Part shown: piece by piece, positions 1-64,000 of the stretch | Position numbering within the stretch: the first letter of the stretch is position 1 | How the letters are laid out: the number at the start of each line of letters is the position of its first letter | NCBI RefSeq assembly: GCF_035581365.1 | Contig: NZ_CP141590.1 | Coordinates: forward strand, 2,662,001 to 2,726,000 | DNA: 64,000 bases | Reading direction: 5' to 3' | Source of the DNA: Tsuneonella sp. CC-YZS046 | GTDB taxonomy: Bacteria; Pseudomonadota; Alphaproteobacteria; Sphingomonadales; Sphingomonadaceae | Made by a program: the position numbers and the translations under genes | The notes under the pieces: model-generated | What the model was told of the DNA's origin: nothing | The model's input: the letters and a program-made list of their open reading frames with translations, nothing else | Databases searched by the model: none

Positions 1-1773
1 GGCGGCCAGCGTCTGCGGCTTTGCCGCGACAAGCCGCTCCACCATCTCGCGCGACAGCCCCGGCACTTCCGCAAAGGGAAAACCATCCTCCAACACCACC
101 GCCTCGCTCGACCGGAGATCGCGCAATTCGGCATCCTGCCGCGCCAGATAGGGCGCGTAAGCGGCATCCTCGGCCAGTTCGAGCGCCATCTCGCTGGCGC
201 TATCCACGCCCGGATCGAGCCAGGGCGCCAGACCGGCAAGGTCCACTCCCCCGAAACGCAGCCATTCCCTGATCGGCAGCCGCCCCGCATCCGGGCGGAC
301 CGGCAGGCCCGCCCCGGACAGTTGGGCGCTGGTCAGCTCGCGGTCGAACGCGACCTCCAACCGGGCACGTTCCTCTTCCCTGCGCAGAAACCATTCCTGC
401 CGACGCGCGCCGACGCAGCCCGCCCCTATCGCCAGCCCGGTCAGCCGGGTGGTCGCATTGTTGGCGCGCAGGCGCAGACGATATTCCGCGCGCGCGGTGA
501 GCATCCGATAAGGCTCACTCACCCCATGCAGAGTGAGATCGTCGATCATCACCGCCATATAGGCATTGGCGCGGTCGAGCGGCGCCGGCGCCTTGCCCAG
601 TACGCTCGCGGCGGCATGCAGCCCGGCGATCAGCCCCTGCGCGGCCGCTTCCTCATAGCCGGTCGTCCCGTTGATCTGGCCCGCGCAATAGAGGCCCGGC
701 ATATCGCGCAATTCCAGCGACGGGCGCAGAGCGCGCGGATCGATGTGATCATATTCCACCGCATAGCCCGGAACCGCCATCTCCACGCGCTCCAGACCTT
801 CCATGGTCCGCAGCATTTCGAGCTGGACCTCGGTGGGCAAGGAGGTGCTGATTCCATTCGGATAGACCAGATGCGTGCCCAGCCCTTCCGGCTCCAGGAA
901 TATCTGATGGCTATCGCGATCGGCGAAGCGATGAATCTTGTCCTCGATCGAGGGGCAATAGCGCGGGCCGCGCGCGTCGATCGCCCCGGTGAACAACGGC
1001 GAGCGATGGAGATTGGCCCGAATGACATCGTGACTGCGCGCATTGGTGCGCGTGATCGCACAGAACAGCTGGGGATTCACCCGCCCTTCGCTCAGCGGCG
1101 ACATCACCCATGGCTCGGGGTCGGAAATCTGCTCCACCAGCCGCGCCCAGTCGATGCTGCGCCCGTCGAGGCGGGGCGGCGTGCCGGTCTTGAGCCGGGC
1201 CATCGGCAGCTCCGCTTCACGCAATTGCGCCGCGAGCCTCTGCGCCGAGGCTTCCCCGATCCGCCCGCCGGACAGCCTTTCCTCCCCGCGAAACAGTGTG
1301 CCACCCAGGAAAGTGCCGGTGCATAGCACCACGGCCTGCGAAGCAAGCGCGGTGCCATCGGCCAGATCGAGGCCGGTCACGCAGCCGTTGGCGATGCGCA
1401 GCCCAGCCGCTTCGCCCTCGACCAGCGCGAGATCGCCCTGCTCCTTCAGCAATCGCTGGATCGCCGCCTTGAACAGCGCGCGGTCGGCCTGTACGCGCGG
1501 CCCCCACACGGCGCTGCCCTTAGAGCGATTGAGCATGCGGTAATGGATCGCGGCGGCATCCGCGGCGTGGGCGATCAACCCGTCGAAGGCATCCACTTCC
1601 CGCACCAGATGGCCCTTGCCCAGGCCGCCGATCGCCGGGTTGCAGCTCATCGCCCCGATCGCTGCGAGATCGAAGCTCACCAGAGCGACGCGCGCGCCCA
1701 TGCGCGCGGCTACCGCCGCGGCCTCGCAGCCGGCATGGCCGCCGCCCACAACCACGATATCGAACGCATGCAT
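1..1773 (-). CDS. mnmG: tRNA uridine-5-carboxymethylaminomethyl modification enzyme MnmG (partial, C-terminus cut)
   Basis: FAD-dependent subunit of the MnmE-MnmG complex that modifies the wobble uridine of several tRNAs. The reverse frame stays open from the ATG at 1773 to base 1, giving 591 codons without a stop. Families run to about 620 residues, so roughly the last 25-30 lie outside the window. The N-terminus carries the dinucleotide-binding GGGHAG at residues 10-15, followed by the conserved [14 protein letters not shown] stretch; [17 protein letters not shown] is present further on. Its partner mnmE lies upstream on the same strand, separated by 90 bp that contain a parS site. In related genomes rsmG, parA and parB usually follow, which would place them just left of this window (inference). 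Confidence 0.97.
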
Positions 1774-1827
1774 GATGGCCGCCAATATAGGAGGGCGGGA
1801 CTCGGGTCAAAGCCTCCCTACCGCCGG

Positions 1828-1843
1828 TGTTTCACGTGAAACA
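1828..1843. promoter_or_regulatory. parS centromere site (ParB binding)
   Basis: The 16 bases TGTTTCACGTGAAACA form a perfect palindrome identical to the classical chromosomal parS consensus bound by ParB. It sits in the mnmE-mnmG gap, 55 bp upstream of the mnmG start and about 5.5 kb from the probable origin. That agrees with parS clustering near oriC. It could also influence mnmG expression when ParB spreads. I saw no second exact copy in the window. Confidence 0.93.
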
Positions 1844-1863
1844 TTCCATAAAGCTCGGCGCGC

Positions 1864-3135
1864 CTATTTGCCGATGCAGAAGCGCCCGAACAGCGTGTCC
1901 AGCATATCCTCGGTCCCCGCCCGGCCAGTCAGGCGGTCAAACGCGAGGCGCGCTGAGCGCAGCGATTCAGCTACCAGCAGGAGATCGCCCTCCCCAGCCG
2001 CGCCCGAGAGCATCGCCCATGCCTCGGCCAGCAGATGGCGCTGATGCGCGCTGAGCGCGGCCACGCCGGGCCTGGGCATGGCCTTGCTGGCGATGGCGAC
2101 CAGATCGGCGCGCAAGGCCCCGATCCCTTCTCCCGTGACGGCCGAAACCCGATGCCGGGGATGGCGCTTGGACGCGTGATCCCGATCGCATTGCGCCTCG
2201 ATCTCCCATGCGCCGTCAGGCCCTTCCCCTTCCGGCCCGAGCCACAGAACCAGATCCGCCTCGGCCAATTCCTCCTGCGCCCGGCCGATCCCGATTGCTT
2301 CGACCATGTCGGACGGATCGGCATGCAACCCGGCGGTATCCACGAAGGAGAACGGTATTCCATCCAGTGCCACGGGCCGCACGATCACATCGCGGGTCGT
2401 GCCTGCCAAGGGCGAGGTGATTGCCGCCTCGCTTTCCACCAAAGCATTGAAAAGTGTGGACTTTCCACTGTTGGGTGGGCCAGCCAGAACCACCCTGAAA
2501 CCTTCCCTCAGCTTTTCCGCGCCCGGCCGGTCGAGCCAGTCGCGCAAGTCGCCGGTCAATTGCCCGAGCTTGCCTGGAAACGAAGCGGGCAGCGGGGCCA
2601 CGTCGTCCTCGTCGGAGAAATCCAGCGCGGCCTCGACCAGCGCGGCCAGCTCCAGCAGGCGCTGGCGCCAATCCTCCACCGTCCCGGAAAACGCCCCACC
2701 CGCCATGCTGATGGCGGATCGGCGCTGCAATTCGGTTTCGGCGGAAAGGAGATCGGCAAGCCCTTCCGCCTGGGCGAGGTCGATCCGCCCATTGGCAAAG
2801 GCGCGGCGGGTAAATTCCCCGGCCCTTGCCTGCCGCAAGCCCGGAATGGCGGCAAGCGCGCGCTCCACCGCCGCGACGACCGCCCGGCCGCCATGAAGAT
2901 GCAGCTCCGCGCTGTCCTCTCCGGTCGCCGTCGCCGGCCCGGGCAGCCACAGCACCAGCGCCTCATCCAGCACCATGCCTTCCCGATCCGCCAACCGCGC
3001 CAATTGCGCGCGGCGAGGCGGCGGCAAGCGCCCGGTCAGGCTGCACAGCGCAGCGCTCGCGTCAGGTCCGCTTATCCGCACCACCGCGATGGCGGCCGGC
3101 GGCGGGCCGCTCGACAAGGCGAAGATCGTATCCAT
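1864..3135 (-). CDS. mnmE: tRNA uridine-5-carboxymethylaminomethyl modification GTPase MnmE
   Basis: GTPase partner of MnmG in wobble-uridine modification, 423 residues (E. coli 454). The N-terminal tetrahydrofolate-binding domain is followed by a helical domain with an inserted Ras-like G domain. P-loop GPPNSGKS is at 219-226, switch GTTRD at 245-249 and DTAG at 266-269. The C-terminus ends in the family signature FCIGK. The G4 motif expected as NKxD is not recognisable: the aligned place reads roughly AQCD, so guanine recognition may be altered. ATG at 3135. Confidence 0.96.
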   Translation of the reverse strand: MDTIFALSSGPPPAAIAVVRISGPDASAALCSLTGRLPPPRRAQLARLADREGMVLDEALVLWLPGPATATGEDSAELHLHGGRAVVAAVERALAAIPGLRQARAGEFTRRAFANGRIDLAQAEGLADLLSAETELQRRSAISMAGGAFSGTVEDWRQRLLELAALVEAALDFSDEDDVAPLPASFPGKLGQLTGDLRDWLDRPGAEKLREGFRVVLAGPPNSGKSTLFNALVESEAAITSPLAGTTRDVIVRPVALDGIPFSFVDTAGLHADPSDMVEAIGIGRAQEELAEADLVLWLGPEGEGPDGAWEIEAQCDRDHASKRHPRHRVSAVTGEGIGALRADLVAIASKAMPRPGVAALSAHQRHLLAEAWAMLSGAAGEGDLLLVAESLRSARLAFDRLTGRAGTEDMLDTLFGRFCIGK

Positions 3136-3162
3136 TTGCTATGCGATGGAATTGCCGCCAGC

Positions 3163-3420
3163 TTATCCGCCGCGCTTGCCACCCGCCCCTTCGGCGAAGG
3201 CCGCGCCCCCTTCCATGAAATTCTGGAACAGCTTGAGGCCCATCTGCCCCATCGGCGCGAATTGCTTCGACAGTTCCTGCAACTGCTCGAGGCTGGTCGC
3301 CCCGCTCATCGCATTCCTGACATTCTCGATATAAAGTTCGTTGAGCGGCGTCACATCCGGCAGGCCCAGGAAGCGACGCGCCTCGTCCGGGGTGCAATCG
3401 ATCTCGATATTCACCTTCAT
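3163..3420 (-). CDS. DUF6489 family small protein
   Basis: An 85-residue protein starting MKVNIEIDCTPDEARRFLG, a beginning I associate with the uncharacterised DUF6489 family of sphingomonads. It is mostly helical and ends in a Gly/Ala-rich tail (EGAGGKRGG). The ATG at 3420 has GGAGG about 6 bases upstream; an in-frame extension to 3483 has no such support. It lies 27 bp upstream of mnmE on the same strand and may be cotranscribed. Function unknown. Confidence 0.75.
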   Translation of the reverse strand: MKVNIEIDCTPDEARRFLGLPDVTPLNELYIENVRNAMSGATSLEQLQELSKQFAPMGQMGLKLFQNFMEGGAAFAEGAGGKRGG

Positions 3421-3532
3421 CACTCGCCTCCTGCCTGGCCCTGCACAAAACCGCGGCACGAATCTGTCACACGGCCTTGGCAAAGTCTATCTTACCCGCC
3501 TAATCTCGGGGAATATCCGAGGAGACATCGAA

Positions 3533-4231
3533 ATGCCCGAAACAGTCCAGGTTCCCGAACTAGACGGTCAAGGCGCGATCCCGACCTATGTCACACGCCC
3601 GCAAGGCCCGCCCAGGGCCGCGATCATCGTCATTCCGGAGATATTCGGCGTGAACGAGGGTATCCGGAAGAAATGCGAGGACTGGTCGGCGAAGGGCTAT
3701 CTCGCCGCCGCGCCCGACATCTTCTGGCGGTTTGCTCCGGGCATCGAGCTCAATCCGGACATCGAAGCGGAAATGCAGGAAGCCCTCGGTTATTTCGGCC
3801 AATACGATCCCGATCTGGGCGTGAAGGATATCGAGGCGCTGATCCACTGGATCAGGCGCGAGGCAGGCGTCGCAAAGGTCGGGCTGGTCGGCTTCTGCCT
3901 CGGCGGCAAGATGGCCTATATGGCGGCGGCGCGCACCGACATCGACGCCAGCGTCGGCTATTACGGCGTGATGATCGACCAGATGCTGAATGAATCCAAG
4001 GCCATCGCCAATCCGCTGCTGCTGCATATCCCGACGGCCGACGGCTTCGTCCCGGCCGAGGCGCAGAAAGCCATGCATGACGGGCTGGACGATCATCCCC
4101 GGATCACATTGCATGATTACGAAGGGCTGGATCACGGCTTTGCGGCCGCCTCCGGCAATCGCCGCGACGAGGCCGGCGCGCAGCTGGCCGACAGCCGGAC
4201 CGAAGCGTTCTTCGCAGAACATCTCGGCTGA
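3533..4231 (+). CDS. Dienelactone hydrolase family protein
   Basis: Alpha/beta hydrolase of the dienelactone hydrolase family, 232 residues. The nucleophile elbow reads GFCLGG, so the nucleophile is cysteine, as in true dienelactone hydrolases. The catalytic histidine lies in DYEGLDHGF near the C-terminus, and the Asp probably in IPTADGFVP. ATG at 3533 is preceded by GAGGAG 8 bases upstream; the frame is open further upstream but without a ribosome site. No aromatic-degradation genes lie nearby, so the substrate is unknown. It is the only rightward gene among the leftward genes of this arm. Confidence 0.9.
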   Translation: MPETVQVPELDGQGAIPTYVTRPQGPPRAAIIVIPEIFGVNEGIRKKCEDWSAKGYLAAAPDIFWRFAPGIELNPDIEAEMQEALGYFGQYDPDLGVKDIEALIHWIRREAGVAKVGLVGFCLGGKMAYMAAARTDIDASVGYYGVMIDQMLNESKAIANPLLLHIPTADGFVPAEAQKAMHDGLDDHPRITLHDYEGLDHGFAAASGNRRDEAGAQLADSRTEAFFAEHLG

Positions 4232-4248
4232 GCGGCAGCGGCAAGCGC

Positions 4249-4297
4249 CTTGCCCCGCACCGCTTGCGTCGGTCGCAAAGCGCGAGCGTGGGGCAAG
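4249..4297. terminator. Possible hairpin terminator after the hydrolase gene
   Basis: CTTGCCCC (4249-4256) is the exact reverse complement of GGGGCAAG (4290-4297). The long loop contains a further imperfect CGCTTGCG/CGCAAAGCG pairing. There is no T tract, so this could be a Rho-type end or just secondary structure. Confidence 0.35.
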
Positions 4298-4343
4298 ACA
4301 AATGCGACCGGCGGCAGGGATCCAGCCGCAAGCCCTTGATATA

Positions 4344-4363
4344 AATCAGTAAAGCGTGGCGCC

Positions 4364-4372
<9 letters not shown>
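4344..4372 (-). terminator. Hairpin overlapping the end of rho
   Basis: AATCAGTAA (4344-4352) pairs perfectly with TTACTGATT (4364-4372). Inside, after one mismatch, GCG/CGC pairs around a TGG loop. The right arm is the last three codons plus the TAA stop of rho. No T run follows on the minus strand. It may stabilise the 3' end or act as a terminator. Confidence 0.5.
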
Positions 4373-5620
<1,248 letters not shown>

Positions 5621-5755
5621 CGGTCGGTTTTTCCGAATGAAAGTGGGTATCCGGCAGGTCTGTCGGGCTTGGGGAAAGCGGACCTGATCGCAAGGGAGGC
5701 GCGATCGTGCCGAAAGGATGACTTCAGATAATCTTCGGCCCGCCCCTCGTCAATT

Positions 5756-5777
5756 CGCAAAGCGAAGGCGCCTTGCG
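5756..5777. terminator. Hairpin between hemJ and rho
   Basis: CGCAAAGCG and CGCCTTGCG (5756-5777) pair over nine positions with one wobble on the minus strand and a four-base loop. It lies 43 bp after the hemJ stop and within the rho leader. No T tract follows, so it could be a Rho-linked end of hemJ or a leader structure. Confidence 0.3.
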
Positions 5778-5819
5778 ATTCATCGCGCGGCAGGTTCGAA
5801 CGGACCCGGGTCGGAAGAG

Positions 5820-6263
5820 TCAGAAGGGCTTGATGATAACCAGGATGACGATCAGGGCCGCGGTCACTCCCGGCACTTCGTTGAGCAGGCGCAGGTTCCT
5901 GTCCGAAAGCGCCCGCTCGCCCCGCGCCAGCTTGCGGGCATAGCCGGCCATCCATCCGTGATAGGCGGACAGGCCGAGAACCAGCGCCAGCTTGGCGTAG
6001 AACCACCCCTGCGCGAAGGCGCCGATCGAGAAGGCCAGGGCCAGCCCCAGTGCCCAGACCACGATCAGCGAGGGATTGAGGATGATCTTCAGCAGGCGCT
6101 TCTCGCGCTCGGCCCAGGCCAGATCTTCCCGGCTGCCCGGCTCGCTTTCCTGATGGTAGATGAAGAAGCGGGGGAGCATGAACAGCCCCGCCATCCAGAA
6201 TATCACGAACAGGATATGGCCCGCCTTGAGCCAGTAATAGATCATGCCCAGGATCTCTTGCAT
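5820..6263 (-). CDS. hemJ: Protoporphyrinogen oxidase HemJ
   Basis: Membrane protein of 147 residues with four predicted transmembrane helices (about 5-30, 60-80, 85-105, 125-145). HemJ catalyses protoporphyrinogen IX oxidation in bacteria lacking HemG and HemY. The conserved His lies in the first helix (LKAGHILFVIFWMAG), with LPRFFIYH after it. It lies 31 bp downstream of hemE on the same strand, which fits a heme-synthesis pair. ATG at 6263. Confidence 0.93.
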   Translation of the reverse strand: MQEILGMIYYWLKAGHILFVIFWMAGLFMLPRFFIYHQESEPGSREDLAWAEREKRLLKIILNPSLIVVWALGLALAFSIGAFAQGWFYAKLALVLGLSAYHGWMAGYARKLARGERALSDRNLRLLNEVPGVTAALIVILVIIKPF

Positions 6264-6294
6264 GGGCGCGATTTAGGCGCTTTCGAGGCCCGCG

Positions 6295-7320
6295 TCATCC
6301 CTTCCATTCCCTGATTGCGCGCAACAGCCGCTCGACATGCGCGATCGGCGTATATTGCCCGATCCCGTGGCCCAGATTGAAGACATGCGGCCGGCTGGCG
6401 AAAGCCTCCAGCACCGCGATCGCCCGCTTTTCCAGCCCGGCATTGCCGGATTCCAGCAGCAGCGGATCGAAATTGCCCTGCACCGGCAAGCCATCGGGCA
6501 AGGCGGCGGAAGCCCAGACAGGATCGATCGTCTCGTCCAGCCCGATCGCATCCGCGCCCGTTTCCCGCGCATAGGCGGCCAGCTTTTCCCCCGCTCCCTT
6601 GGGAAAGCCGATCACCGGGACATCGGGATGGCGGGCCTTGAGCGCGGCAATGATCCGCGCATTGGGCGCGATCACCCAGCGTTCGAATTCGGCCGGGGCC
6701 AGGCTGCCGGCCCAGCTGTCGAACAGCTGCACCGCTTCCGCCCCGGCTTCGATCTGGCCCGAGAGATAATCGACCGTGACTTCGATGACCGCATCGATGA
6801 TCGCGGCGAACGCGGCCGGATCGCGATAGGCCATCAGCCGGGTGGCGTGCTGGTCGCGGCTGCCCTCGCCCGCCACCATGTAGGTCGCCACCGTCCACGG
6901 GCTTCCCGCGAAGCCCAGCAAGGTCCTGCCCGGTTCCAGCGCCACTTTGACCTTCGCGACGGTCTCATAGATCGGCCGCAGCCTTTCCGGCACGGCCTGC
7001 AGGCCGCCCAGCGCATGATCGACTAGGCGCGGCGACAGGCGCGGCCCTTCCCCCGCGAGGAATTCCAGATCCTGCCCCATGGCATAGGGAACGATCAGGA
7101 TGTCCGAGAACAGGATCGCCCCGTCGAAGCCGAAGCGCCGGATCGGCTGGAGCGTGATCTCCGCCGCCGCCTCGCTGTCATAGACCAGCTCGAGGAAACC
7201 GCCCTTTTCCGCCCGCAAGGCGCGGTATTCCGGCAGGTAGCGGCCTGCCTGGCGCATGAGCCAGAGGGGCCTGGGGAACAAATTCCCACCACGCAGCGTA
7301 TCGAGGAGAATGCCGGGCAT
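6295..7320 (-). CDS. hemE: Uroporphyrinogen decarboxylase
   Basis: Converts uroporphyrinogen III to coproporphyrinogen III in heme synthesis; cytosolic, 341 residues from the ATG at 7320. The signature RQAGRYLPEYR is near residues 23-33, the substrate Asp is in ILFSDILIVPYAMG, and GHGIGQYTP is near the C-terminus. A TTG four codons upstream (7332) is an alternative start; neither has a good Shine-Dalgarno. The gene borders the probable replication origin, exactly as hemE does in Caulobacter. Confidence 0.97.
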   Translation of the reverse strand: MPGILLDTLRGGNLFPRPLWLMRQAGRYLPEYRALRAEKGGFLELVYDSEAAAEITLQPIRRFGFDGAILFSDILIVPYAMGQDLEFLAGEGPRLSPRLVDHALGGLQAVPERLRPIYETVAKVKVALEPGRTLLGFAGSPWTVATYMVAGEGSRDQHATRLMAYRDPAAFAAIIDAVIEVTVDYLSGQIEAGAEAVQLFDSWAGSLAPAEFERWVIAPNARIIAALKARHPDVPVIGFPKGAGEKLAAYARETGADAIGLDETIDPVWASAALPDGLPVQGNFDPLLLESGNAGLEKRAIAVLEAFASRPHVFNLGHGIGQYTPIAHVERLLRAIREWKG

Positions 7321-7330
7321 CGGGTAGTCC

Positions 7331-7355
7331 AATCAAAATAATATTATATTTAAAA
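7331..7355. other. AT-rich block (candidate DNA unwinding element)
   Basis: 24 of 25 bases are A or T in an otherwise very GC-rich sequence. It lies next to the hemE start and 24 bp from a DnaA-box-like site, the arrangement expected for the duplex-unwinding part of an origin. It could also serve as part of the hemE promoter. Confidence 0.55.
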
Positions 7356-7378
7356 GAGGATGAAGGAGTCTGTTGGCC

Positions 7379-7387
7379 TGTGGATAG
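7379..7387 (-). promoter_or_regulatory. DnaA-box-like site 1
   Basis: TGTGGATAG; its reverse complement CTATCCACA differs from TTATCCACA at the first base only. Confidence 0.55.
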
Positions 7388-7609
7388 CGGGTAGAACGGG
7401 CCTCTGCCTGATTTCTCCCCAACTGAACAGGGTTCCCATGCAGGGCGAATCCCGGGCCATGCGCGTCAAGCCGGGGATATGCCCGTTACTCACAGCCTGT
7501 AGAGAAAGCTTTCCCCCTGTCTAGAAGCTCCCGGTCGATCGGCCGGAAACGGGCATGGAAACCGCGGCCGCCCTTGTCCCCTCGTTCATCCCGTGGTTTA
7601 TGCCGCCCA

Positions 7610-7618
7610 TTGTCCACA
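7610..7618 (+). promoter_or_regulatory. DnaA-box-like site 2
   Basis: TTGTCCACA differs from TTATCCACA at one base. It lies 22 bp upstream of the ppsR start, opposite in orientation to site 1. A weaker TTACTCACA (7486-7494, two mismatches) lies between them. Confidence 0.5.
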
Positions 7619-7639
7619 GCCTCGCGGTGCGCTTTCCCG

Positions 7640-8485
7640 ATGACCCGGCTTCATCTTCATCTCCTGTCGGATTCCACCGGAGAAACGCTCGAGATGGTGG
7701 CGAAGGCGGCGCTTGCCCAGTTCGAGAATGCCGATGTCATCCGCCATTTCTGGCCGATGGTGCGATCCCAGCAGCATCTCGACCGGATTCTGGGCGAATT
7801 GGCGAACAATCCGGGGCTTGTGCTGTTCACTCTGGTCAATCCGGAGATCCGCGCCCGGCTGGAAGAGAAATGCCGGGTGCTGGGCCTGCCCATGGTTCCG
7901 GCGCTGGACGCCGTCACCGCGGCGCTGGCGGCGCAGCTGGGCCAGAAGGCGCAGACCCGCCCGGGCCGCCAGCACATGATGGACGAAGCCTATTTCGACC
8001 GGGTCGCGGCGATCCATTACACCATCGCCCATGACGACGGAGTCGGCTGGGAGGACTGGGAAGAGGCCGATATTCTGCTGGCGGGCGTTTCGCGCACATC
8101 CAAGACCCCGACCAGCATCTATCTGGCCAATCGCGGCTTCAAGGTGGCGAATATCCCGCTGGTGGTCGAAAGTCCGGCCCCGCCCAGCCTGTTCGGCTTG
8201 CGGCATCCGCTGGTGGTGGGCCTCACCACCGCGCCCGACCGGCTGGTCCAGGTTCGCCGGAACCGCCTGCTTTCGCTGAACGAGGCGACCGAGACCGATT
8301 ATGTCGACGAGGAACGGGTCCGCAAGGAACTGCAGCTGGCCCGCCGCATGTTCGCCGACAACGGCTGGCCGGTGATCGACGTCACCCGCCGCTCGATCGA
8401 GGAAACGGCTGCGGCGATCCTGCGCCTTTACAGCGAAAGGCAGGCATCGCCCGGCAAGGATCCGCAAGGCGCCAGCCTGCTATGA
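7640..8485 (+). CDS. ppsR: Pyruvate, phosphate dikinase regulatory protein (DUF299 kinase/pyrophosphorylase)
   Basis: Bifunctional ADP-dependent kinase and phosphate-dependent pyrophosphorylase that switches PEP synthase or PPDK; 281 residues. The start [14 protein letters not shown] and the P-loop-like [11 protein letters not shown] at 149-159 are family hallmarks. ATG at 7640 fits the family start; an in-frame TTG at 7574 would add 22 unconserved residues. The last four bases overlap maf. It is first in a tightly packed rightward run ppsR-maf-aroE-coaE. Its target dikinase or synthase is not in this window. Confidence 0.93.
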
Positions 8486-9066
8486 TCCTGCTTGCTTCCA
8501 GAAGCCAGTCGCGCCGCGCGATGCTGGAGGCGGCGGGGGTTTCGTTCCGCGCCGAAGCCGCTTCGATCGATGAGCGCGCGCTGGAGCAGGGATTGAACGG
8601 CGCCCCGCCCCCGGCGGTGGCGCGCGCCCTTGCCGAAGCCAAGGCTCTGGCCGTCCCCTCTGCCGAGGCGGGCCAGCTCGTTCTGGGAAGCGATTCGCTG
8701 GTCGTGGTGGAGGGGCGCCGGTTCGACAAGCCGGCCTCGCGGGAAGATGCGGCGGAGCACCTGCGCTTTTTCTCGGGCCGGACGATGGAGCTGCACAGCG
8801 CCGCCGCGCTGGCGAGGGATGGTGCGATCCTCTGGTGCCGTTCTGCTACCGCTCTGCTGCGTGTGCGGCCGCTTTCGGAAGGTTTCATCCGGGATTACCT
8901 CGATGTGGAATGGCCCGAGGTTGCCGGCTGCGTGGGCGTGTTCCGGATCGAGGCGCGCGGGGTCCAGCTGTTCGAGACCATCGAGGGAGATCATTTCACC
9001 GTGCTGGGAATGCCGTTGCTGCCGGTCCTGTCGGCATTGCGCGAATTCGGGGAGATCGGGGCATGA
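8482..9066 (+). CDS. maf: Maf family nucleotide pyrophosphatase
   Basis: Hydrolyses non-canonical or UTP-type nucleoside triphosphates; the family was first linked to septum formation. 194 residues with LASRSQSRR near the N-terminus, SIDE near residue 30 and GSDSLVVV at about 70, all parts of the Maf active site. It overlaps ppsR and aroE by four bases each (ATGA), so translation is probably coupled. Confidence 0.92.
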
Positions 9067-9923
9067 GCCGGCCCTATGCCGAAGTGATCGGCGATCCGAT
9101 CGCGCAGTCCAAGTCGCCCGCGATCCATGGCTATTGGATCGGCCGGCTCGGACTGGATGCGGAATATCGCGCCTGCCATGTCACCGGCGCAGGCCTCGCC
9201 GATTATCTTGCCGCCCGCCGCGAAGATCCCGACTGGCGGGGCTGCAATGTGACCATGCCGCATAAGCAGGCGGTCATCCCCTATCTCGACCGGCTCGATC
9301 CGCTGGCGCGGAAGATCGGCGCGGTGAACACGATTATCCGGGAAAGCGACGGGACGCTGTCCGGCTACAATACCGATGCGGGGGGCTTTCTCGAGCCGCT
9401 GCGCCCCCTGCTGGCGCAGAGCCATCTGTTCCGCATGGCGCGGGTGATCGGCACCGGCGGCGCCGCGCGGGCAATAGTCACAGCGCTGGCCGCCGAAAAC
9501 GTGGTGATCGTCCTTGCCGGGCGCAATCCCGACAAGGCGCGGGGCCTGCTGGAAGAGCTTGATCCCGGCGGTGAACATCACTCCGTCGATCTGGCCCTTT
9601 TCGGGGAGCCGACCGATTTCTCCTTCGACGACCGGGAAGGATGCTTCGATCTGATCGTCAATGCCAGCGCGTTGGGCATGGCGGGGCAGCCGCCGCTTTC
9701 CTTCGATCTCAGCCATGCGCCGCCGGGAAGCATCGTCTATGATATTGTCACCCATCCCCTCGAAACCGACTTGCTGCGCCGGGCGAGGGAAGCCGGGTTC
9801 CGGACGCTTGACGGGCTCAACATGCTGATCGGCCAGGCCGCGGAGGCGTTCATCCGCTTTTTCGGAGAAGCGCCGCCGCGCGATGACGGGGACGCGCGCC
9901 TGCGCGGGATTCTGGGCGCATGA
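9063..9923 (+). CDS. aroE: Shikimate dehydrogenase (NADP+)
   Basis: Reduces 3-dehydroshikimate to shikimate in aromatic amino-acid synthesis; 286 residues. Shikimate-binding SKSPAIHG lies at about 18-25. The catalytic Lys is in [10 protein letters not shown] and the catalytic Asp in GYNTDAGGF. The nucleotide-binding loop reads [10 protein letters not shown], followed by NRxxxKA-like GRNPDKA. Start ATG at 9063 overlaps the maf stop and its stop overlaps coaE. Confidence 0.96.
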
Positions 9924-10525
9924 GCCATCCCTTCATCCTGGGCCTCACCGGGTCGATCGGCATGGGCAAGTCCACCGTCGCCCTGATGTTCGCCGAGCTG
10001 GGCGTGCCGGTGTTCGATGCGGATGCGGCCGTCCATCGCCTGCAAGGGCCGGGAGGGCGCCTGCTGCCCGCGATCGAGGCGGCGTTTCCTGGCACCACCG
10101 GGCCGGACGGAGTGAACCGCCCCGCCCTCGGCGTGCGGGTGTTCGGGGACAAGGATGCGCTCGCGCGGCTCGAGTCGATCGTGCATCCGGCGGTCGAGAC
10201 GCTGCGCAAGGAATTCCTGCTGGAACATGCCGGGCAGGACATCGTGGTGTTCGATATTCCCCTGCTGTTCGAAAAGGGCGGCTGGGAACGGGTCGACGCG
10301 ATCGCCGTGGTTTCCGCCTCATCCGAGATCCAGCGCCGCCGCGTGCTGGCCCGGCCGGGCATGACACCTGAAAAATTTGCCGAAATACTGGAAATCCAGA
10401 CACCCGATGCCGAAAAGCGGGCGCGGGCCGATTACGTGATAGATACCGGGCAATCCCTGGAAGAAACCAGGGCGGATGTGGTCCGGCTGCTGGAGGACGT
10501 CCGCAAGCGGTTGGCGAGCGCGTAA
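9920..10525 (+). CDS. coaE: Dephospho-CoA kinase
   Basis: Final step of coenzyme A synthesis, 201 residues. P-loop GLTGSIGMGKSTV sits at about 8-20, FDADAAVH at about 32-39, and VFDIPLLFE is the conserved mid-protein motif. It overlaps aroE by four bases. The maf-aroE-coaE-dnaQ order is common in alphaproteobacteria. Confidence 0.96.
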   Translation: MSHPFILGLTGSIGMGKSTVALMFAELGVPVFDADAAVHRLQGPGGRLLPAIEAAFPGTTGPDGVNRPALGVRVFGDKDALARLESIVHPAVETLRKEFLLEHAGQDIVVFDIPLLFEKGGWERVDAIAVVSASSEIQRRRVLARPGMTPEKFAEILEIQTPDAEKRARADYVIDTGQSLEETRADVVRLLEDVRKRLASA

Positions 10526-10590
10526 AGCGCATCTCTCAAGGTCGTATTTCACTTGCCACGCCGCCGTGCCGGACCAATATAGGTCAAACG

Positions 10591-11274
10591 ATGCGAGAGA
10601 TCATCTTCGACACCGAAACGACCGGCCTCGATCCCGCCAAGGGTGACAGGATGGTGGAGATAGGGTGCATTGAAATGGTCAACCGTGTGGCGACGGGCCG
10701 AACCTTCCACGCCTATTTCAATCCCGATATTCCGATGCCGGCGGAAGCCGAGGCGGTGCACGGGCTTTCCGACAGCTTCCTGGCCGACAAGCCGCGTTTT
10801 CACGAGAAGGCGGGCGAGCTGCTCGAATTTCTGGGCGAGGCGCCGCTGGTGGCGCACAATGCCGGATTCGATTTCACCTTCCTCAATGCCGAGTTGCGCA
10901 TTTGCGGGTTGGAGCCGGTCTGCGGAAGCAGGATGGTGGACACCATAGCCATCGCCAAGGTCCGCCACCCCGGTGCAAAGCTCTCTCTGGATGCGTTGTG
11001 CACCCGCTATGGTATCGATCGGAGCCACCGCACCAGGCATGGCGCGCTGCTCGACGCCGAATTGCTGGCGCAGCTTTATGTGGAGCTGAACGGCGGCCGG
11101 CAGATCGGGCTGGAACTGGCGGCGGTTCAGGAAACCACGATTGTGGCCGCGGCGGCCGCCGTTCACCGCGAAAGGGTGTTCCGGCCGGCGCGTCCCCATG
11201 CGGCGGATGCGGAGGAGCTGGCGCGCCATGCCGCCTTCGTCGAAAGTTTGAAGTCCCCGCTCTGGACGGGTTGA
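10591..11274 (+). CDS. dnaQ: DNA polymerase III epsilon subunit
   Basis: 3'-5' proofreading exonuclease of the replicase, 227 residues. Exo I motif FDTETTGLDP (Asp7, Glu9), Exo II around LVAHNAGFDFTFLN, and Exo III with HGALLDAELLAQLY supply the DEDDh residues. The C-terminal tail is the region that would contact the polymerase. A 65-bp gap after coaE leaves room for its own promoter. Confidence 0.96.
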   Translation: MREIIFDTETTGLDPAKGDRMVEIGCIEMVNRVATGRTFHAYFNPDIPMPAEAEAVHGLSDSFLADKPRFHEKAGELLEFLGEAPLVAHNAGFDFTFLNAELRICGLEPVCGSRMVDTIAIAKVRHPGAKLSLDALCTRYGIDRSHRTRHGALLDAELLAQLYVELNGGRQIGLELAAVQETTIVAAAAAVHRERVFRPARPHAADAEELARHAAFVESLKSPLWTG

Positions 11275-11311
11275 TTCCGTCCCGGGCCAAAAAGCAGGAG
11301 ATTGCATCAAA

Positions 11312-11872
11312 ATGGATATCCGTGTGTCCGGCCATCAGATGGATACTGGCGCCGCTCTGCAGGAGCATGCCTCGGAACGGCTGAATGCGATCATCGGAAA
11401 ATATTTCAGCCAGGCGCTTTCCTCGAATATCACTTTCGGCAAGGCGCCGGCCCATGCATTCAGCTGCGACATCGTCACGCATGTCATGCAGGGCCTGATC
11501 CTCAAGGGGCACGCCGTTGCGCACGATGCCCATGCGGCGCTCGATCAGGCGGCCGAGAAGATCGAAAAGCAGTTGCGGCGCTACAAGCGGCGCCTCAAGG
11601 GCCGGCATGAACAGACCGCTTACGCCTTGCGGGAGGAAGACGCGGCATATCGCATCTTCGCCGACGAGCCGGAAGCCGAGGAAGCCGCCGATGCCCCGCC
11701 GATCATTGCCGAAACCCGGGTGGATATTCCCGAAGCGAGCGTTTCGGATGCGGTGATGATGATGGATTTGCGCAATACCAATGCGCTGTTCTTCAAAAAT
11801 GCTGGAACCGGGCGCCATAATATGGTCTACCGCCGCAACGATGGGTCGATCGGCTGGGTCGAGCCTTCCTGA
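11312..11872 (+). CDS. hpf: Long-form ribosome hibernation promoting factor
   Basis: Binds the 30S subunit and promotes 100S ribosome dimers in starvation. 186 residues: N-terminal Sigma-54-modulation/HPF domain (about 1-100) and a C-terminal dimerisation domain (about 130-186) ending MVYRRNDGSIGWVEP, which marks the long form. ATG at 11312 has CAGGAG upstream. It lies just upstream of ptsN, the neighbourhood often seen with rpoN; no rpoN is present here. Confidence 0.93.
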   Translation: MDIRVSGHQMDTGAALQEHASERLNAIIGKYFSQALSSNITFGKAPAHAFSCDIVTHVMQGLILKGHAVAHDAHAALDQAAEKIEKQLRRYKRRLKGRHEQTAYALREEDAAYRIFADEPEAEEAADAPPIIAETRVDIPEASVSDAVMMMDLRNTNALFFKNAGTGRHNMVYRRNDGSIGWVEPS

Positions 11873-11880
11873 GGCCTTCC

Positions 11881-11909
11881 GCGATCATTCGCGTAACGGG
11901 CTTGATCGC
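11881..11909 (+). terminator. Weak hairpin after hpf
   Basis: GCGATCA (11881-11887) pairs perfectly with TGATCGC (11903-11909) around a 15-base loop; TGCCTTTTGG follows. The long loop and short T run make this a weak candidate. Confidence 0.35.
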
Positions 11910-11999
11910 TGCCTTTTGGCATGGGCGGCGGCAATTTACTCCTTTGCACGTAATGATCTTCCGGCTTGCCCTGGTCGGAGCTTTCAACCCGGTAGGACA

Positions 12000-12461
12000 A
12001 TGGATTTCATCTATTCGCTTCATCCCAAGGCGGTCGCAGTCATTCATGCGGACAGCAAGCAGGCGATTCTCGAGCAACTTTCGAGCCGTTTCGCGCAGGT
12101 CTATGAGCTAGATCAGGCCGATGTGCTCGAGCGGATAGAGGAACGCGAGAAGCTCGGCAGCACGGGTTTCGGGCGCGGGGTCGCCATCCCGCATGCGCGG
12201 GTTCCGGGCCTCGCCCGGCCCGTTGCCGCGTTTCTCCGCCTGGATCACCCGGTCGAGTTCGATTCCGCCGATGGAATGCCGGTTGAAATGGTGTTCGGCC
12301 TGCTGTCTCCGGAAAACGCGGGCGCAGTCCACCTGCAGGCGCTGGCCGCCGTTTCCCGCCTGTTCCGTAACGAATCCGTCCGGGATGTGCTAATCCATGC
12401 CAATGACGCAGAAGCCATTTACGCGCTGTTGAACAATGTCACAGATCGCGACGCCGCATGA
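12000..12461 (+). CDS. ptsN: PTS IIA-like nitrogen regulatory protein PtsN
   Basis: EIIA-Ntr phosphocarrier of the nitrogen PTS, 153 residues. The phosphorylated His is His65 in GRGVAIPHARVPG. ATG at 12000 follows GGTAGGACA. The 3' end overlaps the next gene by 26 bp, an unusually long overlap. In alphaproteobacteria this protein signals nitrogen and carbon state to K+ transport and (p)ppGpp enzymes. Confidence 0.92.
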   Translation: MDFIYSLHPKAVAVIHADSKQAILEQLSSRFAQVYELDQADVLERIEEREKLGSTGFGRGVAIPHARVPGLARPVAAFLRLDHPVEFDSADGMPVEMVFGLLSPENAGAVHLQALAAVSRLFRNESVRDVLIHANDAEAIYALLNNVTDRDAA

Positions 12462-12918
12462 TCGCGCGGTGGAGGGCGCGTCCCTCCACTGGCGGGCGCT
12501 GGAAAATCTCTATGCCTCCGCTCCGATAAACCATCTGTTCGATTCCCGGCTGGAGATCCTTGGCGAAGGGTCGGCCCGCATTCGCTTCATGGTCGACGAG
12601 CGCCATTTCCATGCTGCCGGGGCCGCGCATGGCACCATCTATTTCAAGATGCTGGACGATGCGGCCTTCTATGCGGCCAACACCATGGTGACGGACCGCT
12701 TTCTGCTGACGACCAGCTTCAATCTCCATTTTTCCCGGCCGATCAAGCAAGGCCCGCTCGTGGCCGAAGGGCGCTGGATCAGCGGTCGCCGGCGGGTGCT
12801 GGTGGCGGAAGGGCGCCTGCTCGATCAGGAAGGGGAGGAGATCGGCCGCGGCACCGGCACTTTCATGCGCTCGCGCATCGCCTTGTCGGGCCTGCCCGGA
12901 TACAGCACGCCCGGATAA
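12436..12918 (+). CDS. PaaI-type hotdog-fold thioesterase
   Basis: 160 residues with a single hotdog domain. The core helix region HAAGAAHGTIYFKMLDDAAFYAA resembles the PaaI/YdgQ catalytic stretch, where HG(x)nD residues act on acyl-CoA. FNLHFSRP and GEEIGRGTGTFM are typical later strands. Its start lies inside the end of ptsN, and its stop overlaps the next start by one base (TAATG). The acyl substrate is unknown. Confidence 0.85.
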   Translation: MSQIATPHDRAVEGASLHWRALENLYASAPINHLFDSRLEILGEGSARIRFMVDERHFHAAGAAHGTIYFKMLDDAAFYAANTMVTDRFLLTTSFNLHFSRPIKQGPLVAEGRWISGRRRVLVAEGRLLDQEGEEIGRGTGTFMRSRIALSGLPGYSTPG

Positions 12919-13247
12919 TGCGTGTGGCGGGCCGGCTTCCCACTCATATCGAGATTAGCGGCCTGATCCGGGCGGTCGAGAATGCCGGCGGGTTCGCGAC
13001 CGTGCTGGCAAAGGGGGAGCGGGATTCCGGAACGATACTCGTCGTTTGCCACGAGAATGACCGTGGTTCCCGGGCGTTCGAGCGGATGCCGCATCCGGAC
13101 GGCACACGGCCCTGGTCCCTGGTAAAATCAGAAGATATTGAAAATAAAGAAAATTTTCAGGATTATCTGCAAAGGCGGCGGCGTCAGGACAGCGACCTGT
13201 GGATTTTGGAGTTGGATATCGCTGATGGGGAACGGTTCATCCGATAA
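12918..13247 (+). CDS. DUF1491 family protein
   Basis: 109-residue protein with features of DUF1491: RLPTHIEISGLIRAVENAGG at the start, VLAKGERDSG in the middle and a C-terminal DSDLWILELDIADGERFI. No enzyme motif is visible. It follows the thioesterase with a one-base overlap, so both are probably made from one message with ptsN. After it, 212 bp precede the cell-wall hydrolase and hold no convincing gene. Confidence 0.8.
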   Translation: MRVAGRLPTHIEISGLIRAVENAGGFATVLAKGERDSGTILVVCHENDRGSRAFERMPHPDGTRPWSLVKSEDIENKENFQDYLQRRRRQDSDLWILELDIADGERFIR

Positions 13248-13459
13248 ACATCTTAACGTTATTGACTCTGCTGCACTGCGGAATAAAGGCCGCCCACTAC
13301 TTCCGCGCAGGCGGCGGCGGCGGCATTTCGGCCGGCGCGGCTAGCACGCAGACGGGGGGCGGCCGGCAGGCTGTTGGAAAATCCATACCAAGGCACGCGA
13401 GGGCATGCCGGATTTCCAGCCTGTGTCGGGCACGTTCACCGCCTTGAACGACGGACCGG

Positions 13460-14131
13460 ATGAGCCGTAAGACCAACCAGGCCAGTGCTATTGCCGTGGC
13501 CGCTACATTTGTTGCTACTCTTTTGAGCACCGAAGGTTCCGGTGCTTTCGCACAGGAAACGATCCAGACCCTGATCGACCAGTCGCTGGAGACTCAGGCA
13601 GCGACTCTCGATGAGGAGGCCGTTTCCCAATCCCCGGCGGAAACCATCAGGATGGAAGCGCGCGCCGTGGTGCAGCCGCTCCCGGCCGACGAAAAGGCGG
13701 AGCCGCCGCTCTCCGAAGCCGGTTCCCTGGCCGAACTCGTTTCCGGGACCCCCACGGATGGCGAAATGTCCAAGGACATGCGCTGCCTGGCGGGCGCCAT
13801 CTATTTCGAATCGAAGGGCGAACCGCTGGCAGGTCAGCTCGCTGTGGGCCGCGTGATCGTGAATCGCGCCAAATCCGGGCGTTTTCCGGCCACCTATTGC
13901 GGCGTGGTCTATCAGCCTTCGCAATTCTCCTTCGTCCGTGGCGGGCAGATGCCGGCCATCAAGACCGGCTCGATCGCCTGGCGCGAAGCGCGCGCCATCG
14001 CCCAGATCGCGCATGACGGCAGCTGGGAAAGCCCCGCCAAGGGCGCGCTGTTCTTCCATGCGCGGCATGTGTCGCCGGGCTGGCGCCTGACGCGCGTGGC
14101 CCAGGTCGAAAACCACGTATTCTATCGCTGA
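13460..14131 (+). CDS. Cell wall hydrolase (SleB/CwlJ-type)
   Basis: 223 residues. An N-terminal hydrophobic segment (about 8-30) ending AFAQ is a likely Sec signal peptide. A low-complexity linker follows, then the Hydrolase_2 domain from about residue 108, starting MRCLAGAIYFESKGEP with the probable catalytic Glu, then GRVIVNRAKS and QFSFVRGG. The domain cleaves peptidoglycan in spore germination enzymes; here, in a Gram-negative, wall remodelling is the likely role (inference). Confidence 0.87.
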   Translation: MSRKTNQASAIAVAATFVATLLSTEGSGAFAQETIQTLIDQSLETQAATLDEEAVSQSPAETIRMEARAVVQPLPADEKAEPPLSEAGSLAELVSGTPTDGEMSKDMRCLAGAIYFESKGEPLAGQLAVGRVIVNRAKSGRFPATYCGVVYQPSQFSFVRGGQMPAIKTGSIAWREARAIAQIAHDGSWESPAKGALFFHARHVSPGWRLTRVAQVENHVFYR

Positions 14132-14140
14132 GATCGACGG

Positions 14141-14170
14141 GCGGGTCGCGGGCAATGGTCCGCAACCCGC
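14141..14170. terminator. Hairpin between convergent genes
   Basis: GCGGGT (14141-14146) pairs with ACCCGC (14165-14170), and after one mismatch GCGG pairs with CCGC. It lies 10 bp after the hydrolase stop and 22 bp from the xthA stop, so it could serve both strands. No T tract. Confidence 0.45.
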
Positions 14171-14191
14171 CTGCCATCGCGGGCAGCGCAA

Positions 14192-14965
14192 TCAATTGCG
14201 CAAGGTGACCCACACCGGCGCGTGGTCGCTGGCCTTTTCCCGGCCCCGGTAGCTCTTGTCGACTCCCGCGGCGGTGAGCCGGTCAGCGCATTCCGGCGAA
14301 AGCAGCGCGTGGTCGATCCGGAAGCCATGGTCATGCTGCCAGGCGCCCGCCTGGTAATCCCAGAAGGTCCAGGCCCCGCCCATCGGATAGAATGTGTCGA
14401 TGGCGTCGGTCCATCCATCGTTGAGCAATTGCGCATAGGCATCGCGGGCTTCGGGCTGCATCAGCGCATCGCTGGCCATGGCGGGCGGTGACCAGACATC
14501 CTTGTCCTGCGGGATCACGTTGAAGTCGCCGGTCACGATGGCCGGGATTTCTTCCGCCCAGATTTCCCGCATCCGCGCCCGCAGGCGGTTCATCCACCTG
14601 AGCTTGTATTCGAATTTCGGCCCCGGCTGCGGATTGCCGTTCGGCAGGTAGATGCATACGATCCGCACGCCTTTGACATCTGCTTCGAGATAGCGGGAAT
14701 GGTCGTCCTCCGGCTCGCCCGGCAGGCCGCGCAGCACTTCCGCCGGGGTTTCCCCATCGGCCAGGATGGCCACGCCGTTGAAGCCCTTCTGCCCATGCCA
14801 GATCGCGCGATAGCCGATCCTTTCGAGGTCGGCGGCGGGGAAACTGTCATCCTGGCATTTGATTTCCTGCAGGCAGGCGATGGCCGGGCGGGTTTCCTCC
14901 AGCCATTCCAACAGGCGCGGCAGGCGGGCGCGGATACCGTTGATGTTGAAACTGGCGACCTTCAT
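14192..14965 (-). CDS. xthA: Exodeoxyribonuclease III
   Basis: Apurinic/apyrimidinic endonuclease and 3'-5' exonuclease of the exonuclease III family, 257 residues. FNINGIRARL at 6-15, LQEIKCQ with the metal-binding Glu, YLPNGNP, GDFNVIPQDKD, and the C-terminal KASDHAPVW with the catalytic His are all present. ATG at 14965; the gene is convergent with the cell-wall hydrolase. Confidence 0.96.
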   Translation of the reverse strand: MKVASFNINGIRARLPRLLEWLEETRPAIACLQEIKCQDDSFPAADLERIGYRAIWHGQKGFNGVAILADGETPAEVLRGLPGEPEDDHSRYLEADVKGVRIVCIYLPNGNPQPGPKFEYKLRWMNRLRARMREIWAEEIPAIVTGDFNVIPQDKDVWSPPAMASDALMQPEARDAYAQLLNDGWTDAIDTFYPMGGAWTFWDYQAGAWQHDHGFRIDHALLSPECADRLTAAGVDKSYRGREKASDHAPVWVTLRN

Positions 14966-15022
14966 GCGTGCTCTTGCCCTGCTCCCATCGAAACAGCCGC
15001 AAGCTCAGGCTGGAACGAATGC

Positions 15023-15355
15023 TCAGATTGCAAAGCTGGACCCGCATCCGCAGCCAGCGGCGGCATTGGGATTGGTCACCTGGAAAGAGGTGCCGCCAAG
15101 GGATTCGACGAAATCGACCATGCTGCCGGCCACCAGTTCCAGGCTCATCGGATCGATCACCAGCTTGACCCCGTCCGTTTCGCTGATGGAATCGTCGCCT
15201 TCCACCGCTTCGGCCAGGCCGAACCGGTACTGAAAGCCGGAGCAGCCCCCGCCTTCCACCGAAAGGCGCAGCATCGCGGGCTTTGCCTGCTTCGCCGCGA
15301 TGGCGGCGACGCGCGCCGCGGCGGCAGGGGTGAGAGTGACTGGGGATAGAGACAT
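15023..15355 (-). CDS. erpA: Iron-sulfur cluster insertion protein ErpA-type (A-type carrier)
   Basis: 110-residue A-type Fe-S carrier with the three conserved cysteines: Cys38 in GGGCSGFQY and Cys102/Cys104 in AGCGCGSSF. It passes clusters to apo-enzymes. The ATG at 15355 gives the family's usual N-terminus (MSLSPVTLT); ten more residues are possible upstream. A second A-type protein lies at the end of the SUF operon (39318), so the two may divide the work. Confidence 0.92.
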   Translation of the reverse strand: MSLSPVTLTPAAAARVAAIAAKQAKPAMLRLSVEGGGCSGFQYRFGLAEAVEGDDSISETDGVKLVIDPMSLELVAGSMVDFVESLGGTSFQVTNPNAAAGCGCGSSFAI

Positions 15356-15427
15356 GGGATGGATGTAGGACGCGCATCCGCTCACCGCAAGCCATGCTGC
15401 TTGCGCAAGGCTGCCGCTGGCGGACCC

Positions 15428-15862
15428 TCAGGCGGTCTGGATATAGTTCCGCATGGCCTGGGCTTCCGCTTCGGCCAGTTCCACCCTTTGCTTGACGAGA
15501 TCGCCGATCGACACCAGGCCGACCATGCCGCCATTGCGCACCACCGGCAGATGGCGAATACGGCGGCGAGTCATCAGGCTCAGGGCTTCCAGCACGTTCG
15601 TTTCCGGGTCGATGGTGACGGCCGGGGCCGTCATCACTTCTCCCACGGTCCGGTCCAGCGCGGCGGCGCCTTCGCTGGCGATGCAGTAAAGCAGGTCGCG
15701 TTCCGAAAAGACGCCGACGACCCTGGTCGCCTCCATCACCGGCAAGGCGCCGATGCGGCGTTCGGCAAGCAGGCCGGCGGCCTTGGCCACTCCTGTATTG
15801 ACACCGCAAGTGTGAACCTCGCCGCCACGCTGCTCGATCAAATGCGAGACTTTCACGCTCAT
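15428..15862 (-). CDS. CBS domain pair protein
   Basis: 144 residues formed almost entirely by two CBS motifs (about 10-60 and 75-125), with RRIGALPVME...VGVFSERDLL and RRIRHLPVVRNGGMVGLVSIGDLVK. Such stand-alone pairs bind adenine nucleotides or SAM and act as energy sensors. No partner enzyme is adjacent, so the target is unknown. ATG at 15862. Confidence 0.92.
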   Translation of the reverse strand: MSVKVSHLIEQRGGEVHTCGVNTGVAKAAGLLAERRIGALPVMEATRVVGVFSERDLLYCIASEGAAALDRTVGEVMTAPAVTIDPETNVLEALSLMTRRRIRHLPVVRNGGMVGLVSIGDLVKQRVELAEAEAQAMRNYIQTA

Positions 15863-15965
15863 TCTCCCATCTTATGATGACAGATAATGCCATGAAGCTG
15901 TCAGATTGGCCAGCAAGGCGAATTGGGTTTGCATCAGGGGCGGAAGGGGTGCAGACCACCTTCCG

Positions 15966-16268
15966 ATGATACCGCGCTCTCCCCTCGACGATCCCGGCAA
16001 TGCCGCTTACGCCTGGGCGCGCTACAAGCGGCTGATGCGTTTCATGCTGGGCGTAACCGTGGCGGTGATTATCGTCGCGATGGCCTTGCTCTATCGCAAC
16101 AATGGCTTTGTCTCGATCCACTTCTACATCGCGACCGCGCTGGGCATCGGCTTTGCGATGCTGCTGATGTCGGCGCTGATGGGGCTGGTGTTCCTTTCCA
16201 GCGGAACCGGCCATGACGATGCGATCATCGATCCGCTTGAAGACGAGCAGGACGACAAGAAGGATTGA
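15966..16268 (+). CDS. Small membrane protein, two transmembrane segments
   Basis: 100 residues with helices at about 28-46 and 55-80 and a charged C-terminal tail (DPLEDEQDDKKD). The ATG at 15966 gives the sensible N-terminus; the frame is open 60 bp further up. I recognise the shape of a conserved sphingomonad hypothetical but no function. It is convergent with the 2Fe-2S gene. Confidence 0.75.
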   Translation: MIPRSPLDDPGNAAYAWARYKRLMRFMLGVTVAVIIVAMALLYRNNGFVSIHFYIATALGIGFAMLLMSALMGLVFLSSGTGHDDAIIDPLEDEQDDKKD

Positions 16269-16310
16269 GCCGAAACGGCCCGGTTCGCCGGAGCGCTTTA
16301 GGTCCTCACC

Positions 16311-16700
16311 CTAGTCGGACGGGCGCAGCCGGTATTCCTCCACCGGCGATCCACCGATCAGATGTTCCTGGATGATGCGCTCGAGCACATCGGGCGTGCA
16401 GCTGTGATACCAGACGCCGTCCGGCCAGACGACGGCAATCGGCCCGGCCTCGCAAATACGCAGGCAATCGGCCTTGGTGCGCGCCACGCCGCCCTTGTCG
16501 GCCAGCCGCAACTGGCTGAGCCGCTTCTTGAGATATTTCCAGGCCTCGGCGCCTTCCTTGCGGGAACAGCATTTTCCCTTCTCGGATTCCGCGCAGAGGA
16601 AGATGTGCCGCGAGATCGCCTCGCCCCCGATATGCCTGAGGGCCTTGCGGGCCTGCCTGATGTCTGGCGTTTCGCGCTCGGGCGCCGCTTCATCCGTCAT
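16311..16700 (-). CDS. (2Fe-2S) ferredoxin-like protein
   Basis: 129 residues resembling thioredoxin-like 2Fe-2S ferredoxins. Cysteine pattern: [12 protein letters not shown] at about 35-45, then [20 protein letters not shown], which matches the NuoE-like fold used by NAD-linked and stand-alone ferredoxins. It probably carries electrons in the cytosol; the partner is unknown. ATG at 16700. Confidence 0.85.
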
Positions 16701-16709
16701 CAGTGCTGT

Positions 16710-16809
16710 CTAGGGTGATTTCGAAGCCAGTGGAATCATTTGCCGCCCGGAAATCACGGAAAACAGGTAAATTCCAAGCTCGTTCCGGTTGAACCGGAAC
16801 TGGAATGAG
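16710..16809. repeat. Interspersed structured repeat, copy A
   Basis: This ~100-bp intergenic block closely matches 44652-44756. Shared segments are GTGATTTCGAAGC, AGTGGAATCA, CGGAAATCACGGAAAACAGG, AAATTCCA and CTCGTTCCGGTT. GTGATTTC and GAAATCAC can pair, as can the CTCGTTCC...GGAATGAG ends, but copy A is less symmetrical than copy B. It lies between the 2Fe-2S gene start and the PopZ-like gene end. Confidence 0.8.
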
Positions 16810-16846
16810 GCCGGCCCGGCCGCGCCTTGCCTGAAACCGGGGCGTT

Positions 16847-17317
16847 TCAGGCCCGCTTTCCGGCGATCCGCGCGATTTCGGCCGCAACCATCTTCTCGAC
16901 CATGCCCGGCAGGTTGCGCTCCAGCCAATCCGCCAGCATCGGGCGGAGCATGTCGCGCACCAGCCCTTCCAGCGAGGTTTCGCCGGAACGGACGATCTGC
17001 GGGCGGGCGCTCGGCTCCGAAAGCATGGCCAGCGCGGCGAGCGATTCGCGCATCGAGCTGCCGACAGCCTCGTTCACCAGCGGCGATTCGGTCACGCCCG
17101 GCTGCTCGAACGGTTCGTCCTCGATCATCTCGGCTTCTTCGCCCAGGTCCAGAATCTCGTCCAGATCCTCTCCCGACTGCTCGATCACTTCCGGCTGAAT
17201 CCCGGCCTGCTCCCGCTGGCGGCGCTGCTCGACCGCGCTTTCGCGGTTGTCGCGCGCGATAACCTTCTTGATCGATTCGAGGATCTCCTCGACCGACGGT
17301 TCACCTTCCTGACGCAT
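16847..17317 (-). CDS. popZ: PopZ-family protein (DUF2497)
   Basis: 156 residues from the ATG at 17317. An N-terminal amphipathic motif (EPSVEEILESIKKVIARDN) is followed by an acidic, Pro/Glu-rich linker (about 30-100). A conserved C-terminal helical part is rich in MLRPMLADWLERNLPGMVEKMV. This is the layout of PopZ, which self-assembles at the cell pole and tethers ParB-parS in Caulobacter. It lies within 10 kb of the probable origin and 15 kb of parS. A polar role is inferred from the family. Confidence 0.8.
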   Translation of the reverse strand: MRQEGEPSVEEILESIKKVIARDNRESAVEQRRQREQAGIQPEVIEQSGEDLDEILDLGEEAEMIEDEPFEQPGVTESPLVNEAVGSSMRESLAALAMLSEPSARPQIVRSGETSLEGLVRDMLRPMLADWLERNLPGMVEKMVAAEIARIAGKRA

Positions 17318-17374
17318 GAGCTGCGTGCCCCATCTTGCTTTGCCCCGTGCGGGCCATATCACAATAGAACGGAA

Positions 17375-18829
17375 TTATTGCGAAGAAATTGAGCCGTCCT
17401 GCGCCGGCGTGTCAACGGTTCGCGTGGATTGCGCCTCCGGATCGGGGTCGAACGACCAGTCGAAGATATTGCCTTTCACCCGCTCATAATTGTCCTGGGG
17501 ATCGTAGAGCGGCCCGCCGACATCGAGGTTGAGATCCCTCGCCTCGGCCTTGCCCATGGCCGCCAGCAGCGTGAATCCCGCCACATAGGCGTTGCGCCGG
17601 GCGATCACGAGCTGGACCCGCGAATTGAGCAGCTCCTGCTCGGCATTCAGGATATCGAGGATGGTCCGGTTGCCGACCGTGCTCTCGGCGCGCACCCCTT
17701 CGAGGCTCAGTTCGGCCGCCTCGATCGCGCTCTGGGTGGAATCGATGATTGCATTGGCCGCCTGCCAGCTCGAGAATGCGGCCCGGACCTGGGCGATGAT
17801 GTCGCGCTCGGTGGCGATTTCCTGCTCCAGCGCCGAAGCGGCGCGCGCTTGCGCCTGGCGTTCCAGCGCGGCGGGCCGTCCGCCCTGGAAGATCGGAATC
17901 GTCGCGCGCACCCCGGCCGTCGCCCCGGTGCTGGATTTGGGGAATGCATCGCCTAGGGCGATGTCCTCCGCCCGCTCCTGCCTGGTATAGTCGCCGCCGG
18001 CAAAGACTTCGATCTGCGGCAGGCGGGTCGATCCGGCCACCTCGATGTCATATGCCGATGCCTGCGACCGCTCATGCGCCGCGACAAGGTCGGGATTGCT
18101 TTCCAGTGCGATCGCGACTGCCTGCTCCGCGCTTTCCGGCAGGCCGGGCAGCGGCGGCGGCGGCGCCAGCTCGCCCGGCGCATGGCCGATCAGCTGGATG
18201 TAGCGTTCCCGCGCCGACACCAGATCGGCGCTGGCGCCGCGCAGATCGCCCTTCGCCAGTTCCAGCCGCGCGGAGGATTGCGCGACATCGGTGCGGGTGA
18301 GGTCGCCGATCTCGAAACGGTCGCTGGTGGCCTGCAGGTTGACGCCCAGCACATCGACCTGGTTGGCGTTGAGCCGGACGATCGCCTCGTTCTGGATGAC
18401 ATCCATGTAGGTGGCGACGACCTGGCTGAAGATGGCGGATTCGGTGGCGCGCAGATCGGCCTGCCCGGCCTTCACCCGGGTCTTCGCGGCGCGAACCGCG
18501 TTCTTCACCGCCCCGCCGGAATAGATCGGCACGCCGAGGGACAGGGTGGCGTTGTATTGCCGCTTCGGATTGAGCGGGCTGTCCGTGCTGTTGTAGAGAT
18601 ATTCCGTAAAGGTGCCGCCGCCGCTGGCCGAAGGCAGGCCGTCGGCCCGTTCGATCACGACATTCTCGTCCACCGCGCGCTGGTCCGCCCGCGCGCCCTG
18701 CAGGGTGGGATTGGTGTTATAGGCGCTTGCCAGCGCCTCGCGCAGGGTATCGGCCCGCGCTGGCGCCAGGCCGGCCCAGACGAGTGCGCAGGCGCCCAGC
18801 AATTGGGCGGCAGTCGCCCGATTGCGCAT
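17375..18829 (-). CDS. tolC: TolC-family outer membrane efflux channel
   Basis: 484 residues with a signal peptide (about 1-26, ending PARA) and two TolC repeats. ALASAYNTNPTLQGARAD is the typical first helix, and long heptad-rich helices and GNRTILDILNAEQELLNSRVQLVIARR mark the second repeat. It exports drugs or type I secretion substrates with inner-membrane partners, none of which are adjacent. It ends close to popZ and starts 2 bp after the PCMT-like stop, an arrangement often seen in alphaproteobacteria. Confidence 0.93.
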   Translation of the reverse strand: MRNRATAAQLLGACALVWAGLAPARADTLREALASAYNTNPTLQGARADQRAVDENVVIERADGLPSASGGGTFTEYLYNSTDSPLNPKRQYNATLSLGVPIYSGGAVKNAVRAAKTRVKAGQADLRATESAIFSQVVATYMDVIQNEAIVRLNANQVDVLGVNLQATSDRFEIGDLTRTDVAQSSARLELAKGDLRGASADLVSARERYIQLIGHAPGELAPPPPLPGLPESAEQAVAIALESNPDLVAAHERSQASAYDIEVAGSTRLPQIEVFAGGDYTRQERAEDIALGDAFPKSSTGATAGVRATIPIFQGGRPAALERQAQARAASALEQEIATERDIIAQVRAAFSSWQAANAIIDSTQSAIEAAELSLEGVRAESTVGNRTILDILNAEQELLNSRVQLVIARRNAYVAGFTLLAAMGKAEARDLNLDVGGPLYDPQDNYERVKGNIFDWSFDPDPEAQSTRTVDTPAQDGSISSQ

Positions 18830-18831
18830 GA

Positions 18832-19437
18832 TCAGAAGGACCAGCCTTTTGGAACGGCGAATTCAGCCAGGATTGGGATGCCCATTTCGGCCAGCGGCAG
18901 CAGCGCCACTTCGCCACCGGCCTTGCGCCCGTAGGCGAACCGGGTCACGCCGCGGCTGACCAGGCCGGTCACCACTCGCGCGCCATCGGCCAGCCTGGCC
19001 GCCAGCGATGCGGGCACCTGTTCCACCGCGCCGTCGATCAGCAGGACGGAGAAATCGCCGCGCTTGCGGCTCTTGGCGACGGCTTCGGCGGGATCGACCG
19101 ATTCGACCGTATCGGCGAGGGTCCGGGCCAGGGCGGTCAGATAGCCGCTGCCCGCATCCACCACCAGCACCCGGTCATCCCGCGCCATCTGTGCTTCGCC
19201 GAGGAGCCGGCCGTAGAACAGCGGAGCGGCCAGGAAGCGGCCGTCGCCCAGCGCCACCGCGCGGTCGATATAGGCGAAATCCCGCGCGGCCTCGGGCACA
19301 TGCTCTTCGCGCGGCACACTGGCCATCGCGGCCAGCACGGGTTCTTCATTGACGCCGCTGACTCGCAGCTGGCTGTCGATCATTGCCTTGCGGGCGGCGG
19401 TGAAGTCGATTTCGGCGCGCGCGGCTGCCACATTCAT
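18832..19437 (-). CDS. Protein-L-isoaspartate O-methyltransferase-like protein, shortened
   Basis: 201 residues related to PCMT repair methyltransferases. The SAM-binding motif I reads VLVVDAGSGYLTALA and a motif II-like FSVLLIDGAVEQVP follows. Between them only about 20 residues remain where PCMTs normally have some 45-50, and the catalytic-site IGxGQTIS-type loop reads ALGDGRFLAAP. Activity on isoaspartate is therefore doubtful. ATG at 19437 has GAGG about 10 bases upstream. It is paired with tolC and probably cotranscribed. Confidence 0.75.
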   Translation of the reverse strand: MNVAAARAEIDFTAARKAMIDSQLRVSGVNEEPVLAAMASVPREEHVPEAARDFAYIDRAVALGDGRFLAAPLFYGRLLGEAQMARDDRVLVVDAGSGYLTALARTLADTVESVDPAEAVAKSRKRGDFSVLLIDGAVEQVPASLAARLADGARVVTGLVSRGVTRFAYGRKAGGEVALLPLAEMGIPILAEFAVPKGWSF

Positions 19438-19589
19438 CTTCAATTCCTCATGCGCGGGGCGTTCCATGCGGGAACGGGGCCATGTCGCACGACGCTTTAG
19501 GCAAGACGGCCGCTCGCGCCAAGCGCTTTGACGACCGAGCCCTGCGGCGACTATGGGGCGGCAATACCAAGTGAAGGAGCCTCGAGTCC

Positions 19590-21116
19590 ATGGCCGAGAT
19601 GGTGACGATCCGCGAAGACGACCTGATCGAAAGCGTTGCAGATGCGCTGCAATATATCTCCTACTACCATCCGATGGATTACATCCGCGCGCTGGGCGAG
19701 GCCTATGAGGCGGAACAGGGCCCGGCGGCGAAGGACGCGATCGCCCAGATCCTCACCAACAGCCGGATGTGCGCGGAAGGGCATCGCCCGCTTTGCCAGG
19801 ACACCGGCATCGTCAATGTCTTCGTCAAATGGGGCCAGGATTGCCGGCTGGAATCGAAACTCGGCCTGCAGGAAGTGGTCGATGAGGGGGTGCGCAGGGC
19901 CTACAACCACCCCGAGAACAAGCTGCGCGCTTCGGTGCTCGCCGACCCGGCGTTCACCCGCCGCAACACGCGCGACAATACGCCCTGCGTGCTGTCGGTG
20001 GAGATGGTGCCGGGCGGCAAGGTCTCGGTCGATGTCGCGGCCAAGGGCGGCGGCAGCGAGAACAAGTCCAAGTTCAGGATGATGAACCCCAGTGACAATA
20101 TCGTCGACTGGGTGCTGGAGATGCTGCCCCAGATGGGCGCGGGCTGGTGCCCGCCCGGCATGCTGGGCATCGGCATCGGCGGCACGGCCGAACATTGCGT
20201 GAAGCTGGCCAAGGAAGCGCTGATGGACCCGATCGACATGGGTCAGCTGAAGCAGCGCGGCCCGCAAAACGATATCGAGGCGCTGCGAATCGAGATCTTC
20301 GACAAGGTCAATGCGCTGGGCATCGGCGCGCAGGGGCTGGGCGGGCTTTCCACCATCCTGGACGTCAAGATCAGGGACTGGCCCTGCCATGCCGCGGGCA
20401 AGCCGGTGGCGATGATTCCCAATTGCGCGGCGACCCGCCATGCCCATTTCACTCTCGATGGCTCCGGCCCGAGCTATCTGGAAACGCCCAGGCTCGACGA
20501 ATGGCCGAAGGTCCACTGGGCGCCTGACCAGGCGGCCAAGCGCGTCAATCTCGATACGCTGACCGCCGAAGAAGTGCAGGGCTGGCAGAAGGGCGACCGC
20601 CTGCTGCTCAACGGCAAGATGCTGACCGGCCGCGACGCCGCGCACAAGCGCATCCAGGACATGCTGGCCAAGGGCGAGCCGCTGCCGGTCGATTTCACCG
20701 GCCGCGTGATCTATTATGTCGGCCCGGTCGATCCGGTGCGCGACGAAGTGGTCGGCCCGGCCGGCCCCACCACCGCCACCCGCATGGACAAGTTCATGGA
20801 CATGATGCTGGGCCAGGGGCTGCTGGCTAGCGTCGGCAAGTCCGAACGCGGCCCGGCGGCCACGGAATCCATCGCGAAGCACCAGTCCGCTTATTTGATG
20901 GCCGTCGGCGGCGCGGCCTATCTGGTCGCCCGGGCGATCAAGAAGGCCGAAGTGATCGCCTTCGAGGATTTGGGGATGGAAGCCATCTACGAATTCACGG
21001 TCGAGGACATGCCCGTCACCGTGGCGGTCGATTCGCAGGGCCGGAACGTCCACACCCTCGCTCCGCTGGAGTGGCAGGAAAAGATCGCGCGGGAACATCT
21101 GCTTCCCGCCGGCTGA
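19590..21116 (+). CDS. fumA: Class I fumarate hydratase (4Fe-4S)
   Basis: 508 residues with alpha and beta parts fused, as in E. coli FumA/FumB. It interconverts fumarate and malate in the citric acid cycle. Probable cluster cysteines are in RPLCQDTGIVNVF, GTAEHCVKLAKEA and IPNCAATRHAHF. The C-terminal half holds GRDAAHKRIQDML, typical of the beta domain. AAGGAG precedes the ATG. Its oxygen-sensitive cluster would depend on the SUF system seen at 34-40 kb. Confidence 0.95.
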   Translation: MAEMVTIREDDLIESVADALQYISYYHPMDYIRALGEAYEAEQGPAAKDAIAQILTNSRMCAEGHRPLCQDTGIVNVFVKWGQDCRLESKLGLQEVVDEGVRRAYNHPENKLRASVLADPAFTRRNTRDNTPCVLSVEMVPGGKVSVDVAAKGGGSENKSKFRMMNPSDNIVDWVLEMLPQMGAGWCPPGMLGIGIGGTAEHCVKLAKEALMDPIDMGQLKQRGPQNDIEALRIEIFDKVNALGIGAQGLGGLSTILDVKIRDWPCHAAGKPVAMIPNCAATRHAHFTLDGSGPSYLETPRLDEWPKVHWAPDQAAKRVNLDTLTAEEVQGWQKGDRLLLNGKMLTGRDAAHKRIQDMLAKGEPLPVDFTGRVIYYVGPVDPVRDEVVGPAGPTTATRMDKFMDMMLGQGLLASVGKSERGPAATESIAKHQSAYLMAVGGAAYLVARAIKKAEVIAFEDLGMEAIYEFTVEDMPVTVAVDSQGRNVHTLAPLEWQEKIAREHLLPAG

Positions 21117-21142
21117 TCCTCGACCGGCGCCGGCAGGAGTCC

Positions 21143-21177
21143 CGACTCGCCGCCTGCCCTGGCGGTGCGGCGAGTCG
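21143..21177 (+). terminator. Hairpin terminator after fumarase
   Basis: CGACTCGCCGC (21143-21153) is the perfect reverse complement of GCGGCGAGTCG (21167-21177) around a 13-base loop. It starts 26 bp after the fumarase stop. No real T tract follows, so it may slow polymerase or protect the 3' end rather than terminate alone. Confidence 0.6.
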
Positions 21178-21247
21178 TGTCCGATTTCGGCGATATGTGA
21201 CAAAACATTCGGGGCGAATCGCCTTATGGGCATAGAGTGAGCGGCAC

Positions 21248-21514
21248 ATGGCGATCCTGCTCATCTTTCTCCTCGGCGTCGGCAATTTCGCGATGCACAA
21301 GGCGGTGCTGGAAAGCCGTCATCCATTGCTGGGGCAATTGCCGTGGTTTGTGCATCTTCTCGGGGGCCGGATAGGCCTCGTGAGCGAGTTTCTGGTGCTG
21401 CTCGCGGCCCTGCTGCTGGTGGCCAACGAACATTCGGGATGGGGCATCGCCTATCTTGCCTACAGCCTGTTCAATGCCCTTGCGGCGTGGCTGATTATCA
21501 CCCGAAGGCTGTGA
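21248..21514 (+). CDS. Small membrane protein, three transmembrane segments
   Basis: 88 residues, nearly all hydrophobic: helices at about 2-14, 30-58 and 63-85. HLLGGRIGLVSEFLVLLAAL and the charged end TRRL suggest a small inner-membrane protein. I know no function. It stands 49 bp upstream of the lipid kinase and may be cotranscribed with it. Confidence 0.7.
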   Translation: MAILLIFLLGVGNFAMHKAVLESRHPLLGQLPWFVHLLGGRIGLVSEFLVLLAALLLVANEHSGWGIAYLAYSLFNALAAWLIITRRL

Positions 21515-21563
21515 TCCGCCGCATGGCGGGGGAACCGGATCGCCGCCCGGGCGCTATCCGGCC

Positions 21564-22415
21564 ATGAACGGCAAGCCCTGCCTGTGGCTCCTGATCAATG
21601 GCGCGAGCGGCAGCCATGACGAGACTCGCCTTCAGGAAGTCGTCGCGGAACTGGAGAAGGCTGGCGCCCAGCCCGGCAGGATAGTCGATTGCCGGAATGA
21701 GAATATGCCGGACCGGCGCGCGCTGGAGCATGCGGGTGTCGGTATCCTCGCGGTGCATGGCGGGGACGGCACGCTGAATGCGTCGATCACCGCGCTTGAA
21801 GGCTGGGGTGGGTCGGTGCTGCCGCTGCCGGGCGGCACCGCCAATCTGCTGTGCGGCATGCTGTATGGCGATGCCGGGCCGGGCGAGATCATCGCCCTGT
21901 TCGGCCGTGGCGGGCTGGTTGCCCGCCGCCCGAATTGCATTCGCTGCTCGACAGGGACCGGACTGGCCGAGATCCTGGCCGGGCCAGGCGCCGCCTGGGC
22001 GGATGTGCGCGAGGAATTGCGCGAGGGCAATATCGTCGAAACGCTCGCCACGGCCGTCGATGCCGCCAGCCAGAGCGCGGCCGGCCCGATGGTGGTCATC
22101 CGCCAGCCGATGCTGGGGCGCGAGCAGGGCTATGCCGGCGTGCGGCTGTCCATCGCCCGGGGCGGGATGATGGTCCAGGGCTATGGCGCGGAGGATATCG
22201 GCGATTATCTGAAACAGGGCATCGCCCTGCTGCGGCGGGACTTTCGCGAGGGGCCTCATGACGATCTCGGGCTGCATGACGCGGTGACATGCCGATCCGG
22301 CAAGGAAGAGCCGATTGCCTTGATGATAGATGGAGAAAGGCGGACGGGGCGGCGCGAAGAGCAATTTTCTCTTGCCCAGCTCCAACTCGACCTGCTTTGC
22401 AAGCCCGATGGCTGA
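21564..22415 (+). CDS. Diacylglycerol kinase-family lipid kinase
   Basis: 283 residues with the DAGK catalytic signature GGDGTLN at 66-72 and PGGTANLL at 89-96. These proteins phosphorylate diacylglycerol, sphingosine-like bases or related lipids. Sphingomonads make glycosphingolipids, so a sphingoid substrate is possible, but nothing here proves it. The last eight bases overlap the next gene. Confidence 0.88.
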   Translation: MNGKPCLWLLINGASGSHDETRLQEVVAELEKAGAQPGRIVDCRNENMPDRRALEHAGVGILAVHGGDGTLNASITALEGWGGSVLPLPGGTANLLCGMLYGDAGPGEIIALFGRGGLVARRPNCIRCSTGTGLAEILAGPGAAWADVREELREGNIVETLATAVDAASQSAAGPMVVIRQPMLGREQGYAGVRLSIARGGMMVQGYGAEDIGDYLKQGIALLRRDFREGPHDDLGLHDAVTCRSGKEEPIALMIDGERRTGRREEQFSLAQLQLDLLCKPDG

Positions 22416-23265
22416 AACGACCACCCTGTTCCATCTGAGCGACATTCATTTCGGGCTGGAAGACCGGCGCGCGCTGGACTGGGTCGTCGGCGAGCTGGCG
22501 GCGCGGCGGCCCAGCGCGGTGGCGATAACCGGCGATCTCACCATGCGGGCGCGGCATCGCGAATTCGCGGCCGCCCGCCAATGGATCGGCGCTCTGGAAG
22601 CTCCGGTGACGGTCGAGGTGGGCAATCACGACATGCCCTATTTCAACCTGATCGAGCGTTTCACCACGCCCTATCAGCGATTCCGCGAGATCCAGAATCT
22701 GGTCGAACGGGAAATCGACCTGCCCGGGCTTGCGCTGGTTCCGCTCAAGACGTCCACGCGCGCGCAATGGCGTTTCCCATGGTCCAACGGCTGGGTAACG
22801 GACAAGGCCCTGCGCCATACGCTGGATGCGATAGACGCGCTGCCCCCTGGCAAGCAGGTTCTGGTGACGGCGCACCATCCGCTGACGGAATTCAACGAGC
22901 GTGGCAAGCGGCTGACCATCGGCGGAACCCGCGCCCTGGAAGCACTGGCGGGCCGGAATGTGCTGGCCGTGCTCAGCGGCCATATCCACGATGCGTTCGA
23001 TATCGTCACGGAAACTGCGAAAGGCCCGGTCAGGATGATCGGCGCCGGCACTCTTTCCCGGCGCATCCGCTCCACGCCGCCCAGCTTCAACGAGCTGCGC
23101 TGGGATGGGGAGACGCTTTCCGTCGAAGTGCGCAATCTGCAGCATGTTCCGACCCCGGCCATGCAGATCGACGAGGTGCCCGAAGACGCCATGCCGCCGC
23201 GCGAACCGGGCGAGCCGGTCGCCCCGATCGGGCAGGTTCCGGCGGTCGACCCGCCGGTCCACTGA
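22408..23265 (+). CDS. Calcineurin-like metallophosphoesterase
   Basis: 285 residues with all metal-binding motifs: HLSDIHFG at 9-16, TGDLTMRAR, GNHDMPYF, TAHHPL and LSGHIHD. This resembles the Icc/CpdA group and phosphoesterases acting on phospholipid headgroups. ATG at 22408 lies inside the kinase end (ATGGCTGA), implying coupled translation; the two may handle the same lipid phosphate (inference). The acidic, Pro-rich tail (last 35 residues) is not part of the domain. Confidence 0.9.
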   Translation: MAETTTLFHLSDIHFGLEDRRALDWVVGELAARRPSAVAITGDLTMRARHREFAAARQWIGALEAPVTVEVGNHDMPYFNLIERFTTPYQRFREIQNLVEREIDLPGLALVPLKTSTRAQWRFPWSNGWVTDKALRHTLDAIDALPPGKQVLVTAHHPLTEFNERGKRLTIGGTRALEALAGRNVLAVLSGHIHDAFDIVTETAKGPVRMIGAGTLSRRIRSTPPSFNELRWDGETLSVEVRNLQHVPTPAMQIDEVPEDAMPPREPGEPVAPIGQVPAVDPPVH

Positions 23266-23952
23266 TCAGATCGGCGGTCCCTGCTGCCAGCGCCGCTGCG
23301 CGCGGCGCTCCACCGCACGGAACAGGGCGTCCAGATCGTCGCGGCTGACGTCGAGCACTTCGTCCCATTCTTCCAGCACCGCGTCGAGGTCCCCCGTTTC
23401 GTAATTCGGAATCCAGCCTTGCAATGGCTTCGGTGGCGCGCTGGGCATCCGGTGAGGCCAGGAATGCCCGGTCAGATTGTTGTAGAGCCAGCCGATCGCC
23501 AGAATTCCCAGGAGATTGAGGCCGAGCGGAAGCAGCAGGGCGATCCAGCCGTGGGCGGCCAGGGTGCCCAGCAAGGCGCAGGCTCCGCCGGGCGGATGCA
23601 GGCAGCGGGTCGCGCTCATGCCCGCTATCGCCAAGCCGACCGCCAGCGCACAGGCCAGTTCCGGGATCGGAACCCATTGCCCCACACCCAGTCCCACCAG
23701 CGCCGAGAACATGCTGCCGCCCAGGACCGGCCAGGGCTGGGCAAGCGGACTGGCGGGCAGGGCGAACACCAATACGGAAGATGCGCCCACCGACGCGATC
23801 ATCCATTGGGCCTCGAAATTGTGTCCGGGCAGCAGAAGGTGGGTGAGCGCGGCCGCGAAACCGATGCCGATCAGCGCGCCCGCCGCGCCGCGCGCCCAGC
23901 CGAGCCGACCCGTTGCGCGGCTCGCAGCGCTGGCCAGAAAGCGATAGGGCAT
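23266..23952 (-). CDS. HPP family membrane protein
   Basis: 228 residues with five or so transmembrane helices between about 20 and 155 and the family name motif LHPPGGACALL. HPP proteins have been tied to nitrite or small-solute transport in chloroplasts and cyanobacteria. The C-terminal 60 residues are charged and cytosolic. ATG at 23952 preceded by GGAAAG. Its stop abuts the stop of the convergent phosphoesterase without a single spacer base. Confidence 0.88.
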   Translation of the reverse strand: MPYRFLASAASRATGRLGWARGAAGALIGIGFAAALTHLLLPGHNFEAQWMIASVGASSVLVFALPASPLAQPWPVLGGSMFSALVGLGVGQWVPIPELACALAVGLAIAGMSATRCLHPPGGACALLGTLAAHGWIALLLPLGLNLLGILAIGWLYNNLTGHSWPHRMPSAPPKPLQGWIPNYETGDLDAVLEEWDEVLDVSRDDLDALFRAVERRAQRRWQQGPPI

Positions 23953-23980
23953 GGTTCGGCTTTCCGAAGGCGTTTGGCGC

Positions 23981-24007
23981 AAAAAAGGGGCCAGCCTGGC
24001 TGACCCC
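23981..24007 (-). terminator. Intrinsic terminator of rplM-rpsI
   Basis: On the minus strand a 9-bp stem (24007-23999 with 23995-23987, one G-T wobble) with a 3-base loop is followed directly by six T (23986-23981). It lies 27 bp after the rpsI stop. This is a textbook Rho-independent terminator. Confidence 0.9.
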
Positions 24008-24034
24008 TCCCTTGTCTCGTATGATTGAAGCCGC

Positions 24035-24568
24035 TTAGCGCTTCGAGAACTGGAAGCTGCGGCGAGCCTTGGCCCGGCCATACTTCTTGCGCTCGACCAC
24101 GCGGCTGTCGCGGGTGAGGAAGCCGGCGGCCTTCACGGTGCTGCGCAGCGCGGGCTCGAACTTGCTGAGAGCCTGGCTGATGCCGTGCTTCACGGCGCCG
24201 GCCTGGCCGGACAGACCGCCGCCCTTGACCGTGGCGACAACGTCATACTGGCCGGCGCGATCCGCGATCTGGAACGGCTGGTTGATGACGAGCCGCAGGG
24301 TCGGACGGGCAAAATAGGTTTCCTGATCGCGGCCGTTGACCGTGATCTTGCCGGTGCCGGGCTTGATCCAGACGCGGGCGACCGCATCCTTGCGGCGGCC
24401 GGTGGCATAGGCGCGGCCCTGTGCGTCCAGCTCCTGCTCGCGCAGTGGAGCGGTGGAAACGCGCGGAGCGACCGGCGCGCTGGCGATTGCGGCGGTTTCG
24501 CTTTCCGCCGCGTTGCCGGTGATGTCCTTGAGGTCGGCGAGATCGGAAATGGTGTTGTTGTCGGCCAT
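24035..24568 (-). CDS. rpsI: Ribosomal protein S9 (uS9)
   Basis: 177 residues: an Ala/Glu-rich N-terminal extension of about 45 residues, usual in alphaproteobacteria, then the S9 core with [23 protein letters not shown], and the C-terminal tail ending SFQFSKR that reaches the ribosomal P site. Start ATG overlaps the rplM stop by one base (TAATG). Confidence 0.98.
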
Positions 24569-25047
24569 TATGCGCCCACCTTGTTCTTGCGGTTCAACGA
24601 AGCGACGTCGAGCGTTTCGGGCTGGTTGCCAGCGTGCGGATGCTCGGTGCCGGCATAGAGATGCAGCGCCTTCATCTGCTGGCGGCCAAGCGGGCCGCGC
24701 GGAATCATGCGTTCCACGGCCTTTTCCAGGACGCGCTCGGGAAAGCGGCCATCCAGCACCTTGTCGGCTGTCACGGCCTTGATCCCGCCGGCATAGCCGG
24801 TGTGCTTGTAATAGGTCTTCTGCTTCAGCTTGTTGCCGGTCAGGCGGACCTTGTCGGCATTGACGACCACGACATGGTCACCGCAATCGACATGCGGGGT
24901 GAAGCTCGGCTTGTGCTTGCCGCGCAGGATATTGGCGACGATCACCGCGAGGCGGCCTACCACCAGGCCGTCGGCATCGATCAGGTGCCACTTCTTTTCC
25001 ACCTCGGCCGGCTTGATCGACCGGGTGGTCTTGCTGAGCGCCTTCAT
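24568..25047 (-). CDS. rplM: Ribosomal protein L13 (uL13)
   Basis: 159 residues of the 50S assembly protein L13: [15 protein letters not shown] near residue 20, [25 protein letters not shown], then [31 protein letters not shown]. First gene of the two-gene rplM-rpsI operon. ATG at 25047. Confidence 0.98.
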
Positions 25048-25120
25048 GGGCTGTCAATTCCTCGTATCTGCGAAGGGCCATGGCGCCGCGGGGCGTCGCA
25101 TACAGGCCGCGAAGTGGGCG

Positions 25121-25149
25121 CATTTGTTCGCGAATCGCTCGAAAGTCAA
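25121..25149 (-). promoter_or_regulatory. Possible rplM promoter
   Basis: On the minus strand TTGACT (25149-25144) is followed after 16 bp by ACAAAT (25127-25122). The -35 is good and the -10 poor. It lies about 75 bp upstream of the rplM start. Confidence 0.35.
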
Positions 25150-25197
25150 GCGAATCCGGGCGCTCGCAGAGAGGTAAAATAATACCGCTCCGTTGGT

Positions 25198-25530
25198 TTA
25201 TCCGGCGTTGCCCGTCTCTTGCGCCAGCCAGGCGAGAGTCGCCGGGCTGGCCGCATCGCAGTGCCAGCCGATGATCGCGGGGTCTTCGTAGGGATGAAGC
25301 TCGGCCAGCCGCTCGACCGCCCGGTCCAGGGTGGAGGCTTCGGTTTTCAGCAGCACTCCGCATTCGCGGCTGTCGCCGCGCTCGCCCTTCCAGAGATAGA
25401 GCGATTGCATGTCCGGCAGGATGTTGGCGCAGGCGATCAGCCTTTCGTCCAGCAATTGTCCGACCACCTGGCTCGCGCTGTCCCGGTCGCCGAAGGGGCA
25501 CCAGATCAGCGCCCCTTGCGGCTCGCTCAT
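25198..25530 (-). CDS. cutA: Divalent-cation tolerance protein CutA
   Basis: 110-residue trimeric CutA1 protein. Conserved stretches are LIACANILP, LYLWKGE, LLKTEAS and HPYEDPAIIGW. CutA was linked to copper tolerance, but its biochemical role is unsettled. It overlaps the heme A synthase stop by four bases, which links it to cytochrome oxidase/copper physiology by position only. Confidence 0.93.
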   Translation of the reverse strand: MSEPQGALIWCPFGDRDSASQVVGQLLDERLIACANILPDMQSLYLWKGERGDSRECGVLLKTEASTLDRAVERLAELHPYEDPAIIGWHCDAASPATLAWLAQETGNAG

Positions 25531-26588
25531 GCCCTGCGTCCGATCACATGGATGCCCCACGCCGTGGCCCAGACCAGCATGGCTCCGACCAGTTGATGCA
25601 GCACCGCCAGCCATAGCGAGACGCCGGTCAGCACCGTGGCGATGCCGAGCAGGATCTGCGTGCCGAAGGCGGTGTGGATCGCTATGGAAGCCGGCCTGAC
25701 GCCTTGTTTCCTGGCCATGCGCGCCAGGACGATCAGCCCCGCGACCGCCACCCAGGCCCACCAGCGATGGAGGAAATGGATCAGGAAGGGATCGTGGGTG
25801 GCGCTCCACCAGAAGCCCTTGCTCCAGTCGATCTCCGGAATGAAGCGGCCCTGCATCAGCGGCCAGGTGTCCGATGCGAGGCCCGCGTTCAGCCCGGCCA
25901 CCCAGGCGCCCAGCAGCAGTTGCAGGAACAGGATGACGCCGACCAGCGCGCCGGTGAAGGTCAATCTCGCGGGCCGGGCGGTGGGGTTCCGCTCGAGCGA
26001 GCGGAGGTCGAGCGCGGTCCAGACCAGCCCCGCCAGGGTGAACAGCGCGGTCAGCAGATGGATCGAGAGCCAGAAATGGCTGACATCGGTGCGCACGGAC
26101 AGGCCTGAGCGGACCATAAGCCACCCGAACACGCCCTGAAGGGCACCGAGCGCGAGCAGAGCCAGCAGCCGCGGCTTGTATCCTGCGGGTATTCGGCCCT
26201 TGACCCAGAACCATGCCAGCGGCAGCGCGAAGGCCAGCCCGATCACCCGCCCGAGCAGGCGGTGGAACCATTCCCAGAAATAGATGAACTTGTAATCCGC
26301 CAGGGTCATTCCCGCCGGCCCGTTGATCTCGATATATTCGGGAATCTTCTTGTAGGCTTCGAACTCGGCCTGCCATTGCGCATCGGTCAGCGGGGGAATG
26401 GTGCCCGTCACCGGCTTCCATTCGGTGATGGACAGCCCTGATTCGGTGAGCCGGGTGATTCCGCCGACGGCGACTATGATGGTGACGAGAACGGCGACGA
26501 TCAGCAGCCAGCGGATCAGCGGGCGCGGCTGTGCCGGACCATCGACGGCTGCGGGCCAGCTCTCGCCCTGGATTGAGGATGCGACCAT
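25527..26588 (-). CDS. ctaA: Heme A synthase (COX15/CtaA)
   Basis: Oxidises the C8 methyl of heme O to give heme A for aa3-type oxidases. 353 residues from the ATG at 26588, which has AGAAGG 5 bases upstream; another ATG at 26648 adds 20 residues but lacks such a site. Eight transmembrane helices are expected, with VGGITRLTESGLSITEWKP after the first and heme-ligand His in YFWEWFHRLLGR, FLIHFLHRWWAW and VLHQLVGAML. Other cytochrome oxidase genes are not in the window. Confidence 0.95.
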   Translation of the reverse strand: MVASSIQGESWPAAVDGPAQPRPLIRWLLIVAVLVTIIVAVGGITRLTESGLSITEWKPVTGTIPPLTDAQWQAEFEAYKKIPEYIEINGPAGMTLADYKFIYFWEWFHRLLGRVIGLAFALPLAWFWVKGRIPAGYKPRLLALLALGALQGVFGWLMVRSGLSVRTDVSHFWLSIHLLTALFTLAGLVWTALDLRSLERNPTARPARLTFTGALVGVILFLQLLLGAWVAGLNAGLASDTWPLMQGRFIPEIDWSKGFWWSATHDPFLIHFLHRWWAWVAVAGLIVLARMARKQGVRPASIAIHTAFGTQILLGIATVLTGVSLWLAVLHQLVGAMLVWATAWGIHVIGRRA

Positions 26589-26642
26589 GGCGCCCTTCTG
26601 CGTCGGGCGCACGCAAAGCGCAAGGGTGCGCGGTTTTTCCGA

Positions 26643-26665
26643 TTGCATGATGATATAATGTCACA
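26643..26665. promoter_or_regulatory. Promoter/operator candidate between ctaA and the MerC gene
   Basis: A perfect TATAAT (26654-26659, plus strand) sits in an A/T-rich dip. The minus-strand 13-mer TGACATTATATCA covering it is symmetric at 10 of 13 positions and recalls part of alphaproteobacterial Zur boxes. No convincing -35 is visible. A zinc-responsive role is a guess based on MerC-like genes being found with zur elsewhere. Confidence 0.3.
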
Positions 26666-26678
26666 TATTGGCGATGCC

Positions 26679-27050
26679 ATGCGCGCCGCCCTGCATTTGA
26701 TTCGAAGCCGGATGGATCGGTTCGGCATCGCCCTTTCGGGCCTTTGCCTGCTGCATTGCGTGGCGGGGCTGGTGCTGGTGGCGGCGCTCGGCCTGGGCGG
26801 CGAATGGCTGCTGGCGCCGGAAATCCATCGCTATGGGCTGGCGCTGGCGATCGCGGTCGGGGTGATCGCTATCGGGCTGGGCGCCTTGCGGCACGGGCGA
26901 CGGATTCCCCTCCTGATCGCCGCTTGCGGCTTCGCGCTGATGGCGGGCGCGCTCGGCGTCGGCCACGGGTTCGGCGAGGCGATCCTGACCATCGGCGGCG
27001 TTGCCCTGGTTGCCTTTGCGCATTTCCTGAACTTGCGCCACGCGTGTTGA
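26679..27050 (+). CDS. MerC-domain membrane protein
   Basis: 123 residues from ATG 26679 with four transmembrane helices. The first holds [14 protein letters not shown], where the Cys and the His-Cys pair match the metal-binding pattern of MerC mercury/metal importers. No other mer genes are present, so mercury resistance is unlikely and zinc or another soft metal is more plausible. Start is uncertain: ATG 26658 overlaps a TATAAT, and ATG 26712 is also possible. Confidence 0.8.
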
Positions 27051-27066
27051 GCGCTATCTGGCGGGG

Positions 27067-28062
27067 ATGACCGCTACACTCAAGCTGACCGTCAATGGCG
27101 AATCCCGCCGCGCCGAGCCGGGGCAGACCCTGGCCGCGCTGGTGCGCGAACTGGGCCTCGATCCCGCCAAGGTCGCGGTGGAGCGCAATGGCGAGATAGT
27201 CGCCCGGTCGACCCTGGGCGATGTCGCGCTGGCCGACGGGGATGCGCTGGAGATCGTGCATTTCGTGGGCGGGGGCGACGATGCCGGCCTCGAGGACGAT
27301 AGCTGGGAAGTGGCCGGGCGCCGCTTCCGCTCCCGCCTGATCGTCGGCACCGGCAAATATCGCGACTTCCAGCAGAACGCCGCAGCGCTTGCGGCCAGCG
27401 GGGCGGAGATCGTCACGGTCGCGGTGCGGCGGGTCAATCTGTCCGATCCGTCCGCGCCGATGCTGACCGATTTCATAGATCCCCAACGAATCACCTATCT
27501 GCCCAACACCGCCGGCTGCCACACCGCGGACGAGGCGATCCGCACCCTGCGCCTTGCGCGCGAGGCGGGCGGCTGGGATCTGGTCAAGCTGGAAGTGCTG
27601 GGCGAGGCGCGCACGCTCTATCCCGACATGCGCGAGACGCTGCGCGCCACCGAAGTGCTGGCACGCGAAGGCTTCCACCCGATGGTCTATTGCGTCGACG
27701 ATCCGGTGGCGGCGAAGCAGCTGGAAGAAGCCGGGGCAGCCGCGATCATGCCGCTGGGCGCGCCGATCGGATCGGGGCTGGGCATCCAGAACAAGGTGAC
27801 GATCCGCCTGATCGTGGAAGGAACGCGCCTGCCGGTGCTGGTCGATGCCGGCGTCGGCACGGCGAGCGACGCCGCCGTGGCGATGGAGCTTGGCTGCACC
27901 GGGGTGCTGATGAACACCGCCATTGCCGAGGCGAAGGACCCGATCCGGATGGCGCGGGCCATGAGGCTGGCGGTGGAGGCGGGCCGCCATGCCTATCGCG
28001 CGGGCCGCATGGCCGCCCGCAAATATGCCGATCCGTCCAGCCCCCTCTCCGGAATGATTTGA
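27067..28062 (+). CDS. thiG: ThiS-ThiG fusion: sulfur carrier and thiazole synthase
   Basis: 331 residues. Residues 1-70 are a ThiS ubiquitin-like carrier ending IVHFVGGG. Residues about 80-331 are a TIM-barrel thiazole synthase with the Schiff-base Lys174 (DLVKLEVLG), [12 protein letters not shown] and [11 protein letters not shown]. ThiS normally works through a free C-terminal Gly-Gly thiocarboxylate, so the fused form must be cleaved or deliver sulfur differently. ATG at 27067, 16 bp after the MerC gene. No other thi gene and no TPP riboswitch is visible here. Confidence 0.93.
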
Positions 28063-28143
28063 TCCCGCTCTTTACCGGATGATAACCATATTCAGTGAAG
28101 GTCTGCCCAGACGCGCCGTCGATGTTCGGCGCAAGGGGGCAAG

Positions 28144-28674
28144 ATGATGAGTGAGACCGGCACCGCCACGATGACCATTGCCGAACTGCGCGAATTCGCC
28201 AGTTTCGACGCGGCCGAGCAGCGTTACATCAAGCGCAGCCTCGATGTCGGGCTGGGCCGGCAGGATGCCTTCAAGCTCTGGGCGCGCGATTCGGCGGAAA
28301 GCGCCTCGATCCGCAGCCAGTATGTCGCCTATCAGGATCTCAAGGGCCTGCGCGCCCATCAGCCGGACGAAAGCTCGCTGGACGGGGTGGACCGTTTCAT
28401 GGGCCAGCTTCTGCGGGTGAGTGCGTTCGACTTGTCGCAGCAGCGGCTGTCCAGCTTCTCGGCCTATCGCTTCCTGTATGAGCGCCTGCTGGGCGCCTGG
28501 GCGCGGCCCTGGCTGCCGTCGGCCTTCTGCGGCGCAGCCGCGCTGCCGCATATCCCACCCTGCCGCCGCAAGATGCTGCTGCAATCGCTGAGCGAAGCCG
28601 CCGCCACCGCATCCGGCTGGTCGGATCGGCCGCCCAGCTTCTATCCCGAATATGTGGAGAAGGAAGCGGCCTGA
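28144..28674 (+). CDS. Hypothetical protein, 176 residues
   Basis: I do not recognise this protein. It is soluble, mainly helical, with no signal peptide or membrane segment. Features include FDAAEQRYIKRSLDVGLGRQDAFKLWARDSAES, a basic CRRKML stretch with two nearby cysteines, and Tyr/Pro-rich C-terminal PPSFYPEYVEKEAA. GGGGGCAAG precedes the start; ATG 28147 or 28171 are alternatives. It is convergent with the acyl-CoA ligase. Codon use is GC-rich like its neighbours, so it is probably real. Confidence 0.6.
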   Translation: MMSETGTATMTIAELREFASFDAAEQRYIKRSLDVGLGRQDAFKLWARDSAESASIRSQYVAYQDLKGLRAHQPDESSLDGVDRFMGQLLRVSAFDLSQQRLSSFSAYRFLYERLLGAWARPWLPSAFCGAAALPHIPPCRRKMLLQSLSEAAATASGWSDRPPSFYPEYVEKEAA

Positions 28675-28696
28675 ATCAGGACCCCGCTAGCCGCGA

Positions 28697-30499
28697 TCAG
28701 CTCTTGTAAAGCCCGTCCAGCCGCTCGCCATATTTCTCGCGCAGCTTGTGCCTGCGGATCTTGAGGCTGGGCGTCATCTGCTCGTTCTCGATCGAGAAGG
28801 CTTCGTCCGCGAAGGCGAACTGCCGCACCTTTTCGATCACCGAGAGGTCCTGGTTCACCCGGTCGACCGCCGCGCGGATCGCGCTGCGGAACGCGGGAAG
28901 CTGCTGGAGCGCGGCCAGATCGAACTTCTCGTCATTGGCCTGCGCCCATTGCAGCGCCCATTCCGCATCGGGAACGAGCAGGCCGACCACATAGGGCCGC
29001 CGGTCGCCCGACACCATCGCCTGCGCGATTTCCGGCTGCAGGGTGAGCATCCCTTCGATCTTCTGCGGGGCGATATTGTCGCCCTTGTCGTTGACGATCA
29101 TGTCCTTCTTGCGGTCGGTGATGACCAGCCGGCCCTTCTCGTCGAAATGGCCGATATCGCCGGTGTGCAGCCAGCCGTCCTGAAGGGTGAGCGCGGTCTG
29201 TTCGGGATTCTGCCAATAGCCATGCATCACGCATTCGCCGCGGGTCAGGATCTCGCCATCCTCCGCGATCCGCACTTCCACCCCGCGCAGGGGCGGGCCG
29301 ACCGTGTCCATCTTCAGCCCGACGCCGGGCCGCCCGCAGCTGATTACCGGCGCGGCCTCGGTCTGGCCATAGCCCTGCAGCAGGGTCAGCCCCATCGCCG
29401 TGAAGAAATTGCCCACATCGGGATTGAGCGGCGCGCCGCCGGAAACCAGCGCCTTGATCCGCCCGCCGAACCGCTGGCGGATCTTCGGCCGCAGCAGGCG
29501 GTCCACCAGCCGGTCCAGCGGCCAGTCGCGCAGGCGCGGCCGCCCGTTGCGGGAGCGGGCATTGACGGCCAGCGCCTGATCCATCAGCCAGACCGCCGTG
29601 CGGCCCTGCTTTTCCATCTGCTTCATGATCCGGCTGCGCAGCACTTCGAACAGGCGCGGCACCACCACCATGATGGTCGGCTTCGCCTCTTCGATATTGC
29701 TGGCGAGCTTTTCCAGGCCTTCCGCGTAATAGGTCTGCGCGCCCAGGCCGATGGCCAGGAACTGCCCGCCGGTATGCTCGTAGGAATGGGAAAGCGGCAG
29801 GAAGGAGAGGAAAGTCTCATCCTCTTCCCACGAGAAATCCTCCTCGAAGATATGCGCGCATCCGGCCACATTGGCCAGGATCGCGCCATGATGCTGCGGC
29901 ACGCCGCGCGGGGCGCCGCCGGTCCCGCTGGTATAGATGATGCAGGCGCTGTCGGCCCGGGCGATATGGGAAATGCGCTCTTCCACCGCCCGGCGCGCCG
30001 CCTCGGCATCGCCCCGCAGCATTTCCTCCCAGTCGTGATAGCCGAAGGCCGCCTGGGAGCGGCGCAGCGGCTCCATTCCGATCAGATGCTCCGCGATGCC
30101 GGTGCGGATCATGGCCGGAACGATCGGCCGGGCCAGCTTGTCGCTGGAAACGATCACACAGCGCGCGCCCGAATTGTCGAGAATATGGACGTGATCGCGT
30201 TCGGTATTGGTGGTGTAGGTGGGGACGGATATGCAGCCGGCCGCCATGATCGCGAGATCGGCGATGCACCACTCCGGCCGGTTCTCGGATATCAGCGCGA
30301 TCCGGTCCCCGTCGCGCAGGCCAAGGGCGCGCAGGTTCTCGGCGATGAGGCAGACCTGGCTTGCCGCCACCCGCCACGAAATCGAATGCCACCGGCCCTC
30401 GCGCTTGGCCCAGAGGAAGGGTTTGTCGCCAAGTTTGTCCGCGCGCAGAAAAAACAGGCTGACGAGGTTCGTGGCCGCGTCAAAATCCGAAAGCCTCAC
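28697..30499 (-). CDS. Long-chain fatty-acid-CoA ligase (AMP-dependent synthetase)
   Basis: 600 residues of the ANL superfamily, closest in layout to FadD15-type long-chain acyl-CoA synthetases. The phosphate loop reads YTSGTGGAPRG instead of the usual TSGTTGxPKG, so the Lys is Arg. Later motifs include GYGQTEAAP, HTGDIGHFDEKGRLVITDRKKD and a C-terminal LKIRRHKL that could carry the catalytic Lys. GTG start at 30499 with GGGAG upstream. The product feeds beta-oxidation or lipid remodelling. Confidence 0.92.
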   Translation of the reverse strand: MRLSDFDAATNLVSLFFLRADKLGDKPFLWAKREGRWHSISWRVAASQVCLIAENLRALGLRDGDRIALISENRPEWCIADLAIMAAGCISVPTYTTNTERDHVHILDNSGARCVIVSSDKLARPIVPAMIRTGIAEHLIGMEPLRRSQAAFGYHDWEEMLRGDAEAARRAVEERISHIARADSACIIYTSGTGGAPRGVPQHHGAILANVAGCAHIFEEDFSWEEDETFLSFLPLSHSYEHTGGQFLAIGLGAQTYYAEGLEKLASNIEEAKPTIMVVVPRLFEVLRSRIMKQMEKQGRTAVWLMDQALAVNARSRNGRPRLRDWPLDRLVDRLLRPKIRQRFGGRIKALVSGGAPLNPDVGNFFTAMGLTLLQGYGQTEAAPVISCGRPGVGLKMDTVGPPLRGVEVRIAEDGEILTRGECVMHGYWQNPEQTALTLQDGWLHTGDIGHFDEKGRLVITDRKKDMIVNDKGDNIAPQKIEGMLTLQPEIAQAMVSGDRRPYVVGLLVPDAEWALQWAQANDEKFDLAALQQLPAFRSAIRAAVDRVNQDLSVIEKVRQFAFADEAFSIENEQMTPSLKIRRHKLREKYGERLDGLYKS

Positions 30500-30561
30500 T
30501 CCCGTCTCCCCACTAACTCCCCATCAGGCGGCTTAAGATGGCCGGATGAAGGCCGCAAGCA

Positions 30562-32268
30562 TTACTCGTTCGCAATAGCACCCTCGCTGCGCGGGTCCGC
30601 CGCGCCCTGCCAGCCGCTGGCGGTCCATGCGGCGGCATTGGCCTTGAGCGGGAGATCGCGCGCAAGCACTTCCTTGTGCCCCAGCTCCCGCAGGCTCGGC
30701 ATCATGTCCTCCAGCGTGCTGCCCGCCTCCACATACACCGTGTCGCCCGGGGCGAAGATGACGGGCAGGGCCAGGGCCTGCTCCACCGTCAGCCCCCAGT
30801 CGATCAGGCCGATCAGCACGCGCGCGACCTGGGCCGGAATGGTCGCGCCCCCGGCCGCGCCGACAGCGACCGCCAGCCTGCCGTCGGGGGCATAGGCAAC
30901 GGTCGGCGCCATGGAGCTGCGCGGCCGCTTGCCCCCTTCCACGCGATTCGCCACCGGCTGGCCGCCGCGATCCGGGATGAAGCTGAAATCGGTCAGCTCG
31001 TTGTTGAGGTAATAGCCGCCCACCACGATGCCCGATCCGAAGGCCCCTTCGATGGTGGAGGTATAGCTGACGGCGGTCCCGCCGCCATCCACCGCCACGA
31101 AATGGGATGTCCCGCCTTCTTCGGGCGCAACGCCGTCGGCCGCTGGCGGCGGGGCGCCGTCCGGGCGGCCCGGCTCGACCGAGGCCATGGCGTCGACCGG
31201 GTCGATCAGCCCGCCCCGCGCGGCCAGATAGTCCGGCTTGGCCAGTCCTTCCACGGGAACCCGGACGAAATCCGGATCGGCGAGATAGCGTTCGCGATCG
31301 GCATAGGCGAGGCGCTGGGATTCCGCGATCAGGTGCCAGGCGATGGGGGAAGCCGATCCCAGCCCGGCCAGATCGAATCCTTCCAGCTGCTTGAGGATCG
31401 CGAAGACGGTGGTGGCGCCGGAAGAGGGCGGCCCCATGCCGCAGATCCGCCAGCCGCGATAGAGGCCGCACAGGGCGGGGCGCTCTTTGGCGGCATAGGC
31501 CGCGAGATCGGACGGCTGCATCTTGCCCGGATGGGGCGTGGCCGCCGCGACTGCGCTGGCCAATGCCTTCGCCTGGCGGCCCTCGTAAAATCCTCGTGGC
31601 CCGTCCACCGCGATTTCGCGCAGGCTGTCGGCAAGCTGCGGGTTCAGCACCAGGGTGCCGATCGGCAGCGGCTGGCCCTGCTCGTCGTAGAACAGGCGCT
31701 TGCCGCTTTCGCCATGCGCCGCCCGCTCCGGGTTGCGGATGAGGAAATCATGCAGGCGCGGGCTGATCCGGAAACCTTCTTCGGCCAGGGCGATGGCCGG
31801 CTCGAACAATTGCGCCCAGCCCAGCTTGCCGAAGCGGCGATGCGCCTCCGCCGCAAGGGCGATGTTCCCGGGCACGCCCACGCTCAGCCCGGAGAGCACC
31901 GCCGCGTCGAAAGGCAGCGGCTTGCCATCCTTCATGAACCAGTCCGGCTTGGCGGCGGCGGGCGCCGTCTCGCGCCCGTCCAGAGTCGCGACATCGCCCT
32001 GCGGCGTGCCCCGGACGAAGAAGCCGCCCCCGCCGATGCCCGAGCTTTGCGGCTCCACCACGGTCAGCGCCAGCATCGTCGCGATTGCCGCGTCCGTCGC
32101 ATTGCCGCCAAGGCGCAGCATCCTCGCCCCCGCGTCCGCCGCGCGCGGATCGGCCGCGCTGACGAGGCCGGAGCCGCTGGCGGTTTGCGGCTCGGCGGCT
32201 TGGGGCGCCGTCGCGCAGGCCGTGATGAGGAGAAGGGCGCTGAGGCTGGAGAAAAAGCGTTTCAGCAT
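30562..32268 (-). CDS. ggt: Gamma-glutamyltransferase, lipoprotein
   Basis: 568 residues. Signal peptide with lipobox ITAC (Cys18) predicts a periplasmic lipid-anchored enzyme. The autoproteolytic nucleophile is the Thr in EEGGTSHFVAVD, splitting a large and a small subunit. GGGFFVRG and PSSGATTVF-like substrate motifs are present. It cleaves gamma-glutamyl bonds such as in glutathione. It lies 9 bp downstream of pyrD on the same strand. Confidence 0.94.
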   Translation of the reverse strand: MLKRFFSSLSALLLITACATAPQAAEPQTASGSGLVSAADPRAADAGARMLRLGGNATDAAIATMLALTVVEPQSSGIGGGGFFVRGTPQGDVATLDGRETAPAAAKPDWFMKDGKPLPFDAAVLSGLSVGVPGNIALAAEAHRRFGKLGWAQLFEPAIALAEEGFRISPRLHDFLIRNPERAAHGESGKRLFYDEQGQPLPIGTLVLNPQLADSLREIAVDGPRGFYEGRQAKALASAVAAATPHPGKMQPSDLAAYAAKERPALCGLYRGWRICGMGPPSSGATTVFAILKQLEGFDLAGLGSASPIAWHLIAESQRLAYADRERYLADPDFVRVPVEGLAKPDYLAARGGLIDPVDAMASVEPGRPDGAPPPAADGVAPEEGGTSHFVAVDGGGTAVSYTSTIEGAFGSGIVVGGYYLNNELTDFSFIPDRGGQPVANRVEGGKRPRSSMAPTVAYAPDGRLAVAVGAAGGATIPAQVARVLIGLIDWGLTVEQALALPVIFAPGDTVYVEAGSTLEDMMPSLRELGHKEVLARDLPLKANAAAWTASGWQGAADPRSEGAIANE

Positions 32269-32277
32269 GGGGCAGGC

Positions 32278-33321
32278 CTATTCGCTTCCTACCGCTTCGG
32301 CAATCGATACAAAGCCTTCGCGCGCCATCAGCCGCTCCAGGCCGGCCACTATCCGCTTCGCGAGGTTCGGGCCTTCATAGACCATGGCGCTGTAGAGCTG
32401 CACCAGGCTGGCCCCGGCGCGGATGCGCGCCCAGGCATGTTCGGCGCTGGCGATGCCGCCCACGCCGACCAGCGGGATCGCGCCGCCGGTGGCCTTGCGG
32501 AAATCGGACAAGCGCCGCTGCGCGAGATCGCGCAACGGCTCCCCCGAAAGCCCGCCCGCTTCCCCGGCATGGTGGGAGCGCAGCGGCGGGCGGGAAATGG
32601 TGGTGTTGGAAACGATCAGCGCGCCCAGCCGCCTGTCGAGCGCGATCCGCGCGATTGCGTCGATATCGGCGGTTTCTAGATCGGGCGCGACCTTGAGGAA
32701 GATCGGCGGCCCGGCGGGGCCGCGCGCTTCCAGCACGGCATCGAGCAGGGCGGCCAGCGCCGCTTCATCCTGCAGCGCGCGCAGGCCAGGCGTGTTCGGG
32801 CTGCTGACATTGACGGCGAGATAGGATGCGTAGGGCGCCATCGCTCGCGCCATCGTGGCATAATCGGCGATCCGGTCCTGCGAATCCTTGTTTGCGCCGA
32901 TGTTGATGCCCAGCACGCCGCCCCTGTCCTTGCCTTGGCCATTGCGCGCGGCCAGCCTTGCGGCGGCTGCCTCCGCCCCGTCATTGTTGAAGCCCATGCG
33001 GTTTATCACCGCGCGATCTTTCGTCAGGCGGAACAGGCGCGGCCTGGGATTGCCCGCCTGCGGCAGCGGCGTGATGGAACCCACCTCGGCGAAACCGAAG
33101 CCGAGGCCGAGCAGCGCGTCCGGTATCTTGCCGTCCTTGTCGAAGCCGGCGGCCATGCCCAGCGGATTGGGGAAGGAAATGCCCGCCACCTGCGTGGCGA
33201 GCCCGTGGCCGAAGGATGCCGGCGCCTCCCCTGGCATGGCCTGCAGGGCGCGGATCGCGAGGCCGTGGGCCCGCTCCGCATCGAGCGTGAAAAGAAACGG
33301 GCGCAGCAGGCGGTAGATCAT
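32278..33321 (-). CDS. pyrD: Dihydroorotate dehydrogenase (quinone), class 2
   Basis: Membrane-associated FMN enzyme of pyrimidine synthesis, 347 residues. The N-terminal helices (about 1-35) that contact quinone mark class 2. NPLGMAAGFDKDGK, GFGFAEVGSITPLPQ, RLFRLTKDRAVINRMGFNNDG and VNVSSPNTPGLR (catalytic Ser) follow. ATG at 33321, divergent from the SUF region. Confidence 0.96.
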   Translation of the reverse strand: MIYRLLRPFLFTLDAERAHGLAIRALQAMPGEAPASFGHGLATQVAGISFPNPLGMAAGFDKDGKIPDALLGLGFGFAEVGSITPLPQAGNPRPRLFRLTKDRAVINRMGFNNDGAEAAAARLAARNGQGKDRGGVLGINIGANKDSQDRIADYATMARAMAPYASYLAVNVSSPNTPGLRALQDEAALAALLDAVLEARGPAGPPIFLKVAPDLETADIDAIARIALDRRLGALIVSNTTISRPPLRSHHAGEAGGLSGEPLRDLAQRRLSDFRKATGGAIPLVGVGGIASAEHAWARIRAGASLVQLYSAMVYEGPNLAKRIVAGLERLMAREGFVSIAEAVGSE

Positions 33322-33433
33322 GTTGAATCTATGGCAAAGCCGCCGCGCTCTGTCGATGGAACAGACGGAATGCGCGTGTTTCGTCGAAATCGGACGATTC
33401 TTCCGGTTGCGTGTCGCCTTCTTACAATTTGCC

Positions 33434-33557
33434 GCCTGCGTTTTCCGCTAGTGGGGAGGTGCGACCCGAAGGGCTCAACGCGCCGCCGCAGGCGTGCCGC
33501 AGAGAGTTCCTCACCTTCAAGGCAGTCCCGTCCGCGTGGCGGGGCTGCCTTTTTTTT
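33434..33557 (+). ncRNA. Candidate small RNA upstream of the SUF operon
   Basis: The 338-bp gap 33322-33659 contains no credible gene but ends a structured stretch with a strong intrinsic terminator. A TACAAT -10-like box (33423-33428) would start a ~124-nt transcript. The 5' end CGCCTGCG (33433-33440) pairs perfectly with CGCAGGCG (33487-33494), and CCCGAAGGG forms a small hairpin between. I do not match it to SRP RNA, 6S, tmRNA, RNase P or a riboswitch I know. It could also be an attenuated leader. Confidence 0.45.
33519..33557 (+). terminator. Intrinsic terminator of the candidate small RNA
   Basis: AAGGCAGTCCCG (33519-33530) pairs with CGGGGCTGCCTT (33540-33551) over 12 positions with one wobble, loop of 9, and a run of eight T from 33550. 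It lies about 100 bp before the SUF regulator, pointing toward it, with no gene before it on this strand. Confidence 0.88.
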
Positions 33558-33587
33558 CGCGCTTTTCTCCCATTGCGAGCGTCACGA

Positions 33588-33616
33588 TTGCAATCCCGCT
33601 GCCTCATCCCTAGATG
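33588..33616 (+). promoter_or_regulatory. Possible SUF operon promoter
   Basis: TTGCAA (33588-33593) and TAGATG (33611-33616) are 17 bp apart, 44 bp upstream of the regulator start. A short AATC/GATT symmetry overlaps its downstream side. Rrf2 regulators of this type usually control their own operon; the exact operator is not clear. Confidence 0.35.
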
Positions 33617-33659
33617 AAATCGGAGTGATTCGATCTTATTTAGGCGGAGTGCAGGATTC

Positions 33660-34078
33660 ATGCGGCTTTCCAGCATGGCCGATTATGCAGTGGTAACGAT
33701 GAGCGCCGCCGCGCGCCACTGCGGCGGCACGCGCGTGTCCGCCGCGCAATTGGCGGAGGAAACCGGGCTGCCCGCGCCCACGGTGCAGAAGCTGGTCAGC
33801 CTGCTGAGCGCGGCTGGCCTGCTGCGTTCCGTCCGCGGCGCGGGCGGCGGGCTCCAGCTGGCCCGGCCGGCTGCCGCGATTTCCCTTGCCGATATCGTCG
33901 AAGCGGTGGAAGGGCCGATCGCCCTGACCGCCTGTATCGAAGCCGGACGCCACGATTGCGGGCTGGAGAAATCCTGCAGCCTTCGTCCGCATTGGCCTTT
34001 GGTGAATGAGGCGCTACGGGGCGCGCTCGCCCAGGTGCCGCTCACCCGGTTTTCGGAAACGCCCGTGGGGGCTCACGC

Positions 34079-34082
<4 letters not shown>
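33660..34082 (+). CDS. Rrf2-family SUF assembly regulator
   Basis: 140 residues of the IscR/Rrf2 family. The winged helix-turn-helix covers about 1-75 ([24 protein letters not shown]). Cluster-ligand cysteines Cys92, Cys100 and Cys106 show the IscR-like spacing. It probably senses Fe-S status and represses this operon. First gene of the operon; its stop overlaps sufB (ATGA). Confidence 0.92.
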
Positions 34083-35550
<1,468 letters not shown>

Positions 35551-35554
<4 letters not shown>

Positions 35555-36003
35555 GCAAGACCCTTTCCATCCGCAGCGGCGAGAATACGGGATCATCCGA
35601 TCCGCGCGCGAATTGGGGCGTCACTGGCAAGCGGCTGGACCGCCTGAAGGACATGGCCCGCGCCCGCCGCCGCGATCCGAGCGAAGCGGAAAAGCTGCTG
35701 TGGTCCGGGCTGAAGGACCAGAAGCTGGGCGGCTTCAAGTTCAAGCGGCATCAGATCGTGGGTTCCGCCATTGTCGATTTCGCCTGCCCCGCGCGCTGGC
35801 TGGTGGTTGAGATCAGCGGGCCGGGCGCCAATGCGGAACTGGATGCGCTGAAGGATCGCAAGCTTGGCGACGTGGGCATTCGCGTGCTGCGTTTCTCCGA
35901 TGAAGCGGTGCTGGGCGATGCGGAGGGCGTGCTGCAGGCCATTCTGGCCGAGCTGGAGAAGCCGTTCCAGCGCCCCACCTCTGGACGCGGGAGTGCAGCA
36001 TGA
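35551..36003 (+). CDS. DUF559 nuclease-fold protein inside the SUF operon
   Basis: 150 residues of the DUF559/Vsr-like PD-(D/E)xK group: [25 protein letters not shown], then [19 protein letters not shown] and [18 protein letters not shown]. The family normally reads VVELDGxQH after IVDF; here Asp is Ser and QH is missing, so nuclease activity is doubtful. It overlaps sufB by four bases and the next small gene by four bases, so it is truly embedded in the operon. Role unknown. Confidence 0.85.
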
Positions 36004-36113
36004 ACGCCGCAAGCTGGATCGCGATTGCTGCCGCAACCTTCTTCCCCATGATTTTTGCGCTGGCCTTTTTCTTTGGCCCCAAGCGCACGAAGGATTCCGA
36101 TGCTCAAGATTGA
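36000..36113 (+). CDS. Single-pass membrane microprotein (37 residues) in the SUF operon
   Basis: ATG at 36000 overlaps the DUF559 stop (ATGA) and the frame ends at 36113, 14 bases inside sufC. The 37 residues are one hydrophobic helix (about 5-26, IAIAAATFFPMIFALAFFFG) and a charged tail KRTKDSDAQD. Tight overlap with both neighbours suggests translational coupling and a real gene, but short length leaves doubt. Function unknown. Confidence 0.6.
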   Translation: MNAASWIAIAAATFFPMIFALAFFFGPKRTKDSDAQD

Positions 36114-36843
36114 CAATCTCCACGCCACGGTCGGTGGCACCGAAATCCTCAAGGGCCTTTCGCTCACCATCAATGCGGGCGAGGTCCATGCCATCATGGG
36201 GCCCAACGGCGCGGGCAAGTCGACGCTGTCCTATGTGCTGGGCGGGCGGCCCGGTTATGAGGTGACCGAAGGCTCGGTGACGTTCGACGGGCAGGACCTG
36301 CTGGCGCTGGAGCCGCATGAGCGCGCGGCCGCCGGGCTGTTCCTGGGCTTCCAGTATCCGGTCGAGATCCCGGGCGTCTCCAATGTCCAGTTCCTGCGCG
36401 AGGCGCTCAATGCGCAGCGCAAGGCGCGGGGGGAAGAGCCGCTCTCGGGCGGCGATTTCCTCAAGCTCGCGCGCGAGAAGGCCGGGCTGCTCAGGCTCGA
36501 CATGGAGATGCTCAAGCGCCCGGTGAACGTCGGCTTCTCCGGCGGCGAGAAAAAGCGGGCCGAAATGGTCCAGATGGGCATTCTCGATCCCAAACTCGCG
36601 GTGCTGGACGAGACCGACAGCGGCCTCGACATTGACGCCTTGCGCGTGGTGGGCGAGGGCATCAATGCGATCATGCGCAAGCCCGACCGGGGCGTGCTGC
36701 TGATTACGCATTACCAGCGCCTGCTCGACTATGTGAAGCCGGACCGGGTGCATGTCCTCGCCAAGGGCCGGATCGTCACGTCCGGCGGGCCGGAACTTGC
36801 GCTCCGGCTCGAGCAGGAAGGCTACGAGGCGGTAGCGGCGTGA
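36100..36843 (+). CDS. sufC: Fe-S cluster assembly ATPase SufC
   Basis: 247 residues, an ABC-type ATPase. Walker A GPNGAGKS at 34-41, Q-loop GFQYPVEIPG, signature SGGEKKRAE and Walker B LAVLDETDSGLDID are intact. It powers the SufBC2D scaffold. ATG at 36100 is chosen from the family N-terminus MLKIDNLHA. It overlaps sufD with GTGA. Confidence 0.97.
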   Translation: MLKIDNLHATVGGTEILKGLSLTINAGEVHAIMGPNGAGKSTLSYVLGGRPGYEVTEGSVTFDGQDLLALEPHERAAAGLFLGFQYPVEIPGVSNVQFLREALNAQRKARGEEPLSGGDFLKLAREKAGLLRLDMEMLKRPVNVGFSGGEKKRAEMVQMGILDPKLAVLDETDSGLDIDALRVVGEGINAIMRKPDRGVLLITHYQRLLDYVKPDRVHVLAKGRIVTSGGPELALRLEQEGYEAVAA

Positions 36844-37616
36844 CCGACGCGGCCATCATTCCCCTGGCCCGCCCCTCCACCCGGGATGAGGAGTGGCGCT
36901 ATGCCGACCCCGCTTTCCTGGCGCAGGCGGATGGGGTGGCGCTTGCCCAGTGGCGCGCGCTCGAGGTGCCGGCCGGTGAAACCGCGCAGGAAGTCCGCGC
37001 CGTGCTGCCGGGCAATGCCGCCGGCGGCCGGGTGGACCGGCTGCGCGTCCATGTCGGCAAGGATGGCCGGTTCGCCATGTTCGTGACCAATGCCGGGGCT
37101 GCCTATTCCCGGGTCGAGGTCGAGGTGACGCTGGAGGAAGGCGCACATTTCGAATTCGGCGGCGTGACCATCGGCGGCGGGGACAATATCCAGGAATTCG
37201 TTACCCGCACGATCCATGCCGCGCCGGGCGCCACCTCGAACCAGACGGTGCGGGCGGTGCAATGGGGGCGTTCGACCGGCAATTTCCTGGGCCGGATCGA
37301 AGTTGCGCGCGATGCGCAGCAGACCGATGCCGCGCAGAATTTCAGGGCGATCCTGCTGGAAAAGGGCGCGACCGCCAATACCAAACCGGAACTGGAAATC
37401 TTCGCCGACGACGTGAAATGCGCACATGGCGCGGCGATCGGCGCGCTGGATGAGACGGCGGGCTTCTACATGGCGGCGCGTGGGCTTCCGCCCGAGATCG
37501 CGCGCAAGCTGCTGGTCCGCGCCTTCGTCGCGGATGCCTTCGCCGGCATTGCCGACGAAGCGACCCGCGAAGCCATGCTGGATCAGGCGCTTTCCGTATT
37601 GGGAGATGCGGTGTGA
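36840..37616 (+). CDS. sufD: Fe-S cluster assembly protein SufD (short form)
   Basis: 258 residues; E. coli SufD has 423, so this is the short alphaproteobacterial form missing much of the N-terminus. The beta-helix core keeps KPELEIFADDVKCAHGAAIGALDE with the conserved Cys-His used at the SufB-SufD interface. GTG start at 36840, forced by the overlap with sufC. Confidence 0.93.
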   Translation: MTDAAIIPLARPSTRDEEWRYADPAFLAQADGVALAQWRALEVPAGETAQEVRAVLPGNAAGGRVDRLRVHVGKDGRFAMFVTNAGAAYSRVEVEVTLEEGAHFEFGGVTIGGGDNIQEFVTRTIHAAPGATSNQTVRAVQWGRSTGNFLGRIEVARDAQQTDAAQNFRAILLEKGATANTKPELEIFADDVKCAHGAAIGALDETAGFYMAARGLPPEIARKLLVRAFVADAFAGIADEATREAMLDQALSVLGDAV

Positions 37617-38833
37617 ACGACACCGCGACCCTCAGCCGCAAGGCCGATTTCCCGGGGCTGGCCGTTCCGGAGGGCGGGGCCTGGCATTATCTCGATTCCG
37701 CGGCGACCGCGCAGAAGCCGCAGACGGTGCTGGATGCGGCGGCGCGGGCGATGGGGCGCGATTATGCAACCGTGCATCGCGGGGTCTATGCGCGTTCGGC
37801 GGATATGACGCTGGCGTTCGAGGCGGCGCGGCGGCGGGTCGCGCAATTCCTTGGCGGCGCGGAAGACGAGGTGGTGTTCACTCGCGGCGCGACCGAGGCG
37901 ATCAATCTGGTCGCGCAGAGTTGGGGGCAGGCGAACCTCAAGGCCGGGGACCGAATCCTGCTTTCGGTGCTGGAACATCATTCCAACATTGTGCCGTGGC
38001 AATTGCTGCGCGACCGGACCGGGGTGGCGATCGACGTCTGCCCGCTGACCGATGACGGCAGGATCGATCTCGATGCGGCGGAACGGATGCTGACGCCGCA
38101 GCACCGGCTGGTTGCCCTCGCGCATGTGTCCAACGTGCTCGGCTCCACGCTGGATGTGCGCCGCGCAGCCGATCTTGCCCATGCGGCCGGCGCGAAGATC
38201 CTGATCGACGGCTGTCAGGCCGTGCCGCGGCTGGCGGTGGATGTCGCGGCGCTGGATTGCGATTTCTACGTGTTCTCGGCGCACAAGCTCTATGGCCCGA
38301 CCGGGATCGGGGCCTTGTGGGCGCGCCGGGAAATCCTGGAAGCGATGCCGCCCTGGCATGGCGGCGGCTCGATGATCGACCGGGTGACGTTCGAGCGAAC
38401 GACCTATGCGCCTCCGCCCCAGCGGTTCGAGGCGGGAACCCCCGCCATCGTGGAGGCGATCGCGCTCCACGCCGCGATCGACTACGTGGAGGCGATCGGC
38501 CTGCCGGCCATTCATGCGCACGAGCTGGCGCTGGTGTCGCGGATGCGCGATGCGATGCGCGGGATGAACGACATCCGGCTGTTCGGCCCGGAGGATTCGG
38601 CGGGGATCGTCAGTTTCGCGATGGAAGGGGTGCATCCGCACGATCTCGGCACCATATTGGACGAGGAAGGCGTCGCGATCCGCGCCGGCCACCATTGCGC
38701 GCAGCCGCTGATGGACCATCTGGGCGTGCCGGCGACGGCGCGCGCGAGCTTCGGCATTTACAGCGATGAAGGCGATATAGACGCCCTGCTGCGCGGCATC
38801 GAACGCACCAGGCGGATTTTCGCCAGAGGATGA
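37613..38833 (+). CDS. sufS: Cysteine desulfurase SufS
   Basis: 406 residues, PLP enzyme that supplies sulfur to SufB. Schiff-base Lys225 is in FSAHKLYGPTG and the persulfide Cys in AGHHCAQPLMDHLG. GTG start at 37613 overlaps the sufD stop. No SufE or SufU gene accompanies it in this window, so the sulfur relay partner is elsewhere or absent. Confidence 0.96.
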   Translation: MNDTATLSRKADFPGLAVPEGGAWHYLDSAATAQKPQTVLDAAARAMGRDYATVHRGVYARSADMTLAFEAARRRVAQFLGGAEDEVVFTRGATEAINLVAQSWGQANLKAGDRILLSVLEHHSNIVPWQLLRDRTGVAIDVCPLTDDGRIDLDAAERMLTPQHRLVALAHVSNVLGSTLDVRRAADLAHAAGAKILIDGCQAVPRLAVDVAALDCDFYVFSAHKLYGPTGIGALWARREILEAMPPWHGGGSMIDRVTFERTTYAPPPQRFEAGTPAIVEAIALHAAIDYVEAIGLPAIHAHELALVSRMRDAMRGMNDIRLFGPEDSAGIVSFAMEGVHPHDLGTILDEEGVAIRAGHHCAQPLMDHLGVPATARASFGIYSDEGDIDALLRGIERTRRIFARG

Positions 38834-39318
38834 TGAGCATGAGCGAGAACACCGGAAAGACATTCGCGATCGAGGAAGTGGACGGCGTCGCGCCGCCCCC
38901 TCGCGCGCGGGTGGACGAGGCGGAGAGCCCGGCCGAGAAGCTGGAGCGCAAGCGGGACTATCTCGAGGGCTTCCTTAAGGAACAACCGGCCGGGATTTCT
39001 GCGGGCGAACCGGGCGGCGATCTCTACGAAGCGGTGGTCGCTGCGCTGCGCGAGATCTACGATCCCGAAATTCCCGTGAATATCTATGATCTCGGCCTTA
39101 TCTATAATGTGGAGGTCACCTCCGAAGCCGATGTCGCGGTGACCATGACCTTGACCACGCCGCATTGCCCGGTGGCCGAAAGCATGCCGAGCGAAGTGGA
39201 ACTGCGCGTCGGCAGCGTGCCGGGCGTGCGCGGGGCCGAGGTCAATCTGGTGTGGGACCCGCCATGGGACCCGGCCAAGATGAGCGACGAGGCGCGGCTC
39301 GAACTGGGGATGTTGTGA
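38830..39318 (+). CDS. sufT: SufT-like MIP18/DUF59 Fe-S assembly protein
   Basis: 162 residues. A disordered, charged N-terminus (about 1-60) precedes the MIP18/DUF59 domain: LREIYDPEIPVNIYDLGLIYNVEV and TLTTPHCPVAESMP with the conserved Cys. Family members help maturation of Fe-S proteins, especially under high demand. Start ATG overlaps the sufS stop; a second ATG at 38839 is possible. Confidence 0.88.
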   Translation: MMSMSENTGKTFAIEEVDGVAPPPRARVDEAESPAEKLERKRDYLEGFLKEQPAGISAGEPGGDLYEAVVAALREIYDPEIPVNIYDLGLIYNVEVTSEADVAVTMTLTTPHCPVAESMPSEVELRVGSVPGVRGAEVNLVWDPPWDPAKMSDEARLELGML

Positions 39319-39677
39319 TGACGACGGAAACCAAGACTCGTGCGCGGCCGGCCGCCGTATTGCTCACGCCGTCGGCCGAAGCGCGTATTGCCGAGCTGAT
39401 GGCGAAGGCCCCCGCCGATGCCATCGGGGTCAAGCTGTCGACCCCGCGCCGGGGCTGTTCGGGCCTCGCCTATTCGGTCGATTACGTGACCGAAGCCGAT
39501 CCGATGGACGAGCGGATCGAGACGCCGGGCGGCGCCTTCTTCATCGACGGGGCCAGCGTGCTTTACCTGATCGGCTCGACCATGGACTGGCAGGAAGACG
39601 ATTTCAGCGCCGGCTTCGTGTTCCAGAACCCCAACGCGACAGGCACCTGCGGCTGCGGCGAGAGCTTCACCGTCTGA
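39318..39677 (+). CDS. sufA: SUF A-type Fe-S carrier (SufA/IscA/HesB)
   Basis: 119 residues with Cys47 (RRGCSGLAY) and Cys111/Cys113 (GTCGCGESF), the A-type carrier triad. Start ATG overlaps the sufT-like stop by one base (TGATG). Last gene of the SUF operon; two hairpins follow. The chromosomal ErpA-type paralogue is at 15023. Confidence 0.93.
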   Translation: MTTETKTRARPAAVLLTPSAEARIAELMAKAPADAIGVKLSTPRRGCSGLAYSVDYVTEADPMDERIETPGGAFFIDGASVLYLIGSTMDWQEDDFSAGFVFQNPNATGTCGCGESFTV

Positions 39678-39680
39678 GCG

Positions 39681-39740
39681 ACAGCCTTCGGCTGTTCAAA
39701 TAGCTTCCCCCGCCCCCTCCCGCCGGTCCTGATCGGCGGG
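39681..39740 (+). terminator. Two hairpins after the SUF operon
   Basis: ACAGCC/GGCTGT (39681-39695) with a 3-base loop lies 3 bp after the sufA stop. CCCGCCG/CGGCGGG (39719-39740) with an 8-base loop follows. T tracts are weak, but together they probably end the operon before the toxin-antitoxin promoter. Confidence 0.45.
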
Positions 39741-39788
39741 CCTCGATGTCGTGTGCATGGGCGGCATCCGCGTAGAACGGCTGCGGTC

Positions 39789-39828
39789 TTGCCAAATGGC
39801 ATCTTATCGCCTATATCCTGCCAATAGG
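39789..39828 (+). promoter_or_regulatory. Toxin-antitoxin promoter and operator candidate
   Basis: TTGCCA (39789-39794) and TATATC (39812-39817) are spaced 17 bp. The palindrome TGCCAAATGGCA (39790-39801) covers the -35, and CCTAT...ATAGG (39810-39828) brackets the -10. Xre/ParS-type antitoxins bind such inverted repeats to repress their own operon; binding here is inferred. Confidence 0.55.
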
Positions 39829-39837
39829 AGAAAGCGT

Positions 39838-40248
39838 GTGCTGCAGGAAATCCCTCGTACCCAGGCGGAGCCGCACAATCCCCGGATCACTCCGGAGGAA
39901 GCGCGGGCCGCAGCCCGGGCGGTGGTGAACCTGTTCGCCCGCTGGGAGCTGACGGATGAGGAAGCCTGCGAAATCCTGGGCGGGCTTTCGCTGCGCACCT
40001 ATGCCCGCTGGAAGAAGGGGGAGATCGGCCGGATCGACCGCGACCTTGCCACCCGGCTTTCGCTGCTGCTCGGCATCCACAAGGGGTTGCGCTACCTCTA
40101 TCGCGATGTCGAACAGGCCTATCGCTGGGTGAGGAAGCCGAATGCGGTCTTCGCCGGGCAGCGCGCGCTCGACGTGATGCTCGGCGGCTCGATCTTCGCC
40201 TTGCAACGGGTGCGCGCCTATCTCGATGCGGAGCGGGGCGGCTGGTGA
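39838..40248 (+). CDS. MbcA/ParS/Xre-type antitoxin
   Basis: 136 residues from a GTG at 39838 that has AGGAG 7 bases upstream; further in-frame upstream sequence overlaps the promoter. A helix-turn-helix-like N-terminal half (LTDEEACEILGGLSLRTYARWKKG) and the C-terminal toxin-binding (DUF2384) part with LGIHKGLRYLYRDVEQAYRWVRKPN...FAGQRALDVMLGG fit Xre antitoxins of RES toxins. It overlaps the toxin gene by four bases. Confidence 0.9.
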   Translation: MLQEIPRTQAEPHNPRITPEEARAAARAVVNLFARWELTDEEACEILGGLSLRTYARWKKGEIGRIDRDLATRLSLLLGIHKGLRYLYRDVEQAYRWVRKPNAVFAGQRALDVMLGGSIFALQRVRAYLDAERGGW

Positions 40249-40949
40249 ATGCCGCCCGCGATGCCCTGCCCGAGGTGCATGTGCGATGGGACCGGGCCTT
40301 CCGCCTGATCCGCACCATTCATCCGCCCGTCGACCTGTTCGAGGATATTGCCGACCCGAGGGATTGGGAGGCGCTGGCCTCGGTGGAGAGCAAAACCAAT
40401 CCCCGGCTGGTCGAAAGCATCGGCCGGCTGGATCTGGTGCCTGCGGAGCGGCGCGTGGCCGGCCCCGGCGCCAGCCTGGTGATGGCGCCTTTCGTGCATG
40501 TCAGCGCCGACCGGCCCGGCCGCTTCACGGCGGGCGGATATGGTGTCTACAGCGCGGGCGACAGCGAGGAAGTGGCGCTGCGCGAAGTGGCCTTCCATCA
40601 GGCCCGGCTGATGCGCAGCACGGGCGAAGGGCCGGGCTGGCATTCGCAGTTCCGCATGATGGTGGGCGCGGTGGACCGCCTGTTCGTGGATCTGCGAGGC
40701 CGCGCCGATTGTCACGACCCTGCGGACTGGAGCGTGCCGCAGCGCCTTGCCGCCCGATTGCGCGGCGATGGGGCAGACGGGGTTCACTACAATTCGGTGC
40801 GCTGCCCGGGCGGGTTGTGCATAGGGGCGTTCTGGCCCGATGCGGTGGGCATCCCGCAACAGACGGATCACTACGAACTGCATTGGGATGGCCAGCGAGT
40901 GGACCGGATATTCAACCGGCGGACGAGAACCGAGTCCGCGCTCGCCTGA
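40245..40949 (+). CDS. RES-domain toxin
   Basis: 234 residues. RES toxins (MbcT, Res) break down or ADP-ribosylate through NAD+, stopping growth. The Arg-Glu-Ser signature is represented by FRLIRTIHPP, GRFTAGGYGVYSAGDSEEVALREVAFHQ and NSVRCPGG. GTG start at 40245 overlaps the antitoxin stop (GTGA), so the pair is translated together. Confidence 0.9.
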   Translation: MNAARDALPEVHVRWDRAFRLIRTIHPPVDLFEDIADPRDWEALASVESKTNPRLVESIGRLDLVPAERRVAGPGASLVMAPFVHVSADRPGRFTAGGYGVYSAGDSEEVALREVAFHQARLMRSTGEGPGWHSQFRMMVGAVDRLFVDLRGRADCHDPADWSVPQRLAARLRGDGADGVHYNSVRCPGGLCIGAFWPDAVGIPQQTDHYELHWDGQRVDRIFNRRTRTESALA

Positions 40950-40956
40950 AACCCTG

Positions 40957-40975
40957 CCTGCGCTGGCAGCGCAGG
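40957..40975. terminator. Bidirectional terminator candidate
   Basis: CCTGCGCT (40957-40964) pairs perfectly with AGCGCAGG (40968-40975) around GGC. It sits 8 bp after the toxin stop and 8 bp before the convergent lipoprotein stop. T-rich ACTGCCTTTATTTCTTT follows on the plus side. Confidence 0.6.
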
Positions 40976-40982
40976 ACTGCCT

Positions 40983-41414
40983 TTATTTCTTTAACGCGGC
41001 GACGCAGGCGGCGCGGTCCACGTCCTGCCCGTCGCTGGCCCGGCGCGCGTCCACATAGGCGGCCTTGGGTTCGGACTTCGGCGCAGGCGGATAGAGATAG
41101 ATGTCGAGGACGCAGGCCTGGCCGCTGAACTGCAGCTTGCGCGCGTCGCCTTCCCATACATCGAGCCGCGCCTGGCCGAATTGCCGGGTGAGCGAGGAAA
41201 CATCGGCGCCGATCACCCCTTCCAGGCCGGGCGCTTCCATCACCCGGGCGGCGCGCCAGCTGGGCGCGGGCGGCGGCGCGGGCTTGGTGGCGGGAACGCC
41301 CCGGGCGGGCGCAGGCTGGGCGCTCACGCTCTTGACCGGGGCTTGCCCGCCGCTTCCGCCGCAGGCCGCGAGCAGGGGCAGCAGGCAAAGGGACAGATTG
41401 ATCTTGCGCCGCAT
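40983..41414 (-). CDS. Putative lipoprotein, unknown function
   Basis: 143 residues. Signal peptide with lipobox LAAC (Cys18), then a Pro/Ala-rich linker (about 25-52) and a compact domain with QARLDVWEGDARKLQFSGQACVLDIYLYPP and a C-terminal Cys. Two domain cysteines could form a disulfide. I do not recognise the family. ATG at 41414. It is convergent with the RES toxin and divergent from adenosine kinase. Confidence 0.75.
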   Translation of the reverse strand: MRRKINLSLCLLPLLAACGGSGGQAPVKSVSAQPAPARGVPATKPAPPPAPSWRAARVMEAPGLEGVIGADVSSLTRQFGQARLDVWEGDARKLQFSGQACVLDIYLYPPAPKSEPKAAYVDARRASDGQDVDRAACVAALKK

Positions 41415-41568
41415 CGCCCGCTCCTTTCCTGCGATCGTTGGGATGGCCTGAACGCAAGTGGCGGGCAAGCGCCGCCAAGTCAACGCATCGTGCCGCGATC
41501 CGCCGCCTTGGCCTTCCGGCATCGAGCGGGTAAGGGGCGCAACAGATGCTCTCTGCAAGGGAAACCGC

Positions 41569-42564
41569 ATGTCCGCTCCTCGATACGACGTTCTCGCCAT
41601 CGGCAATGCAATCGTCGATGTGATGTCTCCCTGCGAGGATGAATTGATCGAGGAACTCGGCCTTGCCCGGGGGGGCATGATGCTGGTCGATACCGACAGG
41701 GCGCATGAGCTGTATGAGGCGATGGGCCCGGCCCGGGAGATTTCCGGTGGCTCGGCGGCCAATACGCTGGCCGGCCTGTCCGCGCTGGGGGCGCAATGCG
41801 CCTTCATCGGCCAGGTCGCGGACGATCAGCTCGGCGAGGTTTTCGCTCACGACATCCGGGCGGTTGGCATCGATTTCGATTCCCCCGCCCGCCCCGGCCC
41901 GCCATCCACCGCGCGTTGCCTGATCTTCGTCACCCCTGACGGCCAGCGGACCATGAACACCTATCTCGGTGCGTCCCAGTTCCTGCCGGCCGAAGCGCTG
42001 GACGAAGGGCTGATCGCCAGCGCCGCCATCCTCTATCTCGAAGGTTATCTGTGGGACCCGGAACAGCCGCGCGCCGCGATGCGCAAAGCGATTGCCGCCG
42101 CCCGCGCGGCTGGGCGCAGGGTGGCCTTCACCCTGTCCGACGCCTTCGTGATCGACCGGCATGGCGACGATTTCCGCGCGCTGATCGATGCGGGGGAGAT
42201 CGACATCCTGTTCGCCAACAAGGCGGAACTGGCCGCGCTGACCGGCGAAGCCGATCTGGAAGCCGGGCTGGCCGCGCTGGCGCCGAAACTGCCGGTGCTG
42301 GTCGTCACCCGCAGCGAGGAAGGCGCAGTGGCGATCAGCGGCGGGGAGCGGGCCGAGATCGCGGCCGAGCCGGTCGAGCATGTCGTCGACACCACCGGCG
42401 CGGGCGACCTGTTCGCCGCCGGATTTCTGGCCGGTCTGGTGCGGGGCGAGGAACTGGGCCGCTGCCTGAAGATGGGCGCGGTGGCGGCCGGGGAAGTGAT
42501 TTCCCATTTCGGCGCGCGCCCGGAGGCGGATCTGCGGGCGCTGATGAAGGTGCGGCTGGGCTGA
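41569..42564 (+). CDS. Adenosine kinase (PfkB family)
   Basis: 331 residues of the ribokinase/PfkB family. GGSAANTLAGLSALG and the C-terminal DTTGAGDLFAAGFLAGL with catalytic Asp are clear, and the N-terminal VLAIGNAIVDVM is typical of bacterial adenosine kinases. Substrate specificity from sequence alone is not certain; a fructokinase-like sugar kinase is the alternative. ATG at 41569 with AAGGGA upstream. Confidence 0.88.
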   Translation: MSAPRYDVLAIGNAIVDVMSPCEDELIEELGLARGGMMLVDTDRAHELYEAMGPAREISGGSAANTLAGLSALGAQCAFIGQVADDQLGEVFAHDIRAVGIDFDSPARPGPPSTARCLIFVTPDGQRTMNTYLGASQFLPAEALDEGLIASAAILYLEGYLWDPEQPRAAMRKAIAAARAAGRRVAFTLSDAFVIDRHGDDFRALIDAGEIDILFANKAELAALTGEADLEAGLAALAPKLPVLVVTRSEEGAVAISGGERAEIAAEPVEHVVDTTGAGDLFAAGFLAGLVRGEELGRCLKMGAVAAGEVISHFGARPEADLRALMKVRLG

Positions 42565-42565
42565 T

Positions 42566-43558
42566 CTATGCCGTGGCCGGGCTGGCGGCCACCTGCAGCA
42601 CGATCTTGCCCCGGGCCTTGCCGGACAGGGCAAGATTCAAGGCGTCGGCAAATTCCTCCAGCTTGAAGATTTCGCCCACCGGCGGCTCGATCCCGCCATG
42701 GGCGGCCCATCCCAGCAATTGGCGGAAATCGTCCCGCAGCCGGTGCTGCTCGAACAGCATATATTGCCGCACGTCCACTCCGCACAGGGCGGCCCCTTTC
42801 AGCAAGGACAGATGGGCCGGCAGGGCCGGGATCGGCCCGCCCACGAAACCGACGACCAGATGCCGGCCGCCCCAGGCGAGCGAGCGGAAGGCAGGCTCGA
42901 ACAGAGGCCCGCACACCGGATCGAAGATGACATTCGGCCCGGCGCCGCCACAGGCCGCTTTCAGCCGGTCGCGCCAGCCTTCGGGATGGGTGTCGATCGC
43001 GGCATCCGCCCCGTTCGCCAGTGCATAGTCGCGCTTTTCCCCGGTGGAGGCGGCGGCGATCACCCGCGCACCCATGGCCCGGGCGACCTGGATCGCGGCC
43101 GAGCCGACACCGCCCGCCGCGCCGAAGACGAGGACGGTTTCCCCCGCCGCCAATTGCCCGCGATCGCGCAGGCCGTGCAGCACGGTCAGGAAATTCAGCG
43201 GGAAGCCCGCCCCTTGGGCAAAGCTCATGGCGGCGGGCATCGGGAAGGCCATGGAAGCGGGCGCGGCGACATATTCGGCAAAGCCGTGGCGGGCGAGGGC
43301 GATCACTCTCGTGCCGGCGGAGAGGCCGGACACCTCCCGGCCCACCTCTTCCACCACGCCCGCGATTTCATGCCCGGGCGAGAAGGGCAGCGCCGGTTTC
43401 ACCTGATAGCGCCCGAGCGCTTCCAGCGCGTCGACATAGCCGACGCCGCAGCCTTCCACCCGGATGAGCACTTCGTCCGGGCCGATGCGCGGGCGGTCGG
43501 CATCGCGAAGCCGGTAGCTTTCAATCGCCTCGAGATCGTCCGCCAATACCGCTTTCAT
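42566..43558 (-). CDS. NADPH:quinone oxidoreductase family protein
   Basis: 330 residues of the zinc-free medium-chain reductase family. GROES-like N-terminal domain with GHEIAGVVEEVG at about 62-73, nucleotide-binding VFGAAGGVGSAAIQVARAMGARVIA at about 144-168. No zinc-ligand cysteines. Likely a quinone or enone reductase. Convergent with the kinase gene with one base between stops. Confidence 0.9.
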   Translation of the reverse strand: MKAVLADDLEAIESYRLRDADRPRIGPDEVLIRVEGCGVGYVDALEALGRYQVKPALPFSPGHEIAGVVEEVGREVSGLSAGTRVIALARHGFAEYVAAPASMAFPMPAAMSFAQGAGFPLNFLTVLHGLRDRGQLAAGETVLVFGAAGGVGSAAIQVARAMGARVIAAASTGEKRDYALANGADAAIDTHPEGWRDRLKAACGGAGPNVIFDPVCGPLFEPAFRSLAWGGRHLVVGFVGGPIPALPAHLSLLKGAALCGVDVRQYMLFEQHRLRDDFRQLLGWAAHGGIEPPVGEIFKLEEFADALNLALSGKARGKIVLQVAASPATA

Positions 43559-43647
43559 TGTTCAACCCCTCTGCTCGCCCGCGCCCCTGCGGCGGTTTTC
43601 CGCCGCAACCGCATTGTCGGATAGCCATGCTGTGATAACAGCGCCGC

Positions 43648-44643
43648 ATGTACGATATCCGCAAGCGATTTCCGGCCGAGGACATCATCGAGCCGGACCT
43701 GCCGATCTGCGATGCCCATCATCATATCTGGGACTGGGCGGGAATGCCCTATCTGCTCGAAGATTATGTCGCGGATGTCGATCCGGGGCGGGGCCACCGG
43801 GTCGAGACGTCGGTATTCGTGGAATGCCGCGCCTTCTACGATGCGGATGCGCCCGCCCGGCTGATGCCGGTGGGCGAGGTGCGCGAGGTGGCGGCGCTGG
43901 CCGCGCAGGCGCGTGCCGACGGCTTCCGCCCGATGCAGGCGATCGTGGGCCATGCGGATCTGCTGCTCGGCGCGGATGCCCGGGAAACGCTGGAGAAGCT
44001 GGTCGAGGCCGGGGAAGGCCGGCTCCGCTCGATCCGTCATTCGGTGGCGTGGGATGCCTCGCCCGAAGTGGGCAACAGCATCGTCAATCCGCCGCCGCAT
44101 CTGCTGGGGAACTCCCGGTTCCGCGAAGGCTTCGCCCTGCTCGAGGGGTTCGGCCTCGCCTTCGAGGCATGGCTTTATCATCCGCAGCTGCCGGATCTGG
44201 TCGAGCTGGCGACGGCCTTTCCCGGCACCGGGATCGTGCTCGATCATCTGGGCGGTCCGCTGGGGATCGGCCCCTATGCCGGACGCAGGGAAGAGGTGTT
44301 CGCCGACTGGCGCGAGCAGATCCGGCGGCTGGCCGAACGGCGGAACGTCATCGTGAAGCTGGGCGGGCTGGGCATGACGAAATGCGGCTTCGGCTTCGAG
44401 CATCGGGACGCGCCGCCGACCCCCGCCGAACTGGCCGAGGCATGGCGGCCCTATATCGAAACCTGCATCGAGGCATTCGGCCCGGAGCGTTGCATGTTCG
44501 AAAGCAATTATCCGGCGGACCGGGAAAGTTGCGGCTATTCCGCCATCTGGAACGCCTTCAAGCTGATCGTGTCGGGGGCCAGCGCCGCTGAGAAGTCAGC
44601 CCTGTTCCGCGACAATGCGCATCGCTTCTACCGGATCGCCTGA
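43648..44643 (+). CDS. Amidohydrolase family protein (TIM barrel, Amidohydro_2)
   Basis: 331 residues. CDAHHHIWDW near residue 20 is the first metal-binding motif of the Amidohydro_2 group, with GIVLDHLGGP and FESNYPADRES toward the C-terminus. Relatives include lactone hydrolases and decarboxylases acting on aromatic or sugar acids; the substrate here is unknown. ATG at 43648. It is followed by repeat copy B. Confidence 0.88.
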   Translation: MYDIRKRFPAEDIIEPDLPICDAHHHIWDWAGMPYLLEDYVADVDPGRGHRVETSVFVECRAFYDADAPARLMPVGEVREVAALAAQARADGFRPMQAIVGHADLLLGADARETLEKLVEAGEGRLRSIRHSVAWDASPEVGNSIVNPPPHLLGNSRFREGFALLEGFGLAFEAWLYHPQLPDLVELATAFPGTGIVLDHLGGPLGIGPYAGRREEVFADWREQIRRLAERRNVIVKLGGLGMTKCGFGFEHRDAPPTPAELAEAWRPYIETCIEAFGPERCMFESNYPADRESCGYSAIWNAFKLIVSGASAAEKSALFRDNAHRFYRIA

Positions 44644-44651
44644 CCGGCGCG

Positions 44652-44756
44652 CTAGAGTGATTTCGAAGCAAGTGGAATCACTTGCTGACTCGGAAATCAC
44701 GGAAAACAGGCAAATTCCAGACTCGTTCCGGTTCAACCAGAACCGGAACGAGTCTA
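44652..44756. repeat. Interspersed structured repeat, copy B
   Basis: Matches copy A at 16710-16809 over most of its length. It has three nested symmetries: GTGATTTC/GAAATCAC, GCAAGTG/CACTTGC around GAAT, and a perfect 14-bp stem 44721-44734 with 44740-44753 around AACCA. It starts 8 bp after the amidohydrolase stop and ends 14 bp before the convergent purD stop, so the long hairpin could serve as a two-way terminator. Confidence 0.85.
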
Positions 44757-44769
44757 AGGCCTGCCTCAA

Positions 44770-46068
44770 TCAGCCCTGCTCCTTCTCCCGGGCCACTTCG
44801 CGCCAGCCGATGTCGCGGCGGCAGAAACCGTCCGGAAAGTCGATGAGGTCGACCGCGCGATAGGCGGCGGCCTGCGCCTCGGTCACGCTGGCACCGCGCG
44901 CGGTGACATTCAGCACCCGCCCCCCGCTCGAGGCAAGGGCGCCGGCCGCGTCCAGCGCGGTGCCGGCATGGAACACCCGCGCGCCGGTCGCCTCGGCGGC
45001 GTCCAGCGCCTCGATCCGTCCACCCTTCTTCGGGGTATCGGGATAGCCTTGCGCCGCCATCACCACGGTCAGCGCCGCATCGTCGGAAAAGCGGGGCGGC
45101 TGGCAGGTGGACAGGCGGTTTTCCGCGCAGGCGAGCAGCAGTTCGCCCAGGTCGCAATCCAGCCGCATCATCAGCACCTGGCATTCCGGATCGCCGAACC
45201 GGCAATTATATTCGATCAGCTTCGGACCCTGCGCGGTCAGCATCAGCCCGGCATAGAGCACGCCCGAGTAAGGCGTGCCTTCATCGGCCATGGTCCTGAC
45301 GGTGGGGGCGATGATCCGTTCCAGCACCTCGCCTTCCAGCAGCGGAGTGAGGACCGGGGCCGGGCTGTAGGCGCCCATGCCGCCGGTATTGGGTCCGGTA
45401 TCGCCCTCGCCCACCCGCTTGTGGTCCTGCGCGGAGCCGAACGGCACGATGGTTGCCCCGTCGGTCAGGGCGAAGAAGCTGGCCTCCTCCCCTTCCATGA
45501 ATTCCTCGATCACCACTTCCGCGCCCGCCGCGCCGAACCGGCCGCCGAACATGTCGGCCAGGGCTTCCCCGGCTTCGGCCCGGTTTTCGGCGATGACCAC
45601 GCCCTTGCCCGCCGCGAGGCCGTCCGCCTTCAGCACATAGGGCGCGGCGAAGCGCTCCAGCGCCGCATTCGCTTCCTCGAGCGAGCGGGTGCGGACATAG
45701 CCTGCGGTCGGGATGCCGGCGCGTTCGCACAGATCCTTGGTATAGCCCTTGCTGCCTTCCAGCCGCGCCGCCGCCCTGGAGGGGCCGAACACCGGCGTGC
45801 CCGCTTCCCGCAGCGAATCGGCCAGGCCATCCACCAGCGGGGCTTCCGGCCCGATCACCACCAGCCCGATGGCGTGGCTTTCGCAGAAAGCGGCGACTGC
45901 GGCATGGTCGCTCAGGTCGAGCGCGACGAGGTCGGCATGGGCCGCGATTCCCGGATTGCCGGGCGAAGCATACAGCCTGCCTGCCCCGTTTCGCAAAAGG
46001 CGGGATTGCGCCAGCTTCCATGCCAGCGCATGTTCGCGTCCGCCCGAGCCCAGCAAGAGGATATTCAT
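44770..46068 (-). CDS. purD: Phosphoribosylamine-glycine ligase
   Basis: 432 residues, second step of purine synthesis. N-terminal [19 protein letters not shown]-grasp part with [26 protein letters not shown] and [12 protein letters not shown]. The ATG at 46068 has GAAGG 8 bases upstream on the minus strand. Its start codon overlaps the divergent xseA start codon by two bases (CATG at 46066-46069). Confidence 0.97.
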
Positions 46069-47530
46069 GCCCGATACCTTCGATGACGATGCCCCCGATC
46101 CGGAAGGCGCTGGCGGGCTGGTAGCGAAGGGCGTGGCCGGGGACAACGCCGCGCCGCTCTCCATCAGCGAAATTTCCGCGCTGCTGAAGCGGACGGTGGA
46201 GGAGCGCTTCGGCTTCGTCCGCCTGCGCGGGGAGCTTTCCGGCGTGAAACGCGCCGCCTCCGGCCATCTCTATTGCAGTCTCAAGGACGAGAATGCGCGC
46301 ATCGACGGGGTGATGTGGCGCGGCAATGCCCAGCGGCTGGGTTTCGCGCCCGAGGATGGGCTGGAGGTGATCGCCAGCGGCAAGCTCACCACCTACCCGG
46401 GCCGCTCGAATTACCAGATCGTGATCGAGCGGATGGAGATCGCCGGGGAAGGCGCGCTGCTGGCGCTGCTGGAGAAGACGCGGGCGCGGCTCGCGGCGGA
46501 AGGGCTGTTCGCGGCAGAGCGCAAGCGGCCCCTGCCTTATCTGCCGCGCGTGATCGGGGTGGTGACGTCGCCCACCGGAGCGGTGATCCGCGATATTCTC
46601 CACCGGCTGGCGGATCGCTTCCCCAGCCATGTGCTGGTCTGGCCGGTGCTGGTGCAGGGGCAGGGCTCGGCGGAGCAGGTCGCGGCCGCGATTCGCGGCT
46701 TCTCGGCGCTCGCTCCCGGCGGGCCGGTGCCGCGCCCGGATCTGGTGATCGTCGCGCGCGGCGGCGGCTCGATCGAGGATCTGTGGAGCTTCAACGAGGA
46801 AATCGTGGTCCGGGCGATCGCCGACTGCGCGATTCCGGTGATTTCCGCGGTCGGGCATGAGACGGACACCACGCTGGCGGACCACGCTGCCGACCGGCGC
46901 GCACCCACCCCCACCGCCGCCGCTGAAATGGCCGTGCCGGTGCGGGCGGATCTTCAATCGTTGCTGGCGGAGCTGGGCCTGCGCAAGCAGCGCTGCGCGC
47001 TGCGCCCGGTCCAGTTGGGGCGGGAACGGCTGGAGGCGCGGGCCCAGCGCCTGCCCCGGCCCGAGGCGCTGCTGGCCGCTCAGGCTCAGAAACTTGACGA
47101 TCTTACGGAGCGGCTGCGGCGCGGGCTGGCTGCCCGTGCCCAGATTTCGCGCAATGCGCTGATGGCGGACAGCGCCCGCCTTTCGACCCCGCTGCTGATG
47201 GCACGGGTCGACCGCGCGCGGGACCGCCTGGGGGCGGTGCGGCTCGCCCCGGAGCTGGTGACGCGCCGGATCGCCACCCAGCGGGAACGGCTCGACAATC
47301 TGGCGCGCATGGCGGCCTCGCTGCATCCCGACCGGCCGCTCGCGCGCGGCTATGTGCGGGTCATGAATACATCGGGCCAGACCCTGACCGACAAGGCGGA
47401 AGCGGCCAGGGAGCCGATCCTGTCGCTGAAGTTCCGCGATGGAACGCTGGAGGTTTCGCCCGGCGGCGCGCGGCCCGCCCGCGCCGCGCCGCGCCGTGGC
47501 GAAACCGGCGATCAGCCGAAATTGCTTTGA
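46067..47530 (+). CDS. xseA: Exodeoxyribonuclease VII large subunit
   Basis: 487 residues. OB-fold N-terminal domain ([29 protein letters not shown]), central catalytic part with [20 protein letters not shown] and [25 protein letters not shown], then a long coiled-coil and a C-terminal segment with RGYVRV. AGAGGA lies 6 bases before the ATG at 46067. No xseB is adjacent. Start codon shares bases with purD. Confidence 0.95.
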
Positions 47531-47557
47531 AACGGACGCTTTGCTAGGGTCTTGGCC

Positions 47558-47761
47558 ATGTTGATGTCATCGCGCGATGCTGTAGCCAGCCTTGAATACG
47601 GACCCAACGGGTATCGTATCCGCAAAACCGGAAGCCACGTGATCTGTGCCGTGAGCGGCAAGGTCATCCCGCTGGAGGAATTGCGCTATTGGAGCGTCGA
47701 GCTGCAGGAGGCTTACGCCAGCCCTGAAATAGCGACGCGGCGGTTGCTGGGCCAGGCGTGA
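47558..47761 (+). CDS. DUF2093 family protein
   Basis: 67 residues with the DUF2093 pattern ASLEYGPNGYRIRKTGSHVICAVSGKVIPLEELRYWSVELQEAY. A small soluble protein of unknown role, widespread in alphaproteobacteria. ATG at 47558 after AGGG; ATG 47564 is also possible. It overlaps the peptidase gene by four bases. Confidence 0.85.
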   Translation: MLMSSRDAVASLEYGPNGYRIRKTGSHVICAVSGKVIPLEELRYWSVELQEAYASPEIATRRLLGQA

Positions 47762-48678
47762 AGGCCCGTTCCGTGATGCGCGGTCTTGCCGTTGGCGGGG
47801 CCAGCCTCATCCTTGGTGCCTGCAGCGCGGGCTATGGCGACGATGCGCCGGCGGCCGGCACCGCCCCGCGCCCGCCGGAAAGCGCCGCCGTTCCCCCGGC
47901 TTCGCCCGCGCCGGCCGCCGCGGTGTTCAGCCTGTCCGGAGAGCTTACGCAAGGCGGCTGGGTGCGGGGCATCGCTCCAGCCGGCACGACAAGAGTGACG
48001 CTGGATGGAGCGCCCCTGCCGCTGGCCCCCGACCGCAGCTTCTTTGCCGCGTTCGATCGGGACGCGGGGCGTAGCGCCATGCTCGCCGCCGAGTTCGCCA
48101 ATGGGCAGCGCATGGAAAAGCCCCTGTCCATCGCGCCGCGCTCCTGGAATATCGAACATATCAACGCCGCGCGCCGTCCCGATGGGCCGACCGAGGCTTT
48201 CCTGGCGAAGCGCAGGCCGGAGCTGGCTCGGATCGAGGCGGGGCGGGCGGTGAATGCCGCCAGCGACGGCTGGCGCCAGCGCTTCATCTGGCCGGTCAAA
48301 GGGCGGATTTCCGGGCGGTTCGGCTTGCAGCGCATCTATCGGGGCGAGCCCGGGGCCTATCACGGCGGACTCGACATCAGCACCGGCGCCAGCGGCACGC
48401 CCTTCGTGGCGCCGGCCGACGGCGTGGTGGTTCTCGCCGCGCAGACGCCGTTCACGCTGGAAGGCTATCTGCTGATCGTCGACCACGGCGCGGGGTTGAA
48501 CAGCGCCTTTCTCCATTGCTCGGCCATATTGGTGCGCGAGGGCGAGCGCGTGAAGCAGGGCCAGACGATCGGCCGGATCGGCGCGACCGGCCGGGCCACC
48601 GGGCCGCATCTCCACTGGGGAATCAAATGGCGGGACGCGCGGCTGGACCCGCTGCTGTTCCTGCCCGACCCGATGTAA
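47758..48678 (+). CDS. M23-family peptidase, lipoprotein
   Basis: 306 residues. GTG start overlapping the DUF2093 stop. Signal with lipobox LGAC (Cys22), an Ala/Pro linker, a beta-rich middle domain and a C-terminal M23 (LytM) domain: YHGGLDISTGASGTPFVAPADG with HxxxD, and GPHLHWGIKW with HxH. All four zinc residues look present, so it is probably an active peptidoglycan endopeptidase on the inner face of the outer membrane. Confidence 0.9.
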   Translation: MKARSVMRGLAVGGASLILGACSAGYGDDAPAAGTAPRPPESAAVPPASPAPAAAVFSLSGELTQGGWVRGIAPAGTTRVTLDGAPLPLAPDRSFFAAFDRDAGRSAMLAAEFANGQRMEKPLSIAPRSWNIEHINAARRPDGPTEAFLAKRRPELARIEAGRAVNAASDGWRQRFIWPVKGRISGRFGLQRIYRGEPGAYHGGLDISTGASGTPFVAPADGVVVLAAQTPFTLEGYLLIVDHGAGLNSAFLHCSAILVREGERVKQGQTIGRIGATGRATGPHLHWGIKWRDARLDPLLFLPDPM

Positions 48679-48996
48679 CGGCACCGTTTCGCAATTTTAT
48701 TTTGCGACTGCACATTTCCGGGAAATCTTTATCCTGCCGGGTCCGGCAACGGGCAAGCATATTCCAAAAACCCTCAGAAATGCGGGATAACTAGCCTATC
48801 ACGGCAATGTTGCACAGTTGCTACAGTGCTGACAAAAATGTCAGTAATAGCGCTTTGGCGCTTTCCTTTCGTGGTTTAACAAACACTAATGTCAGTAGGC
48901 CAAGCCCCCTGGCCCGGTATTTGGGTCCGGTATTTGGTTGCGTCGAGTTCTCTCCTCAGAACTCCGGATTTCGTTCCCAAGGAATGGGACCACGCG
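48679..48996 (+). promoter_or_regulatory. Gene-free region upstream of the TonB-dependent receptor
   Basis: This 318-bp gap holds several inverted repeats: TGCCGG/CCGGCA (48735-48748), CTGACA-AAAA-TGTCAG (48829-48844) and AGCGC-TTTG-GCGCT (48849-48862). A further TGTCAG half site is at 48890. The TGTCAG pair looks like a regulator binding site for the receptor gene. A clear promoter and a recognised Fur box are not seen. Confidence 0.45.
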
Positions 48997-51852
48997 ATGA
49001 CACCATTTGCACGTTTTTGTTCCGCCGCCGCCACCATGGCTCTCGGAACCAGCCTTCTTTATTCCCCCGCCCATGCGCAGGAAGAACCTGTCCCTACCGT
49101 GGATTGCTCGATCGATCCCGGCAGCGCCGAATGCACCGGCTCAAGCCAGCTCATCATCGTCACCGGCTCGCGCGTCGCGCGGCCCGATCTCGAGGCGAGC
49201 AGCCCGGTTGCGGTGATCAGCGGCGATTCGTTCAAGACCTTCAATTCGCCCAGCGCGGAAAAGCTGCTGGCGCAGAATCCGCAGTTCCTTCCGGAAAGCG
49301 GCCCGGCGGTGAACAATGGCAGCCCGGGCGCGGCCACGCTCAACCTGCGCGGCCTGGGCGACCTGCGGACGCTGGTGCTGGTCAACGGCAAGCGCATGGT
49401 TTCCTACGATTATGACGGCGTGGTCGATGTCAACACCATCCCGACCGCGCTGATAAAGCGGGTGGACGTGCTGACCGGCGGCGCTTCCGCCGTCTATGGC
49501 TCGGACGCCATCACCGGCGTCGTCAACTTCATCCTGGACGACGAATATGAAGGGGTCCGCTTCGATGGCTCCCTCGAAATGACCAGCCGGGGCGATGGCG
49601 AGGTCTATAACAGCGACCTCACGCTGGGCACCAGGCTGGGCGATCGCGGCAATATCGTCGCCTCGGTCGGCTATATGGAGCGCTCGGTGGTCTATCAGGA
49701 CGCGCGCAAATATTCGCGCTTCGCGTTGAGTTCCGACGATCTCGTGTCGCCCGGCGGCAGTTCCACCGCCTATCCCACGGTGTTCGACAACACCTTCGCG
49801 GATAATGACAACGCCTACTACCAGATCGGGCAGGGCAACGATCTCGTTCCCTTCTACGAACCCTATAATTACGCGCCGCCGAATTACCTGATTACCCCGC
49901 AGGAACGCTGGATCGGCACGGTGCTGGCGAAATACGAGATAGTGGACGGGGTCGAATGGTTCGGCCGCGCCAGCCTGATCGATTCGAAGGTGAACAGCCA
50001 GAGCGCGCCGAGCGGCACCTTCGGCTACACCTTCGATATATATCCCGATAATCCCTATCTGACGGATCAGCAGCGCGATCTCTTCTTCAACGGCATCGGC
50101 ACGATCAACCCCGACGGTTCCACCACCGTCGGCATTCGCCGGCGCCTCGTCGAGAGCGGCGGCCGCACCACCACCTACCACAACAAGGCGTGGCAGGCGG
50201 TGATGGGCCTGCGCGGAGACATTGGCGACAATCTGAACTGGGAAGTCTTCGGCCAATACGCCAAGACCAAGCGCAACATCGCCTATCTGAACGACGTCAC
50301 CTATGGCCTCGTCGCCCAGGCCCTGGACGCCGTGGACGACGGTTCCGGCAACATCGTCTGCCGCGATCCGGGCAATGGCTGCGTTCCGATCAACCTGTTC
50401 ACCACCGATCCGATTTCGGAGGATGCGCTTGGCTTCATCTCCGCCACCGGGCGGCAGAAGGACAAGACCCAGCAATGGATCGCCGGCGCTTCGCTCAGTG
50501 GCGATCTCGGCGCCTTCTCGCCCTGGTCCGACAAGGCCGTGGGCTTCGCCGTGGGCGCGGAATACCGCAAGGAAAAGGCGGCTTCGACCATCGACGACCT
50601 TTATGCCTCGGGCGAACTGATCGGTTACGGCCAGGGCCAGGTGTTCCCCAGCTTCTCCTACAATGTGAAGGAAGTGTTCGGGGAAGCGATCATCCCGCTG
50701 GTCTCGGACAAGGGCTTCTTCCAGGAGCTGAATATCGAGCTTGGCGCGCGCTACGCCGATTATTCGACGGTGGGCAGCGTCTTCAGCTGGAAGGGCGGCG
50801 CCAACTGGACCCCGGTGGACGGCCTGCGCCTGCGCGGCATGTATCAGCGTGCGGTGCGTGCGCCCAACCTCTATGAGGTATCGGCGCCGATCATGTCCGG
50901 CATCGACAATCTGGACAACGATCCCTGCGCGGGCAGCACTCCGGTCGGCGATGCCGAGCTGACTGCCCTGTGCATCGCGACAGGCGCTCCGGCAAGCCAG
51001 ATCGGCCGCATCGCGCAGCCGGTTTCCGGCCAGATCAACGCTTTCTATGGCGGCAATCCCGATCTGGACGCGGAAAAATCCGACACCATCACGATTGGTT
51101 TCGTCGCCACGCCGCGCGGCATTCCGGGCTTGTCGCTTTCGGTCGATTACTACAATATCAAGATCAAGAACGCGATCGACGTTCTCGGCGTTTCGCCGCA
51201 GAATGTGGTCGACGGCTGCTTCCTGTTTCTCAAGGACGCCAGCAGCGATTATTGCCAGGCGGTGGTCCGCAATTCGCTGACCGGCGCGCTCAGCGGCGGC
51301 ATCGACTATGGCGTCGAGCAGTTCCAGTTCAACTCCGCGATCCTCAAGACCAGCGGGGTCGACGTGGTGCTCGATTATGTCCGCCCGGTGGGGGAGAACA
51401 GGATCGGCTTCAACCTGTCCGGCACCTATGTCGACAGCTTCAAGAAGCAGGGCGTCAGCTTTATTCCGGCAACCGAATGCGCCGGCAAGTTCGGCTTCGC
51501 CTGCAACATGGCGCCGATGCCCAAGTGGAAGCATACCGCTTCGCTCACCTTCGGAGGCGACAGGTTCTCCATCACCGGCCGGTGGCGCTTCATCGGCGCG
51601 GTCAAGCAGGATGCGGGAACGGATATCCTCAACTCGAAGATCGGCGCGAAGAGCTATTTCGACATGAGCGGGTCGATGGAGTTCTACGACAAGTTCACCC
51701 TGCGCCTCGGGGTGCAGAACATCTTCGACAAGAATCCGCCGATCGTGGGCGCGGATGCGGGCGGCACGGCCTATGCGGCCGCCAACACCTTCCCCACCGT
51801 GTATGATTCACTGGGCACGACCTTCTTCGCGGGCATCACCGCGGACTTCTGA
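48997..51852 (+). CDS. TonB-dependent outer membrane receptor
   Basis: 951 residues from ATG 48997. Signal peptide ending AHAQ (about 28), then plug domain with TGSRVARPDLEASSPVAVIS, LNLRGLGDLRTLVLVNGKRM and GGASAVYGSDAITGVVNFIL, and a long beta barrel ending in Phe (FAGITADF), the outer-membrane sorting signal. Proteins of this type import large substrates such as siderophores, peptides or glycans. The downstream phytase-like esterase may process what it imports (inference). The receptor has no N-terminal signalling domain. Confidence 0.95.
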   Translation: MTPFARFCSAAATMALGTSLLYSPAHAQEEPVPTVDCSIDPGSAECTGSSQLIIVTGSRVARPDLEASSPVAVISGDSFKTFNSPSAEKLLAQNPQFLPESGPAVNNGSPGAATLNLRGLGDLRTLVLVNGKRMVSYDYDGVVDVNTIPTALIKRVDVLTGGASAVYGSDAITGVVNFILDDEYEGVRFDGSLEMTSRGDGEVYNSDLTLGTRLGDRGNIVASVGYMERSVVYQDARKYSRFALSSDDLVSPGGSSTAYPTVFDNTFADNDNAYYQIGQGNDLVPFYEPYNYAPPNYLITPQERWIGTVLAKYEIVDGVEWFGRASLIDSKVNSQSAPSGTFGYTFDIYPDNPYLTDQQRDLFFNGIGTINPDGSTTVGIRRRLVESGGRTTTYHNKAWQAVMGLRGDIGDNLNWEVFGQYAKTKRNIAYLNDVTYGLVAQALDAVDDGSGNIVCRDPGNGCVPINLFTTDPISEDALGFISATGRQKDKTQQWIAGASLSGDLGAFSPWSDKAVGFAVGAEYRKEKAASTIDDLYASGELIGYGQGQVFPSFSYNVKEVFGEAIIPLVSDKGFFQELNIELGARYADYSTVGSVFSWKGGANWTPVDGLRLRGMYQRAVRAPNLYEVSAPIMSGIDNLDNDPCAGSTPVGDAELTALCIATGAPASQIGRIAQPVSGQINAFYGGNPDLDAEKSDTITIGFVATPRGIPGLSLSVDYYNIKIKNAIDVLGVSPQNVVDGCFLFLKDASSDYCQAVVRNSLTGALSGGIDYGVEQFQFNSAILKTSGVDVVLDYVRPVGENRIGFNLSGTYVDSFKKQGVSFIPATECAGKFGFACNMAPMPKWKHTASLTFGGDRFSITGRWRFIGAVKQDAGTDILNSKIGAKSYFDMSGSMEFYDKFTLRLGVQNIFDKNPPIVGADAGGTAYAAANTFPTVYDSLGTTFFAGITADF

Positions 51853-51885
51853 TAGCCGATAACGAACCCTTCGAGGGTCGCACGG

Positions 51886-51919
51886 AAGGGGGCGCGGTCA
51901 ATTGGCCGTGCCCCCTTTT
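51886..51919 (+). terminator. Intrinsic terminator of the receptor gene
   Basis: AAGGGGGCGCGG (51886-51897) pairs with CCGTGCCCCCTT (51906-51917) over 12 positions with one wobble, then T to 51919. It begins 34 bp after the receptor stop. Confidence 0.87.
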
Positions 51920-51967
51920 CGCATGGGGATCGGGAAAATTCCGTTCCCACCTTTCCGCCGTCCGCCT

Positions 51968-53008
51968 ATGCCGCCGCCCATGCGCCGAATCGCACTTGTC
52001 CTGTTCTGCGCGGTCCTGCTGGCTCTGAGCTGGTGGCGCAGCCCGGTCCCCCCGCCCGACAATGACGGCCATGTCAGCTTCGCCCGGCTGTCCATCGCCG
52101 GCCTGCCGCCGCCCGGCGCGGGGATGAAGCTGCTCGACGCGTGGCAGCTCCGCAGCGCAGGCGATGCCTTCGGCGGCTATTCCACCCTCGTCGCGCTGGA
52201 TGGCGGCGCGCATTTCCTGAGCGCGAGCGACCGTGGCCGGGAATTGCGCTTCCGCGATCCGTCGCTGGGCGACCCGCAGGCCCGCATGGGCTATTTCGTG
52301 GCGCGTGGAGGGGCGGACAAGCTCGATGTGGATGTCGAGGGCCTGACCCGCGATCCGGCGAGCGGGACGATCTGGGCGAGCTATGAGCAGACCAACCGGA
52401 TCGTGAGGATCGGCCCCGATGCCGGAGCGCTTCAAGCCATTGCGCCCCCGGCGATGCGGCATTGGCCCTCCAATAGCGGGCCGGAGGCGATCCTGCATCT
52501 GGCCGACGGGCGTTTCCTCGTGCTGGAAGAGGCGCAGGGGGAATGGTGGAGCCGGCGGCCCGGGGCGGGGTTGCTGTTCCCCGGCGATCCGGTGGAAGGC
52601 TCGCGGCCCGAGCGATTCCGTTTCGCCGCGCCTGAGGGCTTCTCCCCCACCGACATCGCGCAACTGCCCGATGGGCGCGTGCTGATCCTGCTGCGCAAGG
52701 TGGTGTTCCCGATCCCGCCGCGTTTTGCGGGCGCCCTGCTGCTGGCCGATCCGGCGGAGATTCGCCCGGGCCGGGTCTGGACGGGAAAGATCGTGGCACG
52801 ATTCGCGCCGCCGTTGCCGGTCGACAATTACGAAGGCCTGGAGATCGTGCCGGATGAGGCTGGGGCGGTCATCGTCTGGATCATTTCCGACGACAACACG
52901 GCGGTGACGCAACGCACCCTGCTGCTGAAGCTGCGCTGGACCCCGCCGCCCCCGGAACCGGAAGACGCGAAAAGGGCGCGCGACGATGCCGCACGCCCCC
53001 GATCTTGA
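51968..53008 (+). CDS. Esterase-like activity of phytase family protein
   Basis: 346 residues with an N-terminal transmembrane/signal segment (about 5-22) and a beta-propeller-like body resembling the phytase_esterase-like family: LVALDGGAHFLSASDRGRELRF, DVEGLTRDPASGTIWASYEQTNRIVRI, GFSPTDIAQLPDGRVLIL and VDNYEGLEIVPDE. Expected location is periplasm or membrane-anchored. Start is uncertain between ATG 51968 and 51980. The C-terminus is charged and ends in a tandem duplication. Confidence 0.82.
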   Translation: MPPPMRRIALVLFCAVLLALSWWRSPVPPPDNDGHVSFARLSIAGLPPPGAGMKLLDAWQLRSAGDAFGGYSTLVALDGGAHFLSASDRGRELRFRDPSLGDPQARMGYFVARGGADKLDVDVEGLTRDPASGTIWASYEQTNRIVRIGPDAGALQAIAPPAMRHWPSNSGPEAILHLADGRFLVLEEAQGEWWSRRPGAGLLFPGDPVEGSRPERFRFAAPEGFSPTDIAQLPDGRVLILLRKVVFPIPPRFAGALLLADPAEIRPGRVWTGKIVARFAPPLPVDNYEGLEIVPDEAGAVIVWIISDDNTAVTQRTLLLKLRWTPPPPEPEDAKRARDDAARPRS

Positions 53009-53031
53009 ATCAGGCCCGATCTTGAATCAGG
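52998..53031. repeat. 17-bp tandem duplication
   Basis: CCCGATCTTGAATCAGG occurs twice in direct succession (52998-53014 and 53015-53031). The first copy contains the TGA stop of the esterase gene. It looks like a recent slippage or duplication event. Confidence 0.9.
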
Positions 53032-53068
53032 CAGGAGAGGGAGGGCCGTTCTGCCCCGCCCGTGGCCG

Positions 53069-53356
53069 TCAGGCCGCGGCCTGAGCCTTCACCAGTTCGC
53101 GCTTCACCTTGCGGGCGCGCGGGGAAAGCTTGATGTCAGCGGTCTTCAGCAGCCAGTTGTCCAGCCCGCCATTGTGTTCGACCGAGCGCAGGCCCTGGGT
53201 TGAGACGCGGAAGCGGAAGCTGCGGTCGAGCTTTTCGGAAAGCAGCGTCACATTCTGCAGGTTGGGCAGGAAGACCCGCTTGGTCTTGTTGTTGGCGTGG
53301 CTCACATTGTGGCCGATCTGGCGGCCCTTGCCGGTCAGTTCGCAGATACGCGACAT
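53069..53356 (-). CDS. rpmB: Ribosomal protein L28 (bL28)
   Basis: 95 residues, the usual alphaproteobacterial length. [29 protein letters not shown] at the start and the Lys-rich C-terminus are typical. It lacks the CXXC pairs of zinc-binding forms. ATG at 53356, its own promoter upstream. Confidence 0.97.
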
Positions 53357-53400
53357 GCTACATTCTCACTCGAAGATACGGTTATCCGTGGAAAGCGGCG

Positions 53401-53429
53401 CGCATAGCGGCGGCAGGCCGAATCGTCAA
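53401..53429 (-). promoter_or_regulatory. Probable rpmB promoter
   Basis: On the minus strand TTGACG (53429-53424) and TATGCG (53406-53401) are spaced 17 bp, about 45 bp upstream of the rpmB start. Confidence 0.55.
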
Positions 53430-53478
53430 GCAAATCGGCGGCATTGCGGCTCGGCCCTTGCGGGACTAGCGAACAGGC

Positions 53479-53934
53479 ATGACTCGCTGGCCGCTTCCGG
53501 AACCGATGGCCGCCGCGCTGGAAGAGGCGCGGGCGGCCGTGCGCGCCGGTGAAGTGCCGGTGGGCGCCGTTGTGGTGCGTGACGGTGCCATTCTGGCGCG
53601 CGCCTACAACATGCCGCGCGGGCTGGCCGATCCCACGGCCCATGCGGAATTGCTGGCCATCCGCCGCGCCGCCGAGGCGCTGGGGCAGGAGAAGCTGGAA
53701 GGCTGCGAGCTATGGGTTACGCTGGAACCCTGCGCGATGTGCGCCGGGGCCATCGCCCATGCTCGAATCGCGCGCCTCTATTATGGCGCGGCCGATCCCA
53801 AGGGCGGCGCGGTGGAGCATGGCGCCCGCATCTTCGCCCAGCCGCAATGTCTGCACCGGCCGGAAGTCTATTCAGGCATCGGGGAGGCCGAGGCGGCCGC
53901 GCTGTTGCGCGATTTCTTTCGCGCAAGGCGCTGA
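53479..53934 (+). CDS. tadA: tRNA-specific adenosine deaminase
   Basis: Makes inosine at position 34 of tRNA-Arg(ACG). 151 residues with the zinc-deaminase motif HAE at about 54-56 and PCAMC at about 84-88. The N-terminal EVPVGAVVVRDG and GAVEHGARIF stretches are typical of TadA. ATG at 53479. Confidence 0.95.
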   Translation: MTRWPLPEPMAAALEEARAAVRAGEVPVGAVVVRDGAILARAYNMPRGLADPTAHAELLAIRRAAEALGQEKLEGCELWVTLEPCAMCAGAIAHARIARLYYGAADPKGGAVEHGARIFAQPQCLHRPEVYSGIGEAEAAALLRDFFRARR

Positions 53935-53961
53935 GCGGGCCTGGGGCCGGTCCGGGAACGG

Positions 53962-54675
53962 TCACAACCCTCGCCAGATCTTTACGGGCGTTTTGTCTTT
54001 CGGCCCGTAGCGCCGGGCATCGCAGCGCGCGGGCATGAAATCCTTGCCGTAGCAAAGCCGGATTTCCTCCAGCCAGCCATTATGATTGAGTTGCAGGCCC
54101 ACCTGTTCCTGCTTCCAGCCGGGATTGGCGGCGGTGAAGCTCTTGCGAAGCGTGCCGGCATCCAGATCCTTGCGCCGGGAAAGCCGGTCGAGATCGGGCA
54201 GGCGCAGGGAACGCCACAGGATGGCCGAAACCTTGAAGTAGTTTTCCGGGCGGCGCACCATGCAGCTGCCATGCTTGGCCCATTCATGGGCCATCATCCG
54301 CTCGGACGGCATCATGCAGAGGTGCGGCCGCAACGTGTCGGGCGATGGGCTGCTGGCGGAGCACCATTGCGGCCAGTTCCCGCCCGTGCCTTCCGGCCAT
54401 AACCCATGCACTATCAGGCCGAACCGCCCATCCCTGCCGCTGCATTGCCGCTTGTGCGCCCCGCTGGCCTCCCTGCCCCGGCAGAATTCCGGCGACCAGC
54501 TCAGGGCCAGCGTATAGCCGGTGACGGGCGTGCGGCGCGCAGGGCCGTCAGGCGCGATCCTGGGGACCGATAGCTGCCCTTGCGGAACACGGCATTGATA
54601 GGCCTGCGCGAATGCGTGCGTGCCGGAGGCGAGCAACAGCGCGGAGACAAGCAGGGTCAGTGCGGCGCGTTTCAC
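53962..54675 (-). CDS. Ribonuclease T2 family protein
   Basis: 237 residues with a signal peptide (about 1-24, ending AFA). The two T2 active-site segments are intact: FGLIVHGLWPEG and MMAHEWAKHGSC, supplying the catalytic His residues, Glu and Lys. Several cysteines suggest disulfides. It is a periplasmic or secreted RNase for scavenging RNA, by family knowledge. GTG start at 54675 overlaps the nadC stop (GTGA). Confidence 0.92.
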   Translation of the reverse strand: MKRAALTLLVSALLLASGTHAFAQAYQCRVPQGQLSVPRIAPDGPARRTPVTGYTLALSWSPEFCRGREASGAHKRQCSGRDGRFGLIVHGLWPEGTGGNWPQWCSASSPSPDTLRPHLCMMPSERMMAHEWAKHGSCMVRRPENYFKVSAILWRSLRLPDLDRLSRRKDLDAGTLRKSFTAANPGWKQEQVGLQLNHNGWLEEIRLCYGKDFMPARCDARRYGPKDKTPVKIWRGL

Positions 54676-55535
54676 AGAGGCGTGAAATCCAGCCCGATAT
54701 CGGCTGCGGGCGCGCTTTGGGTCAGCCGCCCGACCGAGACGAAGTCCACCCCGGTTGCGGCAATCGCGCCGATGGTCTGGAGATTCACGCCGCCCGAAGC
54801 CTCGCAGGGGACCCGGCCCGCCACCAGCGCGACCGCCTCGCGCAGGGTTTGCGGCGCCATATTGTCCAGCAGCAGGTGGCTTGCCCCGGCCTCCAATGCC
54901 GGTTCGATCTGGTCGATCCGGTCCACCTCGCAGATGATGTCCTTCACGCCGGCGTCGCGGGCGCGGCGGACAGCCTCGCCCACATTGCCCGCCACCAGGA
55001 TATGGTTGTCCTTTATCATCGCGGCGTCCCACAGCCCCATGCGGTGATTGCGGGCGCCGCCCATCCGGGTGGCGTATTTTTCCAGGCGGCGCAGGCCCGG
55101 AATGGTCTTGCGCGTATCCAGCAGCACGGCCCCGGCATCGCCCATGGCGGCGACATACTGGCGGGTCGTGGTGGCAATGCCGGAAAGGTGCTGCACGGTG
55201 TTGAGCGCGCTGCGTTCCGCCGTGAGCATGGCGCGGGCATTGCCGGACAGGCGCATCAGGTCCGTCCCGCCGGATACTTCCTCGCCCTCGCCAACCAGAA
55301 TTTCGATTGTCATGTCGGGATCGAGCATGTGGAAGAAGGCGGCGGCGACCGGCAGCCCCGCCACGACGATGGGGTCGCGGCTATCCATTACCCCGGAAAA
55401 GCGCGCTTCTGCCGGAATGACGCTTTGCGCCGTCACGTCCCGCCCCCCGCCCGGGGCGCCGACACCCAGATCTTCATCCAATGTGGCGCGCACGAAGCGG
55501 TCGAGGTCGAAACCTTCGATGTGCCAATTGCTCAC
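54672..55535 (-). CDS. nadC: Nicotinate-nucleotide pyrophosphorylase (carboxylating)
   Basis: Quinolinate phosphoribosyltransferase of NAD synthesis, 287 residues. DEDLG, DTRKTIPGLRRLEKYATRMGGARNHRMGL and KDNHI are signature parts; EASGGV is near the C-terminus. The GTG at 55535 has GAGGGG 6 bases upstream. An ATG at 55562 lies inside a palindromic repeat and is less likely. nadA and nadB are not nearby. Confidence 0.95.
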   Translation of the reverse strand: MSNWHIEGFDLDRFVRATLDEDLGVGAPGGGRDVTAQSVIPAEARFSGVMDSRDPIVVAGLPVAAAFFHMLDPDMTIEILVGEGEEVSGGTDLMRLSGNARAMLTAERSALNTVQHLSGIATTTRQYVAAMGDAGAVLLDTRKTIPGLRRLEKYATRMGGARNHRMGLWDAAMIKDNHILVAGNVGEAVRRARDAGVKDIICEVDRIDQIEPALEAGASHLLLDNMAPQTLREAVALVAGRVPCEASGGVNLQTIGAIAATGVDFVSVGRLTQSAPAADIGLDFTPL

Positions 55536-55546
55536 AAGTTCCCCTC

Positions 55547-55623
55547 TCGTCGTTGCGAGCATGGCGAAGCAAGCCAGAGCCAGGCTCTGTTGCCGCGTTG
55601 GCTACGCCTGCCCGCAATGACGA
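55547..55623. repeat. Palindromic intergenic element
   Basis: The ends TCGTCGTTGCG (55547-55557) and CGCAATGACGA (55613-55623) pair over 11 positions with one wobble. The centre contains the palindrome AGAGCCAGGCTCT (55576-55588). The GTTGCGAGCATGGCGAAGCAA-like start resembles a widespread type of bacterial intergenic palindrome. It fills most of the nadC-response regulator gap. Confidence 0.65.
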
Positions 55624-55639
55624 AATTCGATAGGCCCCG

Positions 55640-56434
55640 TCAATGCACGAAACGCGCAACAACATCGCGGTAGCTGCGTGAAACCTTCACCTGCGCTCCG
55701 CTTTCCAGCAGCAGGAAGCATTCGCCATTGGTGTGCGGCTTGACCTGCCGGACCTTGTCCAGATTGACGATGGTCGAGCGATGCACGCGCTGGAACACGC
55801 GCGGATCGAGCCTGCGTTCCAGATCCTTCATCGTTTCGCGCAGGATCAGCGAATTGTCGCCGGTGTAGATGCACATGTAATCGCCGGCGGCCTCAATATG
55901 CTCGATCGAATCGACGTCCACGCGGAAAATCTGCCCGCGGTCTTTCACATTGATGAGCTTTTCGTAGCGGGAGGAGCTTTCCTCGTCCTCCGGCATCTGG
56001 TCGATCGCGTCCGGTGCGACTTCGGCCAGCACGGTCTTGAGCTTTTCGGCTTCTTCGGCGGAACGTTTCTCCGCCAGACGCGTGCGGACCCGGTCCAGCG
56101 TATCGGCCAGTCTGTCCCCGTCCACCGGCTTCATCAGGTAATTCACGGCGTTGGCCTCGAACGCGCGGACGGCGTGTTCCTGATAGGCGGTCACGAACAC
56201 GAACAGGGGCGGTTCGATCTCCATCACCCCCTTCACTACGGAGAAGCCGTCGAATCCGGGCATCTGGATATCCAGAAACACGAGATCGGGTTTTTCGGTC
56301 TTGATCTTGCGGATCGCTTCCCGGCCATTGGCGCAGGTGTCGATGATCTCGACATCGGGAAAGGCCTGGAGTCGAAGTTCCAGGCCCTGAATTGCTAGTT
56401 TCTCGTCATCGACAAGTATGGTGCGGATGGTCAT
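55640..56434 (-). CDS. LytTR-family response regulator
   Basis: 264 residues. Receiver domain (1-120) with Asp55 in LVFLDIQMPG as phosphorylation site, a linker of about 40 residues, and a LytTR DNA-binding domain (about 160-262) with EAAGDYMCIYTGDNSLILRETMKDLERRL and FQRVHRSTIVNLDKV. Overlaps the histidine kinase by four bases. Target genes are not evident. Confidence 0.95.
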   Translation of the reverse strand: MTIRTILVDDEKLAIQGLELRLQAFPDVEIIDTCANGREAIRKIKTEKPDLVFLDIQMPGFDGFSVVKGVMEIEPPLFVFVTAYQEHAVRAFEANAVNYLMKPVDGDRLADTLDRVRTRLAEKRSAEEAEKLKTVLAEVAPDAIDQMPEDEESSSRYEKLINVKDRGQIFRVDVDSIEHIEAAGDYMCIYTGDNSLILRETMKDLERRLDPRVFQRVHRSTIVNLDKVRQVKPHTNGECFLLLESGAQVKVSRSYRDVVARFVH

Positions 56435-57630
56435 GCGTTTGAATCCAGGGGATGCTTTTCGGGCAGAATGGTAACGGGTTGGGGCGCGGGAAGTTTCCCG
56501 TCGGTGTCCACCACCGCCTCTCCCTTCGCGGGCTCGTAGGGTATTTCGATAATAACCGTGAACCCTCCTTCGGGCGGGGTAAGGATTTCGAAGCGATGAT
56601 CGTCGCCATAGGCTTGGGCGAGGCGATCGCGGATATTTGCCAATCCCACCCCGGTGGAAGCGGTGTCGTCATCGGCGATGACGGTGGGCAGGCTTGCCCG
56701 GTCCCCGGCATTTTGCAATCCCGGACCTGTGTCGGAGACGGTAACGCGAAGTTTCTGGCCGATGAGCCGAGCGCTGAGGCGAATTTGCGCGCCCTCCTCC
56801 TGCGCCGAAACCGCATATTTGATGGCGTTCTCCACCAGCGGCTGAAGCAGCAGGGACGGCAGCAACCCCCGTCCCGCCCCCGGCTCGATGCGGAAATCGG
56901 TCCGCAAGCGGTCTTCGAAACGCATCCGCTCGATCCCCAGATAGAGCTTCAGCGTCTCCACCTCTTCATCCACCGTCACCTTGGTGCCGGCCTGGTTGGC
57001 CAGGGTATGGCGCAGGAAGGAAGACAGCCGGGTAAGCATGGCGTTGGCCGGCTCGGTCTGCTTCAGCAGCACCAAGGTGGAGATCGAGTTCAGTGTGTTG
57101 AACAGGAAGTGCGGATTGAGCTGATAACGCAGCATGGCCAGCTGCGCGCTGGTGGCCTGCGCTTCCAGCTTCATCAGCTGGTCGGCCTGCTCTTCCACCC
57201 GCAGGAAGAAGTTGATCGCGTAATAGAGCGCCGACCAGGCGCCCAGCAAGGTAAGGTCCATGTAGAACACGCCTAGGAACAGCTGGGCAAAGTTGGACTG
57301 GCTGCCGGCCTGATAGAGGCTGATAACCCAGCCGTTGATGAATGCGGACATGCTGACCGCCAGCGCCAGGGCGATCGCCGTCACCCCCCATGTCACCAGC
57401 GGCCTGCGATGGATCAACTGGCGATAGATCACGGAAAGGATCAGGCTGATCGAAAAGCCGGTGACGGTGGCGATGAACACCAGGATCAGAAAGGAAAGCG
57501 GCTTTTCATTGGCGAGGCTGGTCATCGCGCGCAGCACCATCGCCCCGCCCCAGCCCGCGATCTGCAATTGCCAGAAGGCGCGGTTTTTGTTGGCGAAAAA
57601 TGGTGTCGGGCTAAAGGGCAACACGGCCAT
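56431..57630 (-). CDS. LytS/YehU-type sensor histidine kinase
   Basis: 399 residues. Four transmembrane helices (about 20-40, 45-70, 80-105, 115-142), then the His_kinase domain with phospho-acceptor His174 in RYQLNPHFLFNTLNS, and an ATPase domain with QPLVENAIKYAV (N box) and DTGPGLQN, GVGLANIRDRL (G boxes). No separate sensor domain is seen, so it probably senses through the membrane part. ATG at 57630; an in-frame TTG is two codons up. Confidence 0.93.
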   Translation of the reverse strand: MAVLPFSPTPFFANKNRAFWQLQIAGWGGAMVLRAMTSLANEKPLSFLILVFIATVTGFSISLILSVIYRQLIHRRPLVTWGVTAIALALAVSMSAFINGWVISLYQAGSQSNFAQLFLGVFYMDLTLLGAWSALYYAINFFLRVEEQADQLMKLEAQATSAQLAMLRYQLNPHFLFNTLNSISTLVLLKQTEPANAMLTRLSSFLRHTLANQAGTKVTVDEEVETLKLYLGIERMRFEDRLRTDFRIEPGAGRGLLPSLLLQPLVENAIKYAVSAQEEGAQIRLSARLIGQKLRVTVSDTGPGLQNAGDRASLPTVIADDDTASTGVGLANIRDRLAQAYGDDHRFEILTPPEGGFTVIIEIPYEPAKGEAVVDTDGKLPAPQPVTILPEKHPLDSNA

Positions 57631-57700
57631 GGGCAAATATCCTAGCGGATTTTCCAGACCAAGTCAGATATTTTGCGGGCATGGATCGCAGCTTCGCGTT

Positions 57701-58711
57701 TCATTCCCGGAGGAAATCCCGCGACCAGTCCGCCGCGCCTCTCCGCTCCATCGCGGCCCGCATCGGCGCAATCTCGCTTTCCATCGAGGCGGCCCGCTCG
57801 TCCCAGCCTTCATGGGTCGGCAGGCGCAGGATGCCCAGATCGTTGCGGCGGCCCCACCCTCTCATCAGCCGGACGGCTCCCGCCGGATCGTAGCCGGCAT
57901 TGGCCAGCAGCCAGACACTGAGCCTGTCCGCCTCGCGTTCGGTCCTGCGGATATTGCCCCATCCTCTTCCTTCGCGTTCCAGCCAATCGCCGTGGCCCAG
58001 CAGATTGTGGGCGAATTCATGCGCGACAACCGCCGCGAATTCGCTTTCTTCCAGCACATCGCTGGGGCGTTTCGCCGCGCCGAAGCGCCGCCCGATGAGA
58101 ACGCGCGAGCCATCCGCCTGCGCTTTTCCCCCCTGTGTCCGCAATTCGAACCGCCCCGGGCAAGCGGGAACGCCCGCCAGTTCCACTTCACGCTCCTCGT
58201 CGCTCCCCCGCTTCACGCGCAGCCGGATCTTGCCGCCATCCGCCAGCAAGGTATCGATGCGGTCGTGCAAGGTCTTGAGCCGCGTATAATCTCCGGCCGG
58301 AACGGATGGCAGATCCGCCATCGACCATGAACCGATCGCCAGCACTTCGTCGTTGGGCCTGAGGCCGGCGCGGGCGGCGGGCGAATCCGGAGCGACGGCC
58401 TGAACTGCGATATCGCTCGAAATTCCCAGCGCGGCCCGGATCGAGCCGGGATCGTTGTAATTCATCACATCCTGCAGGAGCAGCCCCACGGCCGGCCACG
58501 CCGCGCCGCAAAAAGCGGCATTGGCGGTGGCAAGCCGCCATCCCACCGTCTGCAGGCGGGTGTCGTCGAGCTGCAGCGCTTCCATTGCCAGGCCCACTTC
58601 AAGCCTGTCCGCGGCCGGCGTGGCATGAGCCGGGGCCGCAGCCAGGATCAGCAGCCAGAAAGGCCATTGCGCCAGGCGGAGCGACCGGGCGGCAACGTTA
58701 GGCACCATCAT
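57701..58711 (-). CDS. PDZ and M48-like zinc metalloprotease, periplasmic
   Basis: 336 residues. N-terminal signal-like hydrophobic segment (about 14-30), a PDZ-like region at about 95-185 with VQAVAPDSPAARAGLRPNDEVLAIG, then HEFAH at 231-235 with a downstream TEREADRLSVWLL that supplies the third ligand. The PDZ is ahead of the protease, unlike HtrA. TTG/ATG starts are uncertain. It is 19 bp downstream of the DsbA-like gene. Confidence 0.85.
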   Translation of the reverse strand: MMVPNVAARSLRLAQWPFWLLILAAAPAHATPAADRLEVGLAMEALQLDDTRLQTVGWRLATANAAFCGAAWPAVGLLLQDVMNYNDPGSIRAALGISSDIAVQAVAPDSPAARAGLRPNDEVLAIGSWSMADLPSVPAGDYTRLKTLHDRIDTLLADGGKIRLRVKRGSDEEREVELAGVPACPGRFELRTQGGKAQADGSRVLIGRRFGAAKRPSDVLEESEFAAVVAHEFAHNLLGHGDWLEREGRGWGNIRRTEREADRLSVWLLANAGYDPAGAVRLMRGWGRRNDLGILRLPTHEGWDERAASMESEIAPMRAAMERRGAADWSRDFLRE

Positions 58712-58730
58712 GCCACGTAGCCGCACCACG

Positions 58731-59465
58731 CTATTTGCGCGCGGCGGCAATCGCTTTGGCCAGCGCCTCGCGCCCCACCGCCCCCGAGAACGCCTGATCG
58801 CCGATCACCCAGCTCGGGGTGCCATTGAAGCCCATCCGCGCCGCCATCGCCTGGGTGCGCTGCAATTCCGCTTCGACTTCCTTCGAAGCCGCCACCTTCC
58901 GCGCTCGCTCCAGATCCAGTCCGGCCTGTTTCGCAGCCTGTTCGATCGCTTCGGGGCTGGGCCGGCCGATCTGGAATATCGCCTTGTGGAACGCTTCGAA
59001 GCGGCCCTGCTCGGCCGCGGCCAATGCCATGCGCGCGGCATCGGCGCTTTGCGGAGACAGGATCGGCAGTTCGCGCAGGACCACTTTCAGATCCGGGTTG
59101 GCCGCGATCAGCGCATCGATATCCGCCACGCTGTGCCGGCAATATCCGCAGGCATAATCGCTGAACTCGACCAGCACGACCTTGCCGGCGGGGTTGCCCA
59201 GCACCGCGCCCGGAAACGGCGTGAGCACAGCCTGGCGGATTTCGCCGAGCTGGCTTGCGCTTTCGCGGGCCTGCAACCGCTCGATGGCTTCGGGCAGGAT
59301 TTCCGGATTGTCGAGGATATAGTCCCGAACCACCTTCTCGGTGGCATCCCGGTTCATGCCCGTGAAGGATGCGGCCCAGCCCCCGGCAAAGCCCAGTGCG
59401 GCGGCAAGAAGCGCGATCCCGGCAGTGGACAGGATGCGGAGCGCGGCGGTTTTTTCATCGGCCAT
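58731..59465 (-). CDS. DsbA-family thiol:disulfide protein, membrane-anchored
   Basis: 244 residues with an N-terminal transmembrane anchor (about 10-33), a helical segment, and a thioredoxin-like domain with Cys106-Gly-Tyr-Cys109 (FSDYACGYCR) and the cis-Pro loop GTPSWVIGD. DsbA proteins oxidise or isomerise cysteines of exported proteins. Stop and start overlap the upstream BepA-like gene by one base (TAATG). It lies between two metalloproteases. Confidence 0.9.
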   Translation of the reverse strand: MADEKTAALRILSTAGIALLAAALGFAGGWAASFTGMNRDATEKVVRDYILDNPEILPEAIERLQARESASQLGEIRQAVLTPFPGAVLGNPAGKVVLVEFSDYACGYCRHSVADIDALIAANPDLKVVLRELPILSPQSADAARMALAAAEQGRFEAFHKAIFQIGRPSPEAIEQAAKQAGLDLERARKVAASKEVEAELQRTQAMAARMGFNGTPSWVIGDQAFSGAVGREALAKAIAAARK

Positions 59466-60829
59466 TATTTGCGCTTACCGCTCTTTTTCTCCCGTTCAAG
59501 CGCTTCCCGCGCCTGCAAGGTGATATCCTGCGCGCGCAGCCAGTCCGGCGAATTCTCCGGCAGCCCGGCAAAGGCGGCCTGCGCGCTTTGCAGGGCCTCG
59601 TTGTATCGCCGGTACAGAATCTGCTGCTCGGCGCTGGCCAGCTTCGCCCGGGCCATGTCCCCTCGCGCCGCATATACCACGCCGAGCTGGTGCCAGGCGA
59701 AGGGATTATCCCGGTCGCGCGAAACCGCCGCTTTCAGCACGCGCTCGGCTTCGGGATAGTGATCGGCATCCTCGGTGGCGATCAGCGCATGGCCAAAGGT
59801 GAGAGCGATCAGAGGCGAATTGCCGGTCAGGCTGTTGGCCCGGCGCAGCGAAGCGAGCGCTTCGTCCGGGCGGCCGGATTCGAGCAGAATCTGGCCCTTC
59901 AATTCCAGGAAATAGGGATTGTTCGGGTCCGACATCAGCAGGGCGTCGCTTTCCGCAAGCGCCTTACCGACCTGGGCATCCTTGTGATAGGCATAAGCCC
60001 GCGCATAATGGGCCGATACGTCCGCCCGGGTGGGCGGATATGCCTGAAGAGTCTGCGCCGGTTCCGCCAGATAGCCATAGAGCTTGGCCTTGGCGCGTTC
60101 GAACCGGGCCTGGAGGTCCGAATCCACCGGCCGGGTCCAGGCCGGGTCCTTCTCATAGGTTTCGCGCAAGGTGACGATGCGGTCCCCGGTCAGGGGGTGG
60201 GTGCGGCTGAAACCGGCCTCGTCGCTCTGGCTGTAGCCGTGGCGGAATTCCAGATTCTGCAGCTTCCTGAAGAATTCCAGCGAACCGCGCCCGGAAATCC
60301 CCGCGGTGGAGAGAAACTGGGCGCCTGCCGCGTCCGCGCTGGATTCCTGCACCCGGGTAAAGGCCAGGAACTTGCCCATCGCGGCCTGCTGCCCTGCCGC
60401 CAGCACACCCATGGCCGCCTCGCCCCCTCCCGCCGCCGCGGCGGCGACGCCGAGCAGGAGGGACAGGATGGTGATGTTGGTTGCCGCCTTCGCGCCTTCG
60501 TCGAACCGGATGATATGCCCGCCGGTGATATGCCCCAATTCGTGGGCGATGACGCCCTGCACTTCGTCGGCGCTGTCGGCGGCATTGATCAGCCCGCTGT
60601 GGATGTAGATCGCCTGCCCGCCCGCCACGAAGGCATTGATGGAGGGGTCGTTGATCAGGACGATGTCCACATTGCCGGGCTCCAGCCCCGCCGCCTTGAC
60701 CAGGGGGGCGGCCATATCCTTCAGCAGTGCTTCGGTTTCCGCATCGCGCAAGATGGATTGGGCGGCGACCGGTTGCACCGCCAGGGCAAGGATCGCGCAA
60801 ATCGCAAGCAGGCGGGCCAATATCGACAT
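59465..60829 (-). CDS. BepA-like M48 metalloprotease with TPR domain
   Basis: 454 residues. Signal peptide (about 1-24, ending AAQ), M48 domain with HELGH at 96-100 and the downstream SSADAAGAQFL, then tetratricopeptide-like repeats from about 270 to 430 (HYARAYAYHKDAQVGKALAESDALL). This is the layout of BepA/YfgC, which degrades misfolded outer-membrane proteins. ATG at 60829. Confidence 0.9.
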   Translation of the reverse strand: MSILARLLAICAILALAVQPVAAQSILRDAETEALLKDMAAPLVKAAGLEPGNVDIVLINDPSINAFVAGGQAIYIHSGLINAADSADEVQGVIAHELGHITGGHIIRFDEGAKAATNITILSLLLGVAAAAAGGGEAAMGVLAAGQQAAMGKFLAFTRVQESSADAAGAQFLSTAGISGRGSLEFFRKLQNLEFRHGYSQSDEAGFSRTHPLTGDRIVTLRETYEKDPAWTRPVDSDLQARFERAKAKLYGYLAEPAQTLQAYPPTRADVSAHYARAYAYHKDAQVGKALAESDALLMSDPNNPYFLELKGQILLESGRPDEALASLRRANSLTGNSPLIALTFGHALIATEDADHYPEAERVLKAAVSRDRDNPFAWHQLGVVYAARGDMARAKLASAEQQILYRRYNEALQSAQAAFAGLPENSPDWLRAQDITLQAREALEREKKSGKRK

Positions 60830-60917
60830 TCGCAAATTGCTATCGTTCCTTCGCCTTAACCGGCGCTGAAGCCATAGCCTGTTCCCGGCAGCGGGAAAAG
60901 CGAACGGGATTTTTTCG

Positions 60918-62378
60918 TCAGCCGATTAGCTGGCGCGCGGCACGGGCCAGCATGGCGTCATCCTGCGGCAGCTCACCCAGCATCGCGATATGGCCTTCGG
61001 GCAGGCGCCGGATCATGACGAGGCCGAATTCATGGCCCTGCGGCGGAAGCATGTCGAAGCCGCGCGGTTCCATTCCGCGCAACTTGCGGGCCAGCTTTTC
61101 CCGCGCGGGCGCTGCGTCCCTGGCCGGCTTGCCGCTTTCCTCGCGGCGCAGCAGGCGCTCCGCCTTGACCACTCCCTTGAGCCCGCCGTCGAAAGCGGAA
61201 AGGAAGGCCGTCAATTCGCCCTGCGCCAGCCCCAGGCGATGGCCATGATTCAGCGCGGCCGCATATTCGGTGAGGCGGGTCTTGTCGTAATCCGCGCCGA
61301 ACACCAGCTTGACGACCGGCGTCATGGGCGCCCGGGCCTGCCGCGTCAGGCCGTAATCGGCGAGCAATTCATCGAATTCCTCCGGCGCGTGCGCGGCGGC
61401 AATCGAAAAATCATAGGCCCGGCCGATCGCGGCATACAGCGCCTGGCGGGTTCGTTCCTCATTGCCATGGGCGGCCCGGGCCATTTCCCGCGCGGAAGCG
61501 AGCCAGTCGCCCAGTTCCATCTCGCTTTCATCCAGGCAGAGCGAGGGCAGTTCGCCTTCCAGAGACGGATCAGCGGCGGTGGCCGTCGAAAGATTCCATC
61601 CGAAGCCAGGCTTGGGCAGGGTTGCCTCGATCTCGCTTTCGTCCGCTTCCATTTCCGGCGAAAGATCCAGGATAGCGTCTTCGGGCAGATGGCGCGCCGG
61701 CTTGCTTGCCAGCGGGCTGTCGGCCCAGCTGGTAAGCGGCTCGATTCCCTGCTGGGTCCGCCCGGCGATCGCATTCTCCGGGTTCAGGGCCTGATCGATT
61801 TCCAGCATCAGCTCATCCGTGGTGAACTGGTCGGCCAGTTCCTTCCAGTTGATCACGCCGTAGATGAAGTCGATGGTGTCGTCGTCGCTGGAAAAGGGCA
61901 GCAGGATGCCCCGATAAAGAATCGTGCGGCCGTCCTGGTTCACGAATTCCGCCTCGAACCCGATCGGGGCCTGGTTGGCGAGAATTTGCATGTAGTGATC
62001 GGTGATGCGGGACAGTAGCGACCGGCTGGGAACGTCGGACAGCGATGCAATATCGCCTTCGGCTCCGCATTCCTTCGCCAGCTTTGCGCCGAGGAAGACG
62101 ATGTTCGGGTTTTCGATGCCGACGCTGAAATCCAGCAATACGCTATAGGGGCCGAAATCCGGCAGGTTTTGCGGATCGATGTCCTCTACCGACGGGAAGT
62201 GGCGATCCTCCAGCAGATTGGCCCAGTAATTATAGGCGCGCACCTGCATGCGTCGTTCGTCCTGCCCGATCGGTGAAGGCGGCATCTCGCGCCCGGCCTC
62301 GTCATCGGCCGGATCGTAATAGTCCGGCTCGCCGAAATCATCGACGCCGTTCGCGAAATTCCCCCTGAGCGTGTCCAT
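60918..62378 (-). CDS. PAS-domain protein of unknown function
   Basis: 486 residues. An acidic N-terminus, then a PAS-like fold at about 45-190 (RAYNYWANLLEDRHFPSVEDIDPQNLPDFGPYSVLLDF and ADQFTTDELML). The C-terminal half (about 280-486) is helical and Ala-rich and has no recognised catalytic motif. It might be a sensor or scaffold in stress signalling. ATG at 62378. Stands alone, with 88 bp to the BepA-like gene. Confidence 0.75.
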   Translation of the reverse strand: MDTLRGNFANGVDDFGEPDYYDPADDEAGREMPPSPIGQDERRMQVRAYNYWANLLEDRHFPSVEDIDPQNLPDFGPYSVLLDFSVGIENPNIVFLGAKLAKECGAEGDIASLSDVPSRSLLSRITDHYMQILANQAPIGFEAEFVNQDGRTILYRGILLPFSSDDDTIDFIYGVINWKELADQFTTDELMLEIDQALNPENAIAGRTQQGIEPLTSWADSPLASKPARHLPEDAILDLSPEMEADESEIEATLPKPGFGWNLSTATAADPSLEGELPSLCLDESEMELGDWLASAREMARAAHGNEERTRQALYAAIGRAYDFSIAAAHAPEEFDELLADYGLTRQARAPMTPVVKLVFGADYDKTRLTEYAAALNHGHRLGLAQGELTAFLSAFDGGLKGVVKAERLLRREESGKPARDAAPAREKLARKLRGMEPRGFDMLPPQGHEFGLVMIRRLPEGHIAMLGELPQDDAMLARAARQLIG

Positions 62379-62472
62379 TCGGGAAAGCCCTCAATTCCTA
62401 GTCTTTCAAGGGCTTTCTGGCGCGACGTGGTAAATATCCCGTTAAGTCGCGCTATATAAGGTTCAGCCGGTT

Positions 62473-62940
62473 TCAGAGCATGTAGCGCATATGGATGGTC
62501 TGATGCACAGGCTCGTGCTCCACGGTGAAGGCGGCCGCCTCGAATTTGGGCGGGCCCATCCTGACAGGAGCATCCCGCGAAAAGCCGAAACCTTCCTTCG
62601 GCATCAGGAACAAGGCGCGGTCGATCTTGCCGTTGCGGTTCTCGTCATGCAGCAGGGCGATGGCGTAGCGGCCCGGCATCACATCGGAGAAAGTGAACGT
62701 GGGGTTCGGGGATGCTGGCGCGACGAGGCGATAATCCTGTTCGCTCTTGCATTTCGGAAATTCCCGGGAATCCCGGGTCAGGCAGGCGCGCACCACGCCT
62801 TTCGCGGATCTCAATCCGGTCACGGCCACGGTCACTTCGGTGCCTGCCATGCCGGCGGCGTGCAGGCGCGCGCCAGCGCCCGGTGGGACCAGCAAGGCAT
62901 GGAGCGCCGCACACAGCGCCGCGGCCAGAACAAGGATCAT
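62473..62940 (-). CDS. DUF2141 family secreted protein
   Basis: 155 residues with a hydrophobic start (about 1-22) that acts as signal peptide. The DUF2141 body has VTGLRSAKGVVRACLTRDSREFP, a Cys-Cys pair likely disulfide-bonded, VMPGRYAIALLHDENRNGKIDRALFLMPKEGFGFS. Function unknown. It overlaps the desaturase-like gene by four bases and is probably cotranscribed. Confidence 0.85.
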   Translation of the reverse strand: MILVLAAALCAALHALLVPPGAGARLHAAGMAGTEVTVAVTGLRSAKGVVRACLTRDSREFPKCKSEQDYRLVAPASPNPTFTFSDVMPGRYAIALLHDENRNGKIDRALFLMPKEGFGFSRDAPVRMGPPKFEAAAFTVEHEPVHQTIHMRYML

Positions 62941-63662
62941 GGCCGGGCAATTCCCTGGTCGGTTCCGCAGAGCCTGTCCCAGAAGCGGAAATAAAGGCCG
63001 TAATTGCAGCGATACAACTCATGATGGCGTTGATGGTGGCTGGCCGTGATGATCCAGCCTCCCAGGCGGGAGTGAACCACCCGTCTGGGAAAAATCTCCC
63101 AGCCCATGTGATTGGTGACGCCCATCACGGTCATGATCGCCAATACGGCGCCGAGCATGGCGATGTGGATGGGAATCAGGAACACCAGGGCGGGAATCGC
63201 CACTGCGCCGGTCAAAGCCTCGATCGGATGGAAATTCATGGCCGCCCAGGCGGTGGGCGGACGGCTGGCATGGTGGACGGCATGCGCGATCCGAAACGGG
63301 GCGGGGCGATGCAGCCAGCGATGGGTCCAGTAGAACCAGCTGTCGTGAAGGAAGAGATAGGCGAACAGCGAAACCGGCAGATACCACAGCGGATAATCGC
63401 TCCAGTGCGTGTAGATCAACGTCCAGCCTCGCTCCTTCCAGCCCCAGGCGACGATTCCCGCGGGTATGCCGTAGATCGCCGCGGACAGGAGCGACCATGC
63501 TATTTCCGAATGCATCTGGCGTTCGAGCCCGGAATAGAGCCCTGGCCGGACCTTCCCGGTTATCCAGGCAAAGGCGCCGCTCGTCAGTGCGTAACGCGCT
63601 GCCACGATCAAGCTCATTGCCAGGGCGGAAAGCAGGATGGGACCGGGCTGGATCGGCGGCAT
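62937..63662 (-). CDS. Sterol desaturase / fatty acid hydroxylase family protein
   Basis: 241 residues with about five membrane helices. The histidine clusters of the di-iron centre are complete: HDSWFYWTHRWLH, HAVHHASRP, and HHQRHHE near the C-terminus. Such enzymes hydroxylate or desaturate lipids, carotenoids or sterol-like molecules. With the DUF2141 gene it forms a two-gene unit. Confidence 0.88.
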   Translation of the reverse strand: MPPIQPGPILLSALAMSLIVAARYALTSGAFAWITGKVRPGLYSGLERQMHSEIAWSLLSAAIYGIPAGIVAWGWKERGWTLIYTHWSDYPLWYLPVSLFAYLFLHDSWFYWTHRWLHRPAPFRIAHAVHHASRPPTAWAAMNFHPIEALTGAVAIPALVFLIPIHIAMLGAVLAIMTVMGVTNHMGWEIFPRRVVHSRLGGWIITASHHQRHHELYRCNYGLYFRFWDRLCGTDQGIARP

Positions 63663-63699
63663 AGATGCCTTATGCCCGAATTATGCCCGGCAAGCAGGC

Positions 63700-64000
63700 T
63701 TATTCGCTGCTCGCCCATGCCGTGCATTGGGGGTCCATCGCCGCCAGTTGCCGGCGCAACGCGGTCCGGGCGAGCCGCTCCACCTCCACCTTGCGCCGCG
63801 CCGAAGCCAGCGGATGGGTGGGGGCGGGCCTCACGATTTCTCCATCATAGCCATCCGCCACGATCACGCCGCAGCAATCCGGACGGAATGCTTCCCCCTC
63901 CAGGCAGGTGTGATCCAGTACCGGAGGAAGGCCCCAGAAGAAGCGATCGCAATAATCGAGATAGTCCGGCCATTTTCCGTCGCCCAGCAAATCGGCCCGG
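63700..64000 (-). CDS. mmcB: MmcB family DNA repair protein (partial, N-terminus cut)
   Basis: The reverse frame is open through base 64000, so the N-terminal part lies outside the window. The visible 100 residues start RADLLGDGKWPDYLDYCDRFFWGLPP and include GVIVADGYDGEIVRPAPTHPLASARRKVEVERLAR, which match the MmcB (DUF611) family with a nuclease-like fold, linked to SOS mutagenesis in Caulobacter. Stop TAA at 63700. Confidence 0.8.
   Translation of the reverse strand, partial: RADLLGDGKWPDYLDYCDRFFWGLPPVLDHTCLEGEAFRPDCCGVIVADGYDGEIVRPAPTHPLASARRKVEVERLARTALRRQLAAMDPQCTAWASSE

Follow-up and report, generated by a model that had tools for sequence, protein, structure and literature searches.

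Evidence for a chromosomal replication origin in the hemE-ppsR intergenic region of Tsuneonella sp. CC-YZS046

Results

The hemE-ppsR gap and its surroundings

The genome is one contig of 3,353,183 bp, of which we analyzed the 64-kb stretch at 2,662,001-2,726,000 (hereafter the window). The interval that the initial annotation had placed between hemE and ppsR coincides exactly with the gap left between these divergent genes, and Pfam matches confirmed both flanks. The genes and sites considered here are as follows (window coordinates unless stated otherwise).

Genome 2,661,717 and 2,661,352, just left of the window: two further parS sites
1828..1843: parS, TGTTTCACGTGAAACA, exact
6295..7320, minus strand: hemE (PF01208, URO-D, E 5e-106)
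7321..7639 (genome 2,669,321-2,669,639), 319 bases: hemE/ppsR intergenic gap, predicted oriC
~7330..7355: AT-rich tract, probable DNA unwinding element, 24 of 25 bases A/T
7366..7370: GANTC (CcrM-type) site, well conserved
7379..7387, minus strand: proximal DnaA box, TGTGGATAG (CTATCCACA read on the minus strand), one mismatch
7447..7451: GANTC site inside a conserved GCGAATC
7486..7506: two weak DnaA boxes, TTACTCACA (plus strand) and TGTAGAGAA (minus strand), degenerate in this genome
7590..7604, plus strand: conserved 15-bp element, CCCGTGGTTTATGCC, single exact copy in the genome
7610..7618, plus strand: distal DnaA box, TTGTCCACA, one mismatch
7640..8485, plus strand: ppsR (Kinase-PPPase; formerly DUF299; COG1806; PF03618, E 2e-92)
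16847..17362, minus strand: PopZ-type (DUF2497) gene (PF10691, E 5e-25)

Leftward from hemE lie hemJ (UPF0093), rho, and then mnmE and mnmG (assigned by sequence), and the genes on this side are all directed outward up to the window edge. Rightward from ppsR, maf, aroE, coaE, dnaQ and a few others point outward until ~12.9 kb, beyond which the orientation is reversed; the genes are thus mostly directed away from the gap on both sides, as had been noted before. The nearest relatives of PpsR are found in Erythrobacteraceae and Novosphingobium. Rfam and tRNA scans of the 64-kb window gave no matches. The parS site and the popZ-like gene reported within 10 kb were likewise recovered, the latter 9.2-9.7 kb from the gap, and the genome has three parS-like sites, every one of them within 8.1 kb of it.

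DnaA boxes and the AT-rich tract

The 25-bp AT block and the two opposed near-consensus DnaA boxes of the initial annotation are all present. Two boxes with at most one mismatch were reached in none of 1000 dinucleotide shuffles of the gap, and among the 1.264 Mb sampled only two such pairs occur within 250 bp, the pair in the gap included. The clustering of DnaA boxes in the gap therefore exceeds chance. No exact DnaA box was found in the gap, which counts against reading it as an origin. The AT tract is one of just three loci of this kind in the 1.264-Mb sample and is among its least stable 31-mers; it is a probable DNA unwinding element and may also hold the −10 region of hemE.

We compared the gap among 97 distinct sequences, this genome included. 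Throughout the set hemE and ppsR are divergent and separated by 295-403 bp. Boxes with at most two mismatches occupy the place of the 7379 box in 90 of the 97 sequences and that of the 7610 box in 90 as well, and the places of 7486 and 7498 are so occupied in 56 of 97 each; some of the box positions are more degenerate in this genome than in its relatives. In most relatives the proximal box keeps a near-constant distance of 66-74 bp from the hemE ATG.

Reading onward from this box on the minus strand, one meets GGCC, then a short mixed stretch, then the AT tract; GGGCC follows the box in 62 of the 85 sequences that have one. This order of a DnaA box, a short GC-rich spacer (GGCC here, GGGCC in most relatives) and an AT-rich tract is similar to that in the basal unwinding system (BUS), described in Bacillus subtilis and others (PMC6669920, PMC8287927). 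The BUS is recognized by a DnaA box with at least three 3′-NAN-5′ trios within 16 bp (PMC8287927), and the window does contain a run of four trios at a spacer of 14; across the family the corresponding figure is 23%, against 34% in composition shuffles and 8% in block shuffles. In this respect the family differs from the BUS: its trios are no commoner than in composition shuffles and cannot be distinguished from base composition, and DnaA-trios are therefore not claimed.

GANTC and other sites in the gap

Both GANTC sites described earlier are present, at 7366 and 7447, but the plain count is weak support: two sites against 0.74 expected (148 in 64 kb; P ~0.17) are unremarkable alone. In the relatives, GANTC reaches 13.05 per kb in the gap and 2.38 per kb in the surrounding loci, a 5.5-fold difference. 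The sites here are fewer than in the gaps of most relatives, which also counts against an origin. The IHF-like match, AATCAAAATAATA, was found at 7331 inside the AT block with one mismatch, but it too adds little (P ~0.1 in shuffles). A scan of the response regulators of the genome did not single out CtrA.

Strand composition and parS

GC skew was computed from sampled stretches (1.264 Mb, 38% of the genome) with interpolation between them. In the sampled stretches negative skew prevails on the left of the gap and positive skew on its right, and across 84 contiguous kb the minimum at base level falls at window position 7678. As a proxy for polarity we counted the KOPS-type octamer GGGNAGGG, whose ratio is 65:27 for the right arm and 17:81 for the left. 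A dif search with the gamma-type core gave no match, and the terminus was therefore located solely from the change in skew and KOPS, at ~1.18-1.26 Mb. If the terminus is the skew maximum, the arms measured from genome position 2,669,481 are unequal, ~1.86 and ~1.49 Mb, an inequality accounted for in part by the 228-kb block described below.

The initial annotation had proposed to look for a minimum of cumulative GC skew at this interval. The local minimum is indeed at the gap, but the raw interpolated global minimum is at ~2.95 Mb (2.9535 Mb), 284 kb away, an outcome of the kind that the initial annotation had named as refuting the origin. The displacement is explained by a ~228-kb block (2,726,000-2,953,000), just right of the window, and an inversion farther out, both of which this genome alone shows in a comparison with two relatives; when the block is omitted from the sum, the global minimum moves to 2,669,500, in the gap. 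Nor does the minimum lie beside dnaA, which had been given as an example of a location speaking against an origin here; dnaA is 640 kb away.

A lineage-specific block next to the window

We mapped the gene order against two relatives, both of them sampled so that a few counterparts may be missed: the genome is collinear with both for 55 kb or more on the left of the gap and as far as +55 kb on the right, and practically no counterpart exists from +56 to +284 kb (2 and 1 stray matches). The segment at +293 to +307 kb corresponds to +80 to +109 kb of the relatives. Farther out, +340 to +432 kb is inverted relative to both; this inversion of ~100 kb lies at genome ~2.99-3.11 Mb, and the two relatives agree with each other.

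The block starts by a tRNA-Arg(CCG) gene (2,727,205-2,727,281), of which a 20-bp exact repeat is found beside an integrase at 2,910,764, a distance of ~183 kb. Among the genes of the block are two for integrases, one of TraG type and one for a metal P-type ATPase (metal pump). Given the start at tRNA-Arg, the integrases, the TraG-type gene and the repeat, the block is at least partly a mobile island, and one part resembles an integrative element located at tRNA-Arg. Its other cargo includes LigD, a catalase and a haemagglutinin-like protein of 4224 aa, and its cluster of an error-prone polymerase and ImuA resembles those on rhizobial plasmids. Two partial repeats of the 5′ part of tRNA-Arg, 209 bp apart, are located at 2,726,789 and 2,726,998, upstream of the intact tRNA.

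In a complete relative without the block (G016), the KOPS ratio is 1:4 on one side of this gap and 8:0 on the other, with a second switch near the antipode. Its GC skew at the hemE/ppsR gap is weak.

Discussion

The Caulobacter origin, Cori, has a parS site nearby and contains GANTC sites. It sits between hemE and a DUF299 gene (PMC1914354), so that the hemE flank does match the Caulobacter origin as had been stated. Both flanking genes, an AT-rich tract, DnaA boxes and an IHF-like match (a weak one here) are common to Cori and the gap analyzed here. The two differ in the CtrA sites, five of which have been described in Cori (PMC1914354): TTAA-N6-8-TTAA is absent from the gap in the window and occurs in one of the 97 family sequences. 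For most Sphingomonadaceae, oriC is predicted to lie beside hemE and to hold conserved boxes as well as an unwinding element (PMC4741004; Sphingopyxis granuli TFA, DoriC); the gap shares with these predictions its gene neighbourhood, conserved DnaA boxes and putative unwinding element, although S. granuli TFA belongs to a different genus and probably a different family. In Hyphomonas, marker-frequency sequencing places the origin near hemE, with parAB ~7 kb off (PMC6650430). An origin at hemE is expected, as origins beside hemE have been mapped or predicted in related bacteria.

The lowest raw cumulative GC skew would instead put the origin at ~2.95 Mb and leave hemE/ppsR as merely a divergent promoter region. 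The interpolated minimum at 2.9535 Mb speaks for such a location, and the arms would be closer to equal in length. However, this minimum is at the edge of the block with integrases and a TraG-type gene that two relatives lack, and it shifts to hemE/ppsR without the block. Moreover, KOPS is unpolarised at 2.95 Mb, every parS site is at hemE instead, and the relative without the block switches KOPS polarity at hemE/ppsR. We consider an origin at 2.95 Mb very improbable.

Alternatively, the AT block and the conserved boxes could serve the transcription of hemE and ppsR only. Both promoters must fit in the gap, and the AT block contains a string resembling TATAAT, on the strand of hemE. On the other side, CCCGTGGTTTATGCC is situated 36-50 bp before ppsR and may be part of a promoter; it is strongly conserved column by column, its 12-base core being letter-perfect in only 41 of 97 sequences. 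A promoter role alongside the origin role is likely. Transcription as the sole function would leave unexplained the enrichment of DnaA boxes and GANTC, the switch in skew and KOPS and the clustering of parS, and there is scarcely any chance that it is correct. An origin next to dnaA, as in many other bacteria, can be practically dismissed: the single dnaA, at 3.31 Mb, is 640 kb off within the right arm, where neither a change in skew nor a parS site lies close by, and the 20 kb sampled around it contain no DnaA-box pair within 250 bp. Both dnaA and 2.95 Mb were rejected as origins.

The hemE/ppsR gap is, with high confidence, the single chromosomal replication origin of this Erythrobacteraceae-type alphaproteobacterium, working by DnaA and the AT tract. 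The initial annotation had already read it as a probable origin; the sign change in skew, the polarity of KOPS and the clustering of parS support that reading, which is further backed by the boxes in the 97 sequences, the synteny with G016 and the published origins beside hemE. The arrangement and conservation of the sites, the strand-composition switch and the parS cluster are observed directly, and from them we infer DnaA binding, the site of melting and initiation in this organism. DnaA would bind the two boxes of opposite orientation, at 7379 and 7610, as well as the weaker sites between them. From the 7379 box it would load over the GGCC spacer onto the AT tract next to it (7330-7355). 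The tract would then melt and helicases would load, so that forks depart both ways. The new origins would be segregated by ParABS through the nearby parS sites, perhaps with the PopZ-type protein as their anchor.

It is conceivable, but rather doubtful, that origins of Erythrobacteraceae and Novosphingobium have replaced the CtrA sites of Caulobacter with lineage-specific control elements, namely dense GANTC methylation sites, one of them in the unwinding module, and a protein-bound CCCGTGGTTTATGCC.

These results fix the chromosome origin by independent lines of evidence. They also provide a worked case in which the raw GC-skew minimum would misplace an origin by ~284 kb owing to an acquired block nearby. 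For the family, the footprint of dense GANTC, no CtrA sites and a conserved CCCGTGGTTTATGCC offers testable sites for the timing of replication.
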